Assembly: GCF_019038465.1 (NCBI RefSeq)
Contig: NZ_JAFKRH010000048.1
Location: 1-56,345 of the forward strand
Reading direction: 5' to 3'
Length of the DNA: 56,345 nucleotides
Origin: Synechococcus sp. CCY 0621
GTDB taxonomy: Bacteria; Cyanobacteriota; Cyanobacteriia; PCC-6307; Cyanobiaceae
Position 1 is the stretch's first letter, and each line of letters begins with the position of its first letter. The notes beneath the pieces are model-generated. The model searched no databases, was not told the DNA's origin, and saw only the letters and a list, made by a program, of their open reading frames with translations. Below, piece after piece: positions 1 through 56,345 of the stretch. Position numbers and translations under genes: made by a program.

Positions 1-79
1 AACGATTGGCTACCTCAGCCCGATCGACTACGAGCAGCAGTCCATCAACACCCGTACACTCTCACCCGTGGAGCCCTGA
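1..79 (+). CDS. IS3-family transposase, C-terminal fragment
   Basis: The reading frame runs in from the window edge and ends with TGA at 77-79. The last 25 residues include GYLSPIDYEQQS, which matches the tail of IS3 OrfB (DDE integrase) proteins, where a (N/G)Y-x-SP-(I/V)-(D/E)-(Y/F)-E motif sits just after the catalytic domain. The catalytic residues are not in the window, so whether the element is intact cannot be judged. The assignment rests on one short motif plus the IR-like sequence that follows. Confidence 0.6.
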   Translation, partial: TIGYLSPIDYEQQSINTRTLSPVEP

Positions 80-108
80 CACTTGTCCACCGAATCGGGG
101 TAACCCCA
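1..108 (+). mobile_element. Right end of an IS3-family insertion sequence (truncated by window edge)
   Basis: The first 79 bases read as the C-terminus of an IS3-type transposase, and about 29 more bases follow before the sequence changes character. The stretch around 82-108 (cttgtccaccgaatcgggg and onward) resembles an IS3-family terminal inverted repeat and ends in CA, as IS3 ends usually do. The left end lies outside the window, so the repeat partner and target duplication cannot be checked. The exact boundary at 108 is inferred. Confidence 0.55.
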
Positions 109-286
109 ACCTGCGCCAAGGGAAGCTAGTAGGTGCAGCAGGTTATTGCCGTTACTCCCCAGACCAGATCTGGTCAGGAAGGCCGTCTCAGTTAGAGAAA
201 TGTGAGTCGAATCATGACCAGCTCATGGTCTGTACTGGCCATTCCCCGTCCTTCGATGCTCAGCTGGAGATCCCGTCTTTGATCCG

Positions 287-796
287 ATGGCCGACAGCGA
301 GCAAGGGGAGTTGAGCCTCCTGGTGCCCGACCCTGAATCGATGCCGGTGGCTCCTGATCCCGCCCAGGCCCCTCTGGAGTGCAAGGGCATCCGCTCCACC
401 AGGGATTTCCCAGCCGATCTCAGCGCCCTGAGCCGGGAGCAGATTGAGCACCACTACCAGGCGATGCGCAACAGCCACGCCTCCCTCACCCGTTCGAGGG
501 CCCAGTTGCAGCGCCGTTCCAGGGAGCTCACGGTGGCTCGCGAGCGATTTCTGGAGACCTTGCGCAGCTACGAGGGCCGGTTGATGGCCCTGGGCCAGGA
601 GAAGGCGGAAGCCCTCCGCATCGCCCAGGACATGCACCGGGAGCTGGAAGCCTTCGAAGACAAACAACAGGCCCTCGATGGGCTGTTGGAAGAGCTTGAT
701 GCCGCCAAGGATGAGGCTGGCTACTGGAGCATCTTCAGCATCACACGGCTGATCGAGCGCATGCGCCGCCTGCTTCGCGGAGGAAGAGAGGGCTGA
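287..796 (+). CDS. Unknown protein with long coiled coil
   Basis: I do not recognise a family for this 169-residue protein. Residues 1-45 are acidic and proline-rich. Residues 50-145 are strongly helical and heptad-like, with many Leu, Glu, Arg and Gln and no Cys, consistent with a coiled coil. The C-terminus (about 145-169) is an amphipathic, arginine-rich helix ending RMRRLLRGGREG. There is no signal peptide or membrane segment. Its TGA overlaps the ATG of the next gene by one base (TGATG), so the two are probably translated together. It lies about 180 bp from the end of an insertion sequence, so an upstream part of its operon may have been displaced. ATG 287 is the first start in frame; no good Shine-Dalgarno was seen. 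Confidence 0.55.
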   Translation: MADSEQGELSLLVPDPESMPVAPDPAQAPLECKGIRSTRDFPADLSALSREQIEHHYQAMRNSHASLTRSRAQLQRRSRELTVARERFLETLRSYEGRLMALGQEKAEALRIAQDMHRELEAFEDKQQALDGLLEELDAAKDEAGYWSIFSITRLIERMRRLLRGGREG

Positions 797-1278
797 TGGG
801 GGAACTGAGCGATCGCTTCGGCGAGCTGATGGCGCGCATGGCCAAGGGCGACGCCGATCTGTTCCGCACCGTGGGCGAACAGAACGCCGCGATCCGTCAG
901 CTGGTGGATGAAGTGGCGCCGGCGGAGGCCATCGGTGCCTTGAGTGAGTCCCCCCAGCCCTTGCTGCCGAAGGACCAATGCCATCCGGCGGCCCTCAAGG
1001 CCCGCTTCCGCACGGCCGCAGCCGCCCATGCCCATCTGGAGGCCGCCCTGGGCCCAGCTCCCAACAAGAAGAAAACCTGGGACCATCTGAGCTCCGTGTT
1101 TGCGAATGGTGCCTGGCCCGCCCCTGCACGCTCGCTGTCGGTAGCGGGAGCTGGTCGTGGCGGAGTCAGCGAGGAAGCTCTGGCACAAACAGAAGCGCGG
1201 CTGTTGCGGCGTATCGATCAGCTGGAAGAACGCGTGATTGGTTTGATCGAAACGCTGCTGTCAGGTAAGTCCGGATAA
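796..1278 (+). CDS. Unknown helical protein, coupled to the upstream coiled-coil gene
   Basis: This 160-residue protein has no recognised domain. The N-terminal 55 residues and the last 35 residues (EEALAQTEARLLRRIDQLEE region) are predicted helical with heptad-like spacing. The middle is Ala/Pro-rich and contains a KKKTWDHLSS segment. No signal peptide or membrane helix is visible. Its ATG overlaps the stop of the previous gene in TGATG, a strong sign of translational coupling, so the two small helical proteins may form a complex. That is inference only. No terminator was found after the TAA. Confidence 0.5.
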   Translation: MGELSDRFGELMARMAKGDADLFRTVGEQNAAIRQLVDEVAPAEAIGALSESPQPLLPKDQCHPAALKARFRTAAAAHAHLEAALGPAPNKKKTWDHLSSVFANGAWPAPARSLSVAGAGRGGVSEEALAQTEARLLRRIDQLEERVIGLIETLLSGKSG

Positions 1279-1389
1279 CACCGCAGACAGAGCCCAGTTC
1301 TCAACCACGACCACCAAGGCAAGCGATCCGGCAGGTCAGGATCTGCCGGACAAACTGAGACGCGAGGACGTTCTCCCTGGCCGAAAGGC

Positions 1390-2049
1390 TCACCCCACCA
1401 CCACCTCCCTCAGAAACCCATCACTCCACGCCACCGCCGTCGCCCAGTTCTCCGCCTCGCTGAGGCCCGAGCCCTTGGTGGGCTTGAAGCTGTGGTCCCC
1501 ACTGGGGATCCAGCCCAGCTGCACCGCCGGCGAGAGGCTGTAGGTCTCCACCTCCTCCCGCCTCCCGAACGTGTCCCGCTCCCCCTGCAGGATCAGGGTG
1601 GGCGCCTGTAGGGCGGCCAGGTGCTCGGTGCGCAGCTGCAGCGGCTTGCCGGGCGGATGGAAGGGATAGCCCAGGCACAGGCAGCCGCGCACCCCATCGC
1701 TGGCGGCCAGTTCATCCACCAGCAGGCTGGCCACCCGCCCGCCCATCGACTTGCCGCCGATGAACAGCGGCCGCTGCGGGCGCTCGCCCGTCTCCAGCCG
1801 CACCTGCTGGCGGAAGGCCTCCTGCAGCACCGGCATCCGCTCGGGCCCCTGGCGGCGGCTCGTCTCGCGCATCCGGGCCATGTAGCCGAACTCGAAGCGC
1901 ACCACCCGCCAGCCCGCCGCGGCCAGGCCGCCGGCCATCGCCGCCATGAACGGGCTGTCCATCGGTGCCCCGGCCCCATGGGCCAGCAGCACGGTGGCCG
2001 GCGCGTCGTCGGGGCCGTCGATCAGGCGGGGCTCGGAGCTGGTGCCCAT
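1390..2049 (-). CDS. Alpha/beta-hydrolase family protein
   Basis: The 219-residue product looks like the KANL3/Tex30 or dienelactone-hydrolase-like branch of alpha/beta hydrolases. An oxyanion-type LLAHGAGAP motif sits near residue 21, a nucleophile-elbow-like GGKSMGGRVAS occurs near the middle (Ser in G-K-S-M-G-G), and the C-terminal GDHSF carries the likely catalytic His. An LQGERDTFG segment holds the probable acid. Substrate is unknown. The frame is open further upstream, but ATG 2049 places the start just before the first beta strand and leaves 11 bp to the divergent pseudogene, so I prefer it. Confidence 0.8.
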   Translation of the reverse strand: MGTSSEPRLIDGPDDAPATVLLAHGAGAPMDSPFMAAMAGGLAAAGWRVVRFEFGYMARMRETSRRQGPERMPVLQEAFRQQVRLETGERPQRPLFIGGKSMGGRVASLLVDELAASDGVRGCLCLGYPFHPPGKPLQLRTEHLAALQAPTLILQGERDTFGRREEVETYSLSPAVQLGWIPSGDHSFKPTKGSGLSEAENWATAVAWSDGFLREVVVG

Positions 2050-2060
2050 ACACTCTGACC

Positions 2061-2612
2061 ATGACACGCCTGGTCGGCCACACGCTGCTTCGCGCTGCAC
2101 GGCTTGGGGCCATGGGGGCCCTCCTGCTGCTGGCGGCCGGATCGGCATGGGCCGATGGTCGCGGATCCAGCCCGGTGCTCCGCCTCGACGGGATCGGTCC
2201 GTTGCGTCTCGGCATGACCTGAGCCGAAGCCGTCGCGACCGGCTGGCTCTCCGATCCGGGCACCGGGTGTGAGCTCGGCGGGCCGCCGCTGCCTGTCGTC
2301 TACAGGCTCAAAGGGCCCAAGGCGCCGGCGGGAATCGTTGGTACGGCCCAGTTCAAACGGGGCACGTTGCGGGTCTTCGCCTTCTCGGCCGGCGTGCGGA
2401 CGACGTTCGGCGTCGCCATTCCCGGCGGCACCGTGGGCGATCTGCTCAAGCGCGCCCGCGCCGCCGGCCTCTCCGCCACCTCAGTCTACGACGAGACCTT
2501 CGCCGGGCGATTCGTCACGGTGAACCGGGGCGGCAAGCAGGTGCTCGGTGCGTTTGCCAATTCGAGCGCGATCGCCACGCTCGCGGTGCCCTACGTGCCC
2601 GTCTGCGAATAG
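2061..2612 (+). pseudogene. Secreted protein gene interrupted by an in-frame TGA
   Basis: From ATG 2061 the frame encodes a clear signal peptide (MTRLVGHTLL... ending near AWADG), then RLDGIGPLRLGMT, and stops at TGA 2220-2222. The same frame continues without another stop to the TAG at 2610-2612, giving AEAVATGWLSDPGTGCEL, a GPPLP segment and a C-terminal VPVCE. The run LRLGMT-stop-AEA looks like one coding sequence in which a sense codon (probably CGA) became TGA. Two Cys in the second half suggest an exported domain. ATG 2367 could restart a shorter product. The family is not identified. I recall similar hypothetical proteins in Actinobacteria, so acquisition by transfer is possible but not shown here. 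Confidence 0.7.
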
Positions 2613-2661
2613 CCGCCCGCAGACCCCCAGGCACCAGAATCCACGGGCCTGCCTTCCAACC

Positions 2662-2922
2662 ATGGGCGCGATCCTGCTCACCGTTCTGACCGTGCTGATG
2701 GGCTACGGCCTGGGCAAGGGCGTGCCCCGCCTGGTGCAGGGCTCGGGCCGCCTGGCGCGCCGCTCCCACTTCAGCCAGCTGGCCTTCGGGTGCCTGCTGC
2801 TGGTCCCCTGGCTGGTGGGGATCGTTCTGCTGGTTCAGATCCCCCTGAACCCCGGACTGCTGCTGCCGGCGATCGGCTATGCGGCCGGCATGGCCTTGGG
2901 GCGCCGCAAGGTGGGGCTGTAG
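2662..2922 (+). CDS. Small membrane protein, unknown
   Basis: This 86-residue protein has three hydrophobic stretches: residues 1-18 (MGAILLTVLTVLMGYGLG), roughly 40-58 (LLLVPWLVGIVLLVQIPL) and 63-78. A short basic loop (RLARRSH) separates the first two. It probably spans the inner or thylakoid membrane two or three times. There are no catalytic motifs and I do not recognise a family. ATG 2662 is chosen because the hydrophobic segment begins at once; the longer open frame upstream overlaps the pseudogene and is Arg/Pro-rich. Confidence 0.5.
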   Translation: MGAILLTVLTVLMGYGLGKGVPRLVQGSGRLARRSHFSQLAFGCLLLVPWLVGIVLLVQIPLNPGLLLPAIGYAAGMALGRRKVGL

Positions 2923-3001
2923 CTGGGCGCAACAATCGTCCCCTGACTCAAGCCCCCGGCTAGAGGCCATAGGATGGTCCTATCTGTTCTTCCCTGCGGC
3001 G

Positions 3002-3370
3002 ATGGCCATGCGTGCCGTGAGCGTCAGCGGCCTCAAGAACAATCCGTCTGAGGCCCTGCGCCAGGCAAAGACCGACATGGTCGTGGTGCTCAACCGCGAC
3101 CATCCCGACGCGCTGCTGATGGGCCTCGACCAGGAAGGTCTCCTGCAGGCGCCGGGAGTCAGGCCAGCCCTTGCCACGGCCCTCTTTCGCGAAGGCGAGC
3201 TCTCCCTGGCCAGGGCCGCCCGCGTGGCCGACATGGACACCGCCACCTTCATCGTCCATCTCTCGCGACTCGGCATCGCGGCGATCCGCCTGACGGAAGC
3301 CGAAACCCGCGCAGATCTCGACACCCTGGAGCAGTGGCTGCAATCGTCATCAGCGACGCCAGCCCCCTGA
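3002..3370 (+). CDS. Type II antitoxin, Phd-like N-terminus with UPF0175 domain
   Basis: The 122-residue protein begins AVSVSGLKNNPSEALRQAK, the fold-initiating segment of Phd/YefM-like antitoxins, with VVVLNRDHPDALLMGLD completing that half (residues about 3-45). The second half, with ATALFREGELSLARAARVAD and MDTATFIVHLSRLGI, matches UPF0175, a helix-turn-helix-like antitoxin domain usually paired with DUF3368 toxins. It probably binds its own operator with the N-terminal part and blocks the toxin with the C-terminal part. ATG 3002 and ATG 3008 are both possible. The end overlaps the toxin gene by 37 bases, which couples their synthesis. Confidence 0.8.
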   Translation: MAMRAVSVSGLKNNPSEALRQAKTDMVVVLNRDHPDALLMGLDQEGLLQAPGVRPALATALFREGELSLARAARVADMDTATFIVHLSRLGIAAIRLTEAETRADLDTLEQWLQSSSATPAP

Positions 3371-3843
3371 TCGGCTTGGCCCGAGTCAACGGGATCGGCG
3401 GGTTGCGGGAGCTGTTCGGAACCGTGCTCCTTCCCGCCACCGTGGCCGATGAGGTGCTCACCGGCAGGTTCACCGATCAGGAAGCCAGGATCACCGCAGC
3501 GATTCAGGCCGGCTGGCTGGAGGTCATAGCGGATCAGCCGCAGGGGCCGGAGTTACCTGACCTCGACGAAGGCGAAGCGGCCAGCATCCGCCTGGCCCTC
3601 TCCAGGCCAGGACCGGTGCTGCTGTTGATCGACGAACGGGCCGGCCGGGCGGTGGCCCAGGAACTTGGCCTGAAGGTTGCCGGCACCGCTGCAGTGATTG
3701 GCATAGCCCGTCTGCGTGGCCTGATCCCTTCAGCCCGGGCCGTGTTTGGGGAACTGCATCGCAGCGACTTCCGCATCGCTCCAGCCGTGATCACCACCGT
3801 TCTGAAGCGCTGTGGCGAGATCGACGACGACTCCGCCAGCTGA
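3334..3843 (+). CDS. DUF3368 PIN-like toxin
   Basis: The 169-residue product starts VAAIVISDASPLIGLARV, where the Asp in SDASPLI corresponds to the first acidic residue of the PIN/VapC metal site. LLPATVADEVLTG and LDEGEAASIRLAL carry the next conserved acids, and LLIDERAGRAVA with GTAAVIGIARLRGLIP completes the pattern seen in DUF3368. It is predicted to be an RNase toxin neutralised by the upstream UPF0175 protein. GTG 3334 is the start that keeps the conserved ISDASPL strand at the N-terminus. The 37-base overlap with the antitoxin gene supports a toxin-antitoxin pair. Confidence 0.8.
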   Translation: MAAIVISDASPLIGLARVNGIGGLRELFGTVLLPATVADEVLTGRFTDQEARITAAIQAGWLEVIADQPQGPELPDLDEGEAASIRLALSRPGPVLLLIDERAGRAVAQELGLKVAGTAAVIGIARLRGLIPSARAVFGELHRSDFRIAPAVITTVLKRCGEIDDDSAS

Positions 3844-3847
3844 AACC

Positions 3848-4159
3848 TCACCGCGGCAACTGCGATTCCAGCTCCCGCAGCCGCCCTTCGAGGGCCTCAA
3901 TCCGCTCCAGATACGTGAGGGCCAGGGCCATCCCGGACACGTTGAGGCCGAAGTCGTCGCGCAGGCGGGCGGCGCGGCGGGCCAGGCGCACTGTGCGGAC
4001 GTGGAAGGTCCACACGGGCGCGTGCTGGGCGCAGCGGAACACCCCGAACTGCACCAGTTCGATCACTTCCTCGTGGCCCAGGCCCGAGGCGGCCAGCAAC
4101 TCCTCGAGGGCGACGGTGCACCCCTCGTCGTCGTCGGGAATCAGCAGATCGTCAGCCAT
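3848..4159 (-). CDS. cbpM: Chaperone modulator CbpM-like
   Basis: The 103-residue protein matches CbpM, the MerR-like inhibitor that binds the J domain of CbpA. Visible features are EELLAASGLGHEEVIELVQFGV (interrupted here for length), a V-W-T-F segment, and a C-terminal coiled helix YLERIEALEGRLRELESQL. It lies directly after the cbpA-like gene and overlaps it by 8 bases, the usual cbpA-cbpM order, so the products are probably made in a fixed ratio. No membrane segment or metal-binding motif is seen. Confidence 0.8.
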   Translation of the reverse strand: MADDLLIPDDDEGCTVALEELLAASGLGHEEVIELVQFGVFRCAQHAPVWTFHVRTVRLARRAARLRDDFGLNVSGMALALTYLERIEALEGRLRELESQLPR

Positions 4160-5123
4160 CGGTGGGTCCTTCGAGGTGGAGGCGGGGGCTAAAGGCGGAG
4201 GCTTCGGCGAGTTCGCGGTACAGCGCCTGCTCCCGTTCGCCGATCTTTTCGGGCAGCACGATCTGAATCACACCGTAGAGATCGCCCGCCCCGTCGCGCC
4301 GGTGGGGCAGGCCCTTGCCGGCCAGGCGCAGCTTCTGGCCGCTGCGCATCCCCGGCTTGAGGCTCACCGCCACCGGGCCGTCGAGGCTGGGGACTGTGAT
4401 CTCGGCCCCCAGGGCCGCCTCCCAGGGGGCGATCGGCAGCTCCACATAAAGGTCGTGGCCCACGGCCTTGAAGCGGGGATGGGGCGCCAGCCGCACCTCC
4501 AGGTAGAGATCGCCGGGGGCACCGCCGGCGATGCCGTCGCCCCCCTTGCCCGGCACCCGCAGCCGCTCCCCCTCCACCACGCCGCGGGGCACCCGGATCC
4601 GGCCGCTGCGGCTCTGCTTCTCCACCCGGCCATCGGCCCCCAGCACCGGAACGCTGAGCGAGAACGCCACCTCCGTCCCGCGGGCGGCCTGCTCCAGGGT
4701 CAGCTCGGTGGCCACCTCCACGTCCTGGCCGCGGATCGGGAAGTCCGCCCCCGGCCGCCGGGCGCCGCCGGTGCCGCCACCGAAGCCGCCGAAGCCCCCG
4801 CCGCCGAAGCCCATCTGCTCGAACAGGTCGGCCAGGTCGACCTCCTGCGGGCCGCCGCGCGAGAAGCGGCTGTCCCATTCCGGCGAGGGGTTGAAGTCCT
4901 CGCCGGGGCGGTGGCGGCCGAGGTCGTCGTAGGCCTGGCGCTTCTCCGGATCGGAGAGGGTCTGGTAGGCCTCGCTGATCTCCTTGAACCGCTCCTCGGC
5001 CCCCGCCTCCTTGGCGACATCGGGGTGGTATTTCCGCGCCAGTTTTCGGTAGGCCTTCTTGATCTCCTCAGCGCTGGCGCTGCGCTCCACCTCCAGGGTG
5101 GCGTAGTAGTCCTTGAACTTCAT
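4152..5123 (-). CDS. cbpA: DnaJ-family co-chaperone CbpA
   Basis: The 323-residue protein has an N-terminal J domain (residues about 4-70) with the HPD motif in KYHPDVAK, then a Gly/Phe-rich linker (GFGGGGFGGFGGG), then the two beta-barrel substrate-binding domains of DnaJ C-terminal type (VATELTLEQAARG, GDLYLEVRLAPHP). The zinc-finger CxxCxGxG repeats of true DnaJ are absent, which marks it as CbpA-like. It should stimulate DnaK and may bind DNA. The cbpM gene follows with an 8-base overlap. ATG 5123 lies 45 bp from the divergent TauE pseudogene; no CIRCE-like element was seen there. Confidence 0.88.
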   Translation of the reverse strand: MKFKDYYATLEVERSASAEEIKKAYRKLARKYHPDVAKEAGAEERFKEISEAYQTLSDPEKRQAYDDLGRHRPGEDFNPSPEWDSRFSRGGPQEVDLADLFEQMGFGGGGFGGFGGGTGGARRPGADFPIRGQDVEVATELTLEQAARGTEVAFSLSVPVLGADGRVEKQSRSGRIRVPRGVVEGERLRVPGKGGDGIAGGAPGDLYLEVRLAPHPRFKAVGHDLYVELPIAPWEAALGAEITVPSLDGPVAVSLKPGMRSGQKLRLAGKGLPHRRDGAGDLYGVIQIVLPEKIGEREQALYRELAEASAFSPRLHLEGPTDG

Positions 5124-5167
5124 CGCAGCATCTCCGCCCGGCCCCTGAGCTCGGCGGCCATCTTCCT

Positions 5168-5898
5168 ATGCCCCTGCTGATCGCCCTGGCGGCGGTGGCC
5201 TTTCTCTAGGCCTCGGTGGGCCACGCCGGCGCCTCCGGCTACATCGCCGTCCTGGCCCTGGCGGGTGTGCCGAGGCCCGAGATCCGCGCGATCGCCCCGG
5301 TGCTCAACGTGCTCGTGGCCAGCGTCGGCACGCTGCAATTCATCGCCGCCGGCCACTTCCGCCGCGATGTCTTTGTGTCCCTGGCCCTGGCGTCGGTGCC
5401 TGCGGCCCTGGTCGGCGGGGCCATCGCCCTGCCGGCCGTTCTGCTGCGCCAACTTATCGGGGCGGTTTTGCTGTTCTCCGCCTGGCGACTGGTCGGCCAC
5501 CTGCCCGCCGATCCCGGGGCGATGCGGCTGCCTCGCCGCCGGGTCATGGCCCTCACCGGCGCAACCCTGGGCCTGCTGGCGGGCCTCACCGGCACCGGCG
5601 GCGGCATCTTCCTGACGCCCTGGATGATCCTGCGCTCCTGGCTGCTGCCGAAGCAGGCGGCGGCCGTGTCGGTGGCCTTCATCCTGGTGAACTCGATCGC
5701 CGGCCTGGCCGGTCTGCTGCTGCGCCAGGGCCTTACCGCCCTGCCGGATCCTGGGGCCCTCGCGCCGCTGGCGGGGGTGGTGCTGGTCGGCGGCACGTTG
5801 GGGGCCTACGGCGGCAGCCGCCGCTTCCGTCGCCATGGATCCGCCGGCTGCTGGCGGTGGTGCTGGTGATCGCCGCCTGGAAACTGCTGGCCGGCTGA
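5168..5898 (+). pseudogene. TauE/SafE (TSUP) anion exporter, broken by a stop and a frameshift
   Basis: The protein is recognisable as a sulfite exporter/TSUP permease: SVGHAGASGYIAVLAL near the N-terminus, GLLAGLTGTGGGIFL at the repeat, and about seven hydrophobic segments. Two lesions are visible. After ATG 5168 (MPLLIALAAVAFL) a TAG at 5207-5209 interrupts the first helix; family members have a residue such as Tyr there. Near 5835 the frame shifts: the open frame ends in the implausible RRHGSAGCWRWCW, whereas the next frame continues as WIRRLLAVVLVIAAWKLLAG with stop at 5896-5898, a typical final helix. Both changes would destroy the transporter. The frame position just before acr3 suggests a lost companion of an anion-resistance locus. 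Confidence 0.8.
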
Positions 5899-5913
5899 GC
5901 CGGAGGCGGCCGT

Positions 5914-6975
5914 TCAGCCGATCGGGCGGGGCTGGAAACGGCGCCGCAGCCACAGCGACACGTAGACCAGGGCCACCAGCACCGGCACCTCGATCAGGGG
6001 CCCGATCACCCCGGCCAGGGCCTGGCGGGAGCTGACCCCCCAGACGCTGATGCTGACGGCGATGGCCAGCTCGAAGTTGTTGCCGGCGGCCGTGAACGCC
6101 AGGGTGGCCGTTTTGGGGTAGCTGAACCCGTTGCGGCGGCCCACCGCGAACGCCACGCCCCACATGATCGCGAAGTAGAGCAGCAGGGGCACGGCCACGG
6201 CGGCCACCGTGAGCGGATCGGAGGTGATCGCCTGGCCCTGCAGGGCGAACATCACCACGATCGTGAACAGCAGGCCGTAGAGCGCGAACGGGCTGATGAA
6301 CGGGATGAAGCGCTGCTCGTACCAACGGGGTCCCTTGAGCTGCAGGCCGATGCGGCGGCTGAGGTAACCGGCCAGCAGAGGGAGCCCCAGGAACACCAGC
6401 ACCGCCGCGGCGATCTCCACCATCGAGAAGGCCACGTCCTGGGTGGCCAGCCCCAGCCACCCGGGCAGGATCTTGAGGTAGAAGCCGCCCAGCAGGGCAT
6501 AGGCCAGCACCTGGATGATCGCGTTGATCGCCACCAGCAGGGCGGCCGCCTCCCGGTCGCCCCGGGCCAGATCGATCCAGATCAGCACCATGGCGATGCA
6601 GGGGGCCAGGCCGATCAGGATCAGGCCGGTGCGGAACTCCGGCTGGCCGGGCAGGAACAGCCAGGCCAGGGCGAACATCAGCGCCGGCCCCAGGCCCCAG
6701 ACCAGCAGCAACGACAGCCGCAGCAACCGCCGATCCCGCGCCGCCTGGCCCAGATCCTCGTAGTGCACCTTGGCCAGCACCGGGTACATCATCAGCAGCA
6801 GCCCCAGGGCGATCGGCAGGGAGGTGTTGCCGATGCGCACGGCATCGAGCCAGCCCTGGATGGCCGGGAAGAAGCGGCCCAGCAGCAGGCCGCCGGCCAT
6901 GGCCAGCAGGATCCAGAGGGGCAGGTAGCGGTCGAGCAGCGACAACCGGGCCAGCACGGCCCTGTCCTCGTCCAT
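5914..6975 (-). CDS. arsB: ACR3-type arsenite efflux permease
   Basis: The 353-residue protein has about ten hydrophobic helices. It carries the ACR3 hallmark LIGLAPCIAMVLIW with the essential Cys in the fourth or fifth helix, the N-terminal MYPVLAKV motif, and the AGNNFELAIAVSI block near the end. It should export arsenite from the cytoplasm using the proton gradient. Many cyanobacteria call this gene arsB although it belongs to the ACR3 family. No arsR, arsC or arsH lies beside it in the window. A 16-base palindrome 21 bases upstream of its ATG matches the cyanobacterial ArsR site (separate entry). ATG 6975 begins MDEDRAVLARL. Confidence 0.9.
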   Translation of the reverse strand: MDEDRAVLARLSLLDRYLPLWILLAMAGGLLLGRFFPAIQGWLDAVRIGNTSLPIALGLLLMMYPVLAKVHYEDLGQAARDRRLLRLSLLLVWGLGPALMFALAWLFLPGQPEFRTGLILIGLAPCIAMVLIWIDLARGDREAAALLVAINAIIQVLAYALLGGFYLKILPGWLGLATQDVAFSMVEIAAAVLVFLGLPLLAGYLSRRIGLQLKGPRWYEQRFIPFISPFALYGLLFTIVVMFALQGQAITSDPLTVAAVAVPLLLYFAIMWGVAFAVGRRNGFSYPKTATLAFTAAGNNFELAIAVSISVWGVSSRQALAGVIGPLIEVPVLVALVYVSLWLRRRFQPRPIG

Positions 6976-6996
6976 GCACGTGGCCCCGCTGATTCC

Positions 6997-7012
6997 ATCA
7001 ACACTAGTTGAT
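6997..7012. promoter_or_regulatory. Probable ArsR operator upstream of acr3
   Basis: The sequence reads ATCAA-CACTAG-TTGAT, an exact fit to ATCAA-N6-TTGAT, the motif reported for the ArsR-family repressor controlling arsBHC in Synechocystis. It lies 22 to 37 bases upstream of the acr3 ATG and overlaps the stop codon of the bestrophin-like gene, so it would sit in the acr3 promoter. Arsenite binding would release the repressor. No arsR gene is in the window. Confidence 0.7.
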
Positions 7013-7806
7013 TAGCTCGTTGAGTCTGGCTCCGCCACCCGCCGCAGCCGCTGCACCGCATCGGCGACGGGCAGCAGCGAGACGTTCTCCACCGACATCG
7101 CCTGGGAGGCCCCGAACGGGTTGTCGAGATCGGTGATCAGCAGCAGCAGTTTGATCAGCAGGAAGGAGATCACGCCGATGAAGAACAGGGATTCGGCGAA
7201 GGGCTCGATCCGGGAGAGCACCAGCCCGACGGTGAGAACCCCCGTGCCGATGTAGGCCATGCCATAGACGGAAGGGACGAACGTGGTGCTGCGAATCACG
7301 TCGATGCGCTGCACGCCCCGCCGGATGTTGGCCAGCTCCAGCAGCAGGCGCGCCTGCAGCGGTGCCGGATACAGGCAGCCCAGCTGCTCGATCGCCAGCT
7401 GCAGGTCGTTGAGCTGCTCCAGCAAGGCCAGGGTCGGCCCGGCCTTCTGCATCCATGCCAGGAGCGCTTCGCTGAAGCTCGCCAGCAGCGCCAGGCTCCC
7501 CGCCACCTCGGCGCTCGGCTGCAGCAACGGCAGGCCCTGCACCTCCAGAGCGATGCTCTCGAGGGCGCTAGCCAGTTCACCGGGCAGCTTCTCCCCTTCC
7601 TTGTAATCGGTCAGAACCCCATTCAGCAGGAAGCCCAGCAGGAACACCTCGGAGGCCACCAAGGCGGAGAAGAGGGGATTCGGAGTGAGCACCTCCCAGT
7701 GCTCCCGGTGCACCAGAACCCTGCAGGCTTCGATCCCCAGCAGCAGCAGGCTCACCCGGCCGAAGAACCAGACCCGCCGCAGCTGATCCATGGCACGGGT
7801 GTTCAT
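7012..7806 (-). CDS. Bestrophin-like/DUF4239-type membrane protein
   Basis: The 264-residue protein has two N-terminal hydrophobic segments (about 13-28 and 45-62), a long helical soluble region (70-180), and two C-terminal hydrophobic segments (about 185-205 and 210-232). These are followed by ITDLDNPFGA, which resembles the LDxPF motif seen after the last helix in DUF4239/bestrophin-like proteins. An anion-channel role is possible but the match is from motif and layout only. It is next to the acr3 gene, whose operator overlaps its stop codon. ATG 7806 follows a GGAG; ATG 7791 is a second possible start. Confidence 0.5.
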   Translation of the reverse strand: MNTRAMDQLRRVWFFGRVSLLLLGIEACRVLVHREHWEVLTPNPLFSALVASEVFLLGFLLNGVLTDYKEGEKLPGELASALESIALEVQGLPLLQPSAEVAGSLALLASFSEALLAWMQKAGPTLALLEQLNDLQLAIEQLGCLYPAPLQARLLLELANIRRGVQRIDVIRSTTFVPSVYGMAYIGTGVLTVGLVLSRIEPFAESLFFIGVISFLLIKLLLLITDLDNPFGASQAMSVENVSLLPVADAVQRLRRVAEPDSTS

Positions 7807-7854
7807 CGTCTCCAGGCGAACCGTTGCCAGTCTCGGCGGCGACAGCGGCCTGGA

Positions 7855-8889
7855 TCAGCCCTTGATCTTGGCCACCTCCTCCCGTGCCCGCTTCAGCACA
7901 TCGCCGCTGAGGGGAACGAATCCCAGTTCTGCTGCCTGCTTCTGGCGCTCCTCCTCCAGCGCCCAGAGCAGGAACGTGCGCACGGCCTCCGCCTTCGGCT
8001 CCCCCTGTCCGCTCTGGTAGGCCAGGATCCAGGTGAAGGCCACGATCGGGTAGCTGTCAGCCCCCTCGGGGTTGCAGTCCTCCCCAGCCAGGCGTTCATC
8101 GAGCTTGATGTTGTTGAGGGCCGCCGCTCCGGAGCTGGCATCCGGCAGGACGAACGTGCCGGCCTTGTTCTGCAGCGCCGCCGGCTTCACAGCGCCGCGC
8201 AGGAACGCCTGGTTGACATAACCGATCGTTCCGGCGGTGTTCTGGATCACACCGGCCACGCCCTCATTGCCCCTGGCCGCCAGCCCGACGGGCCACTGCA
8301 CCGCCTTGCCGGCACCCACCTTCTTCTTCCATTCCTCGGAGAAGCAGGCCAGCGCATTGGTGAAGTTGAAGGTGGTGCCGGAGCCATCGGAGCGGTGCAC
8401 CACCGTCAGGGGCCTGGAGGGACAGCCCAGGGTGCTCCAGTTGGTGATCTTGCCCAGGAAGATGTCGACCAGCTGGGCCTGGGTGAGCTTGAGATCGGGG
8501 CAGTCGGGATTGTTGTAGGCCGGGCTGATCGTGCCGCCCAGCATGGGGATCTGCACGGCGCCGCGCTTGCCGGCCGTGCCGGCCTTGAAGTCCTCGTCGC
8601 TGAGCGCCTCGTCGGTGGCGCCGAAATCCACCGAGCCGGCCAGGAAGGATCTCACCCCCTGCCCGGAGCCCACCGATTGGTAGTTGACCAGGGACCCTTT
8701 GGCGGTCTTGTAGTCGGCGGCCCAGCGCTGGTAGGCCGGCGCCGGGAAGGAGGCCCCGGCCCCGTTCAGCGACGGCAGACCGCCGCCGCCGGAGCCGCAG
8801 GCGCTGATGGTGAGCGTCAGGGCGGCCAATCCTCCGGGCAGGCAGGCTCGGCGGAGCTGGGCAAGGGGCCGCTGCTGGGGAGGGGTCAT
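7855..8889 (-). CDS. pstS: Phosphate ABC transporter substrate-binding protein
   Basis: The 344-residue protein has a lipoprotein-type signal peptide (TLTISACGSGGGG, lipobox LTIS-AC near residue 31). Phosphate-binding motifs of PstS follow: NGAGASFPAP, SVGSGQGVRSFL, DFGATDEAL and HRSDGSGTTFNF. It should capture phosphate outside the plasma membrane and deliver it to PstCAB. No pstC, pstA or pstB is nearby, so this is a stand-alone copy, as is common in picocyanobacteria with several pstS genes. I saw no convincing direct-repeat Pho box in the 77 bases upstream. Confidence 0.92.
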   Translation of the reverse strand: MTPPQQRPLAQLRRACLPGGLAALTLTISACGSGGGGLPSLNGAGASFPAPAYQRWAADYKTAKGSLVNYQSVGSGQGVRSFLAGSVDFGATDEALSDEDFKAGTAGKRGAVQIPMLGGTISPAYNNPDCPDLKLTQAQLVDIFLGKITNWSTLGCPSRPLTVVHRSDGSGTTFNFTNALACFSEEWKKKVGAGKAVQWPVGLAARGNEGVAGVIQNTAGTIGYVNQAFLRGAVKPAALQNKAGTFVLPDASSGAAALNNIKLDERLAGEDCNPEGADSYPIVAFTWILAYQSGQGEPKAEAVRTFLLWALEEERQKQAAELGFVPLSGDVLKRAREEVAKIKG

Positions 8890-8966
8890 GGCGGGGGAGT
8901 GGCGTCAGGCTCTCCCTTACATCTACTGCGACACGTCGCGTGCGATGACGTTGGGCGGTCCTGCGC

Positions 8967-10085
8967 TCAGGGGGTCGCCTCCAGCCCCTTCTCCTCCAGC
9001 TCCTCCGCCTCCGGTGCGCGCGGCAGGGGCGGCAGGGCCGGCGGCGGCAGCACCTCCAGATCGGCAGGATTCGGTGCGGTTTCCGGTCCGATCAGATCCA
9101 CTGCGGTGCGTTGCATCACCAGCCGAAAACGCAGCGGTGCCTGGCTTTTGTTGATGAACTCCTGCACCGCGGCCACCTGCCCGGCCGTCGGCAGCTCCGG
9201 ATCGGTGACGCGCACCCGGGCCCGGATCAGTGGCGGGTTCTGTTGCCAGTCGATGCTCAGGCCCACCATGTCGATGGCGGGATCGCCGCCGAGGGTGATC
9301 GTGCTGCTGCGCAACCGCTGCTCAATCGTCGCTTCCAGCTGCTGGGCCTTGGTCTCCTGCCTGGATTGGTTCACCAGCCGGAAGAAGCTGCTGCCCAGGG
9401 GTATCACCAGCAGAGCAGTGAGGGCCACGCTGGTGAGGCCCAGGCGGCTGTGGAACAGCCGGCGCCGGTACACCTTCTCCAGCGTCCCCAGGGCCGCCAT
9501 GGCCCCCACCATGATCCCGAGCAGGTTGGTGGCGAACAGCAGCAGCGCCCCGTAGGCCTGCCACCAGAATGACGACGCCAGCAGGATCCCCACCACGCAC
9601 ATCGGCGGCACCAGGGCCACAGCGATGGCCAGGCCGGCCAGGGCCGAGATCGCGTCCTTGCGGAGCTTGGCGAACATCGCCACCGCTCCGGCCACCAGGG
9701 CCACCCCCAGATCCAGCAGGTTGGGGCTGGTGCGGTTCATCACCTCGCTGCCGAAGCTGGGGAAGGCCACCAGATGGCCCACCGCCATCGCCAGCAGCAC
9801 GCAGATCACCACCCCCAGCAGCAGGGTGCGCAGCGCCCGCAGGAACATCGGCAGTCGCCCCCGCAGGATCTCGAAGGCCATCGCCTGCAGCGGCATGATC
9901 CAGGGGGCCACCACCATGGCGCCGATCACCACGCCGGGGCTGTTGGCCAGCAGGCCCAGGGTGGCGATCAGGGTGGCGCCCACCGTGAGCACCACGAACA
10001 CCTGGTTGAAGCTGGCGTCGTGCTCAAACTCCTGCTGCAGCGCAGCCAGCCGACCGTCATCGGCCGGGGCGGTGGGGGCGTTCAT
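8967..10085 (-). CDS. DUF389 (TIGR00341-type) membrane protein
   Basis: This 372-residue protein has an N-terminal cytoplasmic stretch, then about six hydrophobic helices. They include NSPGVVIGAMVVAPWIMPL, which is the diagnostic DUF389 motif, and ALAGLAIAVALVPPMCVVG. The C-terminal 130 residues form a soluble domain (LEATIEQRLRSSTITLGGDPA). The biochemical role of the family is unknown; transport has been suggested. It stands upstream of pstS on the same strand with an 77-base gap and no recognised terminator, so co-transcription is possible. Confidence 0.82.
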   Translation of the reverse strand: MNAPTAPADDGRLAALQQEFEHDASFNQVFVVLTVGATLIATLGLLANSPGVVIGAMVVAPWIMPLQAMAFEILRGRLPMFLRALRTLLLGVVICVLLAMAVGHLVAFPSFGSEVMNRTSPNLLDLGVALVAGAVAMFAKLRKDAISALAGLAIAVALVPPMCVVGILLASSFWWQAYGALLLFATNLLGIMVGAMAALGTLEKVYRRRLFHSRLGLTSVALTALLVIPLGSSFFRLVNQSRQETKAQQLEATIEQRLRSSTITLGGDPAIDMVGLSIDWQQNPPLIRARVRVTDPELPTAGQVAAVQEFINKSQAPLRFRLVMQRTAVDLIGPETAPNPADLEVLPPPALPPLPRAPEAEELEEKGLEATP

Positions 10086-10171
10086 GGCCGGGGTACTCGG
10101 GCGAATCGCCCCCCATCCTGCTGGTCCGGCCGGGTACCTTCGGAGGACATGAGCAGCCCTTTGCCTGTTCC

Positions 10172-10738
10172 ATGACCCGGCCCCGTCCCGCCCGTAAGGG
10201 GCCCCATCCGGCGGTGGTGCTGCCTGCGGTCGTGCTGCTGGCGATCGTGGGGCTGACGGACCCGCTGACGCGGGCCGCCCGCGCGGACAACTGGTCGTAC
10301 CAGCGGTTGGTGGAGGCCTTCGAGCAGCGCGGCTTCAGCGTGCTCGGCAGCCATCCCCGCTGCGCCGAGCGCGGTCTGTACGGGCTCTACCTGCGCGAGA
10401 GCCGGCGGATCGTGGTCTGCCCCCGCGGCCATCTCAACGACACCCTGCTGCACGAGGGCTGGCATGCGGTGCAGTCCCGCTGTCTGCGGGGAAGGCCCCA
10501 TCTGGGTGAGGAGGAGCTGCGCCGGGGCCTGAGCCGACACGACCAGCGCGACCTGGCCAGGCTCTACGGCGAAGGCCGCTGGCAACGGGAAGCAGAAGCC
10601 CGGGTCATGGCCCGCCGGGATCCAGCCGCCTACTTCCGCCTCGTGGACGAGCTCTGCGTTGACCCTGTCCCCCCACCAGCTCCGGCACTGCCGCAGGGCG
10701 CGCCTCAGGGCCAGGCGGTGAAGCGCACCGGCTCGTAG
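10172..10738 (+). CDS. Exported protein with HExxH motif, possible metallopeptidase
   Basis: The 188-residue protein has a basic N-terminus and one hydrophobic segment (residues 13-29), consistent with a signal peptide or anchor. The only striking motif is LLHEGWHAVQ: H94-E95-x-x-H98 is the zinc-binding signature of gluzincin and related metallopeptidases. Four Cys (64, 83, 104, 162) could form disulfides. A third metal ligand cannot be assigned from the sequence alone. Its last 34 bases overlap the convergent gene at 10705. I do not recognise a named family. The ATG at 10172 is the first start in frame. Confidence 0.6.
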   Translation: MTRPRPARKGPHPAVVLPAVVLLAIVGLTDPLTRAARADNWSYQRLVEAFEQRGFSVLGSHPRCAERGLYGLYLRESRRIVVCPRGHLNDTLLHEGWHAVQSRCLRGRPHLGEEELRRGLSRHDQRDLARLYGEGRWQREAEARVMARRDPAAYFRLVDELCVDPVPPPAPALPQGAPQGQAVKRTGS

Positions 10739-11100
10739 CGGGCGATCGACACACGCCAGCCCCGGATCGCCAGGGCACCCAGCTCGGAATGGAAATCGGC
10801 CGTGGCGCCGCCGCCGACCCAGCGCGCCTTCAGCCGCGGCAGCTGCTCCTGCAGCGTCTCTAGCGGCAGCTCCACCAGCAGCAGGCTGCCGTCCCCGGCG
10901 GCCCGCCGCAGGGCCCCCTCCTCACTGCGCTGCCAGAGGCGCAGCAGCAGCTCCAGCACCAGGGTGCGGCCGTCGTCGCCGGGTTCCGCCGCTTCAGCCG
11001 CCGCCACGGTCAACGACTTGCCGTTCAGGGGCAGGGCCCGCTTCCCCTCCTGCTCCAGCAGGGCCAGCGCCACCAGATAGGGAGCTTCCGCCATGGCCAT
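10705..11100 (-). CDS. Conserved-looking hypothetical protein
   Basis: The 131-residue protein (from the first of two nearby ATGs; the second is at 11094) is rich in Leu, Ala and Glu. It has no signal peptide, membrane segment or catalytic motif. It begins MAMAEAPYLVALALLEQEGKR (split here) and ends with a GWRVSIARYEPVRFTAWP segment. It is divergent from rimK with about 105 bases between starts, and overlaps the convergent HExxH gene by 34 bases at its 3' end. The frame runs open much further upstream through rimK antisense, but that part is clearly a shadow. Function unknown. Confidence 0.55.
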   Translation of the reverse strand: MAMAEAPYLVALALLEQEGKRALPLNGKSLTVAAAEAAEPGDDGRTLVLELLLRLWQRSEEGALRRAAGDGSLLLVELPLETLQEQLPRLKARWVGGGATADFHSELGALAIRGWRVSIARYEPVRFTAWP

Positions 11101-11205
11101 CGCCCGCACACAGCCCCCAGCCTGCTGGATCGGCGTCGACAACGTCAGAAAGCCCGGCGAGCATGGGGGTTCGTGGGCCCGTCCCACGCCACCCGCCCCG
11201 GATCC

Positions 11206-12633
11206 ATGGACAGCTTCGACGGCAAGATCATCGTGGGCAGCGAGGAGTGGTGCAGCTTCCCGGACGTCGGGCTGCCGGCGATCAAGGCGCGCGTCGATTC
11301 CGGAGCGGCCACCTCCGCCCTCCATGCCACCAACATCGTTCCCTTCGACCGCGATGGCCAGCCCTGGGTGAGCTTCGAGGTGCACCCGCTCCAGGGCGAT
11401 CGGGTCGTGGTGGTGCGCCACGAGGCTCCCGTGGTGGCCAAGCGCGAGGTGCGCAACACCACCGGCGTCCCGGAGAGCCGCTACGTGATCCGCGAGCGCC
11501 TGGTGCTCGGTGAGCAGAGCTGGGACGTGGAGCTGACCCTCGCCAACCGTGATGCCATGGGCTACCGGATGCTGCTCGGACGGCAGGCGATGGTGGGCCG
11601 GATCCTGGTGGACCCGGAGGGCAGCCATCACCTGCGCAGCCTCAGCGCCGAGGAGAGCCGGGCCCTCTATTCCCATGTCCGCAAGCGCGACGACGGCCTG
11701 CGGATCGTGCTGCTGGCCAGCAACCCCGATCTCTACAGCAACCGCCGCCTGATCGAGGCCGGGGAGGAACGCGGCCATCACATGCAGTTCCTCAACATCC
11801 GCCAGTGCTACATCCGCCTGGATCCCCGCAACCCCGAAGTCCACTACCGCGGCGGTGACGTGCTCGGCACGGTGGATGCGGTCATCCCGCGCATCCGCCC
11901 CAGCGTCACCTTCTACGGCTGCGCCGTGACACGGCAGTTCGAATCGATGGGGGTGCCGTCCCTCAACAGCGCCCACGCCATCACCGTCTCCCGCGACAAG
12001 CTCTTCGCCTCCCAGGAGTTCGTCCGCGCCGGGCTCAACACCCCCGTTACCGGTTTCGCCGATTCCCCCCTCGACACCGTGGACCTGATCCGCATGGTGG
12101 GCGGTGCCCCCCTGATCGTGAAGCTGCTGGAGGGTGCCCAGGGCAAGGGCGTCGTGCTCGCCGAGACCCAGAAGGCGGCCGAAAGCGTCATCAATGCGCT
12201 CCAGAGCCTCGACGCCAACCTGCTGGTGCAGGAGTTCATCAAGGAGGCCGGAGGCACGGATCTGCGCTGCTTCGTGGTCGGCGGCAAGGTGGTGGCCGCC
12301 ATCGAACGCCGGGCCGCCGAGGGGGAGTTCCGGGCCAACCTGCACCAGGGGGGATCGGCCCGGACCGTGCAGCTCGACGCCCCTGAAAAGCAGATGGCCA
12401 TCAAGGCCTGCAAGGCCCTGGGGCTCGATGTGGCTGGCGTCGACATCCTCCGCTCCCACCGTGGGCCCCTGTTGCTGGAGGTGAACTCCAGCCCCGGGCT
12501 CGAGGGGATCGAAGCGGCCACCGGCCTGGATCTGGCCGGAAAGATGATCCAGAAGCTGGAACGCAAGCTCGGCTGGGGCCGCCCCGCGGGCCAGGAGGCC
12601 GCTGCCGAAGCGTCAGCTCAGCTGCGGCACTGA
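11206..12633 (+). CDS. rimK: RimB-type protease domain fused to RimK glutamate ligase
   Basis: The N-terminal third (residues about 5-140) is the ATP-dependent zinc-protease/RimB domain. It has a retropepsin-like ARVDSGAATSALHA motif, in which D-S-G-A is the aspartic-protease signature, and MLLGRQAM. The rest is an ATP-grasp ligase of RimK type: LNSAHAITVSRDK, LIVKLLEGAQGKGV, VQEFIKEAGGTDLR for nucleotide binding and LLLEVNSSPGLEGIEAATG for the metal-binding end. RimK adds glutamates to a protein C-terminus (ribosomal protein S6 in E. coli), and RimB-like proteases trim them. Having both on one chain would give writing and trimming together. The frame opens earlier (GTG 11173), but ATG 11206 starts just before the protease domain. 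475 residues. Confidence 0.88.
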   Translation: MDSFDGKIIVGSEEWCSFPDVGLPAIKARVDSGAATSALHATNIVPFDRDGQPWVSFEVHPLQGDRVVVVRHEAPVVAKREVRNTTGVPESRYVIRERLVLGEQSWDVELTLANRDAMGYRMLLGRQAMVGRILVDPEGSHHLRSLSAEESRALYSHVRKRDDGLRIVLLASNPDLYSNRRLIEAGEERGHHMQFLNIRQCYIRLDPRNPEVHYRGGDVLGTVDAVIPRIRPSVTFYGCAVTRQFESMGVPSLNSAHAITVSRDKLFASQEFVRAGLNTPVTGFADSPLDTVDLIRMVGGAPLIVKLLEGAQGKGVVLAETQKAAESVINALQSLDANLLVQEFIKEAGGTDLRCFVVGGKVVAAIERRAAEGEFRANLHQGGSARTVQLDAPEKQMAIKACKALGLDVAGVDILRSHRGPLLLEVNSSPGLEGIEAATGLDLAGKMIQKLERKLGWGRPAGQEAAAEASAQLRH

Positions 12634-13009
12634 TCGAAGGCCTCTGCCCACGGCCCTGGCCATCGCGTTGCTCCAGGAGGCCCCCTGATCTCTGGCTCCA
12701 CCACGGACACGGCAACTGGGGCAGGGTCACCAGGCGCTCTCCCGGCGGAAGCAGGCACGAGGAGGAGTTCCGTGCCCTTGGCACCTGGATCTGTCGTCAT
12801 TCAGGCACATGTCGTGGCGGCGGCGATGCATAGCTCTTAAGTTCAATTCAATAAAGTTCTCCTTGCTGAGATCGGCGCGATCGACGTCTTTCTCGAACTG
12901 CTTTTTGCGCCATTAACTCATCCACCAGCTGATCCACTCACGGTTCCACTGTTGGACCATCTGATCGTCGTCCAGGCCATCACCAGTACACTCATCAGGG
13001 AGAAGGGAG
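12634..13009. other. Intergenic region, 376 bp, no gene found
   Basis: Between rimK and the COQ4-like gene the sequence drops in GC content around 12830-12910 (ttaagttcaattcaataaag), which suggests a promoter region for the downstream gene. Short open frames on both strands are Arg/Pro-rich and unconvincing. No hairpin terminator, tRNA or repeat was recognised. Confidence 0.5.
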
Positions 13010-13465
13010 ATGCTGTCCTCCATCCAGGTTGAAGGGGCCGATCGCCTCGTTGATGCTCTCGCCGCCTTGAAGGGCGACCCCAGCGACGCCATTCCCTTTG
13101 TGGTGCGATTGCTGGAGAATCCCTCCAGCCCCGTGGCCTTGCCGGGCATGATCGATCTCTATCGCCATGATTGCCTGCACCTGTTGCTGGCAAGAGGCTT
13201 CTCGCTTCACGATGAGGCGTTCGTGGTGGGCTTCACGATGGGCAACGACCTGCGAACAAACGCCCTCCATCTGGCCATCTTCAAGTTCTGCTCGATGCTG
13301 TTTTATCCCCGGCCCTATCGTTTCGACTGCAGCCATCTGCCTTGTTTTGATGCAGGCGTGGCCCTGGGAAGAAAAGCCAGACTGCGCAACATCAATCAGC
13401 TTGACTTCCGCGCCCACGAACACCAGCCCCTGCGCATCCTGCGGGAGTGGATCGGGATCGGCTGA
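13010..13465 (+). CDS. Small COQ4-like protein with HDxxH-x11-E zinc signature
   Basis: This 151-residue protein contains YRHDCLHLLLARGFSLHDE. H53-D54-x-x-H57 is followed by exactly 11 residues and E69, the metal-ligand signature of COQ4 in ubiquinone biosynthesis. The preceding LPGMIDLYRHD and following AFVVGFTMGND also look COQ4-like. Four Cys are present. COQ4 proteins are usually longer (over 200 residues) and organise or catalyse a step on the quinone ring. Cyanobacteria make plastoquinone, so a role in quinone or other isoprenoid metabolism is only a guess. ATG 13010 follows AGAAGGGAG. The ABC ATPase gene follows 15 bases later. Confidence 0.65.
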   Translation: MLSSIQVEGADRLVDALAALKGDPSDAIPFVVRLLENPSSPVALPGMIDLYRHDCLHLLLARGFSLHDEAFVVGFTMGNDLRTNALHLAIFKFCSMLFYPRPYRFDCSHLPCFDAGVALGRKARLRNINQLDFRAHEHQPLRILREWIGIG

Positions 13466-13480
13466 GGCGTCCCCCTCGCG

Positions 13481-14287
13481 ATGATGGCCTCCATGCCCAA
13501 CGCGACCCCTTACCTGGAGCTCCAGTCTGTCGAGGTCTGGCTGGGACCCCGGCGGGTGTTCGACGACCTCACCCTGCGCCTTCACCCGGGAGAGCACACC
13601 GTGGTGCTGGGCCCCAACGGTTCCGGCAAGAGCTCGCTGGTGAAGCTGCTCAGCCGTGAGCTCTATCCCGTGGTCAAGCCCGGCTCCCTGCTGCGGATCT
13701 TCGGCAGCGCAACGGTGAATCTCTGGGAGCTGCGCGGCCGCATCGGCCTGGTGTCCCAGGACCTGCAGGCCGCCTACGTCGGCCGGGTGCCTGCCGCCGA
13801 CGTGGTGCTCTCCGGCTTCTTCGGCTCGGTGGGCATCGGCCGCAGCCAGGTGGCCACCGCCGCCCAGCACCGGCGGGTGGCGGAGCTGATGGAGCAGCTG
13901 GGCCTGGCCGATCTGGCGCAGCGTCCCTACGTTCAGCTCTCCGACGGCCAGCGGCGTCGCCTGCTGCTGGCCAGGGCCCTGGTGCACGGGCCCGAGGTGC
14001 TGGTGCTGGATGAACCCACCAACGGGCTCGACCTCAAGGCGAAACACCAGCTGCTGGCGATCCTGCGCGATCTGGCCCGTACCGGCACCACCCTGCTGTT
14101 GGTGACCCACCAGATCGAGGCGATCCTGCCCGAGATCAGCCGTTGCGTGCTGCTGCGTGAGGGGAAAGTGGTGGGCGACGGCCCCAGCGACGCCCTGCTG
14201 CAGGACGCCCCCCTCAGCGCCCTGTTCGCCACCCCCTTGCGGGTGTGCGAGGCGAACGGCTACCGCCAGGTGCTGCCGGCGGCTTGA
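13481..14287 (+). CDS. ABC transporter ATP-binding protein
   Basis: The 268-residue ATPase has Walker A GPNGSGKSS near residue 44, a Q-loop (GLVSQDLQA), a signature motif in the variant form LSDGQRRRLLLARAL instead of LSGGQ, Walker B VLVLDEPTNGLD, and the switch His in LLVTHQIEAI. It resembles the YlmA/ModF/iron-type stand-alone ATPases rather than a known importer set. No permease or binding-protein gene is adjacent. The mscS gene starts 19 bases downstream, so they may share a transcript. ATGs at 13481, 13484 and 13493 are all possible starts. Confidence 0.85.
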   Translation: MMASMPNATPYLELQSVEVWLGPRRVFDDLTLRLHPGEHTVVLGPNGSGKSSLVKLLSRELYPVVKPGSLLRIFGSATVNLWELRGRIGLVSQDLQAAYVGRVPAADVVLSGFFGSVGIGRSQVATAAQHRRVAELMEQLGLADLAQRPYVQLSDGQRRRLLLARALVHGPEVLVLDEPTNGLDLKAKHQLLAILRDLARTGTTLLLVTHQIEAILPEISRCVLLREGKVVGDGPSDALLQDAPLSALFATPLRVCEANGYRQVLPAA

Positions 14288-14305
14288 GCCGCCATCATTC
14301 GGGAC

Positions 14306-16507
14306 ATGTGCCGTGGCTTCCGGGTGCCCCGTCTGATCCGTCTGCCCCGTCTGCTCCGACCGCTGCTGGCCTTCCTGCTCGCCTGCCTGCTGCCGCTGGC
14401 GGGCCTCGCCGGCCAGGTGTCCGACCCCCCCGCCCTGGGTCGGAACACCTACGTGCCCCTGGAGAGCCAACCGTTCCATGGCCAGCTGCTGGATCTGAAG
14501 CAGCAATGGACCGATGCGCCCCTCAACCAGGTGGTGGGGGACAGCCCGCGGGCCACCCTGCTCAACTTCTATGTGGTGATGGCACAGGTGAGCCGCGACA
14601 TCGCCCGGATCGAAGCCAGGGCGGCGGCGACACCCGGGCTGTTCTGGTCGCGTGCGGTGCGGAATGAACTGGAGCTGATCGACAGCTACTTCGCCGAAGC
14701 GGTGAAGGCCCTCGATGTGTCAGAGATTCCCCAGAGCATCCGGGCGGATTTCGCCGATGAATATGCCCTCAAGCTCAAGGTGATTCTTGACTACGTCTTC
14801 ACCCACAGCCGCAAGCCTTTCGAGATTCCTGATGCGGCTGGGATGAAGGCTCTGAACGAGGGACGGGTGAACCCCAGCGCCAGCTGGACCATCCCGGGCA
14901 CCTCCATCACCCTGACTGATGAGGGGGCCGAAGGGGGCCGTGATCGCGGCTACCGGTTCTCCGCCTTCACTGTGGCCCAGATCCCCAGCCTCTACGAGGA
15001 GATCAGGGATCAGCGGGCGCCCTCCGCCGGCGCTTCCAGCCTGCTGACGCCGGCCATCTATGACGCCTTCAGCCTCAGGCCCGGCCATATCCTGCCGCCC
15101 AAGTGGTACCTGGGCATTCCAGGGGGCTTCCGCCGCAACGTGCTGGAGGCCCATCTCTGGGACCAGACCCTGTTCCAGGTCCTGCTGGGCCTGGTGTTGT
15201 TGGCGGCCTTCGCGTTCGTTCAGTTCCGGCTGGTGCTGACCCTGCTGGGCACCTATCGAATGACCAAACGGGCGGCCAGCCAACCACTCACCCCCATGGT
15301 GATCTGGCGCGTCGACAACATCGCCTGGCACCGGGTGCTGCTGGCGGGGGTCGCCCTGCCCATCACCCGGCTGGTGGAACTGCTGCTCGACCACTACGTC
15401 AACGTCACCGGCGTGCCCTTGCAGGTGCTGATGTACCTGCTCTACACGCTCTATTTCTGCTGGGCGGGGTTGTTCAGTTTCTTCCTGATGGAGGCCCTCG
15501 GCCGCAGCCTGGCCGAGTGGATCACGATTCTGCGCGGACGGCGCAACGCCCTGCAGCTGAGCCGCGTCAGCAATCTGGTGATGCCGGTCTGCCGGGTGCT
15601 GGGGGCCATCATCGGCGTCTCCCTGATGTACCGGCTGCTGATCCTGCTGGGCCTGCCGGGCTCCACCGTGCTGGCCTTTTCCGCCGTTCCCGGCCTGGCC
15701 ATCGGCCTCGGGGCCTCGAAGTTGCTGGGCAACCTGTTTGCCGGTCTGTCGATCCAGACCGACCGTCCCCTGCGGGTGGGGGAGTTCTGCCGCATAGGCA
15801 GCAATCTGGGTTACGTCACCAAGATCGGCCTGCGCTCCCTGGAGCTGCAGACCCACGAGAGCCGCATCACCATCCCCAACTCGGTTGTCGACGAGGAGAC
15901 CATCGTCAACTACTCCCTGCGTTCGGACCAGGCGGAGGATGCGGTGCTGCATGTGTTCGAGTTGCACCTTCCCCTGCCAGCCGATCTCACCCCCGATCAG
16001 CTGGACGACCTGGTGCATTACGGCCGCTTGTATCTCACCGAGCTTCCGGGTCTGTGCGCCGCCCAGGTGTTCCTCGACCAGGACGCGGGCGATGGGGAGT
16101 TACTGCTGCGCTGCTGCGGAGAGATCCAGGCCCCCAACTGGACCGACTACCTCACCTTGCGGGAAGCGGTCCTGTTGCGTCTGCGGCAGATCATGGATCA
16201 GGTGATCCGCTCCCGCATGGTGATCGGCGTGGCCTATGACACCAGCCCCGAACAGCTGCAGCGCATCCCGGAACTGATCGCCTCGCTGTTCGCGCGCGAG
16301 CCTCTGGCGGCCTTCCGGGCCTGTCGCCTGATGGCCATCAGCGACTTCAGCTACGACTTCACCTACGACTACCGCTCCGCCCAGCCCACCTACGCGGCGT
16401 TCAAAGATGAGGTGGCCCGCCTCAACCGGGCCCTGCTGGCCCTGTTCGCCGCCGAGGGGATCGAGATCCCCTACCCCACCCAGGCGGAGGTCCAGATCGA
16501 TGCCTGA
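14306..16507 (+). CDS. MscS-family mechanosensitive channel, large form
   Basis: The 733-residue protein has a signal-like hydrophobic N-terminus (about 17-32), a periplasmic-type helical domain to residue 280, and then membrane helices near 285-305, 340-360, 375-400 and 430-480. The MscS pore and beta domain follow: AIGLGASKLLGNLFAGLSIQ, then RPLRVGEFCRIGSNLGYV and HESRITIPNSVV. A C-terminal cytoplasmic region runs to residue 733. It should release solutes at high membrane tension. Its TGA overlaps the next gene's ATG (ATGCCTGA), so the downstream protein is coupled. Confidence 0.88.
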   Translation: MCRGFRVPRLIRLPRLLRPLLAFLLACLLPLAGLAGQVSDPPALGRNTYVPLESQPFHGQLLDLKQQWTDAPLNQVVGDSPRATLLNFYVVMAQVSRDIARIEARAAATPGLFWSRAVRNELELIDSYFAEAVKALDVSEIPQSIRADFADEYALKLKVILDYVFTHSRKPFEIPDAAGMKALNEGRVNPSASWTIPGTSITLTDEGAEGGRDRGYRFSAFTVAQIPSLYEEIRDQRAPSAGASSLLTPAIYDAFSLRPGHILPPKWYLGIPGGFRRNVLEAHLWDQTLFQVLLGLVLLAAFAFVQFRLVLTLLGTYRMTKRAASQPLTPMVIWRVDNIAWHRVLLAGVALPITRLVELLLDHYVNVTGVPLQVLMYLLYTLYFCWAGLFSFFLMEALGRSLAEWITILRGRRNALQLSRVSNLVMPVCRVLGAIIGVSLMYRLLILLGLPGSTVLAFSAVPGLAIGLGASKLLGNLFAGLSIQTDRPLRVGEFCRIGSNLGYVTKIGLRSLELQTHESRITIPNSVVDEETIVNYSLRSDQAEDAVLHVFELHLPLPADLTPDQLDDLVHYGRLYLTELPGLCAAQVFLDQDAGDGELLLRCCGEIQAPNWTDYLTLREAVLLRLRQIMDQVIRSRMVIGVAYDTSPEQLQRIPELIASLFAREPLAAFRACRLMAISDFSYDFTYDYRSAQPTYAAFKDEVARLNRALLALFAAEGIEIPYPTQAEVQIDA

Positions 16508-17069
16508 ATGCTTTCTCCACACCCTGGCGGGCTGCGGCCTGGTGATCGGTGCCTATCCCCGCTTCCGCTACGACGCCCGTGGGGGCGGGGGCCCGGGCTG
16601 GCTCACCGATGGGGGCAGCACCGGTTCACAGCGGCTGCGTTTCGACCCTGATGCTTTGAACATTCCGCCGCTCCACTGGCGCACCACCCGGTTCCTGGGC
16701 CTGCCCTTGCCTCCGGGGCTGGCGATCACGATCCACCCCCAGCAGCTTGACGGCAGCCTCGATGACGCCACCGGCGCGATGGCGCTGCGGTTCTGCGCCC
16801 GCTTCCGCTTCGCTATCGGCTCGCTCTATCGGGCACCGGATCTGATCGTTGACACGACGCTTACCACCGGCCCCGTGCAGGGTCGCCGCCACCAGGCCAC
16901 GGGCCAGCCCCTCGATGGCGATGGCCAGGCGCAGCTGGTGGGCGTGGCCAGCATCGCCCCCAGTGGCGATCCGTTTCTCGACCGGTTCCTGGGCCTGCCC
17001 GATGAGGCCCTGGCGCTGCTGCGCTGCCGGTTCGGGCCGCTGCCGCCGGACGGTCGGGACTTACCTTGA
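16500..17069 (+). CDS. Hypothetical protein coupled to the MscS gene
   Basis: The 189-residue protein has no recognised domain. It contains a Gly/Arg-rich N-terminal stretch, DALNIPPLHWRTTRFLGLPL in the first half, and a beta-rich centre (MALRFCARFRFAIGSLYRAPD). There is no signal peptide or membrane helix. The ATG overlaps the mscS stop by 8 bases, indicating translational coupling, and its own stop overlaps the possible TTG start of the next gene. The chain of overlaps puts mscS, this gene and the DUF296-glutaredoxin gene in one operon. I do not know the function. Confidence 0.6.
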   Translation: MPECFLHTLAGCGLVIGAYPRFRYDARGGGGPGWLTDGGSTGSQRLRFDPDALNIPPLHWRTTRFLGLPLPPGLAITIHPQQLDGSLDDATGAMALRFCARFRFAIGSLYRAPDLIVDTTLTTGPVQGRRHQATGQPLDGDGQAQLVGVASIAPSGDPFLDRFLGLPDEALALLRCRFGPLPPDGRDLP

Positions 17070-17092
17070 CCCCCTCGACGCCCGATCCCGCC

Positions 17093-17725
17093 ATGCATCC
17101 CCTGCCGTTGCATCTCGGAGCGGGCAGTGATCTGCGCGCCAGCCTCGAGCAGCTGGGCACCCAGGCCGGCGCCTCCGGGTTCGTGCTCGGGGTGGTGGGT
17201 GACCTCTCCCAAGCGGCCTTCCAGTGCCCGGGCCAGGCCGAACCCACCGTGCTGCAGGGTCACCTGGAGATCATCACCCTGCAGGGCACCGTGGCGCCCC
17301 AGGGGGTGCACCTGCACCTGAGCCTCTCCGATGGCGAGTGCCAGGTGTGGGGCGGCCACCTCGAGCACGGCAGCCTGGTGCTCAGAGGTGCCGACCTGCT
17401 GGTGGGCTTCCTGCCCACGGCCGCACCCCAGGGGCCAATGGCGGCAACGGCCCGGCCCTTGGACCCGGTCGCCCCCACCCAGCCGCGGGTGGAGATCGCC
17501 GTGCGCAGCGGCTGCCCTTTTTCGGCCCGGGCCCTGCGCATGCTGCGCACCCTCGGCATCCCCCACGTGGTGCAGCTGGCCGACGACGAGGATTTCCGTC
17601 AGGAGGTCGCCGCACGCAGCGGCCGCAGCTCCATGCCCCAGATGTTCATTGATGGCGAGCCCATCGGGGGCTACGACGCCCTGGCCGATCTGCACGGCCG
17701 CGGCGCCCTCGACCATCTGCGCTGA
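17093..17725 (+). CDS. PPC/DUF296 domain fused to a monothiol-like glutaredoxin
   Basis: The N-terminal part (residues about 3-110) is a PPC/DUF296 domain: GAGSDLRASLEQLG, FVLGVVGDLSQA, HLEIITLQGT, then HLHLSLSDGECQVWGGHL, where H73, H75 and H89 fit the metal-binding His set. The C-terminal part (about 132-210) is a glutaredoxin: CPFS active site (C141), a cis-Pro motif SSMPQMFIDGEP, and GGYDALADLH. The CPFS centre has one Cys, as in monothiol glutaredoxins, though those usually have CGFS. PPC domains bind DNA or act as small metal-binding enzymes, so this may be a redox sensor, but that is inference. TTG 17066 is a possible earlier start. Part of the mscS operon. Confidence 0.8.
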   Translation: MHPLPLHLGAGSDLRASLEQLGTQAGASGFVLGVVGDLSQAAFQCPGQAEPTVLQGHLEIITLQGTVAPQGVHLHLSLSDGECQVWGGHLEHGSLVLRGADLLVGFLPTAAPQGPMAATARPLDPVAPTQPRVEIAVRSGCPFSARALRMLRTLGIPHVVQLADDEDFRQEVAARSGRSSMPQMFIDGEPIGGYDALADLHGRGALDHLR

Positions 17726-17739
17726 GGGGATAATCCCCC

Positions 17740-18441
17740 CTAACGGGACAGTTCAGGAAACTGCATCTTGAACCGGGCCACCTTCGGCTGATCGTGGATC
17801 ACGACGTAGGGGTGGGCCGGGTTGCGGGCGACGAAGTCCTGGTGGTAGGCCTCGGCGGGGGTGAAGCCCCGCCAGTCCTCCACCGTGGTGGCGATCGGCC
17901 GCGGCAGCGCGCCGGAGCGGTTCACCTGGGCGATGTAGGCCGCGGCCACCCGGCGCTGCTCCGGGTCGGTGGGGAAGATCGCCGAGCGGTACTGGGAGCC
18001 CACATCCGGACCCTGGCGGTTCAGCTCGGTGGGATCGTGGGCGACGGAGAAGAACACCTTCAGCAGCTGGCCGTAGCTCACCCGGGCCGGGTCGTAGGTG
18101 ATGCGGATGCCCTCGGCGTGGCCGGTGCCGCCGCCACTGACGCGGTCGTAGGCGGCGGTGGCCGGGCTGCCGCCGGTGTAGCCGGTCACCACCTCGGTGA
18201 CCCCTTTGACGTGCTCGAACACCGCCTCCATGCCCCAGAAGCAACCGCCTGCCAGTACCGCCGTGGCGCGTGGGCCGGCCGCCAGGGTGAGCCCGCTGGC
18301 CGGATCGGGCAGGCTGGCGGCCACGGCGCTGGAGCCTCCCAGGCGGGGCAGAAGGCCCGCCGCGATCAGTGGCAACACCAGCAGGCTCACAGCCAACGCC
18401 GAGAGGGCGGCGGCTGTGCTGAGGAGCGGTGACAGTCGCAT
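17740..18441 (-). CDS. msrA: Peptide methionine-S-sulfoxide reductase, exported form
   Basis: The 233-residue protein carries the MsrA catalytic motif LAGGCFWGMEAVFEH, followed by VVTGYTGGSP, GTGHAEGIRITYDP and HDPTELNRQGPD, which bind methionine sulfoxide. It reduces the S-form of oxidised methionine. Residues 1-43 form a hydrophobic signal or anchor (LLSTAAALSALAVSLLVLPL), so the enzyme probably works in the periplasm or thylakoid lumen and needs an electron donor there. Convergent with the DUF296-glutaredoxin gene (14 bases between stops). Confidence 0.92.
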   Translation of the reverse strand: MRLSPLLSTAAALSALAVSLLVLPLIAAGLLPRLGGSSAVAASLPDPASGLTLAAGPRATAVLAGGCFWGMEAVFEHVKGVTEVVTGYTGGSPATAAYDRVSGGGTGHAEGIRITYDPARVSYGQLLKVFFSVAHDPTELNRQGPDVGSQYRSAIFPTDPEQRRVAAAYIAQVNRSGALPRPIATTVEDWRGFTPAEAYHQDFVARNPAHPYVVIHDQPKVARFKMQFPELSR

Positions 18442-18527
18442 CGGCGGAAACGCGGGGGATGGTGGAACTACCGGCCAGGCGAGCCGGTGGATTTCCCCGT
18501 AAGGTCGATCAGAGCGAAGGAACCTCC

Positions 18528-18809
18528 ATGGCAGCCCGCCTCGCCATCGGACCGGTGGACGTGAGTCCCGAGGTGCGCGAGTGGGTGGACCGAGAAACGC
18601 TGCAGCGCCTGGTGGCCCGCCATCGCCGTGGCGACTGGGGCGTGGTGGATGCCCGCGATGCCCGGGACAACACCATTGCCGCCTACCGCCAGCAGGGTTC
18701 CCTGCGCAGCGTCTTCGACCTCGGCCAGGGCCTGCAGGTGTGGATCCTCACCCATGACCTCGGCACCGACCGGCTGCACACCCTGGTGCTGCTGCCCAGC
18801 GACGAATAG
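18528..18809 (+). CDS. Small hypothetical protein
   Basis: The 93-residue protein begins MAARLAIGPVDVSPEVREWV after a GAAGGA ribosome-binding site 8 bases upstream. It is soluble, with a basic centre (RHRRGDWGVVDARDARDN) and a beta-rich end (LQVWILTHDLGTDRLHTLVLL). I recall similarly sized plasmid- or toxin-related proteins in which this order of elements occurs, but I cannot name a family with confidence. It sits between divergent msrA and a long intergenic region. Confidence 0.6.
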   Translation: MAARLAIGPVDVSPEVREWVDRETLQRLVARHRRGDWGVVDARDARDNTIAAYRQQGSLRSVFDLGQGLQVWILTHDLGTDRLHTLVLLPSDE

Positions 18810-19119
18810 GACTTGTGAGTGCTCTGTTGGGCACTGTTCATTCTGGAGGAGCAGAAGAATGGCAAGACTCTTTCACATTGAAAATCTGAACTTACCAGGC
18901 TATTGCTGAGGCCCAGCATGCGCACCTGGCAGCATCTTTATGTTTGCATGACGCGCTTCTTTCTCCTCACCGAAGACGTTCGCTCCCTTTCCCCAGACTT
19001 CAGTATGTACAGGATGGCACTGTCTTCATAATTTCTTTCGTCTGATTGTGTTGCCTTCCCTCTGGACGGGGCACGGAGATGTCGTAAAAGGGAGGCGAAC
19101 GCTGTCGGGGGCCTGAAAC

Positions 19120-19401
19120 ATGATTGAGCTTCCCCAGCCCAGGCGTCAGTCTCAGTCCCGGCCCCAAGTGACGTCCCGCCATGGCGCCGAAGCTCGCCTT
19201 GCCTCGGTGGGGTGGTCGCAGGCTGACGAGCTCGCTGCCCTTGAGACCGTCTGGGAGAGCCTCTGTCAGGATGCCACCAGTGCCGGAACATCCCTCCCGT
19301 CACCCGGGCTCTCCAGTGCCCCCCAGCCGCCTGTCGGTGGTCCGCGCCCCCTGCGCCAGCGGAATCGTCAGGCTGAGGCCTCCAGGCGCCTGGCCTCCTG
19401 A
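19120..19401 (+). CDS. Possible small protein, uncertain
   Basis: The 93-codon frame from ATG 19120 encodes a Gln-, Ser- and Pro-rich peptide with one protein-like stretch (GWSQADELAALETVWESL). There is no clear ribosome-binding site, signal peptide or domain. Reading on the other strand is also open here, so chance in GC-rich DNA is a real alternative. Confidence 0.2.
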   Translation: MIELPQPRRQSQSRPQVTSRHGAEARLASVGWSQADELAALETVWESLCQDATSAGTSLPSPGLSSAPQPPVGGPRPLRQRNRQAEASRRLAS

Positions 19402-19419
19402 GCTTTTCTTGTCCTTTCT

Positions 19420-19442
19420 CAATCCTTCGTGGTGAAGGATTG
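19420..19442 (+). promoter_or_regulatory. Perfect 9-bp hairpin in the rod linker leader
   Basis: CAATCCTTC, loop GTGGT, GAAGGATTG form a perfect stem of nine pairs. It lies 158 bases upstream of the linker ATG and is not followed by a T run, so it is not a standard terminator. The partial repeat ATGGATTG follows just after. It may be an RNA structure in the leader or an operator; function is not shown. Confidence 0.45.
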
Positions 19443-19600
19443 TATGGATTGAGCGCTGTAACGATCCGCTTTTCTTCGCTCTGAATCCAGTAAGAATCGC
19501 GGCTTGACATCGCTGGCGGGTAAGTCCTCCTGAGGAGCTCTTTTCATTGAGCTCCTGCCCGTGGCGATGCTCTTCTCCCTGCCCTTTGTGTAGTTTTCCC

Positions 19601-20536
19601 ATGGCCCTGGTCCAAGCCCCTTCCCTTGGCATCGAGCGTTTCGCAGATGATCGCAACAAGGAGAACTGGTCGAAGGCATCGCCGCAGGATCGTGATGGCA
19701 TCATCCGGCTGGTCTATCAGCAGGTGCTGGGTCAGCAGTATGTGATGCAGAACGAGCGTCTTGTCGGTGCTGAATCCCTGTTCCGAAACGGTTACCTCAC
19801 CGTGCAGGAGTTCGTGCGCACTCTGGCCAGAAGCGGGCTCTATCGCGCCCGTTTCTTTGAATCCTGCAATCCTTACCGCTTCATCGAGCTCAACCACAAG
19901 CATCTGCTCGGCCGGGCTCCCCACAACAAGGCCGAGATGCTGCACCACTTCACGATCCTGCAGGAGCACGGCTACGACGCCGAGATCGATTCCTACATCG
20001 ACAGCCCTGAGTATCAGGAGCGCTTCGGCTCCGATGTGGTGCCCTATCTCCACGGCTGGGACTATTCCGCCGGTCACCAGGGTCAGCAGTTTTCCTGGCT
20101 GATGCAGCTGGCCGGTGGCGCCGCCGCTTCGGTGAAGGGTGACAGCGCCGGCACCCGCTTCAAGCTCGGCCGGGCCCTGCACCAGGATCGCGCGGTGACG
20201 GTGTCGGTCAACCGGCCCCGCTTCAGTGGCGAATCCTTCTTCCAGGCCAACCTGGGCCAGGGGGGTGCCAGCGTGGATGGTCCGGTGTCCCGCAACGGCC
20301 AGCCCACCGATCCCTCCCGCGGTCACCGCGAGGAGGCTCTGGTGGTGTCGGCCGGTGTCCGTGGCACCAGCGGCTCCAGTGGCCGGGTGGCCACCATCAC
20401 CGCCACCGGGCTGGTGAACAACGCGGTGGTGCGCAGCGGTGCCTACGTGATGCGGGTGCCCTACAGCCGCATGAACGAGGCCCTGCAGCGGGTGCAGCGT
20501 CTCGGTGGCCGGGTGGTGCGCGTCAGCGTCAACTGA
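19601..20536 (+). CDS. Phycobilisome rod linker polypeptide
   Basis: The 312-residue product has the phycobilisome linker domain (residues about 20-150): VYQQVLGQQYVMQNERL, ESLFRNGYLTVQEFVR, FFESCNPYRFIELNHKHLLGR (split) and EIDSYIDSPEYQERFG. It ends with a CpcD-type cap domain (about 255-311: AYVMRVPYSRMNEALQ, GGRVVRVSVN). It therefore joins hexamers along a rod, as CpcC or a phycoerythrin-rod linker does. Which pigment-protein it serves cannot be set from the sequence. It stands apart from cpc genes, with a long leader upstream. ATG 19601 gives the usual short N-terminus. Confidence 0.9.
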   Translation: MALVQAPSLGIERFADDRNKENWSKASPQDRDGIIRLVYQQVLGQQYVMQNERLVGAESLFRNGYLTVQEFVRTLARSGLYRARFFESCNPYRFIELNHKHLLGRAPHNKAEMLHHFTILQEHGYDAEIDSYIDSPEYQERFGSDVVPYLHGWDYSAGHQGQQFSWLMQLAGGAAASVKGDSAGTRFKLGRALHQDRAVTVSVNRPRFSGESFFQANLGQGGASVDGPVSRNGQPTDPSRGHREEALVVSAGVRGTSGSSGRVATITATGLVNNAVVRSGAYVMRVPYSRMNEALQRVQRLGGRVVRVSVN

Positions 20537-20552
20537 GACAGCGCCTGGGGGG

Positions 20553-22115
20553 TCAGGGCCGCAGGTCCACCCCCCTCCGGGCCAGCAACTGGCGGCAGGC
20601 CATCAGGGCCGAAAGGCTCACCCCCGCCGTGCCCTCGCCGGGGTGAATGGCATCGCCGCAGAGCCACAGACCCGCCAGGGGGGAGCGGCTGGCCAGGCCG
20701 AAGGGCCCGAATCGGCTGGGGTGCTGGCCCAGGCCACCCACATAGCCCATGGGCCGGCCTGTCCAGCCGGCAAAGCCCCGGGGGGTGGACAACTCGCCGT
20801 GCAGCCAATCGGCAGGCCCCACCCCCAGCAGCTGTTCCAGGCCCCCCTGAATCGCGGCCATCGCCTGTTGCTTGCGGGCCTGATAGTCGGCCTCCTCCCC
20901 GCCGAACCAGGGCCGGGCCGGGGTGAACACGCTGGCAATCACCGTGGCCCGCCCGGCGGGGGCCCGGCCATCCCCCTCCTGGCTGACCGAGACGAACAGG
21001 GAACCCGCTTCGGTGGCCGCCAGCTGCAGATGGCTGGGGCACCCCGGCGGCAGCTTGTTGCGCTCGATGGCTCCGTAGAACACCAGGGCCCCGCTGGGTT
21101 CATGCAGGTTCTCAAGCCGACGGCGGTAGCCGGCAGGCAGGGCGTCCCCCAGCAGGGCCGGCAGGGCCTGGGGGGGCAGCGTGACGACCACCTCCGTGGC
21201 CTCCAGGCCGAAATCTGACTCCGGCGTACGGGAATCGCCGGGGCGTGCCTGCAGTCGCCGGCCCATGATCTGCCAGCGTTCGTTCGGCTGAACGGGCGGC
21301 CGCAGCCGTTCGACGCGATGCCGCAGCCGCAGCCGACCGCCCTGCTGTTTCAGCGCCTGCTCGAGGCTGTCGCTGAGGGCCTGCATCGAACCCTCCAGGT
21401 GCCAGAGGCCCAGTGGTTCCTGCACCATCGCCAGCACCGTGGCCCCGTAAAGCGCGGCCGTGCGATCGGCTGGCTCCTGGGAGTAGAGCTTCAGCTGCAG
21501 ATCGAGGAAGCGCCGCAGCCGCCCGTCGCCGGCGCAGCCTGTGATCCGCAGCAGGTCGGCCACCGTGGCGAAGCTGAGCAGGCCGCTAGCCAGCGTGCCT
21601 GGCCCCACCGCCCCCAGCAGCTGAGCCAGATCCCACCAGGTGCGGGGCGGCAGGACCGGATCCTGGGAGGCGAAGGTCCAGTTGGCCCGGTGCAAAGCGT
21701 CGCAGAGGGCCCAGAAGCGGGCACTGCCGGGGAACTGCCCCAGCCGCTCCTGACGCCAGCGCTCCGGGTCGCGCCAGATCGACACCGGCCCATGGCCATC
21801 GCCCAGATCCACCACGCAGCCGGGATCGAGCGGCACGGCCGCCGGAGGCGCCACCCCCAGATGGCGGAACAGTCGCGCGTGGATGCCTGCGGGGTGGCCA
21901 GCACCTCCGTGCTCCAGCCCTGCCACCTGGGTGGCCCCCACATCGAACACGTACGGCCCGCGCCGAAAGGTGCCGGCACAGCCGCCGCTTTGGCGATGGG
22001 CTTCGAGCAGTTCCACCTGAAGCCCCTGCTTGGCCAGCAGCGCCGCCGCCGTCAGGCCGGCGATGCCGGCACCCACCACCGCCACGTCTGTCCGGTCCTT
22101 TTCGCTGGGGGTCAA
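20553..22115 (-). CDS. crtD: Carotenoid C-3',4'-desaturase, CrtD type
   Basis: The 520-residue flavoprotein starts with a dinucleotide fold, VAVVGAGIAGLTAAALLAKQG, followed by the crtI/crtISO-like GGCAGTFRRG and ends with the FAD-binding LWLCGDAIHPGEGTAGVSL. Its body (LDLQLKLYSQEPADRTAALYG, split, and EPLGLWHLEGSMQALSDSL) matches cyanobacterial CrtD, which introduces the 3',4' double bond in myxoxanthophyll synthesis. It is close to CrtISO, so the exact substrate needs proof. The frame closes 18 bases upstream, leaving TTG 22115 as the only start before the FAD fold. It runs head to head with the decayed gene region. Confidence 0.75.
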   Translation of the reverse strand: MTPSEKDRTDVAVVGAGIAGLTAAALLAKQGLQVELLEAHRQSGGCAGTFRRGPYVFDVGATQVAGLEHGGAGHPAGIHARLFRHLGVAPPAAVPLDPGCVVDLGDGHGPVSIWRDPERWRQERLGQFPGSARFWALCDALHRANWTFASQDPVLPPRTWWDLAQLLGAVGPGTLASGLLSFATVADLLRITGCAGDGRLRRFLDLQLKLYSQEPADRTAALYGATVLAMVQEPLGLWHLEGSMQALSDSLEQALKQQGGRLRLRHRVERLRPPVQPNERWQIMGRRLQARPGDSRTPESDFGLEATEVVVTLPPQALPALLGDALPAGYRRRLENLHEPSGALVFYGAIERNKLPPGCPSHLQLAATEAGSLFVSVSQEGDGRAPAGRATVIASVFTPARPWFGGEEADYQARKQQAMAAIQGGLEQLLGVGPADWLHGELSTPRGFAGWTGRPMGYVGGLGQHPSRFGPFGLASRSPLAGLWLCGDAIHPGEGTAGVSLSALMACRQLLARRGVDLRP

Positions 22116-22611
22116 TGCTGCACAACGGCATTACCATCGATGCTGCCAGGCATGCAGGCGCTCCTGTGGCTCAAGGCTGTCGGCCGGAGTGAGTCGAAGC
22201 AGTGGTCGGGTCGTGCAAAAGCTCCCTGCTGAAGGTGGGGGTCACGCCCGTGAAGATGCATCTGAGACATGCATGCGCATCAGATGCGTGGCGATCCCGG
22301 GGCCGCTTTCTGAATGTCATGCACCTGTTTGCAATTGGTTGAGTATGGCAACACGGCATGGAGCGCTTTTGTGAGCGGGCAAGGAGAGTCAAAACGGCCT
22401 CCAGCTCTCTTGAAAGCCTATGCACTGCAGCTGATCTGGCGTTTGCCTCATGTTCTTGGCGCCGAGCCAGCTATGGAGGCTGCTGCAAGATCACGGCGAC
22501 TCCATTGTTGGTTGTCGAACGCTGTGCCGCCTGAGCTTGGGCGCGATAACGTCCAAGCCGACTATAGAATTTCCGTGCCATTTCTCTGTCACGCCCGCCA
22601 TCCCAAACACC
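22116..22611. other. Intergenic region upstream of a decayed gene
   Basis: These 496 bp have lower GC than the neighbours. Long frames across them carry no recognisable domain. A TATAGAAT at about 22563 could be a -10 box for the decayed gene that starts at 22612. No tRNA, repeat or terminator was recognised. Confidence 0.4.
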
Positions 22612-23166
22612 ATGACTTTTGGCTTTCTCGCAATCCGCGGTCTCGTTTCCTCTTCTCGCCGTCATATCCCTTTCAAGTTCTGTCTTGGGGGCGCCTTCGT
22701 AGCTTTTGGCCTCTCAGAGCCCGCTCAATCGCAAGACGCTACGACATGTGCGGCGCTAAAGGATCTGACGGTTGGTAATAATCCTCAAAATTACACACCT
22801 TACTTGCACTGGCGACGCCAATGGCAGCCCAGCCCTTGCGATCATTTTTCGATGAACTGATCAGCAATGTCGAGTACCACTTGCTTGACAACGCTTCTGG
22901 GGGGTATTCGGCTTGCTACGACACCAATAGGTCGTGAGCCATCCTGCAATTTCCTAACTGGTGATGTTGCCAAGCTGGCGATCCTTGATTCTTGGACGGC
23001 TTCTTCTGGGAACGTTCAGTTTGTCAAGAATAAGTATATTCTGGGTCCAGGCCGGGGCCCTGAGAGCCAACTGCCAGGGCCTGAGCCAGGCCTGGGCGCT
23101 GCGGCTGCTTTCGGCATGAACCGCAAGCTTCGCTCCCGGATCAAGCGCAACTCGTTCTCACTATGA
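22612..23166 (+). pseudogene. Decayed exported-protein gene with C-terminal sorting-signal-like tail
   Basis: From ATG 22612 the frame encodes a signal peptide (KFCLGGAFVAFGLSEPAQSQ), then TTCAALKDLTVG, and reaches a TGA at 22858-22860. Segments in other frames read as protein, for example TCTGDANGSPALAIIF and FDELISNVEYHLLDNASGG. The original frame then resumes and ends PGPEPGLGAAAAFGMNRKL plus a basic RSRIKRN tail, with stop at 23164-23166. That tail looks like the PGPLPLLGAAAAFG-R/K-rich endings of cyanobacterial proteins thought to be sorted by an exosortase-like system. The pattern suggests one secreted protein disrupted by several frameshifts. The family is not identified. Confidence 0.5.
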
Positions 23167-23184
23167 GCGCGGTCCGTCGTCTTG

Positions 23185-23210
23185 AGCCCACCTTCCGGTG
23201 GGCTTTCTTC
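23185..23210 (+). terminator. Rho-independent terminator after the decayed gene
   Basis: AGCCCACC, loop TTCC, GGTGGGCT form an 8-bp GC-rich stem followed by TTCTTC. It lies 18 bases after the stop of the decayed gene and would end its transcript. Confidence 0.75.
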
Positions 23211-23360
23211 ATGGTGTGCCGCGATGAGGCTGGTTTCAACCAACCTCTCAATCACGCAAGCGCGTGGAGGAAGTGAGTCTCACCATGGATACTCTGGAAG
23301 GTTGTTGGATCTAGATCACGGGCCAGAGGATGTCCAGAGTGGCCAGGAGACTCCTCCCCA

Positions 23361-24302
23361 ATGACCCATCCCGACACTCTCTCCCCCTGGCTGACGGAAC
23401 GCCTCGGCATGGAGCTGGTGCGCTGCACTCCAGTGGGCGGTGGCTGCATCCATTCCGCCTGGTGTTTGGATCTGATGGATGGCAGCCGGCTGTTCGCCAA
23501 GACCAACGCGGCCTCCGCGTTGCCGCTCCTGGAAGCTGAGGCGGAGGGGCTGCAAGCCTTGGCGGTGGCGGCGGGGGAGCACGGTCCGCTGGTGCCCGTG
23601 CCGCTCGCTTGCGGACTGTCGGGCCCTGTGGCCATCCTCGTGCTCTCTTGGCTCGACCTGGAGGGCGGCGGCTCCGCGGCGCAAGTGCCGCAGTGGCGTC
23701 GCCTGGGGGCTGCACTGGCGGGTCTGCATCGCCACAGCCTCACCCTCACATGCGCGGCGGGGGATCGGGGCGGAGCCTCCTTCGGCTGGCACCGCGACAA
23801 CGTCATTGGTGCCATCCCCCAGCGCAACGGCTGGGACGACGACTGGGGCCGATTCTTCGTGGAGCGGCGCCTGGCCCCCCAGCTGGAGCACCTGGCCAGC
23901 AGCGGCACACCCCTGCGGCAGGCCCAGGCGCTACTGGAGCGTGCCGGCCAGTGGCTGGCGGACCATCGGCCCGATGCCTGCCTGGTGCACGGCGACCTCT
24001 GGAGCGGTAACGCCGCCATCACCAGCGGCGGCCAGGGGGCGATCTTCGATCCGGCGGTCTACCGGGGCGACCGGGAGGTGGACCTTGCCATGGCAAGGCT
24101 GTTCGGCGGCTTTCCCGAGGCGTTCTTCGAGGGCTACACAGAAGCCTGGCCATTACCTGCAGGCCACGAATTCCGCCGAGATCTGTACAACCTTTATCAC
24201 GTGCTCAACCATGCCAACCTCTTCGGCGGCTCCTACCTGGGCCAAGGCCAAGGAGAGATCAAAAAGCTCCTGAGCCGGGGGGCGGCCCAGGAGAGGGGGT
24301 GA
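23361..24302 (+). CDS. Fructosamine kinase-family protein
   Basis: The 313-residue product is a full-length member of the fructosamine/ketosamine kinase family. VGGGCIHSAW is the nucleotide-binding loop, FAKTN holds the lysine, and LVHGDLWSGNAAI contains the catalytic His-Gly-Asp followed by the metal-binding segment. FDPAVYRGDREVDLAMARLF provides the second Asp. Such kinases phosphorylate sugars attached to protein lysines, which then leave spontaneously (repair of glycation). ATG 23361 begins MTHPDTLSPWL. The CAAD-protein gene lies convergent, 13 bases past the stop. Confidence 0.88.
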   Translation: MTHPDTLSPWLTERLGMELVRCTPVGGGCIHSAWCLDLMDGSRLFAKTNAASALPLLEAEAEGLQALAVAAGEHGPLVPVPLACGLSGPVAILVLSWLDLEGGGSAAQVPQWRRLGAALAGLHRHSLTLTCAAGDRGGASFGWHRDNVIGAIPQRNGWDDDWGRFFVERRLAPQLEHLASSGTPLRQAQALLERAGQWLADHRPDACLVHGDLWSGNAAITSGGQGAIFDPAVYRGDREVDLAMARLFGGFPEAFFEGYTEAWPLPAGHEFRRDLYNLYHVLNHANLFGGSYLGQGQGEIKKLLSRGAAQERG

Positions 24303-24315
24303 TGAAAGCCGGGGC

Positions 24316-24687
24316 TCAGCTCAGGTATTCCTTGCGCAGGGTCTGGAGCTTGGCCATCACGGCTGAGCGCTTTTCACCCGTGGTGAGGTTGTGCCAGCTC
24401 CAGTTGCCCACCACCACCAGTCCGAGCAATTCCAGCAGGCCCGGCACGATCGGCAGCAGATTGATGGTGTCGAGCACACCCTTGATCAGGATCTGGGCCA
24501 CGATCACGGCCAGCAGGACGCCGGAAGCCTTGCCGATGCGGCCCACCTGGCTCCAGTCCACCTTGTCGAGGGTCTCGTTGACCTTGCCGATCACTTCGCT
24601 GTAGCGCTCGGTGAAATCCACCTCCGCGGCGCTGCTGGTGGTGTCGTCCTGCATGGTCTCCTTCACCTCGGTCGTGCTGTCGATCAT
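24316..24687 (-). CDS. CAAD-domain membrane protein
   Basis: The protein has a soluble acidic N-terminus (FTERYSEVIGKVNETL), a hydrophobic helix (VLLAVIVAQILIKGVLDTI), then a second (LLELLGLVVVGNWSWHNL), and ends TTGEKRSAVMAKLQTLRKEY. This layout is the CAAD domain, first found appended to aminoacyl-tRNA synthetases in cyanobacteria and also encoded alone, and thought to anchor proteins to thylakoid membranes. ATG 24687 gives 123 residues. ATG 24654 (112 residues) follows a better GAAGGAG and is also likely. Confidence 0.8.
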   Translation of the reverse strand: MIDSTTEVKETMQDDTTSSAAEVDFTERYSEVIGKVNETLDKVDWSQVGRIGKASGVLLAVIVAQILIKGVLDTINLLPIVPGLLELLGLVVVGNWSWHNLTTGEKRSAVMAKLQTLRKEYLS

Positions 24688-24730
24688 GGAAGGAGAGGTC
24701 TCCTGACGGAATGATGCATAACGTACCGGT

Positions 24731-25177
24731 GTGAACCCACAGACGCCAGCAGAATTGCGGCTTGGTCGGCAGGCGCTGACGCTGCTGGAGGCCGTGCTGG
24801 TGGCGGCCGCCCCCGAGGAGGGCTGTGCCCTGCTGATCGGGGGCCGGGATCCCTTGGTCGTCCGGCGCGTCTGGCCCTGCCTCAATGTCTGGGAGCCGGC
24901 CGCCGAGCGCCGTCGCCGCTTCGCCCTCGATCCGCGGGAGCAGCTGCTGGCGCAGAAGTGGGCCCGCGCCCGGGGGCTGAGCGTGTTGGGATCGGCCCAC
25001 AGCCATCCGCTCTCGGAGCCCGTGCCTTCGGCCCTCGACCGGTCCCTGGCCTTCGTCCCCACCCTGATGCTGATCCTGGGGCAGGGCCCCGCCGCAGGGG
25101 AGCCCCGTTCCCTGGCCTGCTGGTGGTTGCCGGAGCAGGGCAGCCCCCGGCGGTTGGCGTGGAGAATGGACGGTTAG
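24731..25177 (+). CDS. M67-family JAMM/JAB metallopeptidase
   Basis: The 148-residue product has the full JAMM zinc motif. AAPEEGCALLIGG supplies the glutamate (E30), and AHSHPLSEPVPSALD gives H90-x-H92-x7-S100-x2-D103. Such enzymes cleave isopeptide-like bonds; bacterial versions remove the sulfur carrier after cysteine or molybdopterin precursor sulfur transfer (Mec+ type). The MoeB-rhodanese gene follows 22 bases downstream on the same strand, fitting a sulfur-carrier processing pair. GTG 24731 is the start, divergent from the CAAD gene with 43 bases between starts. Confidence 0.85.
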   Translation: MNPQTPAELRLGRQALTLLEAVLVAAAPEEGCALLIGGRDPLVVRRVWPCLNVWEPAAERRRRFALDPREQLLAQKWARARGLSVLGSAHSHPLSEPVPSALDRSLAFVPTLMLILGQGPAAGEPRSLACWWLPEQGSPRRLAWRMDG

Positions 25178-25199
25178 TGCGTCGTGGATCTCCACCGCC

Positions 25200-26369
25200 A
25201 TGCTTCCTCCCGACACCAGTGCCGTCCAGCTCAGCCCCGATGAGGTGGTGCGTTTCTCGCGCCACCTCATCCTGCCGGAGATCGGCATGGAGGGGCAGAA
25301 GCGGCTTAAGGCGGCTTCGGTGCTGTGCGTCGGCACCGGCGGCCTCGGCTCGCCCCTGCTCCTGTATCTGGCCGCCGCCGGCGTCGGCCGCCTTGGCATC
25401 GTCGACTTCGACGTGGTGGACCACAGCAACCTGCAGCGCCAGGTGATCCATGGCACCAGCTGGGTGGGCAAGCCCAAGATCGAATCGGCCAAGGCCCGGA
25501 TCCACGAGATCAATCCCCACTGCCAGGTGGATCTCTACGAAACGGCCCTCACCAGCGACAACGCCCTCGAGATCATCGCCGGCTACGACATCGTCTGCGA
25601 CGGCACCGACAACTTCCCCACCCGCTACCTGGTCAACGACGCCTGCGTGCTGCTGGGCAAGCCGAACGTCTACGGCTCGATCTTCCGCTTCGAGGGCCAG
25701 GCCACGGTGTTCAACTTCGAGGGCGGGCCCAACTACCGGGATCTCTTCCCCGAACCGCCACCGCCGGGCATGGTGCCCTCCTGCGCCGAAGGGGGGGTGG
25801 TGGGGGTGCTCCCCGGGATCATCGGCATGATCCAGGCCACCGAAGCGGTCAAGTTGATCACCGGCATCGGCACCAGCCTCAGCGGCCGCCTGCTGCTCTT
25901 CGATGCCCTCAAGATGAGCTTCCGGGAGCTGAAGCTGCGCCCCAATCCGGAGCGCCCCGTGATCGACAGGCTGATCGATTATCAGGAGTTCTGCGGCGTG
26001 GGCGGCTCGGCCCCCGGCCAGGAGGAGGCGGGCAGCGTGCCCACCATCACTGTGGCCGAGCTCAAGACCCTGATCGACGGCCAGATGGAGGATCTGCTCC
26101 TCGTCGATGTGCGCAATCCCCAGGAAGCCGAGATCGCGGTGATTCCCGGCGCGGTGCTGGTGCCCCTCGATCGCATCGAGAGCGGCGAGGCGATCGAGGA
26201 TGTGCGGCGCCTGGCGAACGGCAAACGGCTCTACGTGCACTGCAAGCTGGGCGGCCGTTCCGCCAAGGCTCTGATCGCCCTGGGCCGCCACGGCATCGAG
26301 GGGGTGAACGTCCAGGGCGGCATCGATGCCTGGAGCCAGGAGGTGGATCCTGACGTTCCGCGCTACTGA
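25200..26369 (+). CDS. moeB: E1-like adenylyltransferase MoeB with rhodanese domain
   Basis: The 389-residue protein has an N-terminal ThiF/MoeB domain (residues about 12-255): SVLCVGTGGLGSPLL for ATP, VDFDVVDHSNLQRQVIH, and GTDNFPTRYLVND. A C-terminal rhodanese domain (about 280-389) has active-site Cys in LYVHCKLGGRSAKAL. It should adenylate the C-terminal glycine of a sulfur carrier such as MoaD or ThiS and supply sulfur through the rhodanese Cys. The zinc Cys pairs of classical E. coli MoeB are not obvious here. The JAMM gene lies upstream. The downstream channel gene overlaps its 3' end by 44 bases. Confidence 0.9.
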   Translation: MLPPDTSAVQLSPDEVVRFSRHLILPEIGMEGQKRLKAASVLCVGTGGLGSPLLLYLAAAGVGRLGIVDFDVVDHSNLQRQVIHGTSWVGKPKIESAKARIHEINPHCQVDLYETALTSDNALEIIAGYDIVCDGTDNFPTRYLVNDACVLLGKPNVYGSIFRFEGQATVFNFEGGPNYRDLFPEPPPPGMVPSCAEGGVVGVLPGIIGMIQATEAVKLITGIGTSLSGRLLLFDALKMSFRELKLRPNPERPVIDRLIDYQEFCGVGGSAPGQEEAGSVPTITVAELKTLIDGQMEDLLLVDVRNPQEAEIAVIPGAVLVPLDRIESGEAIEDVRRLANGKRLYVHCKLGGRSAKALIALGRHGIEGVNVQGGIDAWSQEVDPDVPRY

Positions 26370-27162
26370 TCCCCTCTCTCCCGCCAGACAGCGGTGGCTG
26401 GAGCGCCGCCGTGTTGAAGCCCGGCGGCTGATCGCCCTCGAGAAGCGCTTCCTGCCGTTGTTGATCTCGGCCATGCTGCCGGTCCTGGTGATGCCCCTCA
26501 CGGCCACCCGGGGCTGGGGGGCCAACCTGCTCCTGGCCCTGGTCTTCAACCTGCTGATCCTGCAGTCGATCCTGACCCTGCCGGTGATCGCCGGGATGAG
26601 CTACGCCCGCCTGCGCCAGGACATCTTCCGGGGGATCGGGGTTGTGGGAGGCCTGGGGCTCTGGGTGCCGGTGCTCATCGGCACCTGGCCCGGCGGAGTG
26701 TTCCGCGCCGTGGAGATGGTGCTGCTGAGCCTGTTTTTTCTCGCCACCTCCCTGCGGCTGGTGCGGCTGCTGGCCCGGGTGCCGCGGGTCAATGGGCTGG
26801 TGATGGCCGGCGCCGCCGCGGGCTATCTGCATCTGGGCCTCACCGGCGGCGTGCTGGCCACGGCCACCCAGGTGCTCGTGCCCGGCAGCTTCAGCCTCGG
26901 GGCGGCCGCCAGCAACCAGCTGCTGCTCGACCGGCTCACCTACTTCAGCTTCGTGACCATCGCCGGCGTCGGCTATGGCGATGTGCTGCCGGCCAATGCG
27001 GTGGGGGAGCGCTTCGTGATCCTCCTCAGCGTCGCCAGCACCCTCTATGTGGCCCTGCTGGTGGGCCTGCTGCTGGGACGCTTCATCGCCTCGGAGGAGG
27101 TGGAGATGCTGGAGAACGACGCGCTGGACCTCGAACGGGTCGAAGGGCCCGGCAACCCCTGA
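26326..27162 (+). CDS. Two-pore-helix ion channel-like protein (potassium channel type)
   Basis: The 278-residue protein has five or six hydrophobic segments (about 42-60, 66-90, 103-122, 128-148, 155-175, 225-245). It contains a pore motif TIAGVGYGDVLP at residues 211-222, where the GYGD is the potassium selectivity filter in a VGYGD form. LTYFSFVTI is the pore helix before it. It probably forms a tetrameric K+ channel. The soluble tail after residue 250 is short, with no RCK domain. ATG 26326 overlaps moeB by 44 bases. The first membrane segment begins near residue 42, so a later start is possible. Confidence 0.78.
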   Translation: MPGARRWILTFRATDPLSPARQRWLERRRVEARRLIALEKRFLPLLISAMLPVLVMPLTATRGWGANLLLALVFNLLILQSILTLPVIAGMSYARLRQDIFRGIGVVGGLGLWVPVLIGTWPGGVFRAVEMVLLSLFFLATSLRLVRLLARVPRVNGLVMAGAAAGYLHLGLTGGVLATATQVLVPGSFSLGAAASNQLLLDRLTYFSFVTIAGVGYGDVLPANAVGERFVILLSVASTLYVALLVGLLLGRFIASEEVEMLENDALDLERVEGPGNP

Positions 27163-27171
27163 CCGGCAGGC

Positions 27172-28335
27172 TCAGTAGTCGACGCCGCGCTTGAGGTCGA
27201 CGCCCCGCTCGGCGTAGTGCTTGTGGCACACCATTTCGGAGTGGACGCTGGCCAGATCGAAGTAGGCCGGCCGGCTCTTGCAGCGGCCCGTGATGATCAC
27301 CTCGGTTTCTGTGGGCTTGCGCAGCAGGGTCTGGACGATCGGCTCCACCGGCAGCAGTTCCAGATCCACCGTCGGGTTGAGTTCGTCGAGGATCACGGTC
27401 TTGTAGAGGCCGCTGGCGATCGCGGCCCGGGCGATTTCCCAGGCCCGCTCCGCCTCCACGTAGTCGATCGGCTGCTGCTGTCCGCGCCAGACGATCGCGT
27501 CGCGCCCCGAGCGCAGGTGATCCACCAGGTGGGGGTAGCTCTCCCGCAGGGCGGCGATCGCCGCGTCCTCGGTGTAGCCCGCCCCGCCCTTGAGCCACTG
27601 CAGGATCAGCACCCGGTGGCTCTTGTCCTGGCTGATCCCCCGGCCGATGGCCTGCAGGCCCTTGCCCAGGGCGCTGGTGGATTTCCCCTTGCCTTCGCCG
27701 GTGTAGATCTCCAGGCCCTCCAACCCCTGCTGGGGGCCCCTGTGGGCCCGCATCTCCGAGTGCAGGTCGGCCAGCTGCACCAGCTGGCGCGGCGCGCCCC
27801 GGCCGGTGCAGATCATCTCCATCCCCGGCGGCTTGGTGGCCAGGGTCCGCACCACCTCTTCGGTGTCGAGCAGGCCCAGGTCGAGCACGGGGTTGAGCTC
27901 GTCGAGCACCACCACCGAATAGAGGTTGCTGGCGATCGCCCCCTTGGCGATGTCCCAGCCCCGCTGGGCCTCCTGGTGGTCGAAGCGGGTGGCTTCCGCG
28001 GCGCTGAAGTGGTCGCCCCGACCGGTGCGGACCTGGTCGATCAGGTGCGGGAAGCCTTGCTGCAGGGCCTCGATGGCACTGTCCTCGTCGTAGGCGCGGC
28101 CGGGGCCCTTGAGGAACCGCAGCAGCAGCACCCGGGTGCGCTTCTGCTCGCAGATGCCCAGCCCGATGGTGCGCAGCACCACCCCCAGGGCCGCCTGGCT
28201 TTTGCCCTTGCCTTCCCCGTCGTAGACGTGCAGCTGGCCGTGGGCGCGCTCGTCGCTGCCGGCGGCCGTGCGGATGCCGATGCCCCGCCCGGTGCCGCGC
28301 TGGGGGGTCTGGGTGCTGCGGGCGGCGGGGGGCAT
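27172..28335 (-). CDS. cobO: Two-domain cob(I)alamin/cobyrinate adenosyltransferase
   Basis: The 387-residue protein is a tandem duplication of a CobO/BtuR unit. Each half has a P-loop (GEGKGKSQ at 40 and GEGKGKST at 213), VLDELNPVLDL or VLDELNPTVDL, and TGR-x-(A/S)-P motifs. CobO adenosylates the cobalt of corrinoids in vitamin B12 synthesis. Single-domain forms of about 190 residues work as dimers, so this copy is likely a covalent dimer. Cyanobacteria make pseudo-B12, so the substrate is probably that pathway's corrinoid. It stands head to head with larE. Confidence 0.9.
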   Translation of the reverse strand: MPPAARSTQTPQRGTGRGIGIRTAAGSDERAHGQLHVYDGEGKGKSQAALGVVLRTIGLGICEQKRTRVLLLRFLKGPGRAYDEDSAIEALQQGFPHLIDQVRTGRGDHFSAAEATRFDHQEAQRGWDIAKGAIASNLYSVVVLDELNPVLDLGLLDTEEVVRTLATKPPGMEMICTGRGAPRQLVQLADLHSEMRAHRGPQQGLEGLEIYTGEGKGKSTSALGKGLQAIGRGISQDKSHRVLILQWLKGGAGYTEDAAIAALRESYPHLVDHLRSGRDAIVWRGQQQPIDYVEAERAWEIARAAIASGLYKTVILDELNPTVDLELLPVEPIVQTLLRKPTETEVIITGRCKSRPAYFDLASVHSEMVCHKHYAERGVDLKRGVDY

Positions 28336-28386
28336 GGGCGGGGGGATATGACCCGGATGCTACCCAGCCTTGCCAGGATCGACGCC

Positions 28387-29259
28387 ATGCCCACCCCCGG
28401 CCGCCTCCACCTGCTCGAAGCCCTGCCCGCCCCCCTGGAGCGGGGCCTGGAGGCCCTCTGCCGGCAGCTGGAGAGCTTCCCCCAGGTGGTGGTGGCCTAC
28501 TCCGGCGGCGTCGACAGCGCCCTGGTGGCCGCCCTGGCCGGCGACCGGCTGGGGGAGAGGGCCCTGGCGATCACGGGCGTTTCGCCGGCCCTGGCGCCCC
28601 ATCTGCGCCGGGAGGCCAGCGACCAGGCCCGCTGGCTGGGCCTGCGCCACCGTGAGCTGCCCACCGCAGAGCTGGCCGATCCCACCTACACCAGCAACCC
28701 CCAGGACCGCTGCTACGCCTGCAAGCGGGAGCTGCATCGCCTGCTCGCCCCAATCGCCGCCGCCGCCCAGGGGGCCCAGGTGCTGGATGGGGTCAACCTC
28801 GATGACCTGGGCGATCACCGGCCCGGCATCCGTGCCGCCCGCGAATTCGGTGTGCGCTCGCCCCTGGCCGAGGCTGGCATCGACAAGGCGGGGGTGCGAC
28901 AGCTCTCCCGGGCCCTGGGCCTGCCCTGGTGGGACAAGCCAGCCCAGCCCTGCCTGGCCTCCCGTTTTCCCTATGGCGAGCCCATTGATGCCCCCCGGCT
29001 GGCTCGCGTGGCCGCCGCCGAGGACTGGTTGCGTCAGCGGGGATTTCCCGAACTGCGGGTCCGCAGCCAGGGGGAGACAGCACGCATTGAAATTCCCGCC
29101 GCCGGCTTGCCGGCGGCGCTGGATTCTCTCGCCCATGGGGAGTTTCGCCCCCAGTTGGTGGAGGCCTTCAGGCACCTCGGCTTCACTGCCGTGGCCCTGG
29201 ATCTGGAGGGGCTGGTGAGCGGCAAGCTGAACCGCTCCCTCGGGGGGCATCGGAACTGA
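28387..29259 (+). CDS. larE: ATP-dependent sacrificial sulfur transferase LarE
   Basis: The 290-residue protein has an adenine-nucleotide alpha-hydrolase fold with the PP-loop motif VVVAYSGGVDSALVAAL near residue 40. The LarE signatures TSNPQDRCYACKRELH, DGVNLDDLGDHRPG and PCLASRFPYGEPI follow. LarE makes the sulfur-containing nickel-pincer cofactor of lactate racemase by giving up its own Cys sulfur. The relevant Cys lies in the CLASRFP segment. No larB, larC or larA is beside it, so it may serve another enzyme. It starts at ATG 28387, 51 bases from cobO. Confidence 0.85.
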   Translation: MPTPGRLHLLEALPAPLERGLEALCRQLESFPQVVVAYSGGVDSALVAALAGDRLGERALAITGVSPALAPHLRREASDQARWLGLRHRELPTAELADPTYTSNPQDRCYACKRELHRLLAPIAAAAQGAQVLDGVNLDDLGDHRPGIRAAREFGVRSPLAEAGIDKAGVRQLSRALGLPWWDKPAQPCLASRFPYGEPIDAPRLARVAAAEDWLRQRGFPELRVRSQGETARIEIPAAGLPAALDSLAHGEFRPQLVEAFRHLGFTAVALDLEGLVSGKLNRSLGGHRN

Positions 29260-29290
29260 CCGATACCCGGGCGTGCCCCTTGCCCCGCAC

Positions 29291-29785
29291 TCAGGCGCTG
29301 GCCAGGTGGGGTTCCCTCTGGCTGTCGATCAGGGCCTCGGGCGTCTCGCGGCGGAAGCTGGTGAGCTTGTGCCGGCCGGATCCGAGCTCCTCCCACAGGA
29401 CCTGACAGGCCTTCTCGGGCATGGTGTGGTCACCGCAGGTGAACACATCCACGGCCGCATAGCCCGATTCGGGCCACGTGTGAATGGAGATGTGGGACTC
29501 CGCCAGCAACGCCAGGCCCGTGACGCCCTGGGGTTCGAAGCGATGGGTGATCAGGTTGAGCAGGGTGGCACCAGCGCGTTTGGCTGCTGTCGTGATGGTG
29601 TCCCTGAGGAAAGCTTCGTCGTCGAGCCTTGCGCAATCGCAGTCGTAGAGCTCGAGGATGCAGTGTTTCCCAACCGCGTCGGTGATGTCGCCTGGGGCGG
29701 AGACGGGCCGTGCAATGGCGTGGGTGGGGGAGGCGGAGGGCTTCCATCCCGGGTTGGGATGCAGGCTGGAAAGGGTTTGGTTCAT
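29291..29785 (-). CDS. speD: S-adenosylmethionine decarboxylase proenzyme
   Basis: The 164-residue protein has [20 protein letters not shown]: the chain cleaves itself before S97 to make the pyruvoyl group. H102 and the Cys in FTCGD near residue 116 are the other catalytic residues. It produces decarboxylated S-adenosylmethionine for spermidine synthesis. The 30-residue N-terminal tail before [19 protein letters not shown] is longer than in typical single-domain bacterial SpeD; a later start is possible. Convergent with larE. Confidence 0.92.
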
Positions 29786-29874
29786 CGAATCCGGTCAAAC
29801 AGGTCTCACCATACGCGTCAGGAGCACGGATCAGTGGTTCGCCAGGTTGCCTGCGGCGACAGGGGGATCGGGCC

Positions 29875-30981
29875 TCAGGCCACCAGGGCGCCGCTGCGCA
29901 GTTCCACCACCTGGCTGTGGGCCCGCCAGCCGCTGCTGAAGGCCTCCAGATGGGTGGCACTCACCAGGCACTGGTGGCCGTCCCCCACCGCCTCCAGCAG
30001 CAGCTGCTGGCGACCAGGATCGAGTTCGGCCAGCACGTCGTCGAGCAGCAACAGCGGCGGCTGACCCACCACCTGGCCCACCAGGTCCAGCTCCCCCAGC
30101 TTTAGGGCCAGCACCAGGGTGCGCTGCTGGCCGGCGGAGCCGTAGCGCCGCGCGGCCTGGCCGCCGATCAGCAGCGCCACCTCGTCCCGGTGCGGCCCCA
30201 CCTGGCACTGGCCCAGCCGTTCCTCCTCAGGCCGCTGCTGACGCAGTTGTTCCGCCAGGGCCTGGCGCCAGGGTCCCTCCTCGTCGCTGGCCTCCGCCAG
30301 CAGGGTGCCGCTGATGTAGTCGAGCTGGAGCGGTTCGGCGGCCCCGCCGATGCGCTGCTGCCAGGCCACCGCCAGCGGCTCCAGGCGCCGCAGGGCCCGC
30401 TGGCGCCGGCGGTGCAGGCGGGCGCCGACCAGGGCCATCTGCTGATCGAACGCGTCCAGCAGTTCCTGCCGCTGGCCGGCCGCCAGTCCCCGGCGCAGCA
30501 GCTGGCTGCGCTGCCGCAGCAGCCGCCCGTAGCGGCTCAGCAGGGCGCCGTAGACGGGTTCGAGCTGCAGCACCACCCTGTCCAGCCACTGGCGCCGCAG
30601 GGCGGGCTCCCCCCGCACCAGGTCGAGGTCGAGGGCGCTGAAGCCGACGCAGCGCAGGGGGCCGATCAGGTCGAGTTGCCGCTCCAGCCGTTTGCCGTTG
30701 CGGAACGCCTGGCGGCCGCCACTGCGGCGCAGCTCCAGCTGCAGGCTGTCGGCCTCGTCGGTGAGGGCGCCCAGGCGGCTCCAGGGGTGGCCGTGGCCGA
30801 TCAGGTCCCGGTCGACGCTGCAGCGGTGCGACCGCAGGCTGGTGAGCAGCTCCACCCCTTCCAGCAGGTTCGACTTTCCCTGGCCATTGCTGCCGATCAC
30901 GAGCAGGCGGGGCGCCTCCAGCGTCAGCCGCAGGCCGTCGATGTTGCGGAAATGCCGGAGGTCCAGGCGGTGCAGCCGGAT
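29875..30981 (-). CDS. recF: DNA replication and repair protein RecF, non-standard start
   Basis: The protein has RecF features: N-terminal LDLRHFRNI, Walker [32 protein letters not shown] and the C-terminal RecF signature [20 protein letters not shown]. It loads RecA at gaps with RecO and RecR. The conserved N-terminal strand lies upstream of the first normal start (GTG 30898-30900), and the frame from its upstream stop at 31042 to there holds no ATG, GTG or TTG. ATC at 30979-30981 sits where Met is usually placed. CTG at 30973 is another option. This entry uses the ATC. tRNA-Arg lies divergent, 75 bases away. 368 residues. Confidence 0.82.
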
Positions 30982-31055
30982 GGTTCTGGGGCGGTCAGCC
31001 GCTAAGGTACCGCCATCGGAGGGAAAGGTCCTGTGGGACCCCTACCGCCGTGGCA

Positions 31056-31129
31056 GGGCATGTAGCTCAGTTGGATAGAGCGTCAGATTCCGGTTCTGAA
31101 TGTCGGGGGTTCGAGTCCCTCCATGCTCG
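31056..31129 (+). tRNA. tRNA-Arg (anticodon CCG)
   Basis: The 74-nt sequence folds as a cloverleaf. Acceptor arm GGGCATG/CATGCTC has one G-U pair. The D-arm starts GCTCAGTTGG, the anticodon stem TCAGA/TCTGA holds loop TTCCGGT with anticodon CCG at 31090-31092, and the T-loop is GGGGGTTCGAGTCCC. Discriminator G is at 31129. CCA is not encoded. It reads CGG arginine codons, which are common in this GC-rich genome. Confidence 0.93.
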
Positions 31130-31150
31130 TCAGCCCCGTCCCTTTCTCGG

Positions 31151-31621
31151 TCACCCGTCTGCCTGGGACCGCAGGTCCAGGCCCATGGCCCGGATGCCAC
31201 CGGGATCCACCACAAACCCTGCCCGGGCGAGGGCGTTGAGGGCCTCGGGTGGGGCGGACAGGGAAATGCTGCAGCCGCTCAGTTCCCGCCGCAGGCGAGC
31301 CAGGGCGGCCTGCACCAGGGCCCCGATCACCTCATCCCGGCAGGGATCGGCCGGATCGGCCACCAGGTCCCAGAGGTTGGCGTTGAGGGCCTGATCGCTG
31401 GTGGCCCGCACAAAGCCCACCAGCCGGCCGCCCGGGTCGAGCACCACCAGGTGCCAGGCGCTGCGCGCCAGCACCCGCTCCCAGCGGTCGCTGCTGCGGG
31501 GTGAATCGCCGCAAGCCTCCAGCAGGCGATTGAGGTCGGCCGGTTCGGGGTCGTGCTGATGGAGCAGGGCGTAACCCTCCCGCAGGCGTGGGGTCGAAGG
31601 CTGGCTGCGGAAGGGGATCAA
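31151..31621 (-). CDS. GNAT-family acetyltransferase-like protein
   Basis: The protein resembles a GNAT N-acyltransferase: LRE-x-D-type start region, then AWHLVVLDPGGRLVGFVRA, LWDLVADPADPCRDEVIGALV (split) for the acetyl-CoA segment, and a tail ALARAGFVVDP. The Q/R-x-x-G-x-(G/A) motif is weak, so activity is uncertain. The gene follows ppc on the same strand. I place the start at TTG 31621, 17 bases after the ppc stop. ATG 31672 or 31690 would extend it into ppc. 156 residues from TTG. Confidence 0.65.
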   Translation of the reverse strand: MIPFRSQPSTPRLREGYALLHQHDPEPADLNRLLEACGDSPRSSDRWERVLARSAWHLVVLDPGGRLVGFVRATSDQALNANLWDLVADPADPCRDEVIGALVQAALARLRRELSGCSISLSAPPEALNALARAGFVVDPGGIRAMGLDLRSQADG

Positions 31622-31637
31622 CAGAGAGTTCAGGGAA

Positions 31638-34600
31638 TCAGCCCGTGTTGCGCATGCCTGCGGCGATGCCATTGATGGTAAGCAGGGCACCGCGGAGCAG
31701 TTCGCTGCGGCTGTAGGTGCGGCCGTCGCCGCCTCCGGGCCCGTCGCTCGGCCCCTCGCTCATCGGCGGTTGCCGTTTCTGCTCCCGCAGCCGGCGCAGC
31801 AGCGCCACCTGCAGATAGCCCAGGGGAATGATCGTGCGGTTGCGCAGGTCGACCGACAACTGCAGGGCCGGGTCGCCGTCGAGGAGCCGGCTGTGGTTGC
31901 TGATGCGCAGCACCAGGGAATGGGTGAGGGCGAACTCGCTGGCGATCGACGCGAAGATCTGCTCGAAAACCTGCTTGTTCTGGGGGCGTCCCAGGGAGGT
32001 GACGTAATGGCCGGCAAGCTCCAGATCGACCTTGGAGAGGGTCATCTCCACCTTGGAGATGAGCATGCGGAAGAAGGGCCAACGCTGGTAGAGCAGCTGC
32101 AGCAGTTCCATCTGCTCACCATCGGCATCGAGCTCGGCTTGCAGGGCCGTGCCCACGCCGTACCAGCTGGGCAGCAGGAAGCGGCTCTGGGTCCAGCCGA
32201 ACACCCACGGGATCGCCCGCAGGCTGGAGAGATCCTTGGCACCGCTCTTGCGCCGCGCCGGGCGGCTGGAGATCTGCAGCTTGCTGATCTCCTCGATCGG
32301 TGTCACCTGCTGGAAGAAGGCCACCAGGTCGGGGTTGTCATGCACCAGGGCCCGGTAGTGGTCGCGGGAGCGGGCGGCGAGCCGCTCCATCAGCACGTTC
32401 CAGGTGGGGGTGTCGTCCACTGGGGTGCTCACCATGCTGTTCTGCAACACGGCGGTGGTGACCGTTTCCAGGTTGTAGAGGGCCAGCTCGGGCAGGGAGT
32501 ACTTGGAGGCCAGCACCTCCCCCTGCTCGGTGATCTTGATGCGCCCTTTGAGGGTGCCGCTGGGCTGGGCCAGGATCGCCTGGTAGGCGGGGCCGCCACC
32601 CCGTCCCACCGAGCCGCCACGGCCATGGAAGATGCGCAGGGCGACATCGTGGGCATCGGCGAGCGACTGCAGTGCGATCTGGGCCCGGTGGATCTCCCAG
32701 TTGCTGGAAAGGAAGCCGGAATCCTTGTTGCTGTCGGAGTAGCCCAGCATCACCTCCTGCAGGGGCTGCTCGCCGTCGCTGTTGCTGATCAGCAGCTGGC
32801 GGTAGAAGGGGTCGGCGAACAGGCGACCCATCACCGCCGGGGCCCCCTGCAGGTCTTCCACTGTTTCGAACAGAGGGATCACCAGCAGGGCCGACTTCTG
32901 GGCCATCGGATCCACCAGCCCCGCCTCCTTGGCCAGCAGCACCACCTCCAGCAAGTCGGACACCGTGTGACTCATGGAGATCACGTAGGTGCGGCAGATG
33001 CGCCGGCCGAATTCCTGCTGCAGCCGTTGCAGCATCCTGAACACGGCGAAAGTCTCGGCGGTGGGCGCACTCCAGCGGGCCGCCGGTGGCAGCAGCGGAC
33101 GGCGGGTCTTGAGCTCGTTCAGCAGCCACTCCACCCGCTGCTCCTCGTCCATCTCCCCGTAGGGCACCGGCAGCAGCAGGTAGCGGCTGAGTTCGTCGAT
33201 GGCGTCGCTGTGGCGGGTGCTCTCCTGGCGGATGTCGAGGCTGGCCAGGGAGAAGGCGAAGATGTGCACCTGGCTGAGCAGGTCCTGCAGGGCTTCGCAG
33301 CTCAGGCCGGTGGCATCAAGGCTCTCCTTGACCAGCTCCAGGTCGGTGCGGAACTCCTCCACCGAGGCGTAATGGAGTTCCTGGGGCGGGGCCGGCTCCA
33401 TCAGGCTGGTGAGGCCGGCTTCGTGGCCGGAGGAGCCATCGCAGGGGGATTCCCAGCCCGCTTCCGCCAGCTGCTGGTTGCGTTGCTGGGTGAGCCGCAG
33501 CCGCTCGAGGGTGTAGCTCAGCTTGAGCCGGTAGGGCTCGAGCCGGTAGCGGGCGGCCCGTTCCTCGTAGATCTCCGGGAAGCGCAGCCGGTCCATCTCC
33601 AGGGATTCCAGTAGTGCTGCGCTCACCTGGCTCCACTGCATCGAGATGCTGAGCTGGTCACGCAGGATGGACACCGCCTGGATGTAGCGGGCCAGCATCA
33701 TCTGTCGCTGGAAGCAGGCCGTGCGCCAGGTCACATCCGGCGTCACCGAGGGGTTGCCGTCCCGGTCGGAGCCCACCCAGGAGCCGAAGGTGCAGAAGGC
33801 GTCCCGGGGTGGTTGCACGTCGGGGTAGCTGGCCGCTAGGGCGGCGCGGATGCGCTGGCGCAGCTGGGGCAGGGCATCGAAGAGCACCTGCTGGAAGTAG
33901 TGCAGGGCGTAATCGACCTCGTCGATCACCGATGGCTTGAACTGGTGCAGCTCATCGGTGCGCCACCACAGCCGGATCTCCTCCTCCAGCTGCTGGCGCA
34001 GCCGGTCGTTGTCGTCCGGGTTGCCCTGGCCGTTCACCTGCAGCTTCTGGATCAGGGCCGCCACCCGGCGCTGCTTGTGCCGCACGGTGTGGCGCACGAT
34101 CTCGGTGGGGTGGGCGGTGAACACCAGCCGGATGTCGAGCTCCCGCAGCAGGTTCTCGAGTTGGCCCGGCGGCACATTCAGGGCCCGCAGGCGCTCGAAC
34201 AGCTGGCGGAAGGTGGCCGGATCGCTCTGGCTGGCCAGGGCAGGCAGGAAGGGGTCGTTGCTGGCGGGGGCGGGGGCCCGTTTGATGCTTTCGAGGTAGC
34301 TGTCTTCCTCGATGTGCTGCTCAAGGATGTTGACCAGCTGGAAATACAGGGAAAAGGCCCGGGCGGCGGCGATGCCCTCGGCCAGATCCATCGCCTTGAT
34401 CAAGGCCACGATGCCGTCGGTGTCGACGGCGGAGGAGGCCTCCGGATCCAGACCCGGCGCCACCGGACCGCTCAGTTCCTTGAGCCGCAGCAGGCGGTCC
34501 ACCTGCTCGGGTGGGCACTCGCTGCGCAGCACCGTCTGCCAGAGATCTTCCACGAGCTCCAGCCGTTCGGTGAGCAGGCGGATCACCCCGGGGGAGGCCT

Positions 34601-34670
34601 CGGCGGGAACGACCGAGGGTTCGGTCAGCTGGAGCCGCATGGGGGCGGTGGGCGCGGGGTTGCTGTTCAT
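31638..34670 (-). CDS. ppc: Phosphoenolpyruvate carboxylase
   Basis: The 1010-residue enzyme has all main PEPC motifs. [13 protein letters not shown] holds the catalytic His, [12 protein letters not shown] and [17 protein letters not shown] bind substrate, [14 protein letters not shown] is the mobile loop, and the chain ends [12 protein letters not shown] as usual. It fixes bicarbonate onto PEP to make oxaloacetate, refilling the incomplete TCA cycle. ATG 34670 follows GGAGG, overlaps the gshA stop in ATGA, and gives the expected length. The longer open frame upstream lies within gshA. Confidence 0.96.
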
Positions 34671-35830
34671 GATCCTCCAGGAACCTGGGCTGCTTCTGTC
34701 TCCAGCCATGCGTCCAGCGCCTTCTCCCGTGACGCGAGCGCCACGGCCTCGCTGCCGATGATGGCACCGATGCTTTCGCCACGCCCCTGACGGGCGAGCC
34801 AACGCATCGCCTGGTTGCCGGTGGCGAGCAGCTCGTGGAGCGGGGCCAGCCAGCGCTCCAGCCCCAGCTCCGCCGCCAGGGGGGCCATGGCCTCCAACTC
34901 GGCGGCGATCCAGGCGCGGGCCTCCAGCGTCTGTCCGCTGCGCCAGTGCACCAGCTGGGCCTGGAGGCTGGAGCGGGCCGCCGCCCGGTCGTTGGCATCG
35001 GCCAAGGCCTCGAGCTCACCGGCGGCCAGGGGGCTGGCGGCCAAGGGATCCTGGCCCTGGGGATCCCGCAGCAGTTGCTGCAGGCGCAGTTCGGTGAAGG
35101 CGGTGACGGCCAGCAGCAGCAGAGGGTCGTCGATCAGGTCGCAGATGCGGATCTCCAGGCGGTTGAGGCCATGGGGGCGGTCGTCGCCATTGGGGCGCAC
35201 CGAGGTCCACAGGTGACGCACGTTGCGCATCGCCCCGGCGGCCAGCTGCTGCTCCATCCAGAGGATGTAGTGGCCGTGGTTACGGAACAGGGGCACCTGG
35301 GGCGGGGTGATCGGAAACTGCAGCCAGCGCTGGGAGTGGGCCCCGGTGGCCACCCCGTCCAGGAAGGGGGAGCTGGCGCTGAGGGCCAGCAGCAGCGACG
35401 CCTCGCAGCGCAACAGGCGCAGGCCGGCGAACAGGGCGTTCATGTCCGTCAGCCCCAGGTTGATGTGGACGCTGGCGGTCACGACCCGGGTGCCGTAGGT
35501 GGCCTCGATGTAGGCGTGGTACGGGTTCTCGGGGTCAGAGCGCTCGAAGCGTCGGCTGTCCCCCAGGCTCAGGGTGCTGCCCGGCAGCAGGGTCAGCTGG
35601 CGGGGCTGGAGCCAGCGGCGCAGCCGACGGCGCGGCTCCAGCAGCAGCTCCAGCTGGGCGGTGTAGGAGGCCTCGGGTGGGGTGACGTACTCCAGGTTGC
35701 GCTGGTCCGGTTCGGTCATGAAGCCGGCCAGCGCGGCGGCCGCTTCCGCCGAGCAGCCCACCACCGAGCCATCGGCCCGGCCGGTGTACATCTCCACTTC
35801 GAAGCCCTTGAGCAGCAGGGGCGCGCTCAT
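34667..35830 (-). CDS. gshA: Glutamate-cysteine ligase, cyanobacterial type
   Basis: The 387-residue protein begins [20 protein letters not shown] and has [33 protein letters not shown] and [15 protein letters not shown], features of the cyanobacterial GCS2-related ligase that makes gamma-glutamylcysteine, the first step of glutathione. The start overlaps the trpE stop in ATGA, and its own stop overlaps the ppc ATG in ATGA, so trpE, gshA and ppc are coupled. The pairing of trpE with gshA is known in other picocyanobacteria. Confidence 0.9.
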
Positions 35831-37392
35831 GGGGTGGCGTCCGCCGCAGCGGCCACGGCCGGCTCCAGGCAGGCCAGGGCCTTGAGCATGCCGCGTGCCT
35901 TGTTGCGGGTTTCCTGGTACTCCGCCTCCGGCCGGGAATCGGCCACGATCCCTGCCCCGGCCTGGACCTGCACCCGCCAGCCGCCGTCGGGATGGGGCCG
36001 AACCACCATGGTGCGGATCGTGATCGCCGTGTTCAGCGCCCCGGCCAGATCCACGGCCCCGTAGACCCCCGAATAGGGCCCGCGGGCATCCGGTTCGAGG
36101 GCATGGATCAACTGCATGGCCCGGATCTTGGGGGCCCCGCTCACGGTGCCGGCAGGGAAGGACGCCATCAGCAGATCCCAGATGTCGTGATCCTCGGTCA
36201 GCAGCCCTTCCACCTCGCTGACGATGTGCATCACGTGGGAGTACTTCTCGATCACCATCAGCTCGGTGACCTGCACCGTGCCGGCCCGGCAGACCCGGCC
36301 CAGGTCGTTGCGGCCCAGGTCGACCAGCATCACGTGCTCCGCCCGCTCCTTGGGATCGGCCAGCAGCTCCTCAGCCAGGGCCGCATCCCTTCGGGCATCC
36401 TCGCCGCGGGGGCGGGTGCCGGCGATGGGCCGCAAGGAGGCCTTCACCCCTTCGGCGCAGGGCTCCGCCTTCACCATCACCTCGGGGCTGGAGCCGATCA
36501 GATGCCAGTCGCCGAAGTTGAAGAACGCCATGTAGGGCGAAGGATTCACCATCCGCAGGCTGCGGTAAAGCTCGAAGGGATCGTGGCTCACCCGGGTTTC
36601 CAGCCGCTGGCTCAGCACCAGCTGGAACACGTCGCCGGCGGCGATGTGCTCGGCCGCCGTGGCAACAGCGGCTTCGAAATCGGCCTGGCTGCGGTTGCTG
36701 CTGGTGGCCAGCTCGGCGCCACTCGCCTCGTGCCAGGCCAGCGGTTGCACGTGCGCCGGCAGCGGGGCGTGCATGCGGGCCTCGAGGGCCTCGATGCGCG
36801 CCGCCGCCTGGTCGTAGGCCTCGCCGGGATCGGCGCCTGCGGAGAGATCCACGTAGGCCACGGCCGTGATCTGGCGCTTCACCTGGTCGAACACCAGCAG
36901 ACTGTCGGCCAGCATCCAGCAGCCGTCGGGTGGGGCCCCCTCGGCGGCGTTGTGCACCGGCACGCTGGGCTCGATCCACTGGATCAGCTCATAACCCCAG
37001 AAGCCGAACAGTTGGGCCACCTTGGGCAGGCCCTCCACCGGGCCAGGCCGCAACGGCGCCAGGGCGTCCCGCAGCAGGCGGAAGGGATTGCCCTGGAGCT
37101 GTTCGCTGCGGCCATCCCGCCAGCACCGCTCGCCCCGGTCGCCGCGGCAGGTGAGGGTCCAGAGCGGGTCGCTGACGACGTAGCTCCAGCGGCCCAGCTG
37201 CTCGCCCCCCTCCACGGATTCCAGCAGCACACCATGGCTGCTGCCCGCCCCCACCTTCAGCCAGGTGGTCAGGGGCGTCTCCAGGTCGGCGGGCCAGCAT
37301 TTCTTGAGGGGCAGAAGATTGACGGCCAAGTCAGCACCTGCTTCCCCACCGGCGATCCGGGCAAGGAAGGCGCTGCGATCAGAACCGGGCAT
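35827..37392 (-). CDS. trpE: Anthranilate synthase component I
   Basis: The 521-residue enzyme shows the chorismate-binding family motifs SLRPIAGTRPRGED, DLGRNDLGRVCRAGTV, FPAGTVSGAPKIRAM and IQAGAGIVADS-like VQAGAGIVADS near the end. The N-terminal TrpE half begins at LLPLKKCWPADLETP. It converts chorismate and glutamine-derived ammonia to anthranilate. The frame has GTG 37395 one codon before ATG 37392; I use ATG. It lies downstream of psaD after a terminator, and its stop overlaps the gshA start. Confidence 0.95.
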   Translation of the reverse strand: MPGSDRSAFLARIAGGEAGADLAVNLLPLKKCWPADLETPLTTWLKVGAGSSHGVLLESVEGGEQLGRWSYVVSDPLWTLTCRGDRGERCWRDGRSEQLQGNPFRLLRDALAPLRPGPVEGLPKVAQLFGFWGYELIQWIEPSVPVHNAAEGAPPDGCWMLADSLLVFDQVKRQITAVAYVDLSAGADPGEAYDQAAARIEALEARMHAPLPAHVQPLAWHEASGAELATSSNRSQADFEAAVATAAEHIAAGDVFQLVLSQRLETRVSHDPFELYRSLRMVNPSPYMAFFNFGDWHLIGSSPEVMVKAEPCAEGVKASLRPIAGTRPRGEDARRDAALAEELLADPKERAEHVMLVDLGRNDLGRVCRAGTVQVTELMVIEKYSHVMHIVSEVEGLLTEDHDIWDLLMASFPAGTVSGAPKIRAMQLIHALEPDARGPYSGVYGAVDLAGALNTAITIRTMVVRPHPDGGWRVQVQAGAGIVADSRPEAEYQETRNKARGMLKALACLEPAVAAAADATP

Positions 37393-37410
37393 CACGGCGA
37401 CAGGCAGGCA

Positions 37411-37434
37411 AAAAAAACGGGGCTCTCGGCCCCG
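37411..37434 (-). terminator. Rho-independent terminator after psaD
   Basis: On the minus strand, GGGGC, loop CGAGA and GCCCC form a GC-rich stem followed directly by G and seven T's (37411-37417). It ends 27 bases after the psaD stop and would isolate psaD from trpE. Confidence 0.85.
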
Positions 37435-37460
37435 CCGTTATAGGTGCTGGCCGATGCGGA

Positions 37461-37892
37461 TCAGGCTTCGTGGGTTTCCTTGCCGCTGAACTTGAGGCTG
37501 GCAGGGTTGGGGTTGGCGCCGATGCTGCGGGGGGTGTGGCCCACCATGGCGCGGCCTTCGTTGACCTTCTCGGGGAAGACGCCGTCCTTGGGATGCAGGA
37601 ATTCGGTGTCGCCGCCGGGGTAGATCCGGTAGATCTTGTAGTCCTCGATCCGGGGCTTGAACTTGGTGCGCAGCTGGGTGCCGAGGGCCAGGCACTGCTC
37701 CTTGCGGGCGAAGTACATGAGGTTGTCGCCTTCGTTCATCTCCGCGGCACCGCCGGTGGGGAGTTCGAACGCCTGGGCCTTGGAGCTGCTCCAGGTGATG
37801 GCGTACTTCTCCTCGGTTTCGGCCGAGTTCAGCAAGCCACCGGTGCTGCCGATGGACTTCGGAAGTTGACCGTGGAGGGCCGTATCAGGCAT
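37461..37892 (-). CDS. psaD: Photosystem I subunit II (ferredoxin docking)
   Basis: The 143-residue protein is PsaD, on the stromal side of photosystem I where it helps dock ferredoxin. Motifs include [19 protein letters not shown] (split), [58 protein letters not shown] (split) and RSIGANPNP. Its length matches cyanobacterial PsaD. The ATG at 37892 ([13 protein letters not shown]) is clear. A strong terminator follows the stop. The upstream 112 bases to the sensor-kinase gene should hold its promoter. Confidence 0.97.
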
Positions 37893-38004
37893 GACTTGCA
37901 GACCGTTTCAGGCGGAAACTAGCACCGTGTTTTTCGCCTTTCCGGCGCGCCCGCCGGACTCTTCACACCCGTCAACAAACCCGGCCCACCCGGGGCCCAT
38001 CCCC

Positions 38005-39405
38005 TCAGCCGCTGCGCTCGGCGGCCGGGAAGAACACGGTCAGGTTGCTGCCGCCTCGCTCGGTCAGCCGGCCCCCCAGGCGATGGAAGAGCCGCTGGGT
38101 GGCCTGGCGGCTGAGCTGCAGGCTGCCGGTTTCGGGGTTCCAGCTCAGCACCGGCCCCACCGGCATCGGCACGGCGGCCGCCAGCCCATCGGCGTCCCGG
38201 CTTTCGGGGTCGTCGCTGCTGAGCTGCAGTTTCAACCGCGACCCCGCCGGCAGCAGCCGCAGCCGCACCTCGCTGCCGCTGGGCAGGCTGCGGCTGAACC
38301 GGTCGATCAGTCCGCCGAGCATGGTTTCCAGCCGGCTGGGGTCGCTCATCACCGGCGGCAGGTCGGCGGCGATCTCCAGAACCAGCTTGAGATCACGCCG
38401 GCCCAGCTGGCGTTGCCACAGCGCCTCCAGCTGAAGCAGCAGTCGGCTCAGGTCCGTCCGGGCCAGTTCACTGGCGCTCAGAGGCTGGCCGCTGCCGGGC
38501 TGGCGCTGCAGTTCCGCCGCCAGGAAGATCAGTCCGAAGCGGTCGATCTGTTCGCTGCACTCGCCATCGATCTGCTCCAGCCGCTGGCGCACCACCGCCG
38601 GCAGATCGGTGCGGCGCAGCAGGGAGCGGATCAGGGTGCGGATCGTGGCCAGAGGGGTGCGCACCTCGTGGGTGAGGGCTTCGAGCAGGGCCAGCTCGCT
38701 GCTGACGGCGTCGTTGCCGTTGCCCTCGCTGCGTTTCTCCCCGTGCACCAGCGGCTGCAGGGTGACGCTGGGGGCCATCGCCGCCAGCCGCTGGGCCAGC
38801 AGGGGCCAGAAGCGGGTGCCCAGGTCGGGGGCGTTGCGGAGCGGACCCAGCAGCTGCAGCCGGCGGCGCAGCCCCAGACCCGCCGTCGGATCGTCCTGGG
38901 CCAGGCGGCGATCGAGCAGCTCCAGGGCAGCCGACAGGATCGCGGCTTCGAAGCGCACCACCAGCCGGCGCGCCTGCGGCGGGCCATCGAGGGCCAGGGC
39001 CACCTGCAGCACCGGCGTGATCAGCACCAGCAGCGGATCGGTGCCGTCCTCTTCGCGCAGGCTGAGGCGCTGAAAGCCCCCGGGCCGGCCGGCCGTGCCC
39101 CGGGGGGCGGTCCCCGGGGGGGGCGGCAGACCGGGCAGCAGCGGCAGCCCCGATGGCATCAGGTTGCCCACCTCCACCGGGGTCCAGACCCAGCCGTCCA
39201 GCCACTCCAGAAGGGCGGGCTCGTAGAGGGCCGGCAGGGGCGCCGCCAGCCAGACGCCGGGCTGGGGTGGGGCGGTTCCGAGCAGATCTTCCTGCACGGT
39301 GGCCAGGGCGGCCCACCACTGGCGCCTGACGCTGTCCTCGTCCCCCCGCCCCGCCGGCACCCCCTCCGCCAGCAATGAACGCAGTTCCCCCAGGCTCACC
39401 ACCAT
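38005..39405 (-). CDS. Sensor histidine kinase-like protein, degenerate ATPase domain
   Basis: The 466-residue protein has an H-box, ALLEALTHEVRTPLATIRTL (H in THEVRTP at about residue 247), as in HisKA domains. The ATPase half lacks the usual motifs: the N-box position reads DPSRLETMLGGLIDRF, without the Asn, and no DxGxG box follows. The N-terminal 220 residues have no recognised sensor fold and no membrane helix. It may sense through a partner, dimerise with another kinase, or be inactive. No response-regulator gene is beside it. The start overlaps rodA by 10 bases, so the two are coupled. Confidence 0.7.
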   Translation of the reverse strand: MVVSLGELRSLLAEGVPAGRGDEDSVRRQWWAALATVQEDLLGTAPPQPGVWLAAPLPALYEPALLEWLDGWVWTPVEVGNLMPSGLPLLPGLPPPPGTAPRGTAGRPGGFQRLSLREEDGTDPLLVLITPVLQVALALDGPPQARRLVVRFEAAILSAALELLDRRLAQDDPTAGLGLRRRLQLLGPLRNAPDLGTRFWPLLAQRLAAMAPSVTLQPLVHGEKRSEGNGNDAVSSELALLEALTHEVRTPLATIRTLIRSLLRRTDLPAVVRQRLEQIDGECSEQIDRFGLIFLAAELQRQPGSGQPLSASELARTDLSRLLLQLEALWQRQLGRRDLKLVLEIAADLPPVMSDPSRLETMLGGLIDRFSRSLPSGSEVRLRLLPAGSRLKLQLSSDDPESRDADGLAAAVPMPVGPVLSWNPETGSLQLSRQATQRLFHRLGGRLTERGGSNLTVFFPAAERSG

Positions 39406-40664
39406 CGCCGCTGGCTGCGGCTGTGCCTGGCCACGGAGGCGCAGAGCCCGAGGCTGATGCAGTTGACGAGCATGGCCGAACGGCCGTAGCTCAGGAAGGG
39501 CAGGGGAATGCCGGTGATGGGTCCGAGACCGATGGTCATGTTGACGTTCACCACCACCTGGAACATCAGCATGGCGCCGATGCCCACCACCACGAGCGAT
39601 TCGTAGTCGCTGCCGGCCCGGCCGGCGATCTGCAGCAGGCGCCAGATCAGCACCACAAAGCCCACCACCACCAGCATCGAGCCGATGAACCCGGTCTCCT
39701 CCCCCAGGGCACTGAAGATGAAATCGGTGTGCTGCTCAGGGATGAAGCGCAGCTTGGTGAGCGATCCGTTCATCAGGCCGGTGCCCCAGAGCTGGCCGGA
39801 GCCGATGCCCACGGTGCTCTGCAGCAGGTGGTAACCACCGCCGAGGGGATCCTGGGCCGGATCGAGGAACAGGGTGAGCCGGGCCCGCTGGTGGGGCCGC
39901 AGCCCGTGTTCCCACAGCCAGGGGGTCCCCACGGCGAACAGTCCCTGGACGGCCAGCACCAGCGCCAGGCCGATGCCCTTCCAGGGCAGGGAGCGCCAGG
40001 CCACCCAGCCCATCAGGGGGATCCAGCCCACCAGCAGCCAGGGCACGGTGCCGGCGATGATCGCCGTGAACAGCGGTGAGAGCAGCAGCAGCAGCCAGGT
40101 GGCAGGCATGCCCGACCAGAACAGCATCACCAGCAGCACCGCACCGAAGACCAGTGACGAGCCCAGATCGGGCTGCACGAACACCAGCAGCCAGGGCACG
40201 CTAATCATCCCCACCGGCCGCAGCAGATCGATCGGCCGTTCCACCGGGTACTTCGACAGCACGCCCGCCAGCAGCAGGATGGCCGCCACCTTGGCGAACT
40301 CCGACGGCTGCACATAGAAGCCGCCGATGTTGATCCAGCTCTGGGCCCCAAGGGCGCTGACCCCGATGATCCGCACCGCGATCAGACTCGCGACCATCAG
40401 GATGTAGATCGGCCACTGGAAGCGGGCGATCCGCTGCAGCGGCACGCGGGACAACAACACGGCCACGACCATCCCCACCGCCGCGGTGACCCAGTGCTGG
40501 TACCAGTCGGTGGTGGCCTGCTGGCGCTGGGTGCTGGCGATCAGGATTCCCGCCAGCAGGGTGAGGGCGATCGGGATGCCCCAAAGAATCGGATCGAAGC
40601 CGAGGCCACGCCGCTTCGCCCCCTTGGCGGCGAACCCACCGCGCCGGGGGCTGAGAACCGCCAT
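39396..40664 (-). CDS. rodA: Rod shape-determining protein RodA (peptidoglycan glycosyltransferase)
   Basis: The 422-residue SEDS protein has about ten membrane helices. Conserved SEDS motifs are LGAQSWINIGGFYVQPSEFAK (split), LLVFVQPDLGSSLV, FIPEQHTDFIFSALGEE and PITGIPLPFLSYGRSAML. The Asp in QHTDFIF is the catalytic residue. It polymerises lipid II during cell elongation together with a class B PBP. It follows mrp with a 4-base gap and overlaps the kinase-like gene by 10 bases, so mrp-rodA-kinase form a likely transcription unit. Confidence 0.93.
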   Translation of the reverse strand: MAVLSPRRGGFAAKGAKRRGLGFDPILWGIPIALTLLAGILIASTQRQQATTDWYQHWVTAAVGMVVAVLLSRVPLQRIARFQWPIYILMVASLIAVRIIGVSALGAQSWINIGGFYVQPSEFAKVAAILLLAGVLSKYPVERPIDLLRPVGMISVPWLLVFVQPDLGSSLVFGAVLLVMLFWSGMPATWLLLLLSPLFTAIIAGTVPWLLVGWIPLMGWVAWRSLPWKGIGLALVLAVQGLFAVGTPWLWEHGLRPHQRARLTLFLDPAQDPLGGGYHLLQSTVGIGSGQLWGTGLMNGSLTKLRFIPEQHTDFIFSALGEETGFIGSMLVVVGFVVLIWRLLQIAGRAGSDYESLVVVGIGAMLMFQVVVNVNMTIGLGPITGIPLPFLSYGRSAMLVNCISLGLCASVARHSRSQRRWW

Positions 40665-40668
40665 CGCT

Positions 40669-41775
40669 TCAGGCGAGGGCCGGGCTGAGGGCGCAGCTGG
40701 CGCTCAGCCGCTCGGCCAGCTCGGTGAAGGCACGGCCGCTGGCGGAGCTGGGTGCCGAGAGCACCACCGGCCGGCCGCTCTCTCCGCCCTCGAGAACGGG
40801 CATCTCCATCGGCAGCTGGGCCAGCAGCGGGACATCCGCCTCATCGGCCAGCAACCGGCCGCCACCGCTGCCGAACAGGGCGTAGCGGCGATCAGGCAGA
40901 TCGGGGGGGATGAAGGCGGTCATGTTCTCCACGACCCCCAGCACCGGCACCCCCATCTGCAGGAACATCGCCAGGCCGCGGCGGGCATCCTGCAGCGACA
41001 CCTGCTGGGGGGTGGTGACGATCACCACCCCGGCCATGGGCACGGCCTGGGCCAGGGTGAGCTGGGCGTCACCGGTGCCGGGCGGCAGATCCACCACCAG
41101 CACGTCGCGCTCGCCCCAGTTCACCTGATAAAGAAACTGGCGGATGATGCCGTTGAGCATCGGGCCGCGCCAGACCACCGGCTGGTTCTCCTGGATCAGC
41201 AGGCCCATGGACACCATCACGATGCCGCAGCTCTCGATCGGCTCCAGCACCTGGTCGTTGCCGCTGCCCGTCACCTGGGGACTGCGGTCGGCCACGCCGA
41301 GCATGGTGGGGGCATTGGGCCCGTAGATGTCGGCATCGAGCAGGCCCACCCGCAGGCCCGAGGCCGCCAGGGCACAGGCCAGGTTGACCGCCACGGTGCT
41401 CTTGCCGACGCCACCTTTGCCGCTGCTGACGGCGATCACCTGGCGCACGCCTGGGATGCCCTGCCGTTCCGGCAGCTGCCCCCCCCCCGGGCCATGGCCG
41501 GCGGCGCCAATCGGCCCCGAGGAGGGGGCGGCGGCGGGCTGGGCCAGTTCGATCTGGACGTCGTTGATGCCCTCCACGGCCAGCAGGGCGCTGCGGGCCT
41601 CAGCGGCGATGCGCTCACGCTGGCTCGCGGCGAAGCCGGGCAGGGCGAGGCGAAACACCGCCCGGCTGCCCTGGTGACGCAGGTCGCTGATCCAGCCGAG
41701 CTCCACCAGGCTGCGGCCGCTGCCGGCATCGCGGAGCGGCTGCAGCGCCTTCAATAGGGTGTCGGCGCTGGCCAT
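40669..41775 (-). CDS. mrp: Mrp/ApbC-family P-loop ATPase, iron-sulfur carrier
   Basis: The 368-residue protein has a MIP18/DUF59-like N-terminal domain (residues about 5-80) and a ParA/Mrp ATPase domain with the deviant Walker [17 protein letters not shown] and [16 protein letters not shown], then [15 protein letters not shown]. The CxxC pair that bridges the cluster in many Mrp proteins is absent here ([19 protein letters not shown]), as I recall for cyanobacterial members. It probably transfers Fe-S clusters. Upstream of rodA by 4 bases. Confidence 0.9.
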
Positions 41776-41990
41776 TCGTCGACGTCTCGGGTGTTCTGAG
41801 ACGGGATCCTAGGGGCCGTGCCCCGGGGCGGTCGGGCCGGCAGGGGCCCCCCGGAGGCCCCTCGGAGGCCCCCCGGTGGCGGCCGCCCGGAACTTCCTCA
41901 GCCCGTGACAGAGACTCTCGACCCCTTGTGGGACCCCCCGACGGGCTGAAAAGGTGTGCGGATGTTCCGCGCCCGCCGCGCTGCCGTTCC

Positions 41991-43016
41991 ATGGAGATGC
42001 CACCTGCCGATTCCCGCAGCCGCGCCAAGGCCCTGCTGATGGGCCTGCAGGATTCGATCTGTGCCGGCCTGGCGAGCCTCGATGGCGGGGCCGACTTCGA
42101 GGAGCAGAGCTGGGAGCGGCCGGAGGGCGGCGGTGGCCGCTCCCGGGTGATGAAGGACGGCCGGGTGTTCGAGCAGGGCGGCGTCAACTTCTCCGAAGTG
42201 GAGGGGGAGCGCCTGCCCCCCTCGATCCTGTCCCAGCGCCCCGAAGCGGAGGGCCACCGCTGGTTCGCCACCGGCACCTCGATGGTGCTGCACCCCCGCA
42301 GTCCCTACGTGCCCACGGTGCACCTCAACTACCGCTACTTCGAGGCCGGACCGGTGTGGTGGTTCGGCGGCGGCGCTGACCTCACCCCCTACTACCCCTT
42401 CCTGGAGGATGCCCGCCACTTCCATCGCACCCTCAAGGGGGCCTGTGATCGGGTGGATCCCGCCTACTACCAGGTGTTCAAGCCCTGGTGCGATGAATAC
42501 TTCTTCCTGAAGCACCGCGGCGAGACCCGCGGGGTGGGCGGCATCTTCTACGACTACCAGGACCCCGGCGGGGTGCTCTACAAAGGTGGCGACCCCGAGG
42601 GGCCGGCGGCGGCGGCCAGCACGGCCGTCGGCCCCCTGCACCAGGACTGGGAGCAGTTGTTTGCCCTGGCCTCGGCCTGCGGCAACGCCTTCCTGCCGAG
42701 CTACGTGCCGATCGTGGAGCGCCGCCATGGGCTGCCCTGGGGAGAGGTGGAGCGCCAGTTCCAGCTCTACCGCCGCGGCCGCTACGTGGAGTTCAACCTG
42801 GTGTTCGACCGCGGCACGATTTTCGGCCTGCAGACCAACGGCCGCACCGAATCGATCCTGATGTCGCTGCCGCCCCTGGTGCGCTGGGAGTACGGCTACA
42901 CGGCCGCTGAAGGCAGCCGGGAGGCCCTGCTGACCGACCTGTTCACTCGCCCCCAGAACTGGCTTGAAGACCCTTCCCTGGAGGAGCGCTGCCGACCCCA
43001 CCAGGCTGTGGGCTGA
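41991..43016 (+). CDS. hemF: Oxygen-dependent coproporphyrinogen III oxidase
   Basis: The 341-residue enzyme has the HemF motifs [20 protein letters not shown] (split), [23 protein letters not shown] and [11 protein letters not shown]. It oxidises coproporphyrinogen III to protoporphyrinogen IX with O2, on the way to haem and chlorophyll. ATG 41991 gives the usual N-terminus; the open frame before it is Pro/Arg-rich and not conserved. ATG 41997 is also possible. Its last 74 bases overlap the convergent amidase-like gene. Confidence 0.95.
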
Positions 43017-43827
43017 GCGGCTGGGGGGTGGTGGTGGGGCTGCGGCCCAGGCCGACTTCGAGGGCCGTGACGATCCTGCTGGCGATGGCCATCACCGTCT
43101 CGGGGCGGGTGGCGGGGTTGCGCAGGGAGCGCTCCAGCCGGCCTTCCAGCTTGCCCACCTCCAGCAGGGCGATGCCGCGCCTGGGTCCCCCCAGGCCGCC
43201 ACGGAAGGCCATGGGGAAGCCACCGAAGGCCTCAGCCAGGCTTTCGTCGAGACGGCCGAAAGGCCGATGCAGCGGCGGGATCAGCCCTGATCCGACGCCG
43301 TCGGGTCCCCAGGCATCGAAGTGGATCTCCAGGGCATAGCCGCCGCTGGCGGCGTGCTGACGGCCCACGCTCCAGTTGGTGCTGGGGTGGTCGCCGTCGC
43401 TGATCGTGCGGAAGGGGGGGCGGTAGGTGCTGATGCGCAGCCCCCGCTGCTGCCCCAGGGCCACCACCGCCTCGGCGACGACCATGTTCCAGTAGAGCTC
43501 GTCGCTGATGCCTGGGACCATCGGCGGAGCCCCGGCGGCCACCGCGGCGCCGCTGGTGCCGGACCCCGCGATCCCCTGGGAATCGGCATGCCCGGCGAGC
43601 ACCAGGATGGGGGTGTCCGCTTCGACGGGGCGGAGGCCGATCCAGTCCCGGTTCAGGTGGCTGCGGGGGCCGGTGATCGGATCGGTGCCGGCCAGCGACG
43701 GGGCTGATGTCCCGAGCTGGCCGCCCAAGGCTGAGGCCTCGGCGCCGCGGGCGGGCGCCGGCATGTCGGCAAGGCTGCTGAACAGAAGGGCTGGAGCCAC
43801 CAACCAGGCGGCAGAACGGCAACGCAT
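42943..43827 (-). CDS. Exported N-acetylmuramoyl-L-alanine amidase-like protein
   Basis: The 294-residue protein has a signal peptide (residues about 1-25, [16 protein letters not shown]). Zinc-ligand positions of the Amidase_3 family are recognisable: [10 protein letters not shown] (first His), [12 protein letters not shown] (second His) and [14 protein letters not shown] (Glu). The match is weaker than in classical AmiC, so the assignment is tentative. It would act on peptidoglycan in the periplasm. The last 74 bases overlap hemF on the other strand. It lies 4 bases after the b6f assembly gene on the same strand, so the two are co-transcribed. Confidence 0.55.
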
Positions 43828-43831
43828 CGGC

Positions 43832-44383
43832 TCAGATCGGGGAGGAGAGCAGGGAGCCGTCGCTGGCCAGCTGGAGGTCGGCGCCGAGCTCCAGCTCGAT
43901 GGCGATCAGTTCGTCGCGGTGGGCGCGCAGGCGCAGGGTGCTGCCGCCGCTGCTGTCCCCGTCCATCAGGCGCAGCTCCAGGCTCTCGGGCCTGGCCGCC
44001 CGCCGGCTGTAGACGACACCCGCCATCGGACCGGCCAGGGCCAGCAGCAGGGGCCACCAGCCGAGGGAGGGAAGCACCTGGCGCAGCACCAGGCCCAGGC
44101 AGGCGGCCCCCACGCTGCCCAGCAGCGAGAGCAGCAGCGCGAGGGGCAGGCTGGAGCGCACCTGGCCGCGGAAGCGCAGCAGTTGTCGCTCGGGGTCGCC
44201 GGTTTCGGTCTGCCAGCCCCGGGCCGTGAGCCAGTTGGAGAGGCCCTCGAGCACCTGCACCGGCGGCTGGGGGGAGTGGACGTCCACCACCGTGGTGCGG
44301 TCCTTGCTGGCGGCCCTCAGGAAGAAGACCAGGCCGATGGCCATCAGCAGGGTGAGCAGGAGGGTGGAACCCAGGGTGGGCAT
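43832..44383 (-). CDS. Cofactor assembly of complex C subunit B (CCB2/CCB4 type)
   Basis: The 183-residue protein has two groups of hydrophobic segments (about 4-22 and 80-125), a conserved middle EGLSNWLTARGW, and ends LRLRAHRDELIAIELELG, with DGSLLSSPI. This matches the CCB2/CCB4 family (formerly DUF2930), which in chloroplasts helps attach haem c-prime to cytochrome b6. Two residues of caution: the family is short and known mostly by homology. ATG 44383 (MPTLGSTLLL) is chosen because the preceding 22 codons are low-complexity. The amidase-like gene follows 4 bases later. Confidence 0.75.
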   Translation of the reverse strand: MPTLGSTLLLTLLMAIGLVFFLRAASKDRTTVVDVHSPQPPVQVLEGLSNWLTARGWQTETGDPERQLLRFRGQVRSSLPLALLLSLLGSVGAACLGLVLRQVLPSLGWWPLLLALAGPMAGVVYSRRAARPESLELRLMDGDSSGGSTLRLRAHRDELIAIELELGADLQLASDGSLLSSPI

Positions 44384-44475
44384 GGGGGCAGAGCCTTGGC
44401 GGCCCCCATTCTGGCCCGACTGGCCTGGCCGGCGTCCGTGCTGGGCCACGATGGCCGCAAAACCCCTGCCCCACG

Positions 44476-45141
44476 ATGGCCCAGACCCCTGCCAGCGTCA
44501 GCGCCAGCCCCGGACCGGCGGCCCGTTTCGCCGTCTTCGACCACGACCTCGACGCCACCTGGCAGGAGCTCTACGGAGAAGCCCGGGCTCTGGCGATCGA
44601 CACCGAGGCCATGGGACTGATCCATGGGCGCGACCGCCTCTGCCTGGTGCAGATCTGCGATGACGCCGACAACGTCTGCTGCATCCGGCTGGCGCGGGGG
44701 CAGACGCAGGCGCCGCGGCTGAAGGCCCTCTGCGAGAACCCGGCGATCGAGAAGGTGTTCCACTTCGCCCGCTTCGATGTGGCGGCGCTGGCGGAGAACC
44801 TCGGCATCGCCGTGGACCCCATCTTCTGCACCAAGGTCGCCAGCCGCCTGGCCCGCACCTACGCCCCGCGCCACGGCCTCAAGGACGTGGTCAACGAGCT
44901 GGTGGGGGTGGAGCTCGACAAGCAGGCCCAGAGTTCCGACTGGGGCCGGGTGGAGGAGCTCAGCGACACCCAGCTGGCCTACGCCGCCGGAGACGTGCGC
45001 TGGCTGCTGGCCGCCCGCGACCGGCTGGAGGTGATGCTGCGCCGGGAGGAGCGCTGGGAGCTGGCCCGCCGCTGTTTCGCCTGCGTGCCGGTGTTCGCCG
45101 CCCTCGACCGGCAGCGGTTCCACCAGGTCTTCGAGCACTGA
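44476..45141 (+). CDS. rnd: Ribonuclease D-like 3'-5' exonuclease
   Basis: The 221-residue protein is a DEDD-superfamily exonuclease. ALAIDTEAMG gives Asp and Glu of motif I, FHFARFDVAAL gives motif II, and TQLAYAAGDVRWLLAARD gives motif III with the Tyr and Asp of the DEDDy subclass. HGLKDVVNELVGVELDKQAQ (split) is the RNase D block. The HRDC domains of E. coli RNase D are absent, so it is a single-domain form. It is a probable RNA- or DNA-trimming enzyme in the cytoplasm. Confidence 0.85.
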   Translation: MAQTPASVSASPGPAARFAVFDHDLDATWQELYGEARALAIDTEAMGLIHGRDRLCLVQICDDADNVCCIRLARGQTQAPRLKALCENPAIEKVFHFARFDVAALAENLGIAVDPIFCTKVASRLARTYAPRHGLKDVVNELVGVELDKQAQSSDWGRVEELSDTQLAYAAGDVRWLLAARDRLEVMLRREERWELARRCFACVPVFAALDRQRFHQVFEH

Positions 45142-45174
45142 GTCGGGGAGCGCTGGTGCGGCAAGCCGGGCTGC

Positions 45175-45468
45175 TCAGTCCTCGATCATGAACAGGTCGT
45201 CCTCGCCCACCGAGCGCAGCTGGCCGTCGAACAACTGGCCCCGGTCGAGGCCGCTGGCTCTGGTTTCCTCCAGCAGGCGTTCCGCCAGGGCCAGCTTGGC
45301 GGCCGTGTCCCGCAGGCCCTCCTTGGCCGCCAGGATCTCCACCCGCCGGCGGGCCGCCGCCAGGCTGATGCCCAGCTGGGTGGCCAGATGACCGCAGGCG
45401 GCGTTGAAGCTGCGGTCGGGGATGCCGGGCATCGGTGCGGGGGAGGAGGGGGCGGTCGAGCCCATCAT
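45175..45468 (-). CDS. Conserved small hypothetical protein
   Basis: The 97-residue protein begins MMGSTAPSSPAP and contains AACGHLATQLGISLAAARRRVEI (split), which resembles a short helix-turn-helix, followed by LALAERLLEETR and a Glu-rich end SVGEDDLFMIED. No catalytic motif or membrane helix is present. The start lies 4 bases after the LpxB-like stop, so it is the second gene of that unit. I do not recognise a named family. Confidence 0.6.
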   Translation of the reverse strand: MMGSTAPSSPAPMPGIPDRSFNAACGHLATQLGISLAAARRRVEILAAKEGLRDTAAKLALAERLLEETRASGLDRGQLFDGQLRSVGEDDLFMIED

Positions 45469-45472
45469 CCCC

Positions 45473-46723
45473 CTACCCCGGCAGCAGGCGCTCGAGGATC
45501 AGGGCTGCCAGCCGCGCGCTGCCACCGGCCGGTCCCATGCGCCGCCGGCCGATGCGGCCCAGCCGGACCCGCTCCCCGTCGTCGTTGAGCAGGGCGATCA
45601 ACCGCCGCTGCAGCTCGCCGCTGTCCCGGCACGGCTGCACCGCTCCCCCCAGGAGCCGGCTCTGGCGGCGGGCGAAGCCGGCCTTGAACTGGGGGCCGGG
45701 ACCTGGCAGCGACAGGGCCGGCACCCCCAGACCCACCAACTGCTCGGTGGCCGTGCCGGCGGTGGCCAACCCCAGCTCCGCCAGCGGCGCCCAGGCCGCG
45801 AACCGGCCCGGACCCACCAGCAACTCCAGTGGGCCGCGCCGCCAGAGGGCCGAGGCACCGGAGCCCGGCGGTGCTGCCGCCGGGGTGAATCCAGCCGCAG
45901 CCAGCGGGGCGGCCAGCTCGGCATCACTGGGGCGGGAGCTGCAGGCCAGCAGCACACTGATCGGCTGGGTCGCGCTGGCGGACGGCAGGGCGGCGAGCAG
46001 GCCGCGCAGGTTGCCCAGGGCCTCGGGCAGGCGGCTGCCCGGCAGCAGCAGCAGACGGCGCCGCCCCTGCAGCCAGGCCGGCAGGGGCCCAGGGGCGGTG
46101 AAGCCATCCATCATCGGGTTGCCCGGGGCGAGGGCCTGGACCCCATGGCGGCGCAGTCCCCAGGCGGTGAGGCGATCGCGCACCGCCACCAGTTGGCAGC
46201 GGCGGTGGCCCATCAGGGCCCACTCCCAGGGATCCCATTCGCTGCCCTTGGCCCGGTGGTACCCATCGGCCAGGGGGGAGCGGCCCCATCCCGGCGGAGG
46301 CGGCGTGGCCCAGGTGTGGTCGCTCTTCGGGGTGCCCAGAAAGCCGTACGGACCGCCACCCGCCCAGGCCAGCAGCAGGGGCAGCAGGTCGCCCACGGCC
46401 AGGATCGGCAGACCCTGCCTTCCCCAGCGCCGCACGATCCGCCACTGACGCCAGCTCAGCAGCGGCAGCCCGGCGGCCAGATCGTTCAGCAGTCCCCGCA
46501 GGCTCTGGTTGCTGAAGCCGCCGCTGGGCAGCGGCTGTCGCGGCCCGACCCGCTGCAGCTCCCCGGCCGCTTCGGCGCCGGCATAGGCCTGGCCCATCCC
46601 CACCAGGGGCAACACCCGCACCTCCAGGTCGGGGGCCTGGTGCCGCAGGGCCTCGATCAGCCGCAGGGCGATCAGGTCCTCCCCGTGGCCGTTGCTCAGA
46701 ACCAGCAGACGGGGGGTGCACAT
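45473..46723 (-). CDS. Lipid-A-disaccharide synthase-related protein
   Basis: The 416-residue protein resembles the cyanobacterial LpxB-related glycosyltransferases. LVLSNGHGEDLIALRLIEAL is the N-terminal nucleotide-sugar segment, then LLLLPGSRLPEALGNL and LATAGTATEQLVGLGVPALSL, the C-terminal UDP-sugar-binding motif of LpxB. It is likely to transfer a sugar to a lipid or surface glycan, but true lipid A synthesis is not shown. ATG 46723 starts MCTPRLLVLSNG. The frame open before it runs over the tRNA-Cys gene and is not coding. Confidence 0.75.
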   Translation of the reverse strand: MCTPRLLVLSNGHGEDLIALRLIEALRHQAPDLEVRVLPLVGMGQAYAGAEAAGELQRVGPRQPLPSGGFSNQSLRGLLNDLAAGLPLLSWRQWRIVRRWGRQGLPILAVGDLLPLLLAWAGGGPYGFLGTPKSDHTWATPPPPGWGRSPLADGYHRAKGSEWDPWEWALMGHRRCQLVAVRDRLTAWGLRRHGVQALAPGNPMMDGFTAPGPLPAWLQGRRRLLLLPGSRLPEALGNLRGLLAALPSASATQPISVLLACSSRPSDAELAAPLAAAGFTPAAAPPGSGASALWRRGPLELLVGPGRFAAWAPLAELGLATAGTATEQLVGLGVPALSLPGPGPQFKAGFARRQSRLLGGAVQPCRDSGELQRRLIALLNDDGERVRLGRIGRRRMGPAGGSARLAALILERLLPG

Positions 46724-46767
46724 GCCATGGCTGATACGATCCGCTGCGGGGAGTTTGCTCCCCGGCA

Positions 46768-46838
46768 GGCGGCATGGCCAAGTGGTAAGGCAGAGGATTG
46801 CAAATCCTTTATCCCCAGTTCGAATCTGGGTGCCGCCT
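46768..46838 (+). tRNA. tRNA-Cys (anticodon GCA)
   Basis: The 71-nt sequence folds as a tRNA. Acceptor arm GGCGGCA/TGCCGCC, D-loop AAGTGGTAAGG, anticodon stem GAGGA/TCCTT with loop TTGCAAA and anticodon GCA at 46800-46802, and T-arm CCCAGTTCGAATCTGGG. Discriminator T is at 46838. CCA is not encoded. It is divergent from the LpxB-like gene by 44 bases. Confidence 0.93.
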
Positions 46839-46918
46839 CTGCAACAACAGGCGCGCTCCTGCTCGCCATTCCGCGCAGGAGTCACGGCCCAATGGCCGCC
46901 CATCGGTGGCAGACTGAA

Positions 46919-47128
46919 ATGGACTTGCCAATGAGGACTGAGGTGGGAGCCAACTCCACGGAAGAGCCGGATCCGTTCGTGGCGCTGCTCAGCGAAGACT
47001 GCCTGGAGATGATTGAAAAGATCCAGGCCTATCGCGAAAGAATTCAGCTACCTTCCACACCCACGGCGATTCTCGAAGACGCCATCATCGAGTACTACAC
47101 CGCCCTCAAGAGGGTCGGCAACTGGTGA
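46919..47128 (+). CDS. Small hypothetical protein
   Basis: The 69-residue frame from ATG 46919 encodes an acidic helical peptide (ALLSEDCLEMIEKIQAYRE, then STPTAILEDAIIEYYTALKR). The second half resembles a ribbon-helix-helix-type helix pair, but this is only a pattern. ATG 46931 is another start. It follows tRNA-Cys by 80 bases. No membrane segment. Function unknown. Confidence 0.55.
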   Translation: MDLPMRTEVGANSTEEPDPFVALLSEDCLEMIEKIQAYRERIQLPSTPTAILEDAIIEYYTALKRVGNW

Positions 47129-47162
47129 TACTGCCGCTGCTGGGTGAAGGCTTGGCCTGGAT

Positions 47163-47801
47163 TCAACCCTGCTGCATTCCAGGCTTTAGCTGAGGCTGAC
47201 GTGCTCCTGCTCCCAGGATCAGTTCAGCCCGTTTCCTGTGCAGGCTCATCGAGGTTTCGGTGAGCACCACCCACTGGGCCAGGGTGGAGCAGTGCTCCTC
47301 AAAGGGGGGCAGGTCCAGACGCAGCGGCCGCCAGGCGCCCGCCTCGATGTCCTGGTTGAGTTCCGAGTGGGGCAGATCGTCGTTGGTGATGATCAGCCAG
47401 CGGTAGTGGGCCTTGAAATGGTCGAGATACTCCCGCACCAAATGGTTGGGAAGGTGTTGCAGCACATCCTTCACCAGAATCAGATCAGCGGGCGGCAGGC
47501 TGGCCAGGTCCTCAAACAGCTGGAAGCGAATCGAGTCGCTGGCGTGGAGGTCACTGTTGGCGGCCACCACGGAGTCGACGATGTCAATCCCGGTGTAGGT
47601 GATGTCACCCCAGTGGATCAGCCGGGAGAACTGCCAGTCGCCACAGCCGAAATCGACGACGCTGCGGATGTGATTGAGCCGCAGAAAGCGCTGCAGGGTG
47701 GCGATGTACTCGCCGTTGAACTCAGGTCTGGACCCCTGGCCGGAGCCTCCTCCCCAGGTGTCGTGTTGGTAGATGCGCGTGAAGGCGTCCTTGGTCGACA
47801 T
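47163..47801 (-). CDS. Class I SAM-dependent methyltransferase
   Basis: The 212-residue enzyme has motif I VVDFGCGDWQFSRLI (E/DxGxGxG-like) near residue 52, then YTGIDIVDSVVAAN and DLILVKDVLQHLPNH, which carry motif II and III positions. The IITNDDLPHSE segment is typical of the type that methylates small molecules or sugar moieties. Substrate unknown. ATG 47801 (MSTKDAFTRIYQHDTW) starts just before the fold. Confidence 0.82.
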   Translation of the reverse strand: MSTKDAFTRIYQHDTWGGGSGQGSRPEFNGEYIATLQRFLRLNHIRSVVDFGCGDWQFSRLIHWGDITYTGIDIVDSVVAANSDLHASDSIRFQLFEDLASLPPADLILVKDVLQHLPNHLVREYLDHFKAHYRWLIITNDDLPHSELNQDIEAGAWRPLRLDLPPFEEHCSTLAQWVVLTETSMSLHRKRAELILGAGARQPQLKPGMQQG

Positions 47802-47859
47802 GCCGGATAGTGGGTGGCGGCACCCTAGCGGCGACGTCCTTCCGTCCACTCGCGTCGGC

Positions 47860-47943
47860 TCAGGGAAGGACGCCCAGGAGCAAGGAGATCAGGGCGAAGC
47901 CCACGACGCCCACGAGGGCCAGCAGCGATGTGGACTGGGGCAT
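47860..47943 (-). CDS. Tiny single-span membrane peptide, uncertain
   Basis: A 27-codon frame from ATG 47943 encodes MPQSTSLLALVGVVGFALIS plus LLLGVLP, nearly all hydrophobic and long enough to cross a membrane once. Its size and composition are like small photosystem or cytochrome subunits, but it does not match any I know. Just upstream is a short hairpin with AT-rich sequence. It may be a real small protein or a chance frame. Confidence 0.3.
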   Translation of the reverse strand: MPQSTSLLALVGVVGFALISLLLGVLP

Positions 47944-47963
47944 GACCGTCACCCGAACGAACG

Positions 47964-47990
47964 AATAATAAAGAGAACCTGAAGAGGTTC
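47964..47990 (-). terminator. Short hairpin terminator after the secreted-protein gene
   Basis: On the minus strand, GAACCT, loop CTTC, AGGTTC (47975-47990) is followed by TCTTTATTATT. The 6-bp stem is short but the T/A-rich run suggests a weak terminator for the gene at 48052, or a leader structure before the 27-codon frame. Confidence 0.45.
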
Positions 47991-48051
47991 AGGGTTGTCT
48001 GTGGCGTTCGTTGCCGATCGTCATTTCCCTTGCGCCCGGTTCGAAGGCCGC

Positions 48052-48582
48052 TCAGGGAGAGGCTTCCGCCTGCCATCGCTGGCCGTCTGGGCCGACGGCC
48101 TCGCAGCGGAAGGCGCGTCCATCCAGATGGCAGTGGCCGCTGGCGAGCTGGGCCCTGGTCAGCCCCAGGCTCGTCGTGGCCTCGCCGAAGCCCGCCTGGC
48201 CCACGGCGCTCACCCGCAGTCGCAGGGGCCAGCGCGGCTCGCAGCGGCTTGCCTGGCATTGCATGCCCCTGGAGCCTTCCGCCAGCACCCCGGCGAAGAC
48301 CAACTGGCGATCAATAAAGGCGCCGTTGCCGCCCGGCTGCAGAAACCGGACGGTGAGCAGTCCCTCCATCTGCTGATCCAGCCGCAGCAATCTGCAGCTG
48401 ATGGGCTGCTGAGGCGAGGCCTGGCTGGAGCTGCTGACGATGCGGCAGCGCCGCAGGCCCCCTTCCCAGCGGCCGAAATCCTCGCCCGGCAGCTCCTGGC
48501 CCTCCAGGGGCGCCCACGGGCCAGTGAGGGCCAGCAGCAGCACCAGGCCCGACGGCCATCCGCGGCAACGCCGCCGCTTCAA
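48052..48582 (-). CDS. Exported protein, unknown
   Basis: The 176-residue protein starts at TTG 48582 with KRRRCRGW, then a hydrophobic segment LVLLLALTGPWAPLEG, consistent with a signal peptide cleaved near residue 27. The mature part has several Cys (RCRIV, SCRL, MQCQASRCEP, HCHLDGRAFRCEA) that may form disulfides. There are no known catalytic motifs. Its start codon overlaps the stop of the upstream small gene in TTGA, so they are coupled. Function unknown. Confidence 0.55.
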   Translation of the reverse strand: MKRRRCRGWPSGLVLLLALTGPWAPLEGQELPGEDFGRWEGGLRRCRIVSSSSQASPQQPISCRLLRLDQQMEGLLTVRFLQPGGNGAFIDRQLVFAGVLAEGSRGMQCQASRCEPRWPLRLRVSAVGQAGFGEATTSLGLTRAQLASGHCHLDGRAFRCEAVGPDGQRWQAEASP

Positions 48583-48764
48583 TAGCCCGAGTCGGCGACG
48601 CAGATCCCCTGGCAGCTGATCCCGTTGCTGGCCGTGCGGCCGCAATGGCCGCAGAGCACCGGCTCGGGGCTGGGCGCAGCTGGCGCGCTGCCGGTGGCCA
48701 GCTGGATGCTGGCGCCCGCGCCGGCGGTGGGCCGTGGCGGCCGGACGCCCGGTTGGGTGGTCAT
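48579..48764 (-). CDS. Small Cys-rich zinc-ribbon-like protein
   Basis: The 61-residue protein has a flexible Pro/Ala-rich N-terminus and a C-terminal motif LCGHCGRTASNGISCQGICV: Cys at the pattern C-x2-C-x8-C-x3-C, which fits a zinc ribbon. It ends ADSGY. It overlaps the next gene's TTG start (TTGA). I have a weak memory of similar CGHCGRTA proteins in Synechococcus, but no named function. The ATG at 48764 gives a reasonable start (MTTQPGVRP). Confidence 0.5.
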   Translation of the reverse strand: MTTQPGVRPPRPTAGAGASIQLATGSAPAAPSPEPVLCGHCGRTASNGISCQGICVADSGY

Positions 48765-48848
48765 TGCATGCCCCCTGGGGACGGTTCGGTCCGATCATGG
48801 CAACAGCGTGAGAGTGCCGCGATCGTCTGGGCCGACCCTGCCACCCCC

Positions 48849-49829
48849 GTGTCCGCGCCCGGGCCGTCAGCTGCCCCCGGGATCGGGGTGGGCACCTGGG
48901 CCTGGGGCAACCAGTTTCTCTGGGGCTACGACCCGGCCCAGGACGCGGAGCTGGCCGCCTGTTTTCGCCGGGCGGTGGATCTGGGGCTGACCCTGTTCGA
49001 CACGGCCGATTCCTACGGCACCGGCCGCTTCGGGGGGCGCAGCGAGTCGCTGCTGGGCGACTTCGTCGCCGACCTGCCGCCGGCCCGGCGCCAGGGCCTC
49101 ACCGTGGCCACCAAGCTGGCCCCTTTCCCCTGGCGACTGGGCTGCCGTGGATTCGAGCGGGCCTTCGAAGCCTCCCGGCGGCGGTTGAGGGGCCATCTGG
49201 ACAGGGTCCAGCTGCACTGGAGCACGGCCCGCTACGCCCCCTGGCAGGAGGGGCCCCTGCTGGAGGGGCTGGCGGATCTGCTCGAGCAGGGCCGGGTGGG
49301 CAGCCTGGGGGTGTCCAACCTGGGCCCACGCCGGTTGCGCCTGGTGCATGGGCAGCTGGCCCGGCGGGGATTGCGGCTGTCCAGCCTGCAGGTGCAGCTC
49401 TCGCTGCTGGCGCCCGAGGCCCTTGCGGCCGATGGGGTGGCATCGGTCTGCCGGGAGCTGGGCATTGACTTGCTGGCCTACAGCCCCCTGGCCCTCGGTC
49501 TGCTGGGCCGGCCACCAGGGGAGGGCCAGGGACTGCCGGCGGGACCGCGGGGCCTGCTGTTCCGCCGGCTGCAGCCCCGCATCCAGCCCCTGCTGCAGAC
49601 CATGGAGCGGATCGCCCATGCCCACGGGGCCCCCATGGCGGCGGTGGCCATCAACTGGTGCCGGGCCCACGGCGCCATTCCCCTGGTGGGGTTGCGCCGT
49701 GCTGATCAGGCCGACGCGGCGGCCGCGGCCGCCAGCTGGTGCCTGGACGACGGGGAACGACGGGATCTGGACCGGGTGGCGCAGCGGTGCGAGGGGCGCA
49801 TGCCGGCCAACCCGTTCCAGAGCGGCTGA
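48849..49829 (+). CDS. Aldo/keto reductase
   Basis: The protein is a TIM-barrel aldo/keto reductase: GIGVGTWAWGNQFLWG, then the catalytic set: Asp in FDTADSYGTG, Tyr in the same DSYG motif, Lys in VATKLAPF and His in QLHWST. IPLVGLRRADQ binds the NADPH pyrophosphate near the end. It reduces carbonyl groups using NADPH; the natural substrate is unknown. GTG 48849 begins just before the barrel, and no ATG is available in frame. 326 residues. Confidence 0.85.
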   Translation: MSAPGPSAAPGIGVGTWAWGNQFLWGYDPAQDAELAACFRRAVDLGLTLFDTADSYGTGRFGGRSESLLGDFVADLPPARRQGLTVATKLAPFPWRLGCRGFERAFEASRRRLRGHLDRVQLHWSTARYAPWQEGPLLEGLADLLEQGRVGSLGVSNLGPRRLRLVHGQLARRGLRLSSLQVQLSLLAPEALAADGVASVCRELGIDLLAYSPLALGLLGRPPGEGQGLPAGPRGLLFRRLQPRIQPLLQTMERIAHAHGAPMAAVAINWCRAHGAIPLVGLRRADQADAAAAAASWCLDDGERRDLDRVAQRCEGRMPANPFQSG

Positions 49830-49834
49830 GGGCC

Positions 49835-50497
49835 TCAGGCGCTGAGGGCGTCGGCCGGATCGGGACTCAGCACCACCGGCAGGGCCGCTGGCCGTGGCTG
49901 GGGGGCCTCGGCCCGCTGCAGCAGCCTCACCACCTGGGGGTCGGCCGTTTCGCCGGCGAGGGCGCCGTCTTCTCCCGGGCCGCAGGCACTGAGGGCCTCC
50001 TGCAGCAGGGAATCGAAGGTGGAGCCAGGCAGCCGGTGACGAGCCAGTTCCAGGAAGGCGCGGGAGAGGGATTCGCCCGCGGCCGCCCGCAGCGCCGGGT
50101 TGGAGCGCCGCAGTTCCTGCTCCTGGGCGATCGAGTTGAGGAACCGCTGGGTGATGTCCCGTTTGGTGGTGGCCCGGATGCGGGTGTCCTGGTCGGCCTC
50201 GCTCAGGAAGGTCTGGGCCTCCAGCTCCTGCAGGCGGCGGTTGAGGCTGTCGAGGACGTCCTGGGCTTCCTTATTAATATGGGTGAGCTGGCCATCGGAC
50301 AGGCGGGGCAGGTCGGCCACATAGACCTTGCCGTGGTCCCGCAGGGTCAGAAAGGTGGGGCGCTGGCCGCCCGTGCCTTCCCGCTGCACTGGGGCCCCAC
50401 CGTCCCGCAGACGGGGACGAGGCTGCTGGGGCCGCTGGGGAGGAATCGGGCCGGCGGAACTACGGCGGCGGGTGATGCGTCTGGACGTATCGAACAT
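49835..50497 (-). CDS. Hypothetical protein with central helices
   Basis: The 220-residue protein has an Arg/Pro-rich N-terminus (residues about 1-45), a conserved centre GKVYVADLPRLSDGQLTHIN, DVLDSLNRRLQELEAQTFLS and KRDITQRFLNSIAQEQELRR, then helical ALRAAAGESLSRAFLELARH. No membrane or signal segment. ATG 50497 (MFDTSRRITRRR) begins the basic region. I do not recognise a family. It runs convergent with the aldo/keto reductase gene, with 5 bases between stops. Confidence 0.55.
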   Translation of the reverse strand: MFDTSRRITRRRSSAGPIPPQRPQQPRPRLRDGGAPVQREGTGGQRPTFLTLRDHGKVYVADLPRLSDGQLTHINKEAQDVLDSLNRRLQELEAQTFLSEADQDTRIRATTKRDITQRFLNSIAQEQELRRSNPALRAAAGESLSRAFLELARHRLPGSTFDSLLQEALSACGPGEDGALAGETADPQVVRLLQRAEAPQPRPAALPVVLSPDPADALSA

Positions 50498-50604
50498 CGG
50501 GCAGCGAAATCTTTTGAACGTGTTGGGAGCGCGTGGGGGACTGGTTGTGGCGGTAATGACGCCCACGACCTTAGGGAAAGCGGTGGATGGGGGCCGCTGG
50601 CGCC

Positions 50605-51639
50605 TCAGTGCGGCAATCCGGCCAGGGGGTGCTCCCCCGGCTCGCCCGCCGCGATGCTGCCGAGCTCCCAGGCCTGATGGCCCGAGGAACGGCAGAGATC
50701 GATGATGCCAGGGGAGGCTTCTGCTGGAACCACCAGGCAGAAACCGACCCCCAGGTTGAAGGTGTTCCAGAGATCAACCTCCGGCACCTGGCCCCGCTCC
50801 TGCAGCCAGCGGAACAGGGGCGGACGCTCCCAGCTGTCGGGGTCCACCACCGCATGGACCCCCGCGGGCAGGCAGCGGGGCAGGTTCTCCGGCAAGCCGC
50901 CGCCGGTGATGTGGGCCATGGCATGGAGCGGCAGCCCCGATCGGCGCAGGTCCTTCACCAGCGAGGCATACAGCAGTGTCGGGGTCAGCAGGGCTTCGAT
51001 CAGTCCTTGCCCGGTTGCCGGCAACAGGGTGGCGGTGTCGACCGCTTCGGCCTCCAGGATGCGCCGCACCAGGCTGAAACCATTGCTGTGGACGCCGCTG
51101 CTGGCCACCGCCACGATCCGGTCACCCAGGTTTACGCGGGCGCCGTCGATCCGTTCCTCCTCCTCCACCACCGCCACACAGAACCCGGCCAGGTCGTAGC
51201 GGCCGGCGCCGTAGAAGCCCGGCATCTCGGCGGTTTCGCCCCCCAGCAGGGCGCAGCCGCTCTGGCGGCAACCATCGGCGATGCCTTCCACCACCTCGGC
51301 CATGGCCTCGGGGCCGAGCTTGCCGGTGGCGATGTAATCCAGGAAGAAGAGTGGTTCCGCGCCGCTGGTGATCACGTCGTTGACGCACATGGCCACCAGG
51401 TCGATGCCCACGCCGTGGTGGCCGCCATGGGCCTGGGCGAGGTCGAGCTTGGTGCCCACCCCATCGGTGCCGGCCACCAGCAGGGGGCGTTTCATCCCGG
51501 CCGGCAGGCGGCAGAGCCCGCCGAAGCCTCCCAGTCCCCCGACCACCTCCGGCCGCCGGGTCGTCTCGACACTGGTTCGGATGCGTTCCACGAAGGCGCG
51601 GCCGGCGGCGACGTCCACGCCGGCAGAGCGGTAGTCCAT
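50605..51639 (-). CDS. purM: Phosphoribosylformylglycinamidine cyclo-ligase
   Basis: The 344-residue enzyme has PurM motifs [34 protein letters not shown] (split), [26 protein letters not shown] and [14 protein letters not shown]. It makes aminoimidazole ribotide with ATP in purine synthesis. ATG 51639 ([10 protein letters not shown]) gives the expected length; the frame before it is not conserved. Divergent from rlpA with 364 bases between the starts. Confidence 0.95.
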
Positions 51640-52003
51640 GGGGCAAGGGTCAGCGCTGCACCGATCCTGCATCGGCATGGGGCCGCGGGAGGCGCCTGGA
51701 GAACCCTGGGCATGGACGATTGACCGATTGGCCCACGCTCCCATCGCCTGGACTTATGCCATTGATCAAATCCACTGATGTTTCGCTAGCGCCGGTGGGC
51801 CAGTCAGGCCAGTGGACGCCTGGAGGGGTGGCAAAGATGAAGAAAACTGATCGGTCCTGAGGCCTGTCTGCAGCGCATTTGAGCCCTGTGCAGTTCGGAT
51901 AGTTTTCCGGGGTCGTCATTTTCTCTTAGGAATTCGCCAGGCCATTTCGGCCGCGTTCGACTCAGTCACCACCGCTTCAGGTCTGGTTGTCGTCAACGCC
52001 CGA
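51640..52003. other. Divergent intergenic region, purM to rlpA
   Basis: The 364 bp hold the promoters for the two divergent genes. AT-richer stretches near 51830-51860 and 51905-51945 may be promoter elements. A few short frames were rejected as they lack any motif. No hairpin or repeat was recognised. Confidence 0.4.
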
Positions 52004-52558
52004 ATGCAGTCATCAGGAACGTCGTTCCTCGATGTCTTGCTCAGCCAGTGTCTTCCGCTTGTCATGCGAGTCACTCAACTCCTGGGCGCCGCCGCCCTCC
52101 TCTTCACCAGCAGCATCGCTCCGGCCCAGGCCGGCTCCCTTACTGCCCAGCAGGCCCCTGGGAGTTCCGTTGCCATCCGCCCCGCCGACTTTCCCTCCAC
52201 CTGGGATCGGTTCGTCGAAGAGATCCGCACCGTGCCCACGGCGAGCAACCTGATCGCCTCCGCCGGTCGTGTCACCACCGGTCAGGCCAGCTGGTACGGC
52301 CCCGGTTTCTTTGGCAACCGCACCGCCAGCGGAGAGGTCTTCCGTCCCGGCACCCTCACCGCCGCCCACCGCACCCTGCCTTTCGGCACCAAGGTGCGCG
52401 TCACCAACCTCTGGAACGGACGTTCCGCCGTGGTGCGCATCAATGACCGTGGTCCGTTCCACGGCAGCCGCGTCATCGACCTGGCCCACGGAGCTGCCCA
52501 GGAACTGGGCCTCACCGCCAGCGGCGTTGCCCAGGTGAAGCTCGAAGTGCTCCCCTGA
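52004..52558 (+). CDS. rlpA: RlpA-like septal ring lytic transglycosylase
   Basis: The 184-residue protein has a signal peptide (LLGAAALLFTSSIAPAQA) and a C-terminal double-psi beta-barrel domain (residues about 92-183): TTGQASWYGPGFFGNRTASG (split), TLTAAHRTLPFGTKVRVTN, VVRINDRGPFHGSRVIDL. The Asp in NDRGPF is the proposed catalytic acid. It probably cuts glycan strands lacking stem peptides at the septum. ATG 52004 is used; ATG 52064 would give a more standard signal peptide and may be the true start. A terminator follows. Confidence 0.88.
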   Translation: MQSSGTSFLDVLLSQCLPLVMRVTQLLGAAALLFTSSIAPAQAGSLTAQQAPGSSVAIRPADFPSTWDRFVEEIRTVPTASNLIASAGRVTTGQASWYGPGFFGNRTASGEVFRPGTLTAAHRTLPFGTKVRVTNLWNGRSAVVRINDRGPFHGSRVIDLAHGAAQELGLTASGVAQVKLEVLP

Positions 52559-52594
52559 CACATTCAGGCGGTTCGGTCCGCCCTGTGTCCCTCC

Positions 52595-52629
52595 AGCCCA
52601 TCCGCCAATCTGGCGGCTGGGCTTTCTTT
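52595..52629 (+). terminator. Rho-independent terminator after rlpA
   Basis: AGCCCA with TCCGCCA, loop ATC, TGGCGG with CTGGGCT form a long, nearly continuous stem, followed by TTCTTTTT. It lies just before the panC start codon, so transcription from rlpA should stop here. Confidence 0.85.
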
Positions 52630-52631
52630 TT

Positions 52632-54200
52632 GTGCCGGTGCAACTGCTTCAGACCCTGGCCGAGCTGAACGACTGGCGCCGCGAGCAGGTCGGTCGGCCG
52701 CTCCACTTCGTTCCCACCATGGGCAGCCTGCATCAAGGCCACCAGCAGCTGCTGCAGCGGGCCTGCGCAGCCGTGCCTGCCGGCCGCCCAGCGGTGCTGC
52801 TCAGCGTCTTCGTCAATCCACTTCAGTTCGGGCCGGCTGAAGATTTTGACCGTTACCCCAGGGATCTGGCCGCCGATGCCGCCCTGGGGGAGGCGGCCGG
52901 TGCCGAGGCCCTGTTTGCCCCATCGGTGCAGGAGCTGTACCCCGGTGGTGAGGCCCAGCTCACCGGCGTGGTTCCCCCGGCCGCCCTGCGCCATTCCCTG
53001 TGCGGCCCCGGTCGGCCTGGCCATTTCGAGGGTGTGGCCACGGTGGTCTGTCGGCTGCTGGCGCTGGTGCGCCCCGATCGCCTCCTGCTCGGGGAGAAGG
53101 ACTGGCAGCAGCTGACGATTCTTCGCCGTGTGGTGGCCGACCTGGCCCTGCCGCTGACGGTGCAGGGCTGCGCCACGGTGCGGGAGGCCGATGGGCTCGC
53201 CTGCAGCTCGCGCCATCGTTACCTCAGCGCCAGCGAGCGCGATCAGGCGGCGGCCCTGCCCGCGGCCCTGGGGGCGGCGCAGACGCTCTGGCGTGACGGC
53301 ACCACCAGCGCGGAGCTGCTCTCCGCTTCAGTCCGCCACGACCTGGAGGCGGCGGGCCTGGCGGTGGAGTACGTGCAGCTCGTGCAGCCCTCTACCCTGA
53401 GCCCCGTGACCGCCACCGCCGGCGGCCTTTTCTTGCTTGCCGCGGCCGCCCGTTGCGGCAGCACGCGCTTGATCGACCATCTCTTCCTGATGAACCGCCC
53501 TCCGATCGTTGCCATCGATGGCCCCGCCGGGGCGGGCAAGAGCACCGTGACCCGGGCCTTCGCCCGCCATCTGGGCCTCCTCTATCTCGATACCGGTGCC
53601 ATGTACCGGGCCCTCACCTGGTGGGTGCTGCACCAGGGTGTGGACCCGGCCGATGCCGCCGCCATCGCCCCCCTGCTGGACGACCTTGATCTGCAGCTGG
53701 AGAGCGACGCCGTTGGCGAGCAGCGGGTGCGGGTGAATGGCCAGGATGTGAGTGAGCCCATCCGGGGGCCCGAGGTCACCGCTGCGGTGTCCACCGTGGC
53801 GGCCCATGCCTGCGTGCGGGCGGCCCTCACCGGGCAGCAGCGGGCCATGGGGCAGCGGGGCGGTCTGGTGGCAGAAGGGCGTGACATCGGCACCGCCGTC
53901 TTCCCGGAGGCGGAGTGCAAGGTGTTCCTCACCGCCACGGTGGCGGAGCGAGCCCGCCGCCGGGCAGCGGATCTGACCCAGCGCGGCTTCGCCGTGCCGC
54001 CCCTGGCGGAACTGGAAGCCCAGATCGCTGAGCGGGATCGCCTGGATTCCACCCGGGCCGAGGCCCCCCTGCGGCAGGCGGCTGATGCGGTGGAGCTGGT
54101 CACCGACGGCCTGGGCATCGATGCCGTGATCCAGCGCCTGGTGGATCTGTTCCGCGAGCGGGTGCCCGAGGACGCCTGGCCTGGCCCCGGGACTCCCTAG
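52632..54200 (+). CDS. panC/cmk: Bifunctional pantothenate synthetase / cytidylate kinase
   Basis: Residues 1 to about 285 are PanC: HFVPTMGSLHQGHQQLL, SVFVNPLQFGPAEDF, RLLLGEKDWQQLTILRR, DGLACSSRHRYLS. From M287 (NRPPIVAIDGPAGAGKSTV) a cytidylate kinase follows: LLYLDTGAMYRALTW, GLVAEGRDIGTAVFP, RDRLDSTRAEAPL. PanC joins pantoate and beta-alanine; Cmk phosphorylates CMP and dCMP. The panC-cmk fusion is known in cyanobacteria. GTG 52632 begins immediately after the terminator, and GTG 52638 (VQLLQTLAEL) is equally likely. The end overlaps the convergent phosphatase by 4 bases. 522 residues. Confidence 0.93.
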   Translation: MPVQLLQTLAELNDWRREQVGRPLHFVPTMGSLHQGHQQLLQRACAAVPAGRPAVLLSVFVNPLQFGPAEDFDRYPRDLAADAALGEAAGAEALFAPSVQELYPGGEAQLTGVVPPAALRHSLCGPGRPGHFEGVATVVCRLLALVRPDRLLLGEKDWQQLTILRRVVADLALPLTVQGCATVREADGLACSSRHRYLSASERDQAAALPAALGAAQTLWRDGTTSAELLSASVRHDLEAAGLAVEYVQLVQPSTLSPVTATAGGLFLLAAAARCGSTRLIDHLFLMNRPPIVAIDGPAGAGKSTVTRAFARHLGLLYLDTGAMYRALTWWVLHQGVDPADAAAIAPLLDDLDLQLESDAVGEQRVRVNGQDVSEPIRGPEVTAAVSTVAAHACVRAALTGQQRAMGQRGGLVAEGRDIGTAVFPEAECKVFLTATVAERARRRAADLTQRGFAVPPLAELEAQIAERDRLDSTRAEAPLRQAADAVELVTDGLGIDAVIQRLVDLFRERVPEDAWPGPGTP

Positions 54201-54721
54201 CCCCCCGCCCGTTCAGTCATCAGGGCCGCAAGCAAGCCCCCGCAGGCGTCCTCCAGCAGGTCGAGCACCCGATCGAAGCCCTCCTCACCGCCGTAGTAGG
54301 GATCGGGCACTTCTTCGATGCTGTGGCGGCTGCAGTACCGGGAGATGGGGGAGATCTGGGCGGAGGCCCCAGGCCCGGCCAGGCCCCGCACCGCCGTCAG
54401 GTTCTGCCGATCCATCGTCAGCACGTGATCGAAGCGGCCCAGGTCGTCCGCCGTGATCTGGCGGGCCCGGCTGGGCAGGGCGATGCCGCGCCGGGCTGCG
54501 GCATCGCGCATGCGCGCGTCGGCGGGCCGTCCCACATGCCAGTCGCCGGTGCCGGCGGAATCCACCCGGAAGACCTCCTCCAGGCCCTGGAGGGCGATCA
54601 GGTGCAGGAACACGCCCTCGGCGGCCGGGGAGCGGCAGATGTTGCCGAGGCAGACGAACAGGAGGCTGGTGGGCTGTGCCATCGCGAGGGCGGCGGCGGG
54701 CGGTTCAGCGGGGGTGGTCAT
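54197..54721 (-). CDS. Low-molecular-weight protein-tyrosine phosphatase
   Basis: The 174-residue enzyme has the P-loop VCLGNICRSPAAEGVF (C-x5-R-S) near residue 23 and the general-acid PDPYYGGEEGF near residue 145. It removes phosphate from protein tyrosines and may regulate exopolysaccharide kinases, but no partner is visible. ATG 54721 overlaps the cpcF stop in ATGA, so it is coupled to cpcF. ATG 54682 (MAQPTSLLFVC) is an alternative start close to the fold. The coupling to cpcEF is unusual, though gene order alone may explain it. Confidence 0.88.
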   Translation of the reverse strand: MTTPAEPPAAALAMAQPTSLLFVCLGNICRSPAAEGVFLHLIALQGLEEVFRVDSAGTGDWHVGRPADARMRDAAARRGIALPSRARQITADDLGRFDHVLTMDRQNLTAVRGLAGPGASAQISPISRYCSRHSIEEVPDPYYGGEEGFDRVLDLLEDACGGLLAALMTERAGG

Positions 54722-55380
54722 TGGGCGTTCAGTCGCTTGAGGGCCACGCCGGCCCGCAGCCGCACCACCAGAGTGTCCTCTCGCTCCGGATCCTGGAGTT
54801 GCCCCAGGCTTGCCTCGGCCCGATCCCTTTGGGGATGGGCCGGGGGCAGGGGTAGGGCCAGGCCCTCGAGGCCCACCGCCACGGCGTAACGCACGACCCA
54901 CTCGCCGTCCCCACGGCCGCTCTCAAGGGCCCCCAGGCAGCGCTCACGCACCTCCTGCCGTTCCGCCTCGGCCAGGGTCTCCAGCCGCAGGGCCCCCAAA
55001 CCCCGGGCGGCGGCCCGGCGCACGCTGGGCCCGACGTCCGTGGCCAGGGCGTCCTCGAGCACGTCCAGCCCGCGGGTGTCGCCGATCCCCGCCAGGGCCC
55101 GCACGGCCCAGGCCCGGGCGCCGTAATTGTGGGCATCGAGATTGGCCAGCAACGGTCCCACGGCGGCCGGGCCCAGGGCGATCAACCCATCCACAGCGGC
55201 CACGGCGGCTCCCGGATTGTTGAAGCCCAGCACCTGGACCAGCTGGGGCACGGTGGCCAGCGGGTCGTCGCAGGCGATCAGCCGGCGGGTGGCCACCACC
55301 AGCTCCTCGGCGCTGCCGGCCTGCTCGAAGGCGCGGATGCGATCGGCCGCGAGCCTGGAATCTCCGCTTGCGGCCGTCAT
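54718..55380 (-). CDS. cpcF: Phycocyanobilin lyase subunit CpcF
   Basis: The 220-residue protein is made of HEAT-like repeats: QLVQVLGFNNPGAAVAAVDG, ALGPAAVGPLLANLD, GARAWAVRALAGIGD, VGPSVRRAAARGLGAL. The last repeat WVVRYAVAVGLEGL is typical of CpcF. With CpcE it attaches phycocyanobilin to Cys-84 of the phycocyanin alpha subunit. The ATG overlaps the cpcE stop in ATGA and its stop overlaps the phosphatase start. Position right after cpcA and cpcE supports the assignment. Confidence 0.88.
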   Translation of the reverse strand: MTAASGDSRLAADRIRAFEQAGSAEELVVATRRLIACDDPLATVPQLVQVLGFNNPGAAVAAVDGLIALGPAAVGPLLANLDAHNYGARAWAVRALAGIGDTRGLDVLEDALATDVGPSVRRAAARGLGALRLETLAEAERQEVRERCLGALESGRGDGEWVVRYAVAVGLEGLALPLPPAHPQRDRAEASLGQLQDPEREDTLVVRLRAGVALKRLNAQ

Positions 55381-56189
55381 CAGAGCAGGGCGTCCATCGC
55401 CATCAGCACGGCCTCATCATCGCTGTCCACCTCATGGCCGCTGCCGTTCTCCACGAGGCCCCGCAGGGCGATCAGCTTGAGACTGTTCTCGGCCAGGGTG
55501 CGCTGGATGGGGACCAGGGCGGGACGCCATCCCACCGCCCCCAGATCCATCAGGGCGGCACGACGCACCTGCAGCTGGGGGTGTTGCAGCAACTGGAGCA
55601 ATTCGTCGGCCCAGGCCGTCTCCCCGGTGAGCTGCAGCAGGGCCCGGCAGGCGGCACTGCGCACCAGGGGGCGCCCATGGCTGGTGAAGGGCTTGATCAC
55701 GGCCAGGACCTCCGCTTCGGCCACACCGATCGTCCCCAGGGCCTCCAGCATCGCTTCGCAGGGTTCCTGCAGGCGGGGGCTGTCGCTGCGGTGGGCACCG
55801 GCGACATCGGGCCCGCTGGCCAGGCGGCGGGTCAGAAGCGGCACAGCCGCCGTGGCCCGCAGCTCGCCGAGGGAGCGGGCCGCGGCCTCCCGCAGGCCGT
55901 CGTCGGCATCGTCGAGCACCACCAGCAACTCGCTCACCGCCCGCCCATCGGCGATCTTCCCAAGGGCTCGGGCGGCATTGCGGGCCACGGCGTTGTGTTC
56001 CACCCCGGCGCCCACATCCCTTGGCTGGCGCTGGCGCAGGGCCGCCAGCAGCAGGGGCACGGCCTCGGGATGCCGGCTGCGCATGCGACCCAGCCACCAG
56101 GCCGCGTAGTACTGGCGAGACTGGTCCTCGGTCTGGCGCAACTGCTCCAGGGCTTCGGCTTCACTGATCGGTTCACCGTCTCCGGCCAT
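55380..56189 (-). CDS. cpcE: Phycocyanobilin lyase subunit CpcE
   Basis: The 269-residue protein begins MAGDGEPISEAEALEQLRQT and shows the CpcE start block QYYAAWWLGRMRSRHP, then HEAT-like repeats (ARNAARALGKIADGRAVSEL, EAAARSLGELRATAAVPLL, RRAALMDLGAVGWRPALVPI). The central CEAMLEALGTIG is also CpcE-like. It works with CpcF as a heterodimeric lyase for the alpha subunit of phycocyanin. It lies 70 bases after the terminator of the cpcA transcript and overlaps cpcF by ATGA. Confidence 0.9.
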   Translation of the reverse strand: MAGDGEPISEAEALEQLRQTEDQSRQYYAAWWLGRMRSRHPEAVPLLLAALRQRQPRDVGAGVEHNAVARNAARALGKIADGRAVSELLVVLDDADDGLREAAARSLGELRATAAVPLLTRRLASGPDVAGAHRSDSPRLQEPCEAMLEALGTIGVAEAEVLAVIKPFTSHGRPLVRSAACRALLQLTGETAWADELLQLLQHPQLQVRRAALMDLGAVGWRPALVPIQRTLAENSLKLIALRGLVENGSGHEVDSDDEAVLMAMDALL

Positions 56190-56258
56190 GGGCGTGCAGA
56201 GGTGGGACGTAGGGACTGGGGGAATGCTGCCACCCCCGCTGGCTGGGGGAATCGGGCC

Positions 56259-56284
56259 AAAAAAAAGGGTCCCGGAAGGGACCC
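56259..56284 (-). terminator. Terminator between cpcA and cpcE
   Basis: On the minus strand, GGGTCCC, loop TTCC, GGGACCC form a 7-bp perfect GC-rich stem followed by eight T's. It lies 25 bases after the cpcA stop. Read-through would feed cpcEF at a lower level than cpcA. Confidence 0.85.
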
Positions 56285-56308
56285 AGAGGAATCGAAGAGC
56301 GAAGCGAC

Positions 56309-56345
56309 TCAAACGAGGGCGCTGATGGCGTAATCGATGTAGTTG
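56309..56345 (-). CDS. cpcA: Phycocyanin alpha subunit, C-terminal fragment
   Basis: The last 37 bases encode NYIDYAISALV and a TGA at 56309-56311, on the minus strand. The YIDYAI-x-AL ending is that of CpcA in cyanobacteria. The rest of the gene lies outside the window. Its position upstream of cpcEF agrees with the usual cpcBA-cpcEF order. Confidence 0.8.
   Translation of the reverse strand, partial: NYIDYAISALV

Follow-up and report, generated by a model that had tools for sequence, protein, structure and literature searches.

What is the small protein encoded at 13010–13465 on the forward strand of a Synechococcus sp. CCY 0621 contig, which carries the metal-ligand motif of COQ4, a metal-dependent quinone-synthesis enzyme? 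The whole contig (NZ_JAFKRH010000048.1, 56,345 nt) is referred to here as the window. An earlier note on this DNA had pointed to a motif with exact COQ4 spacing in a 151-residue product, and the sequence bears this out: the ORF, with an ATG start, encodes 151 aa including H53-D54-C-L-H57-x11-E69, and the pattern HD-x2-H-x11-E occurs once among the 321 six-frame window ORFs of at least 60 aa. The codons of this presumed divalent-metal site, delimited from the sequence and its relatives, span 13166–13216 (+). Residue-shuffled copies of the 321 ORFs also produce the motif (0.205 per set), as do 128 of 200,000 shuffles of the protein itself, so that by itself the motif is only suggestive. We call the gene mini-Coq4, or mini for short.

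The ORF is a real gene whose protein is under purifying selection. Relatives are found at 81% (L020), 71–73% (L021), and 66–67% (G083) identity, and against the first of these, which is from the same genus, Ka is 0.10 and Ks 0.64 in frame, as compared to 0.21 and 0.20 when the pair is read one base out of frame. The protein matches its own family profile, of which it is one row, at 2.2e-52. Across the family the four ligands are invariant in all 12 members of the first alignment, window included, and all four are kept in 64 of the 67 minis aligned later. The larger set includes proteins of 24 of the 40 viral contigs described below and was reduced from 68 to 67 by removal of one Streptomycetaceae plasmid row; five loci are excluded from the counts, one for an in-frame stop (L013) and four with ORF sets that hold no called mini (L156, L157, L159, and L160), with the window and L020 standing in for L159 and L160, and L014 for L157. 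The three exceptions (L149, L129, and a Chondrocystis plasmid copy) have each changed at least two of the four ligands. In L149 and L129 the ligand positions read RQ-H-H and QD-Y-E, and much of the family signature remains.

The relation of the mini to Coq4 is visible only at the profile and fold level. Four true Coq4 (PF05019) genes lie on other contigs of the window's own genome, and BLASTP of the mini against a Coq4 from this genome gives no meaningful alignment; the mini also fails the curated PF05019 cut-off of 22.9 bits. Our Coq4 reference set (n = 34) joins those four proteins to 30 of the best class matches. The profile search against COQ4 that the earlier note had proposed gives a divided answer. 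The single window sequence scores −1.5 bits against the Coq4 profile built here, whereas hhalign of 67 minis against the 34 Coq4 proteins gives a score of 44.8 (P 1.6e-6 per single comparison, as for all hhalign P-values here; probability 90%) over 133 columns, compared to at most 23.8 for 60 column-shuffled controls and 15.5 for a reversed control. With the four ligand columns masked, the score is 32.2 (P 2e-4, probability 46%) over 40 C-terminal columns. Including two full-length intermediates in the comparison brings P to 1.6e-8. Earlier hhalign runs with fewer sequences gave P 4.3e-6 for 16 sequences together, 1.8e-4 for the short group, and 0.0012 for the window's four-member group, and a three-member mini group showed no relation to Coq4 (P 0.24). 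When the mini profile was run over 177,635 PDB sequences, the top match was the Coq4 structure 3msq_A at an E-value of only 1.3, followed by an unrelated hormone subunit at 2.

The alignment also defines what kind of relative this is. The motif is shared with exact spacing by the Coq4 proteins of PF05019, which include Alr8543 of Nostoc PCC 7120 (6e12), the Nostoc punctiforme protein 3msq, and human and yeast COQ4. Residues 12–151 of the mini (13043–13462, +) are co-linear with residues 84–217 of a 221-aa Coq4 in the alignment of 67 minis with 34 Coq4 proteins, right up to the C-terminus, and compared to the ∼220 residues of Coq4 the 151-aa window mini lacks the N-terminal ∼83. Because these first residues are missing and the PF05019 cut-off is failed, the mini is a short Coq4-like variant and not a member of PF05019. 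Unlike Coq4, the window mini and most non-viral minis have ENP-x-SP-x-x-LPG before the motif and DEAF-x-x-GF-x-MGN after it, each with variations, and in other cyanobacteria a separate small protein is encoded next door to the mini. The two intermediates, L121 (235 aa) and L122 (243 aa), combine Coq4 length with HD-x-FH-x-LLGFDTSYAGE and, after the motif, GF-T/I-x-GQN, near the GFTMGND of the minis. Over 36 full-length proteins, the mini profile scores 28.1 bits on L121 and 16.0 on L122, as compared to at most 5.3 on the other 34. Unlike the minis, both are full length, and the long branch (3.36) at the base of the minis does not include them.

Structure prediction, also proposed in the earlier note, places the window protein with Coq4 as well. 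An AlphaFold2 model built from 19 sequences, with no Coq4 among them, has a pLDDT of 73.8 and a pTM of 0.68; the other four models reach 50–63, and residues 1–13 and 26–46 lie under 50. Compared to 65 chains, this model is closest to 6e12 (Alr8543; Z 8.9 over 104 residues) and 3msq (Z 7.5 over 105 residues), on a scale where values under 8, or under ∼13 for helical bundles, may reflect a common arrangement. Only entries of these two structures exceed Z 5, and the next chain stands at 2.2; on this large gap, the mini is predicted to have the Coq4 fold. Foldseek E-values for the same model are 0.12–0.25. For the viral form, the model (pLDDT 88.7) ranks 6e12_B first, but at only Z 4.3 and level with photosystem I subunit L (Z 4.0); its Foldseek list contains no Coq4, which we take as neutral, and a search of viral structure predictions returned no convincing match. 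All told, the mini is almost certainly a relative of Coq4. The link to COQ4 drawn by the earlier note stands as kinship, from the profile–profile alignment outside the motif, the fold, and the ligands of 64 of 67 relatives, but the mini is not a full COQ4, given the missing N-terminal part and the failed PF05019 test.

The family is unnamed and unannotated in Pfam, NCBIfam, PHROGs, and PADLOC. For the window mini there is no Pfam family at E-values up to 10, nor does the sequence, searched on its own, match anything in Pfam, NCBIfam, PHROGs, or the PDB sequences, and PADLOC matches neither the mini nor the upstream partner described below. As far as these collections go, the suggestion that this gene may lead to an undescribed activity holds up. 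A 12-member family profile matches 31 of 291 class genomes, in 22 of 130 genera; no fewer than three of these are something other than true short copies, as G255 and G392 are full-length Coq4-like proteins and G262 is a fragment, with G235 and G445 partial. Judged from these matches, roughly a tenth of sampled cyanobacteria would carry a short Coq4 relative. Among 201 genomes surveyed in the family-level group, 12 match the window protein (E up to 0.01), of which one, G181, has a long protein with a sub-threshold Coq4 match; within the genus, the 12 include 2 of 11 genomes listed, own included. Across the phylum, six of 146 sampled genomes have a match, again including the own genome, and the other five belong to the same class. 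Plasmids of Nostoc (E 9e-36), Streptomycetaceae (E 2e-25), and Chondrocystis (E 0.01) carry relatives, all annotated as hypothetical proteins. The mini is an accessory gene, with copies in phages and on plasmids as well. On the Streptomycetaceae plasmid, the gene next to the mini is not a second mini.

The immediate surroundings of the window copy are as the earlier note described them: the gene adjoins an ABC ATPase (13481–14287, +; domain search and congener comparison) followed in the same gene row by an MscS-type channel (14306–16507, +; MS_channel, PF00924, by Pfam). On the left lies a RimK-type ligase (11173–12633, +), and the leader between it and the mini (12634–13009) has a GC content of 0.59. 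A close relative of the ABC ATPase (E up to 1e-60) is present in nine of the 13 genomes searched in the genus, the window's own among them. Six of the nine (L185 and L187–L191) have the RimK, ABC, and MscS genes consecutively without a mini; in these the RimK gene adjoins the ABC gene and there is no room for the leader. The mini stands between RimK and ABC in the window and L186, and for L192 the stretch examined shows only the ABC gene. The mini has therefore been gained or lost within a conserved row, and because that row exists without it in six congeners, the ABC and MscS genes are poor guides to its function. On this empty-site comparison we set aside the ABC/mscS neighbourhood as a functional clue, contrary to the weight that the earlier note had placed on it; its observation that no quinone gene lies nearby holds for the three flanking genes scanned (RimK, ABC, and MscS). 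The ORF at 11173–12633 joins a RimB-type retropepsin-like domain (PF05618), at its N-terminus, to a RimK-type glutamate ligase, a glutamate-adding enzyme and a putative trimming protease in one chain; its NCBIfam RimB match is below the cut-off.

Elsewhere the mini has a recurring neighbour. We fetched 38 neighbourhoods, 34 of which have the mini in their ORF set, and by ORF clustering a small protein is encoded directly upstream on the same strand in 14 of the 34. Its hydropathy plot has three peaks in 13 cases and four in one; the three hydrophobic peaks suggest that it is probably a membrane protein. Counted from the first ATG of each mini, the two frames overlap by 13–22 bases in 11 of the 14. 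An alignment of the 14 defines an unnamed family of 75–126 aa ORFs with invariant SS-x3-A-x2-GG and D-x2-G-x2-RW; its best Pfam match is only E 0.031, and there is none among PDB sequences at E up to 10. A profile search puts the partner no more than 600 bases upstream of the mini at 19 of 41 places, which belong to 15 of the 291 genomes sampled. Of 21 genomes with the partner, 17 also match the mini profile (G262 with its fragment included), against 31 of 291 overall; 2.2 would be expected by simple proportion (Fisher p 1e-15, a value that ignores kinship). Ten of 29 listed partner matches have no mini directly downstream. Neither the window's genome (G000; E up to 0.001, anywhere in the genome) nor G005, of the window's own branch, has a partner match. 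The Chondrocystis plasmid copy has a mini frame that reads on into the beginning of a partner-like sequence, the remainder of which lies in another frame.

Two further linkages are narrower, and neither is seen beside the window mini. A xanthine/uracil-type permease gene, identified as PF00860 in two cases and by cluster in the rest, lies downstream of the mini in eight of the 34 loci, all in one clade (8 of its 9 rows); at L132 6894–8825, the same gene as L103, the mini and a PF00860 permease share one 643-residue frame. In three of the 34 (L134, L136, and L133), the mini comes third after genes for a PspA/IM30-like coiled coil and then an OmpA-domain protein, the genes overlapping or separated by small gaps, an assignment from Pfam on the two proteins of L134 only, where the PspA match is below the Pfam cut-off. 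None of the recurring neighbours that were identified names a quinone step.

The most unexpected setting is viral. Minis occur on 40 IMG/VR contigs (L022–L061) and in five of 50,697 phage records (S-TIM5 twice, S-TIM54, S-TIM61, and S-TIM66), mostly as proteins of 107–108 residues that are annotated as hypothetical and have no PHROG match below E 0.1. On 36 of the 40 contigs the mini has a gp45-type sliding clamp on one side and a gp44-type clamp loader on the other, flanks that were assigned with Pfam and PHROGs for L023 and traced elsewhere by tblastn; the other four contigs end too close to the mini to show both sides. This placement among phage core genes is a feature of these relatives, not of the window copy. 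A speD gene is close to the mini in 13 of the 40, and in S-TIM5 the mini is among small hypothetical genes near the record end, not at the clamp genes. The contigs presumably derive from cyanophages, since they resemble S-TIM5. Like cyanophage auxiliary metabolic genes, the mini is a bacterial-type gene found in S-TIM5-type isolates and in contigs with T4-type clamp genes; unlike them, its product is annotated only as a hypothetical protein and the contig hosts are putative. A quick tree with long branches, used for grouping only, joins the ten viral rows with weak support (68); they fall in a starred set that also contains bacterial copies from the window's taxonomic family. What emerges is a real, unannotated family of short Coq4-like proteins with an unexpected viral and partner-gene context.

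Turning to function, cyanobacteria make plastoquinone, not ubiquinone. The earlier note had found a COQ4 signature odd in such an organism; it is not odd in itself, with PF05019 matched by 93 of 194 sampled class genomes and four times in the window's own. Because Coq4 is present in only these 93 and the mini is much rarer still, neither probably serves as a general plastoquinone step; a side branch or conditional modification is the likelier role. One paper (PMC5159609) mentions the route from 4-hydroxybenzoate to plastoquinone in these bacteria. As for Coq4 itself, a COQ4 reconstructed as an ancestor decarboxylates C1 in a Zn-dependent manner, and its ligand double mutants gave no product (PMC7615680); human COQ4 is described in a review of later work as an oxidative decarboxylase (PMC11495197), the substrate in these reactions being a prenylated 4-hydroxybenzoate. 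In crystals, Alr8543 binds Mg at the same motif, with a lipid lodged between its helices (PMC9774615). A Coq4 gene is noted in a marine Synechococcus lanthipeptide cluster, with nothing to show it to be of the short kind (PMC10783134). No description of a short Coq4 or of a phage Coq4 came up among the open-licence PMC papers that our search listed, which is not proof that none exists.

We infer the metal binding, membrane association, chemistry, substrate, and transfer of the mini from this framework. By homology to Coq4, it should hold metal and work at a membrane surface, and the likeliest reading, to which we give about an even chance, is a membrane-associated metalloenzyme acting on a quinone-like lipid. 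The mini would be a compact Coq4 relative that keeps the metal-carrying C-terminal part of the fold but not the first ∼83 residues, and in it H53, D54, H57, and E69 would bind one or two divalent metal ions at the membrane surface. The metal would be used on a hydrophobic, carboxylated or phenolic substrate of quinone or prenylated type, on the model of COQ4 acting on the C1 carboxylate of a coenzyme Q precursor, and in those cyanobacteria that have it, the upstream partner may replace the N-terminal part of Coq4 in anchoring the protein at the membrane and positioning the substrate. These elements are not equally secure: the mini probably binds metal in the cell, we lean somewhat towards an enzyme over a scaffold, and a quinone-type or prenylated substrate is a tentative choice that may well prove wrong. 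More speculative still is a split minimal Coq4, in which a catalytic metal half and the separate small membrane protein encoded upstream in an overlapping frame, as replacement for the N-terminal half, jointly modify a cyanobacterial quinone-type or prenylated membrane compound, the catalytic half having been taken up by T4-like cyanophages to change the host quinone/isoprenoid pool; a mini encoded between clamp and clamp loader would then be made with the replication proteins. Against the metalloenzyme reading stand the single-sequence score and the lack of any Pfam hit, the weak sub-group alignments, a middling model with Foldseek E-values of 0.12–0.25, the low Z of the better viral model, the absence of the partner from the window's branch, and identified neighbours of which none names a quinone step.

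The strongest competitor is a non-catalytic, metal-stabilized scaffold or lipid-binding adaptor, in which the Coq4 fold would gather partners or lipid at the membrane and the metal would keep the site folded. Coq4 has been proposed as an organizer of the CoQ complex (PMC11495197). The small upstream neighbour with its three hydrophobic peaks, the position after PspA/IM30-like and OmpA-domain proteins in three loci, and the company of replication genes rather than metabolic ones (speD apart) in viruses are all consistent with such a role. Yet a scaffold accounts less readily for the retention of all four ligands, the acidic D54 and E69 among them, in 64 of 67 relatives, or for three exceptions that each lose at least two, as expected of decaying or re-purposed copies; we consider it unlikely, if the best of the alternatives. 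An enzyme tied to the uptake of nucleobases or other small molecules rather than lipids is suggested by the downstream permease, once fused in frame, but this linkage may be a single event, being limited to one clade, and the permease is not among the clustered neighbours of the other 26 loci or beside the window mini, which makes the idea improbable.

Equally improbable, in our estimation, is a phage–host interaction factor, for host takeover or for protection against other phages, spread by phages or islands with the Coq4 fold re-used for binding. The clamp and clamp-loader placement in 36 of 40 contigs and the five phage records speak for it, as do a patchy occurrence within a conserved gene row and the low third-position GC of the window mini (0.75, compared to 0.87–0.91 in the three flanking genes). 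However, PADLOC has no match for the mini or its partner, only the mini matches viral pieces around the same-branch bacterial copies L154 and L155, and the pairing with the upstream partner is known here from bacteria, the partner search having covered bacterial genomes. That an unrelated helical protein carries the motif by chance, as some shuffled sequences do and as the lack of any single-sequence family match might suggest, is already largely refuted by the ligand conservation, the co-linear alignment to the C-terminus, the alignment that survives masking of the ligands, and fold matches that are clear for the two Coq4 structures alone, and we regard it as scarcely credible.

COQ4 chemistry has been assigned only recently, and a natural form without the N-terminal part offers a minimal system for metal binding and catalysis; to our knowledge, the role of each Coq4 half is open. 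As the family is unnamed and spread across several cyanobacterial families and phages, its function would bear on cyanobacterial quinone and isoprenoid chemistry, and perhaps also on what cyanophages do to infected cells. Two of the neighbourhoods contain further genes of possible interest. The Streptomycetaceae plasmid has an AarF/ABC1/UbiB kinase gene two genes on from the mini, on the opposite strand (L162 7962–10961; CP108401.1). A few kb from the short Coq4-like gene of L155, at about 12–14 kb, lie several ORFs that we take to resemble Nif11-type leader peptides.
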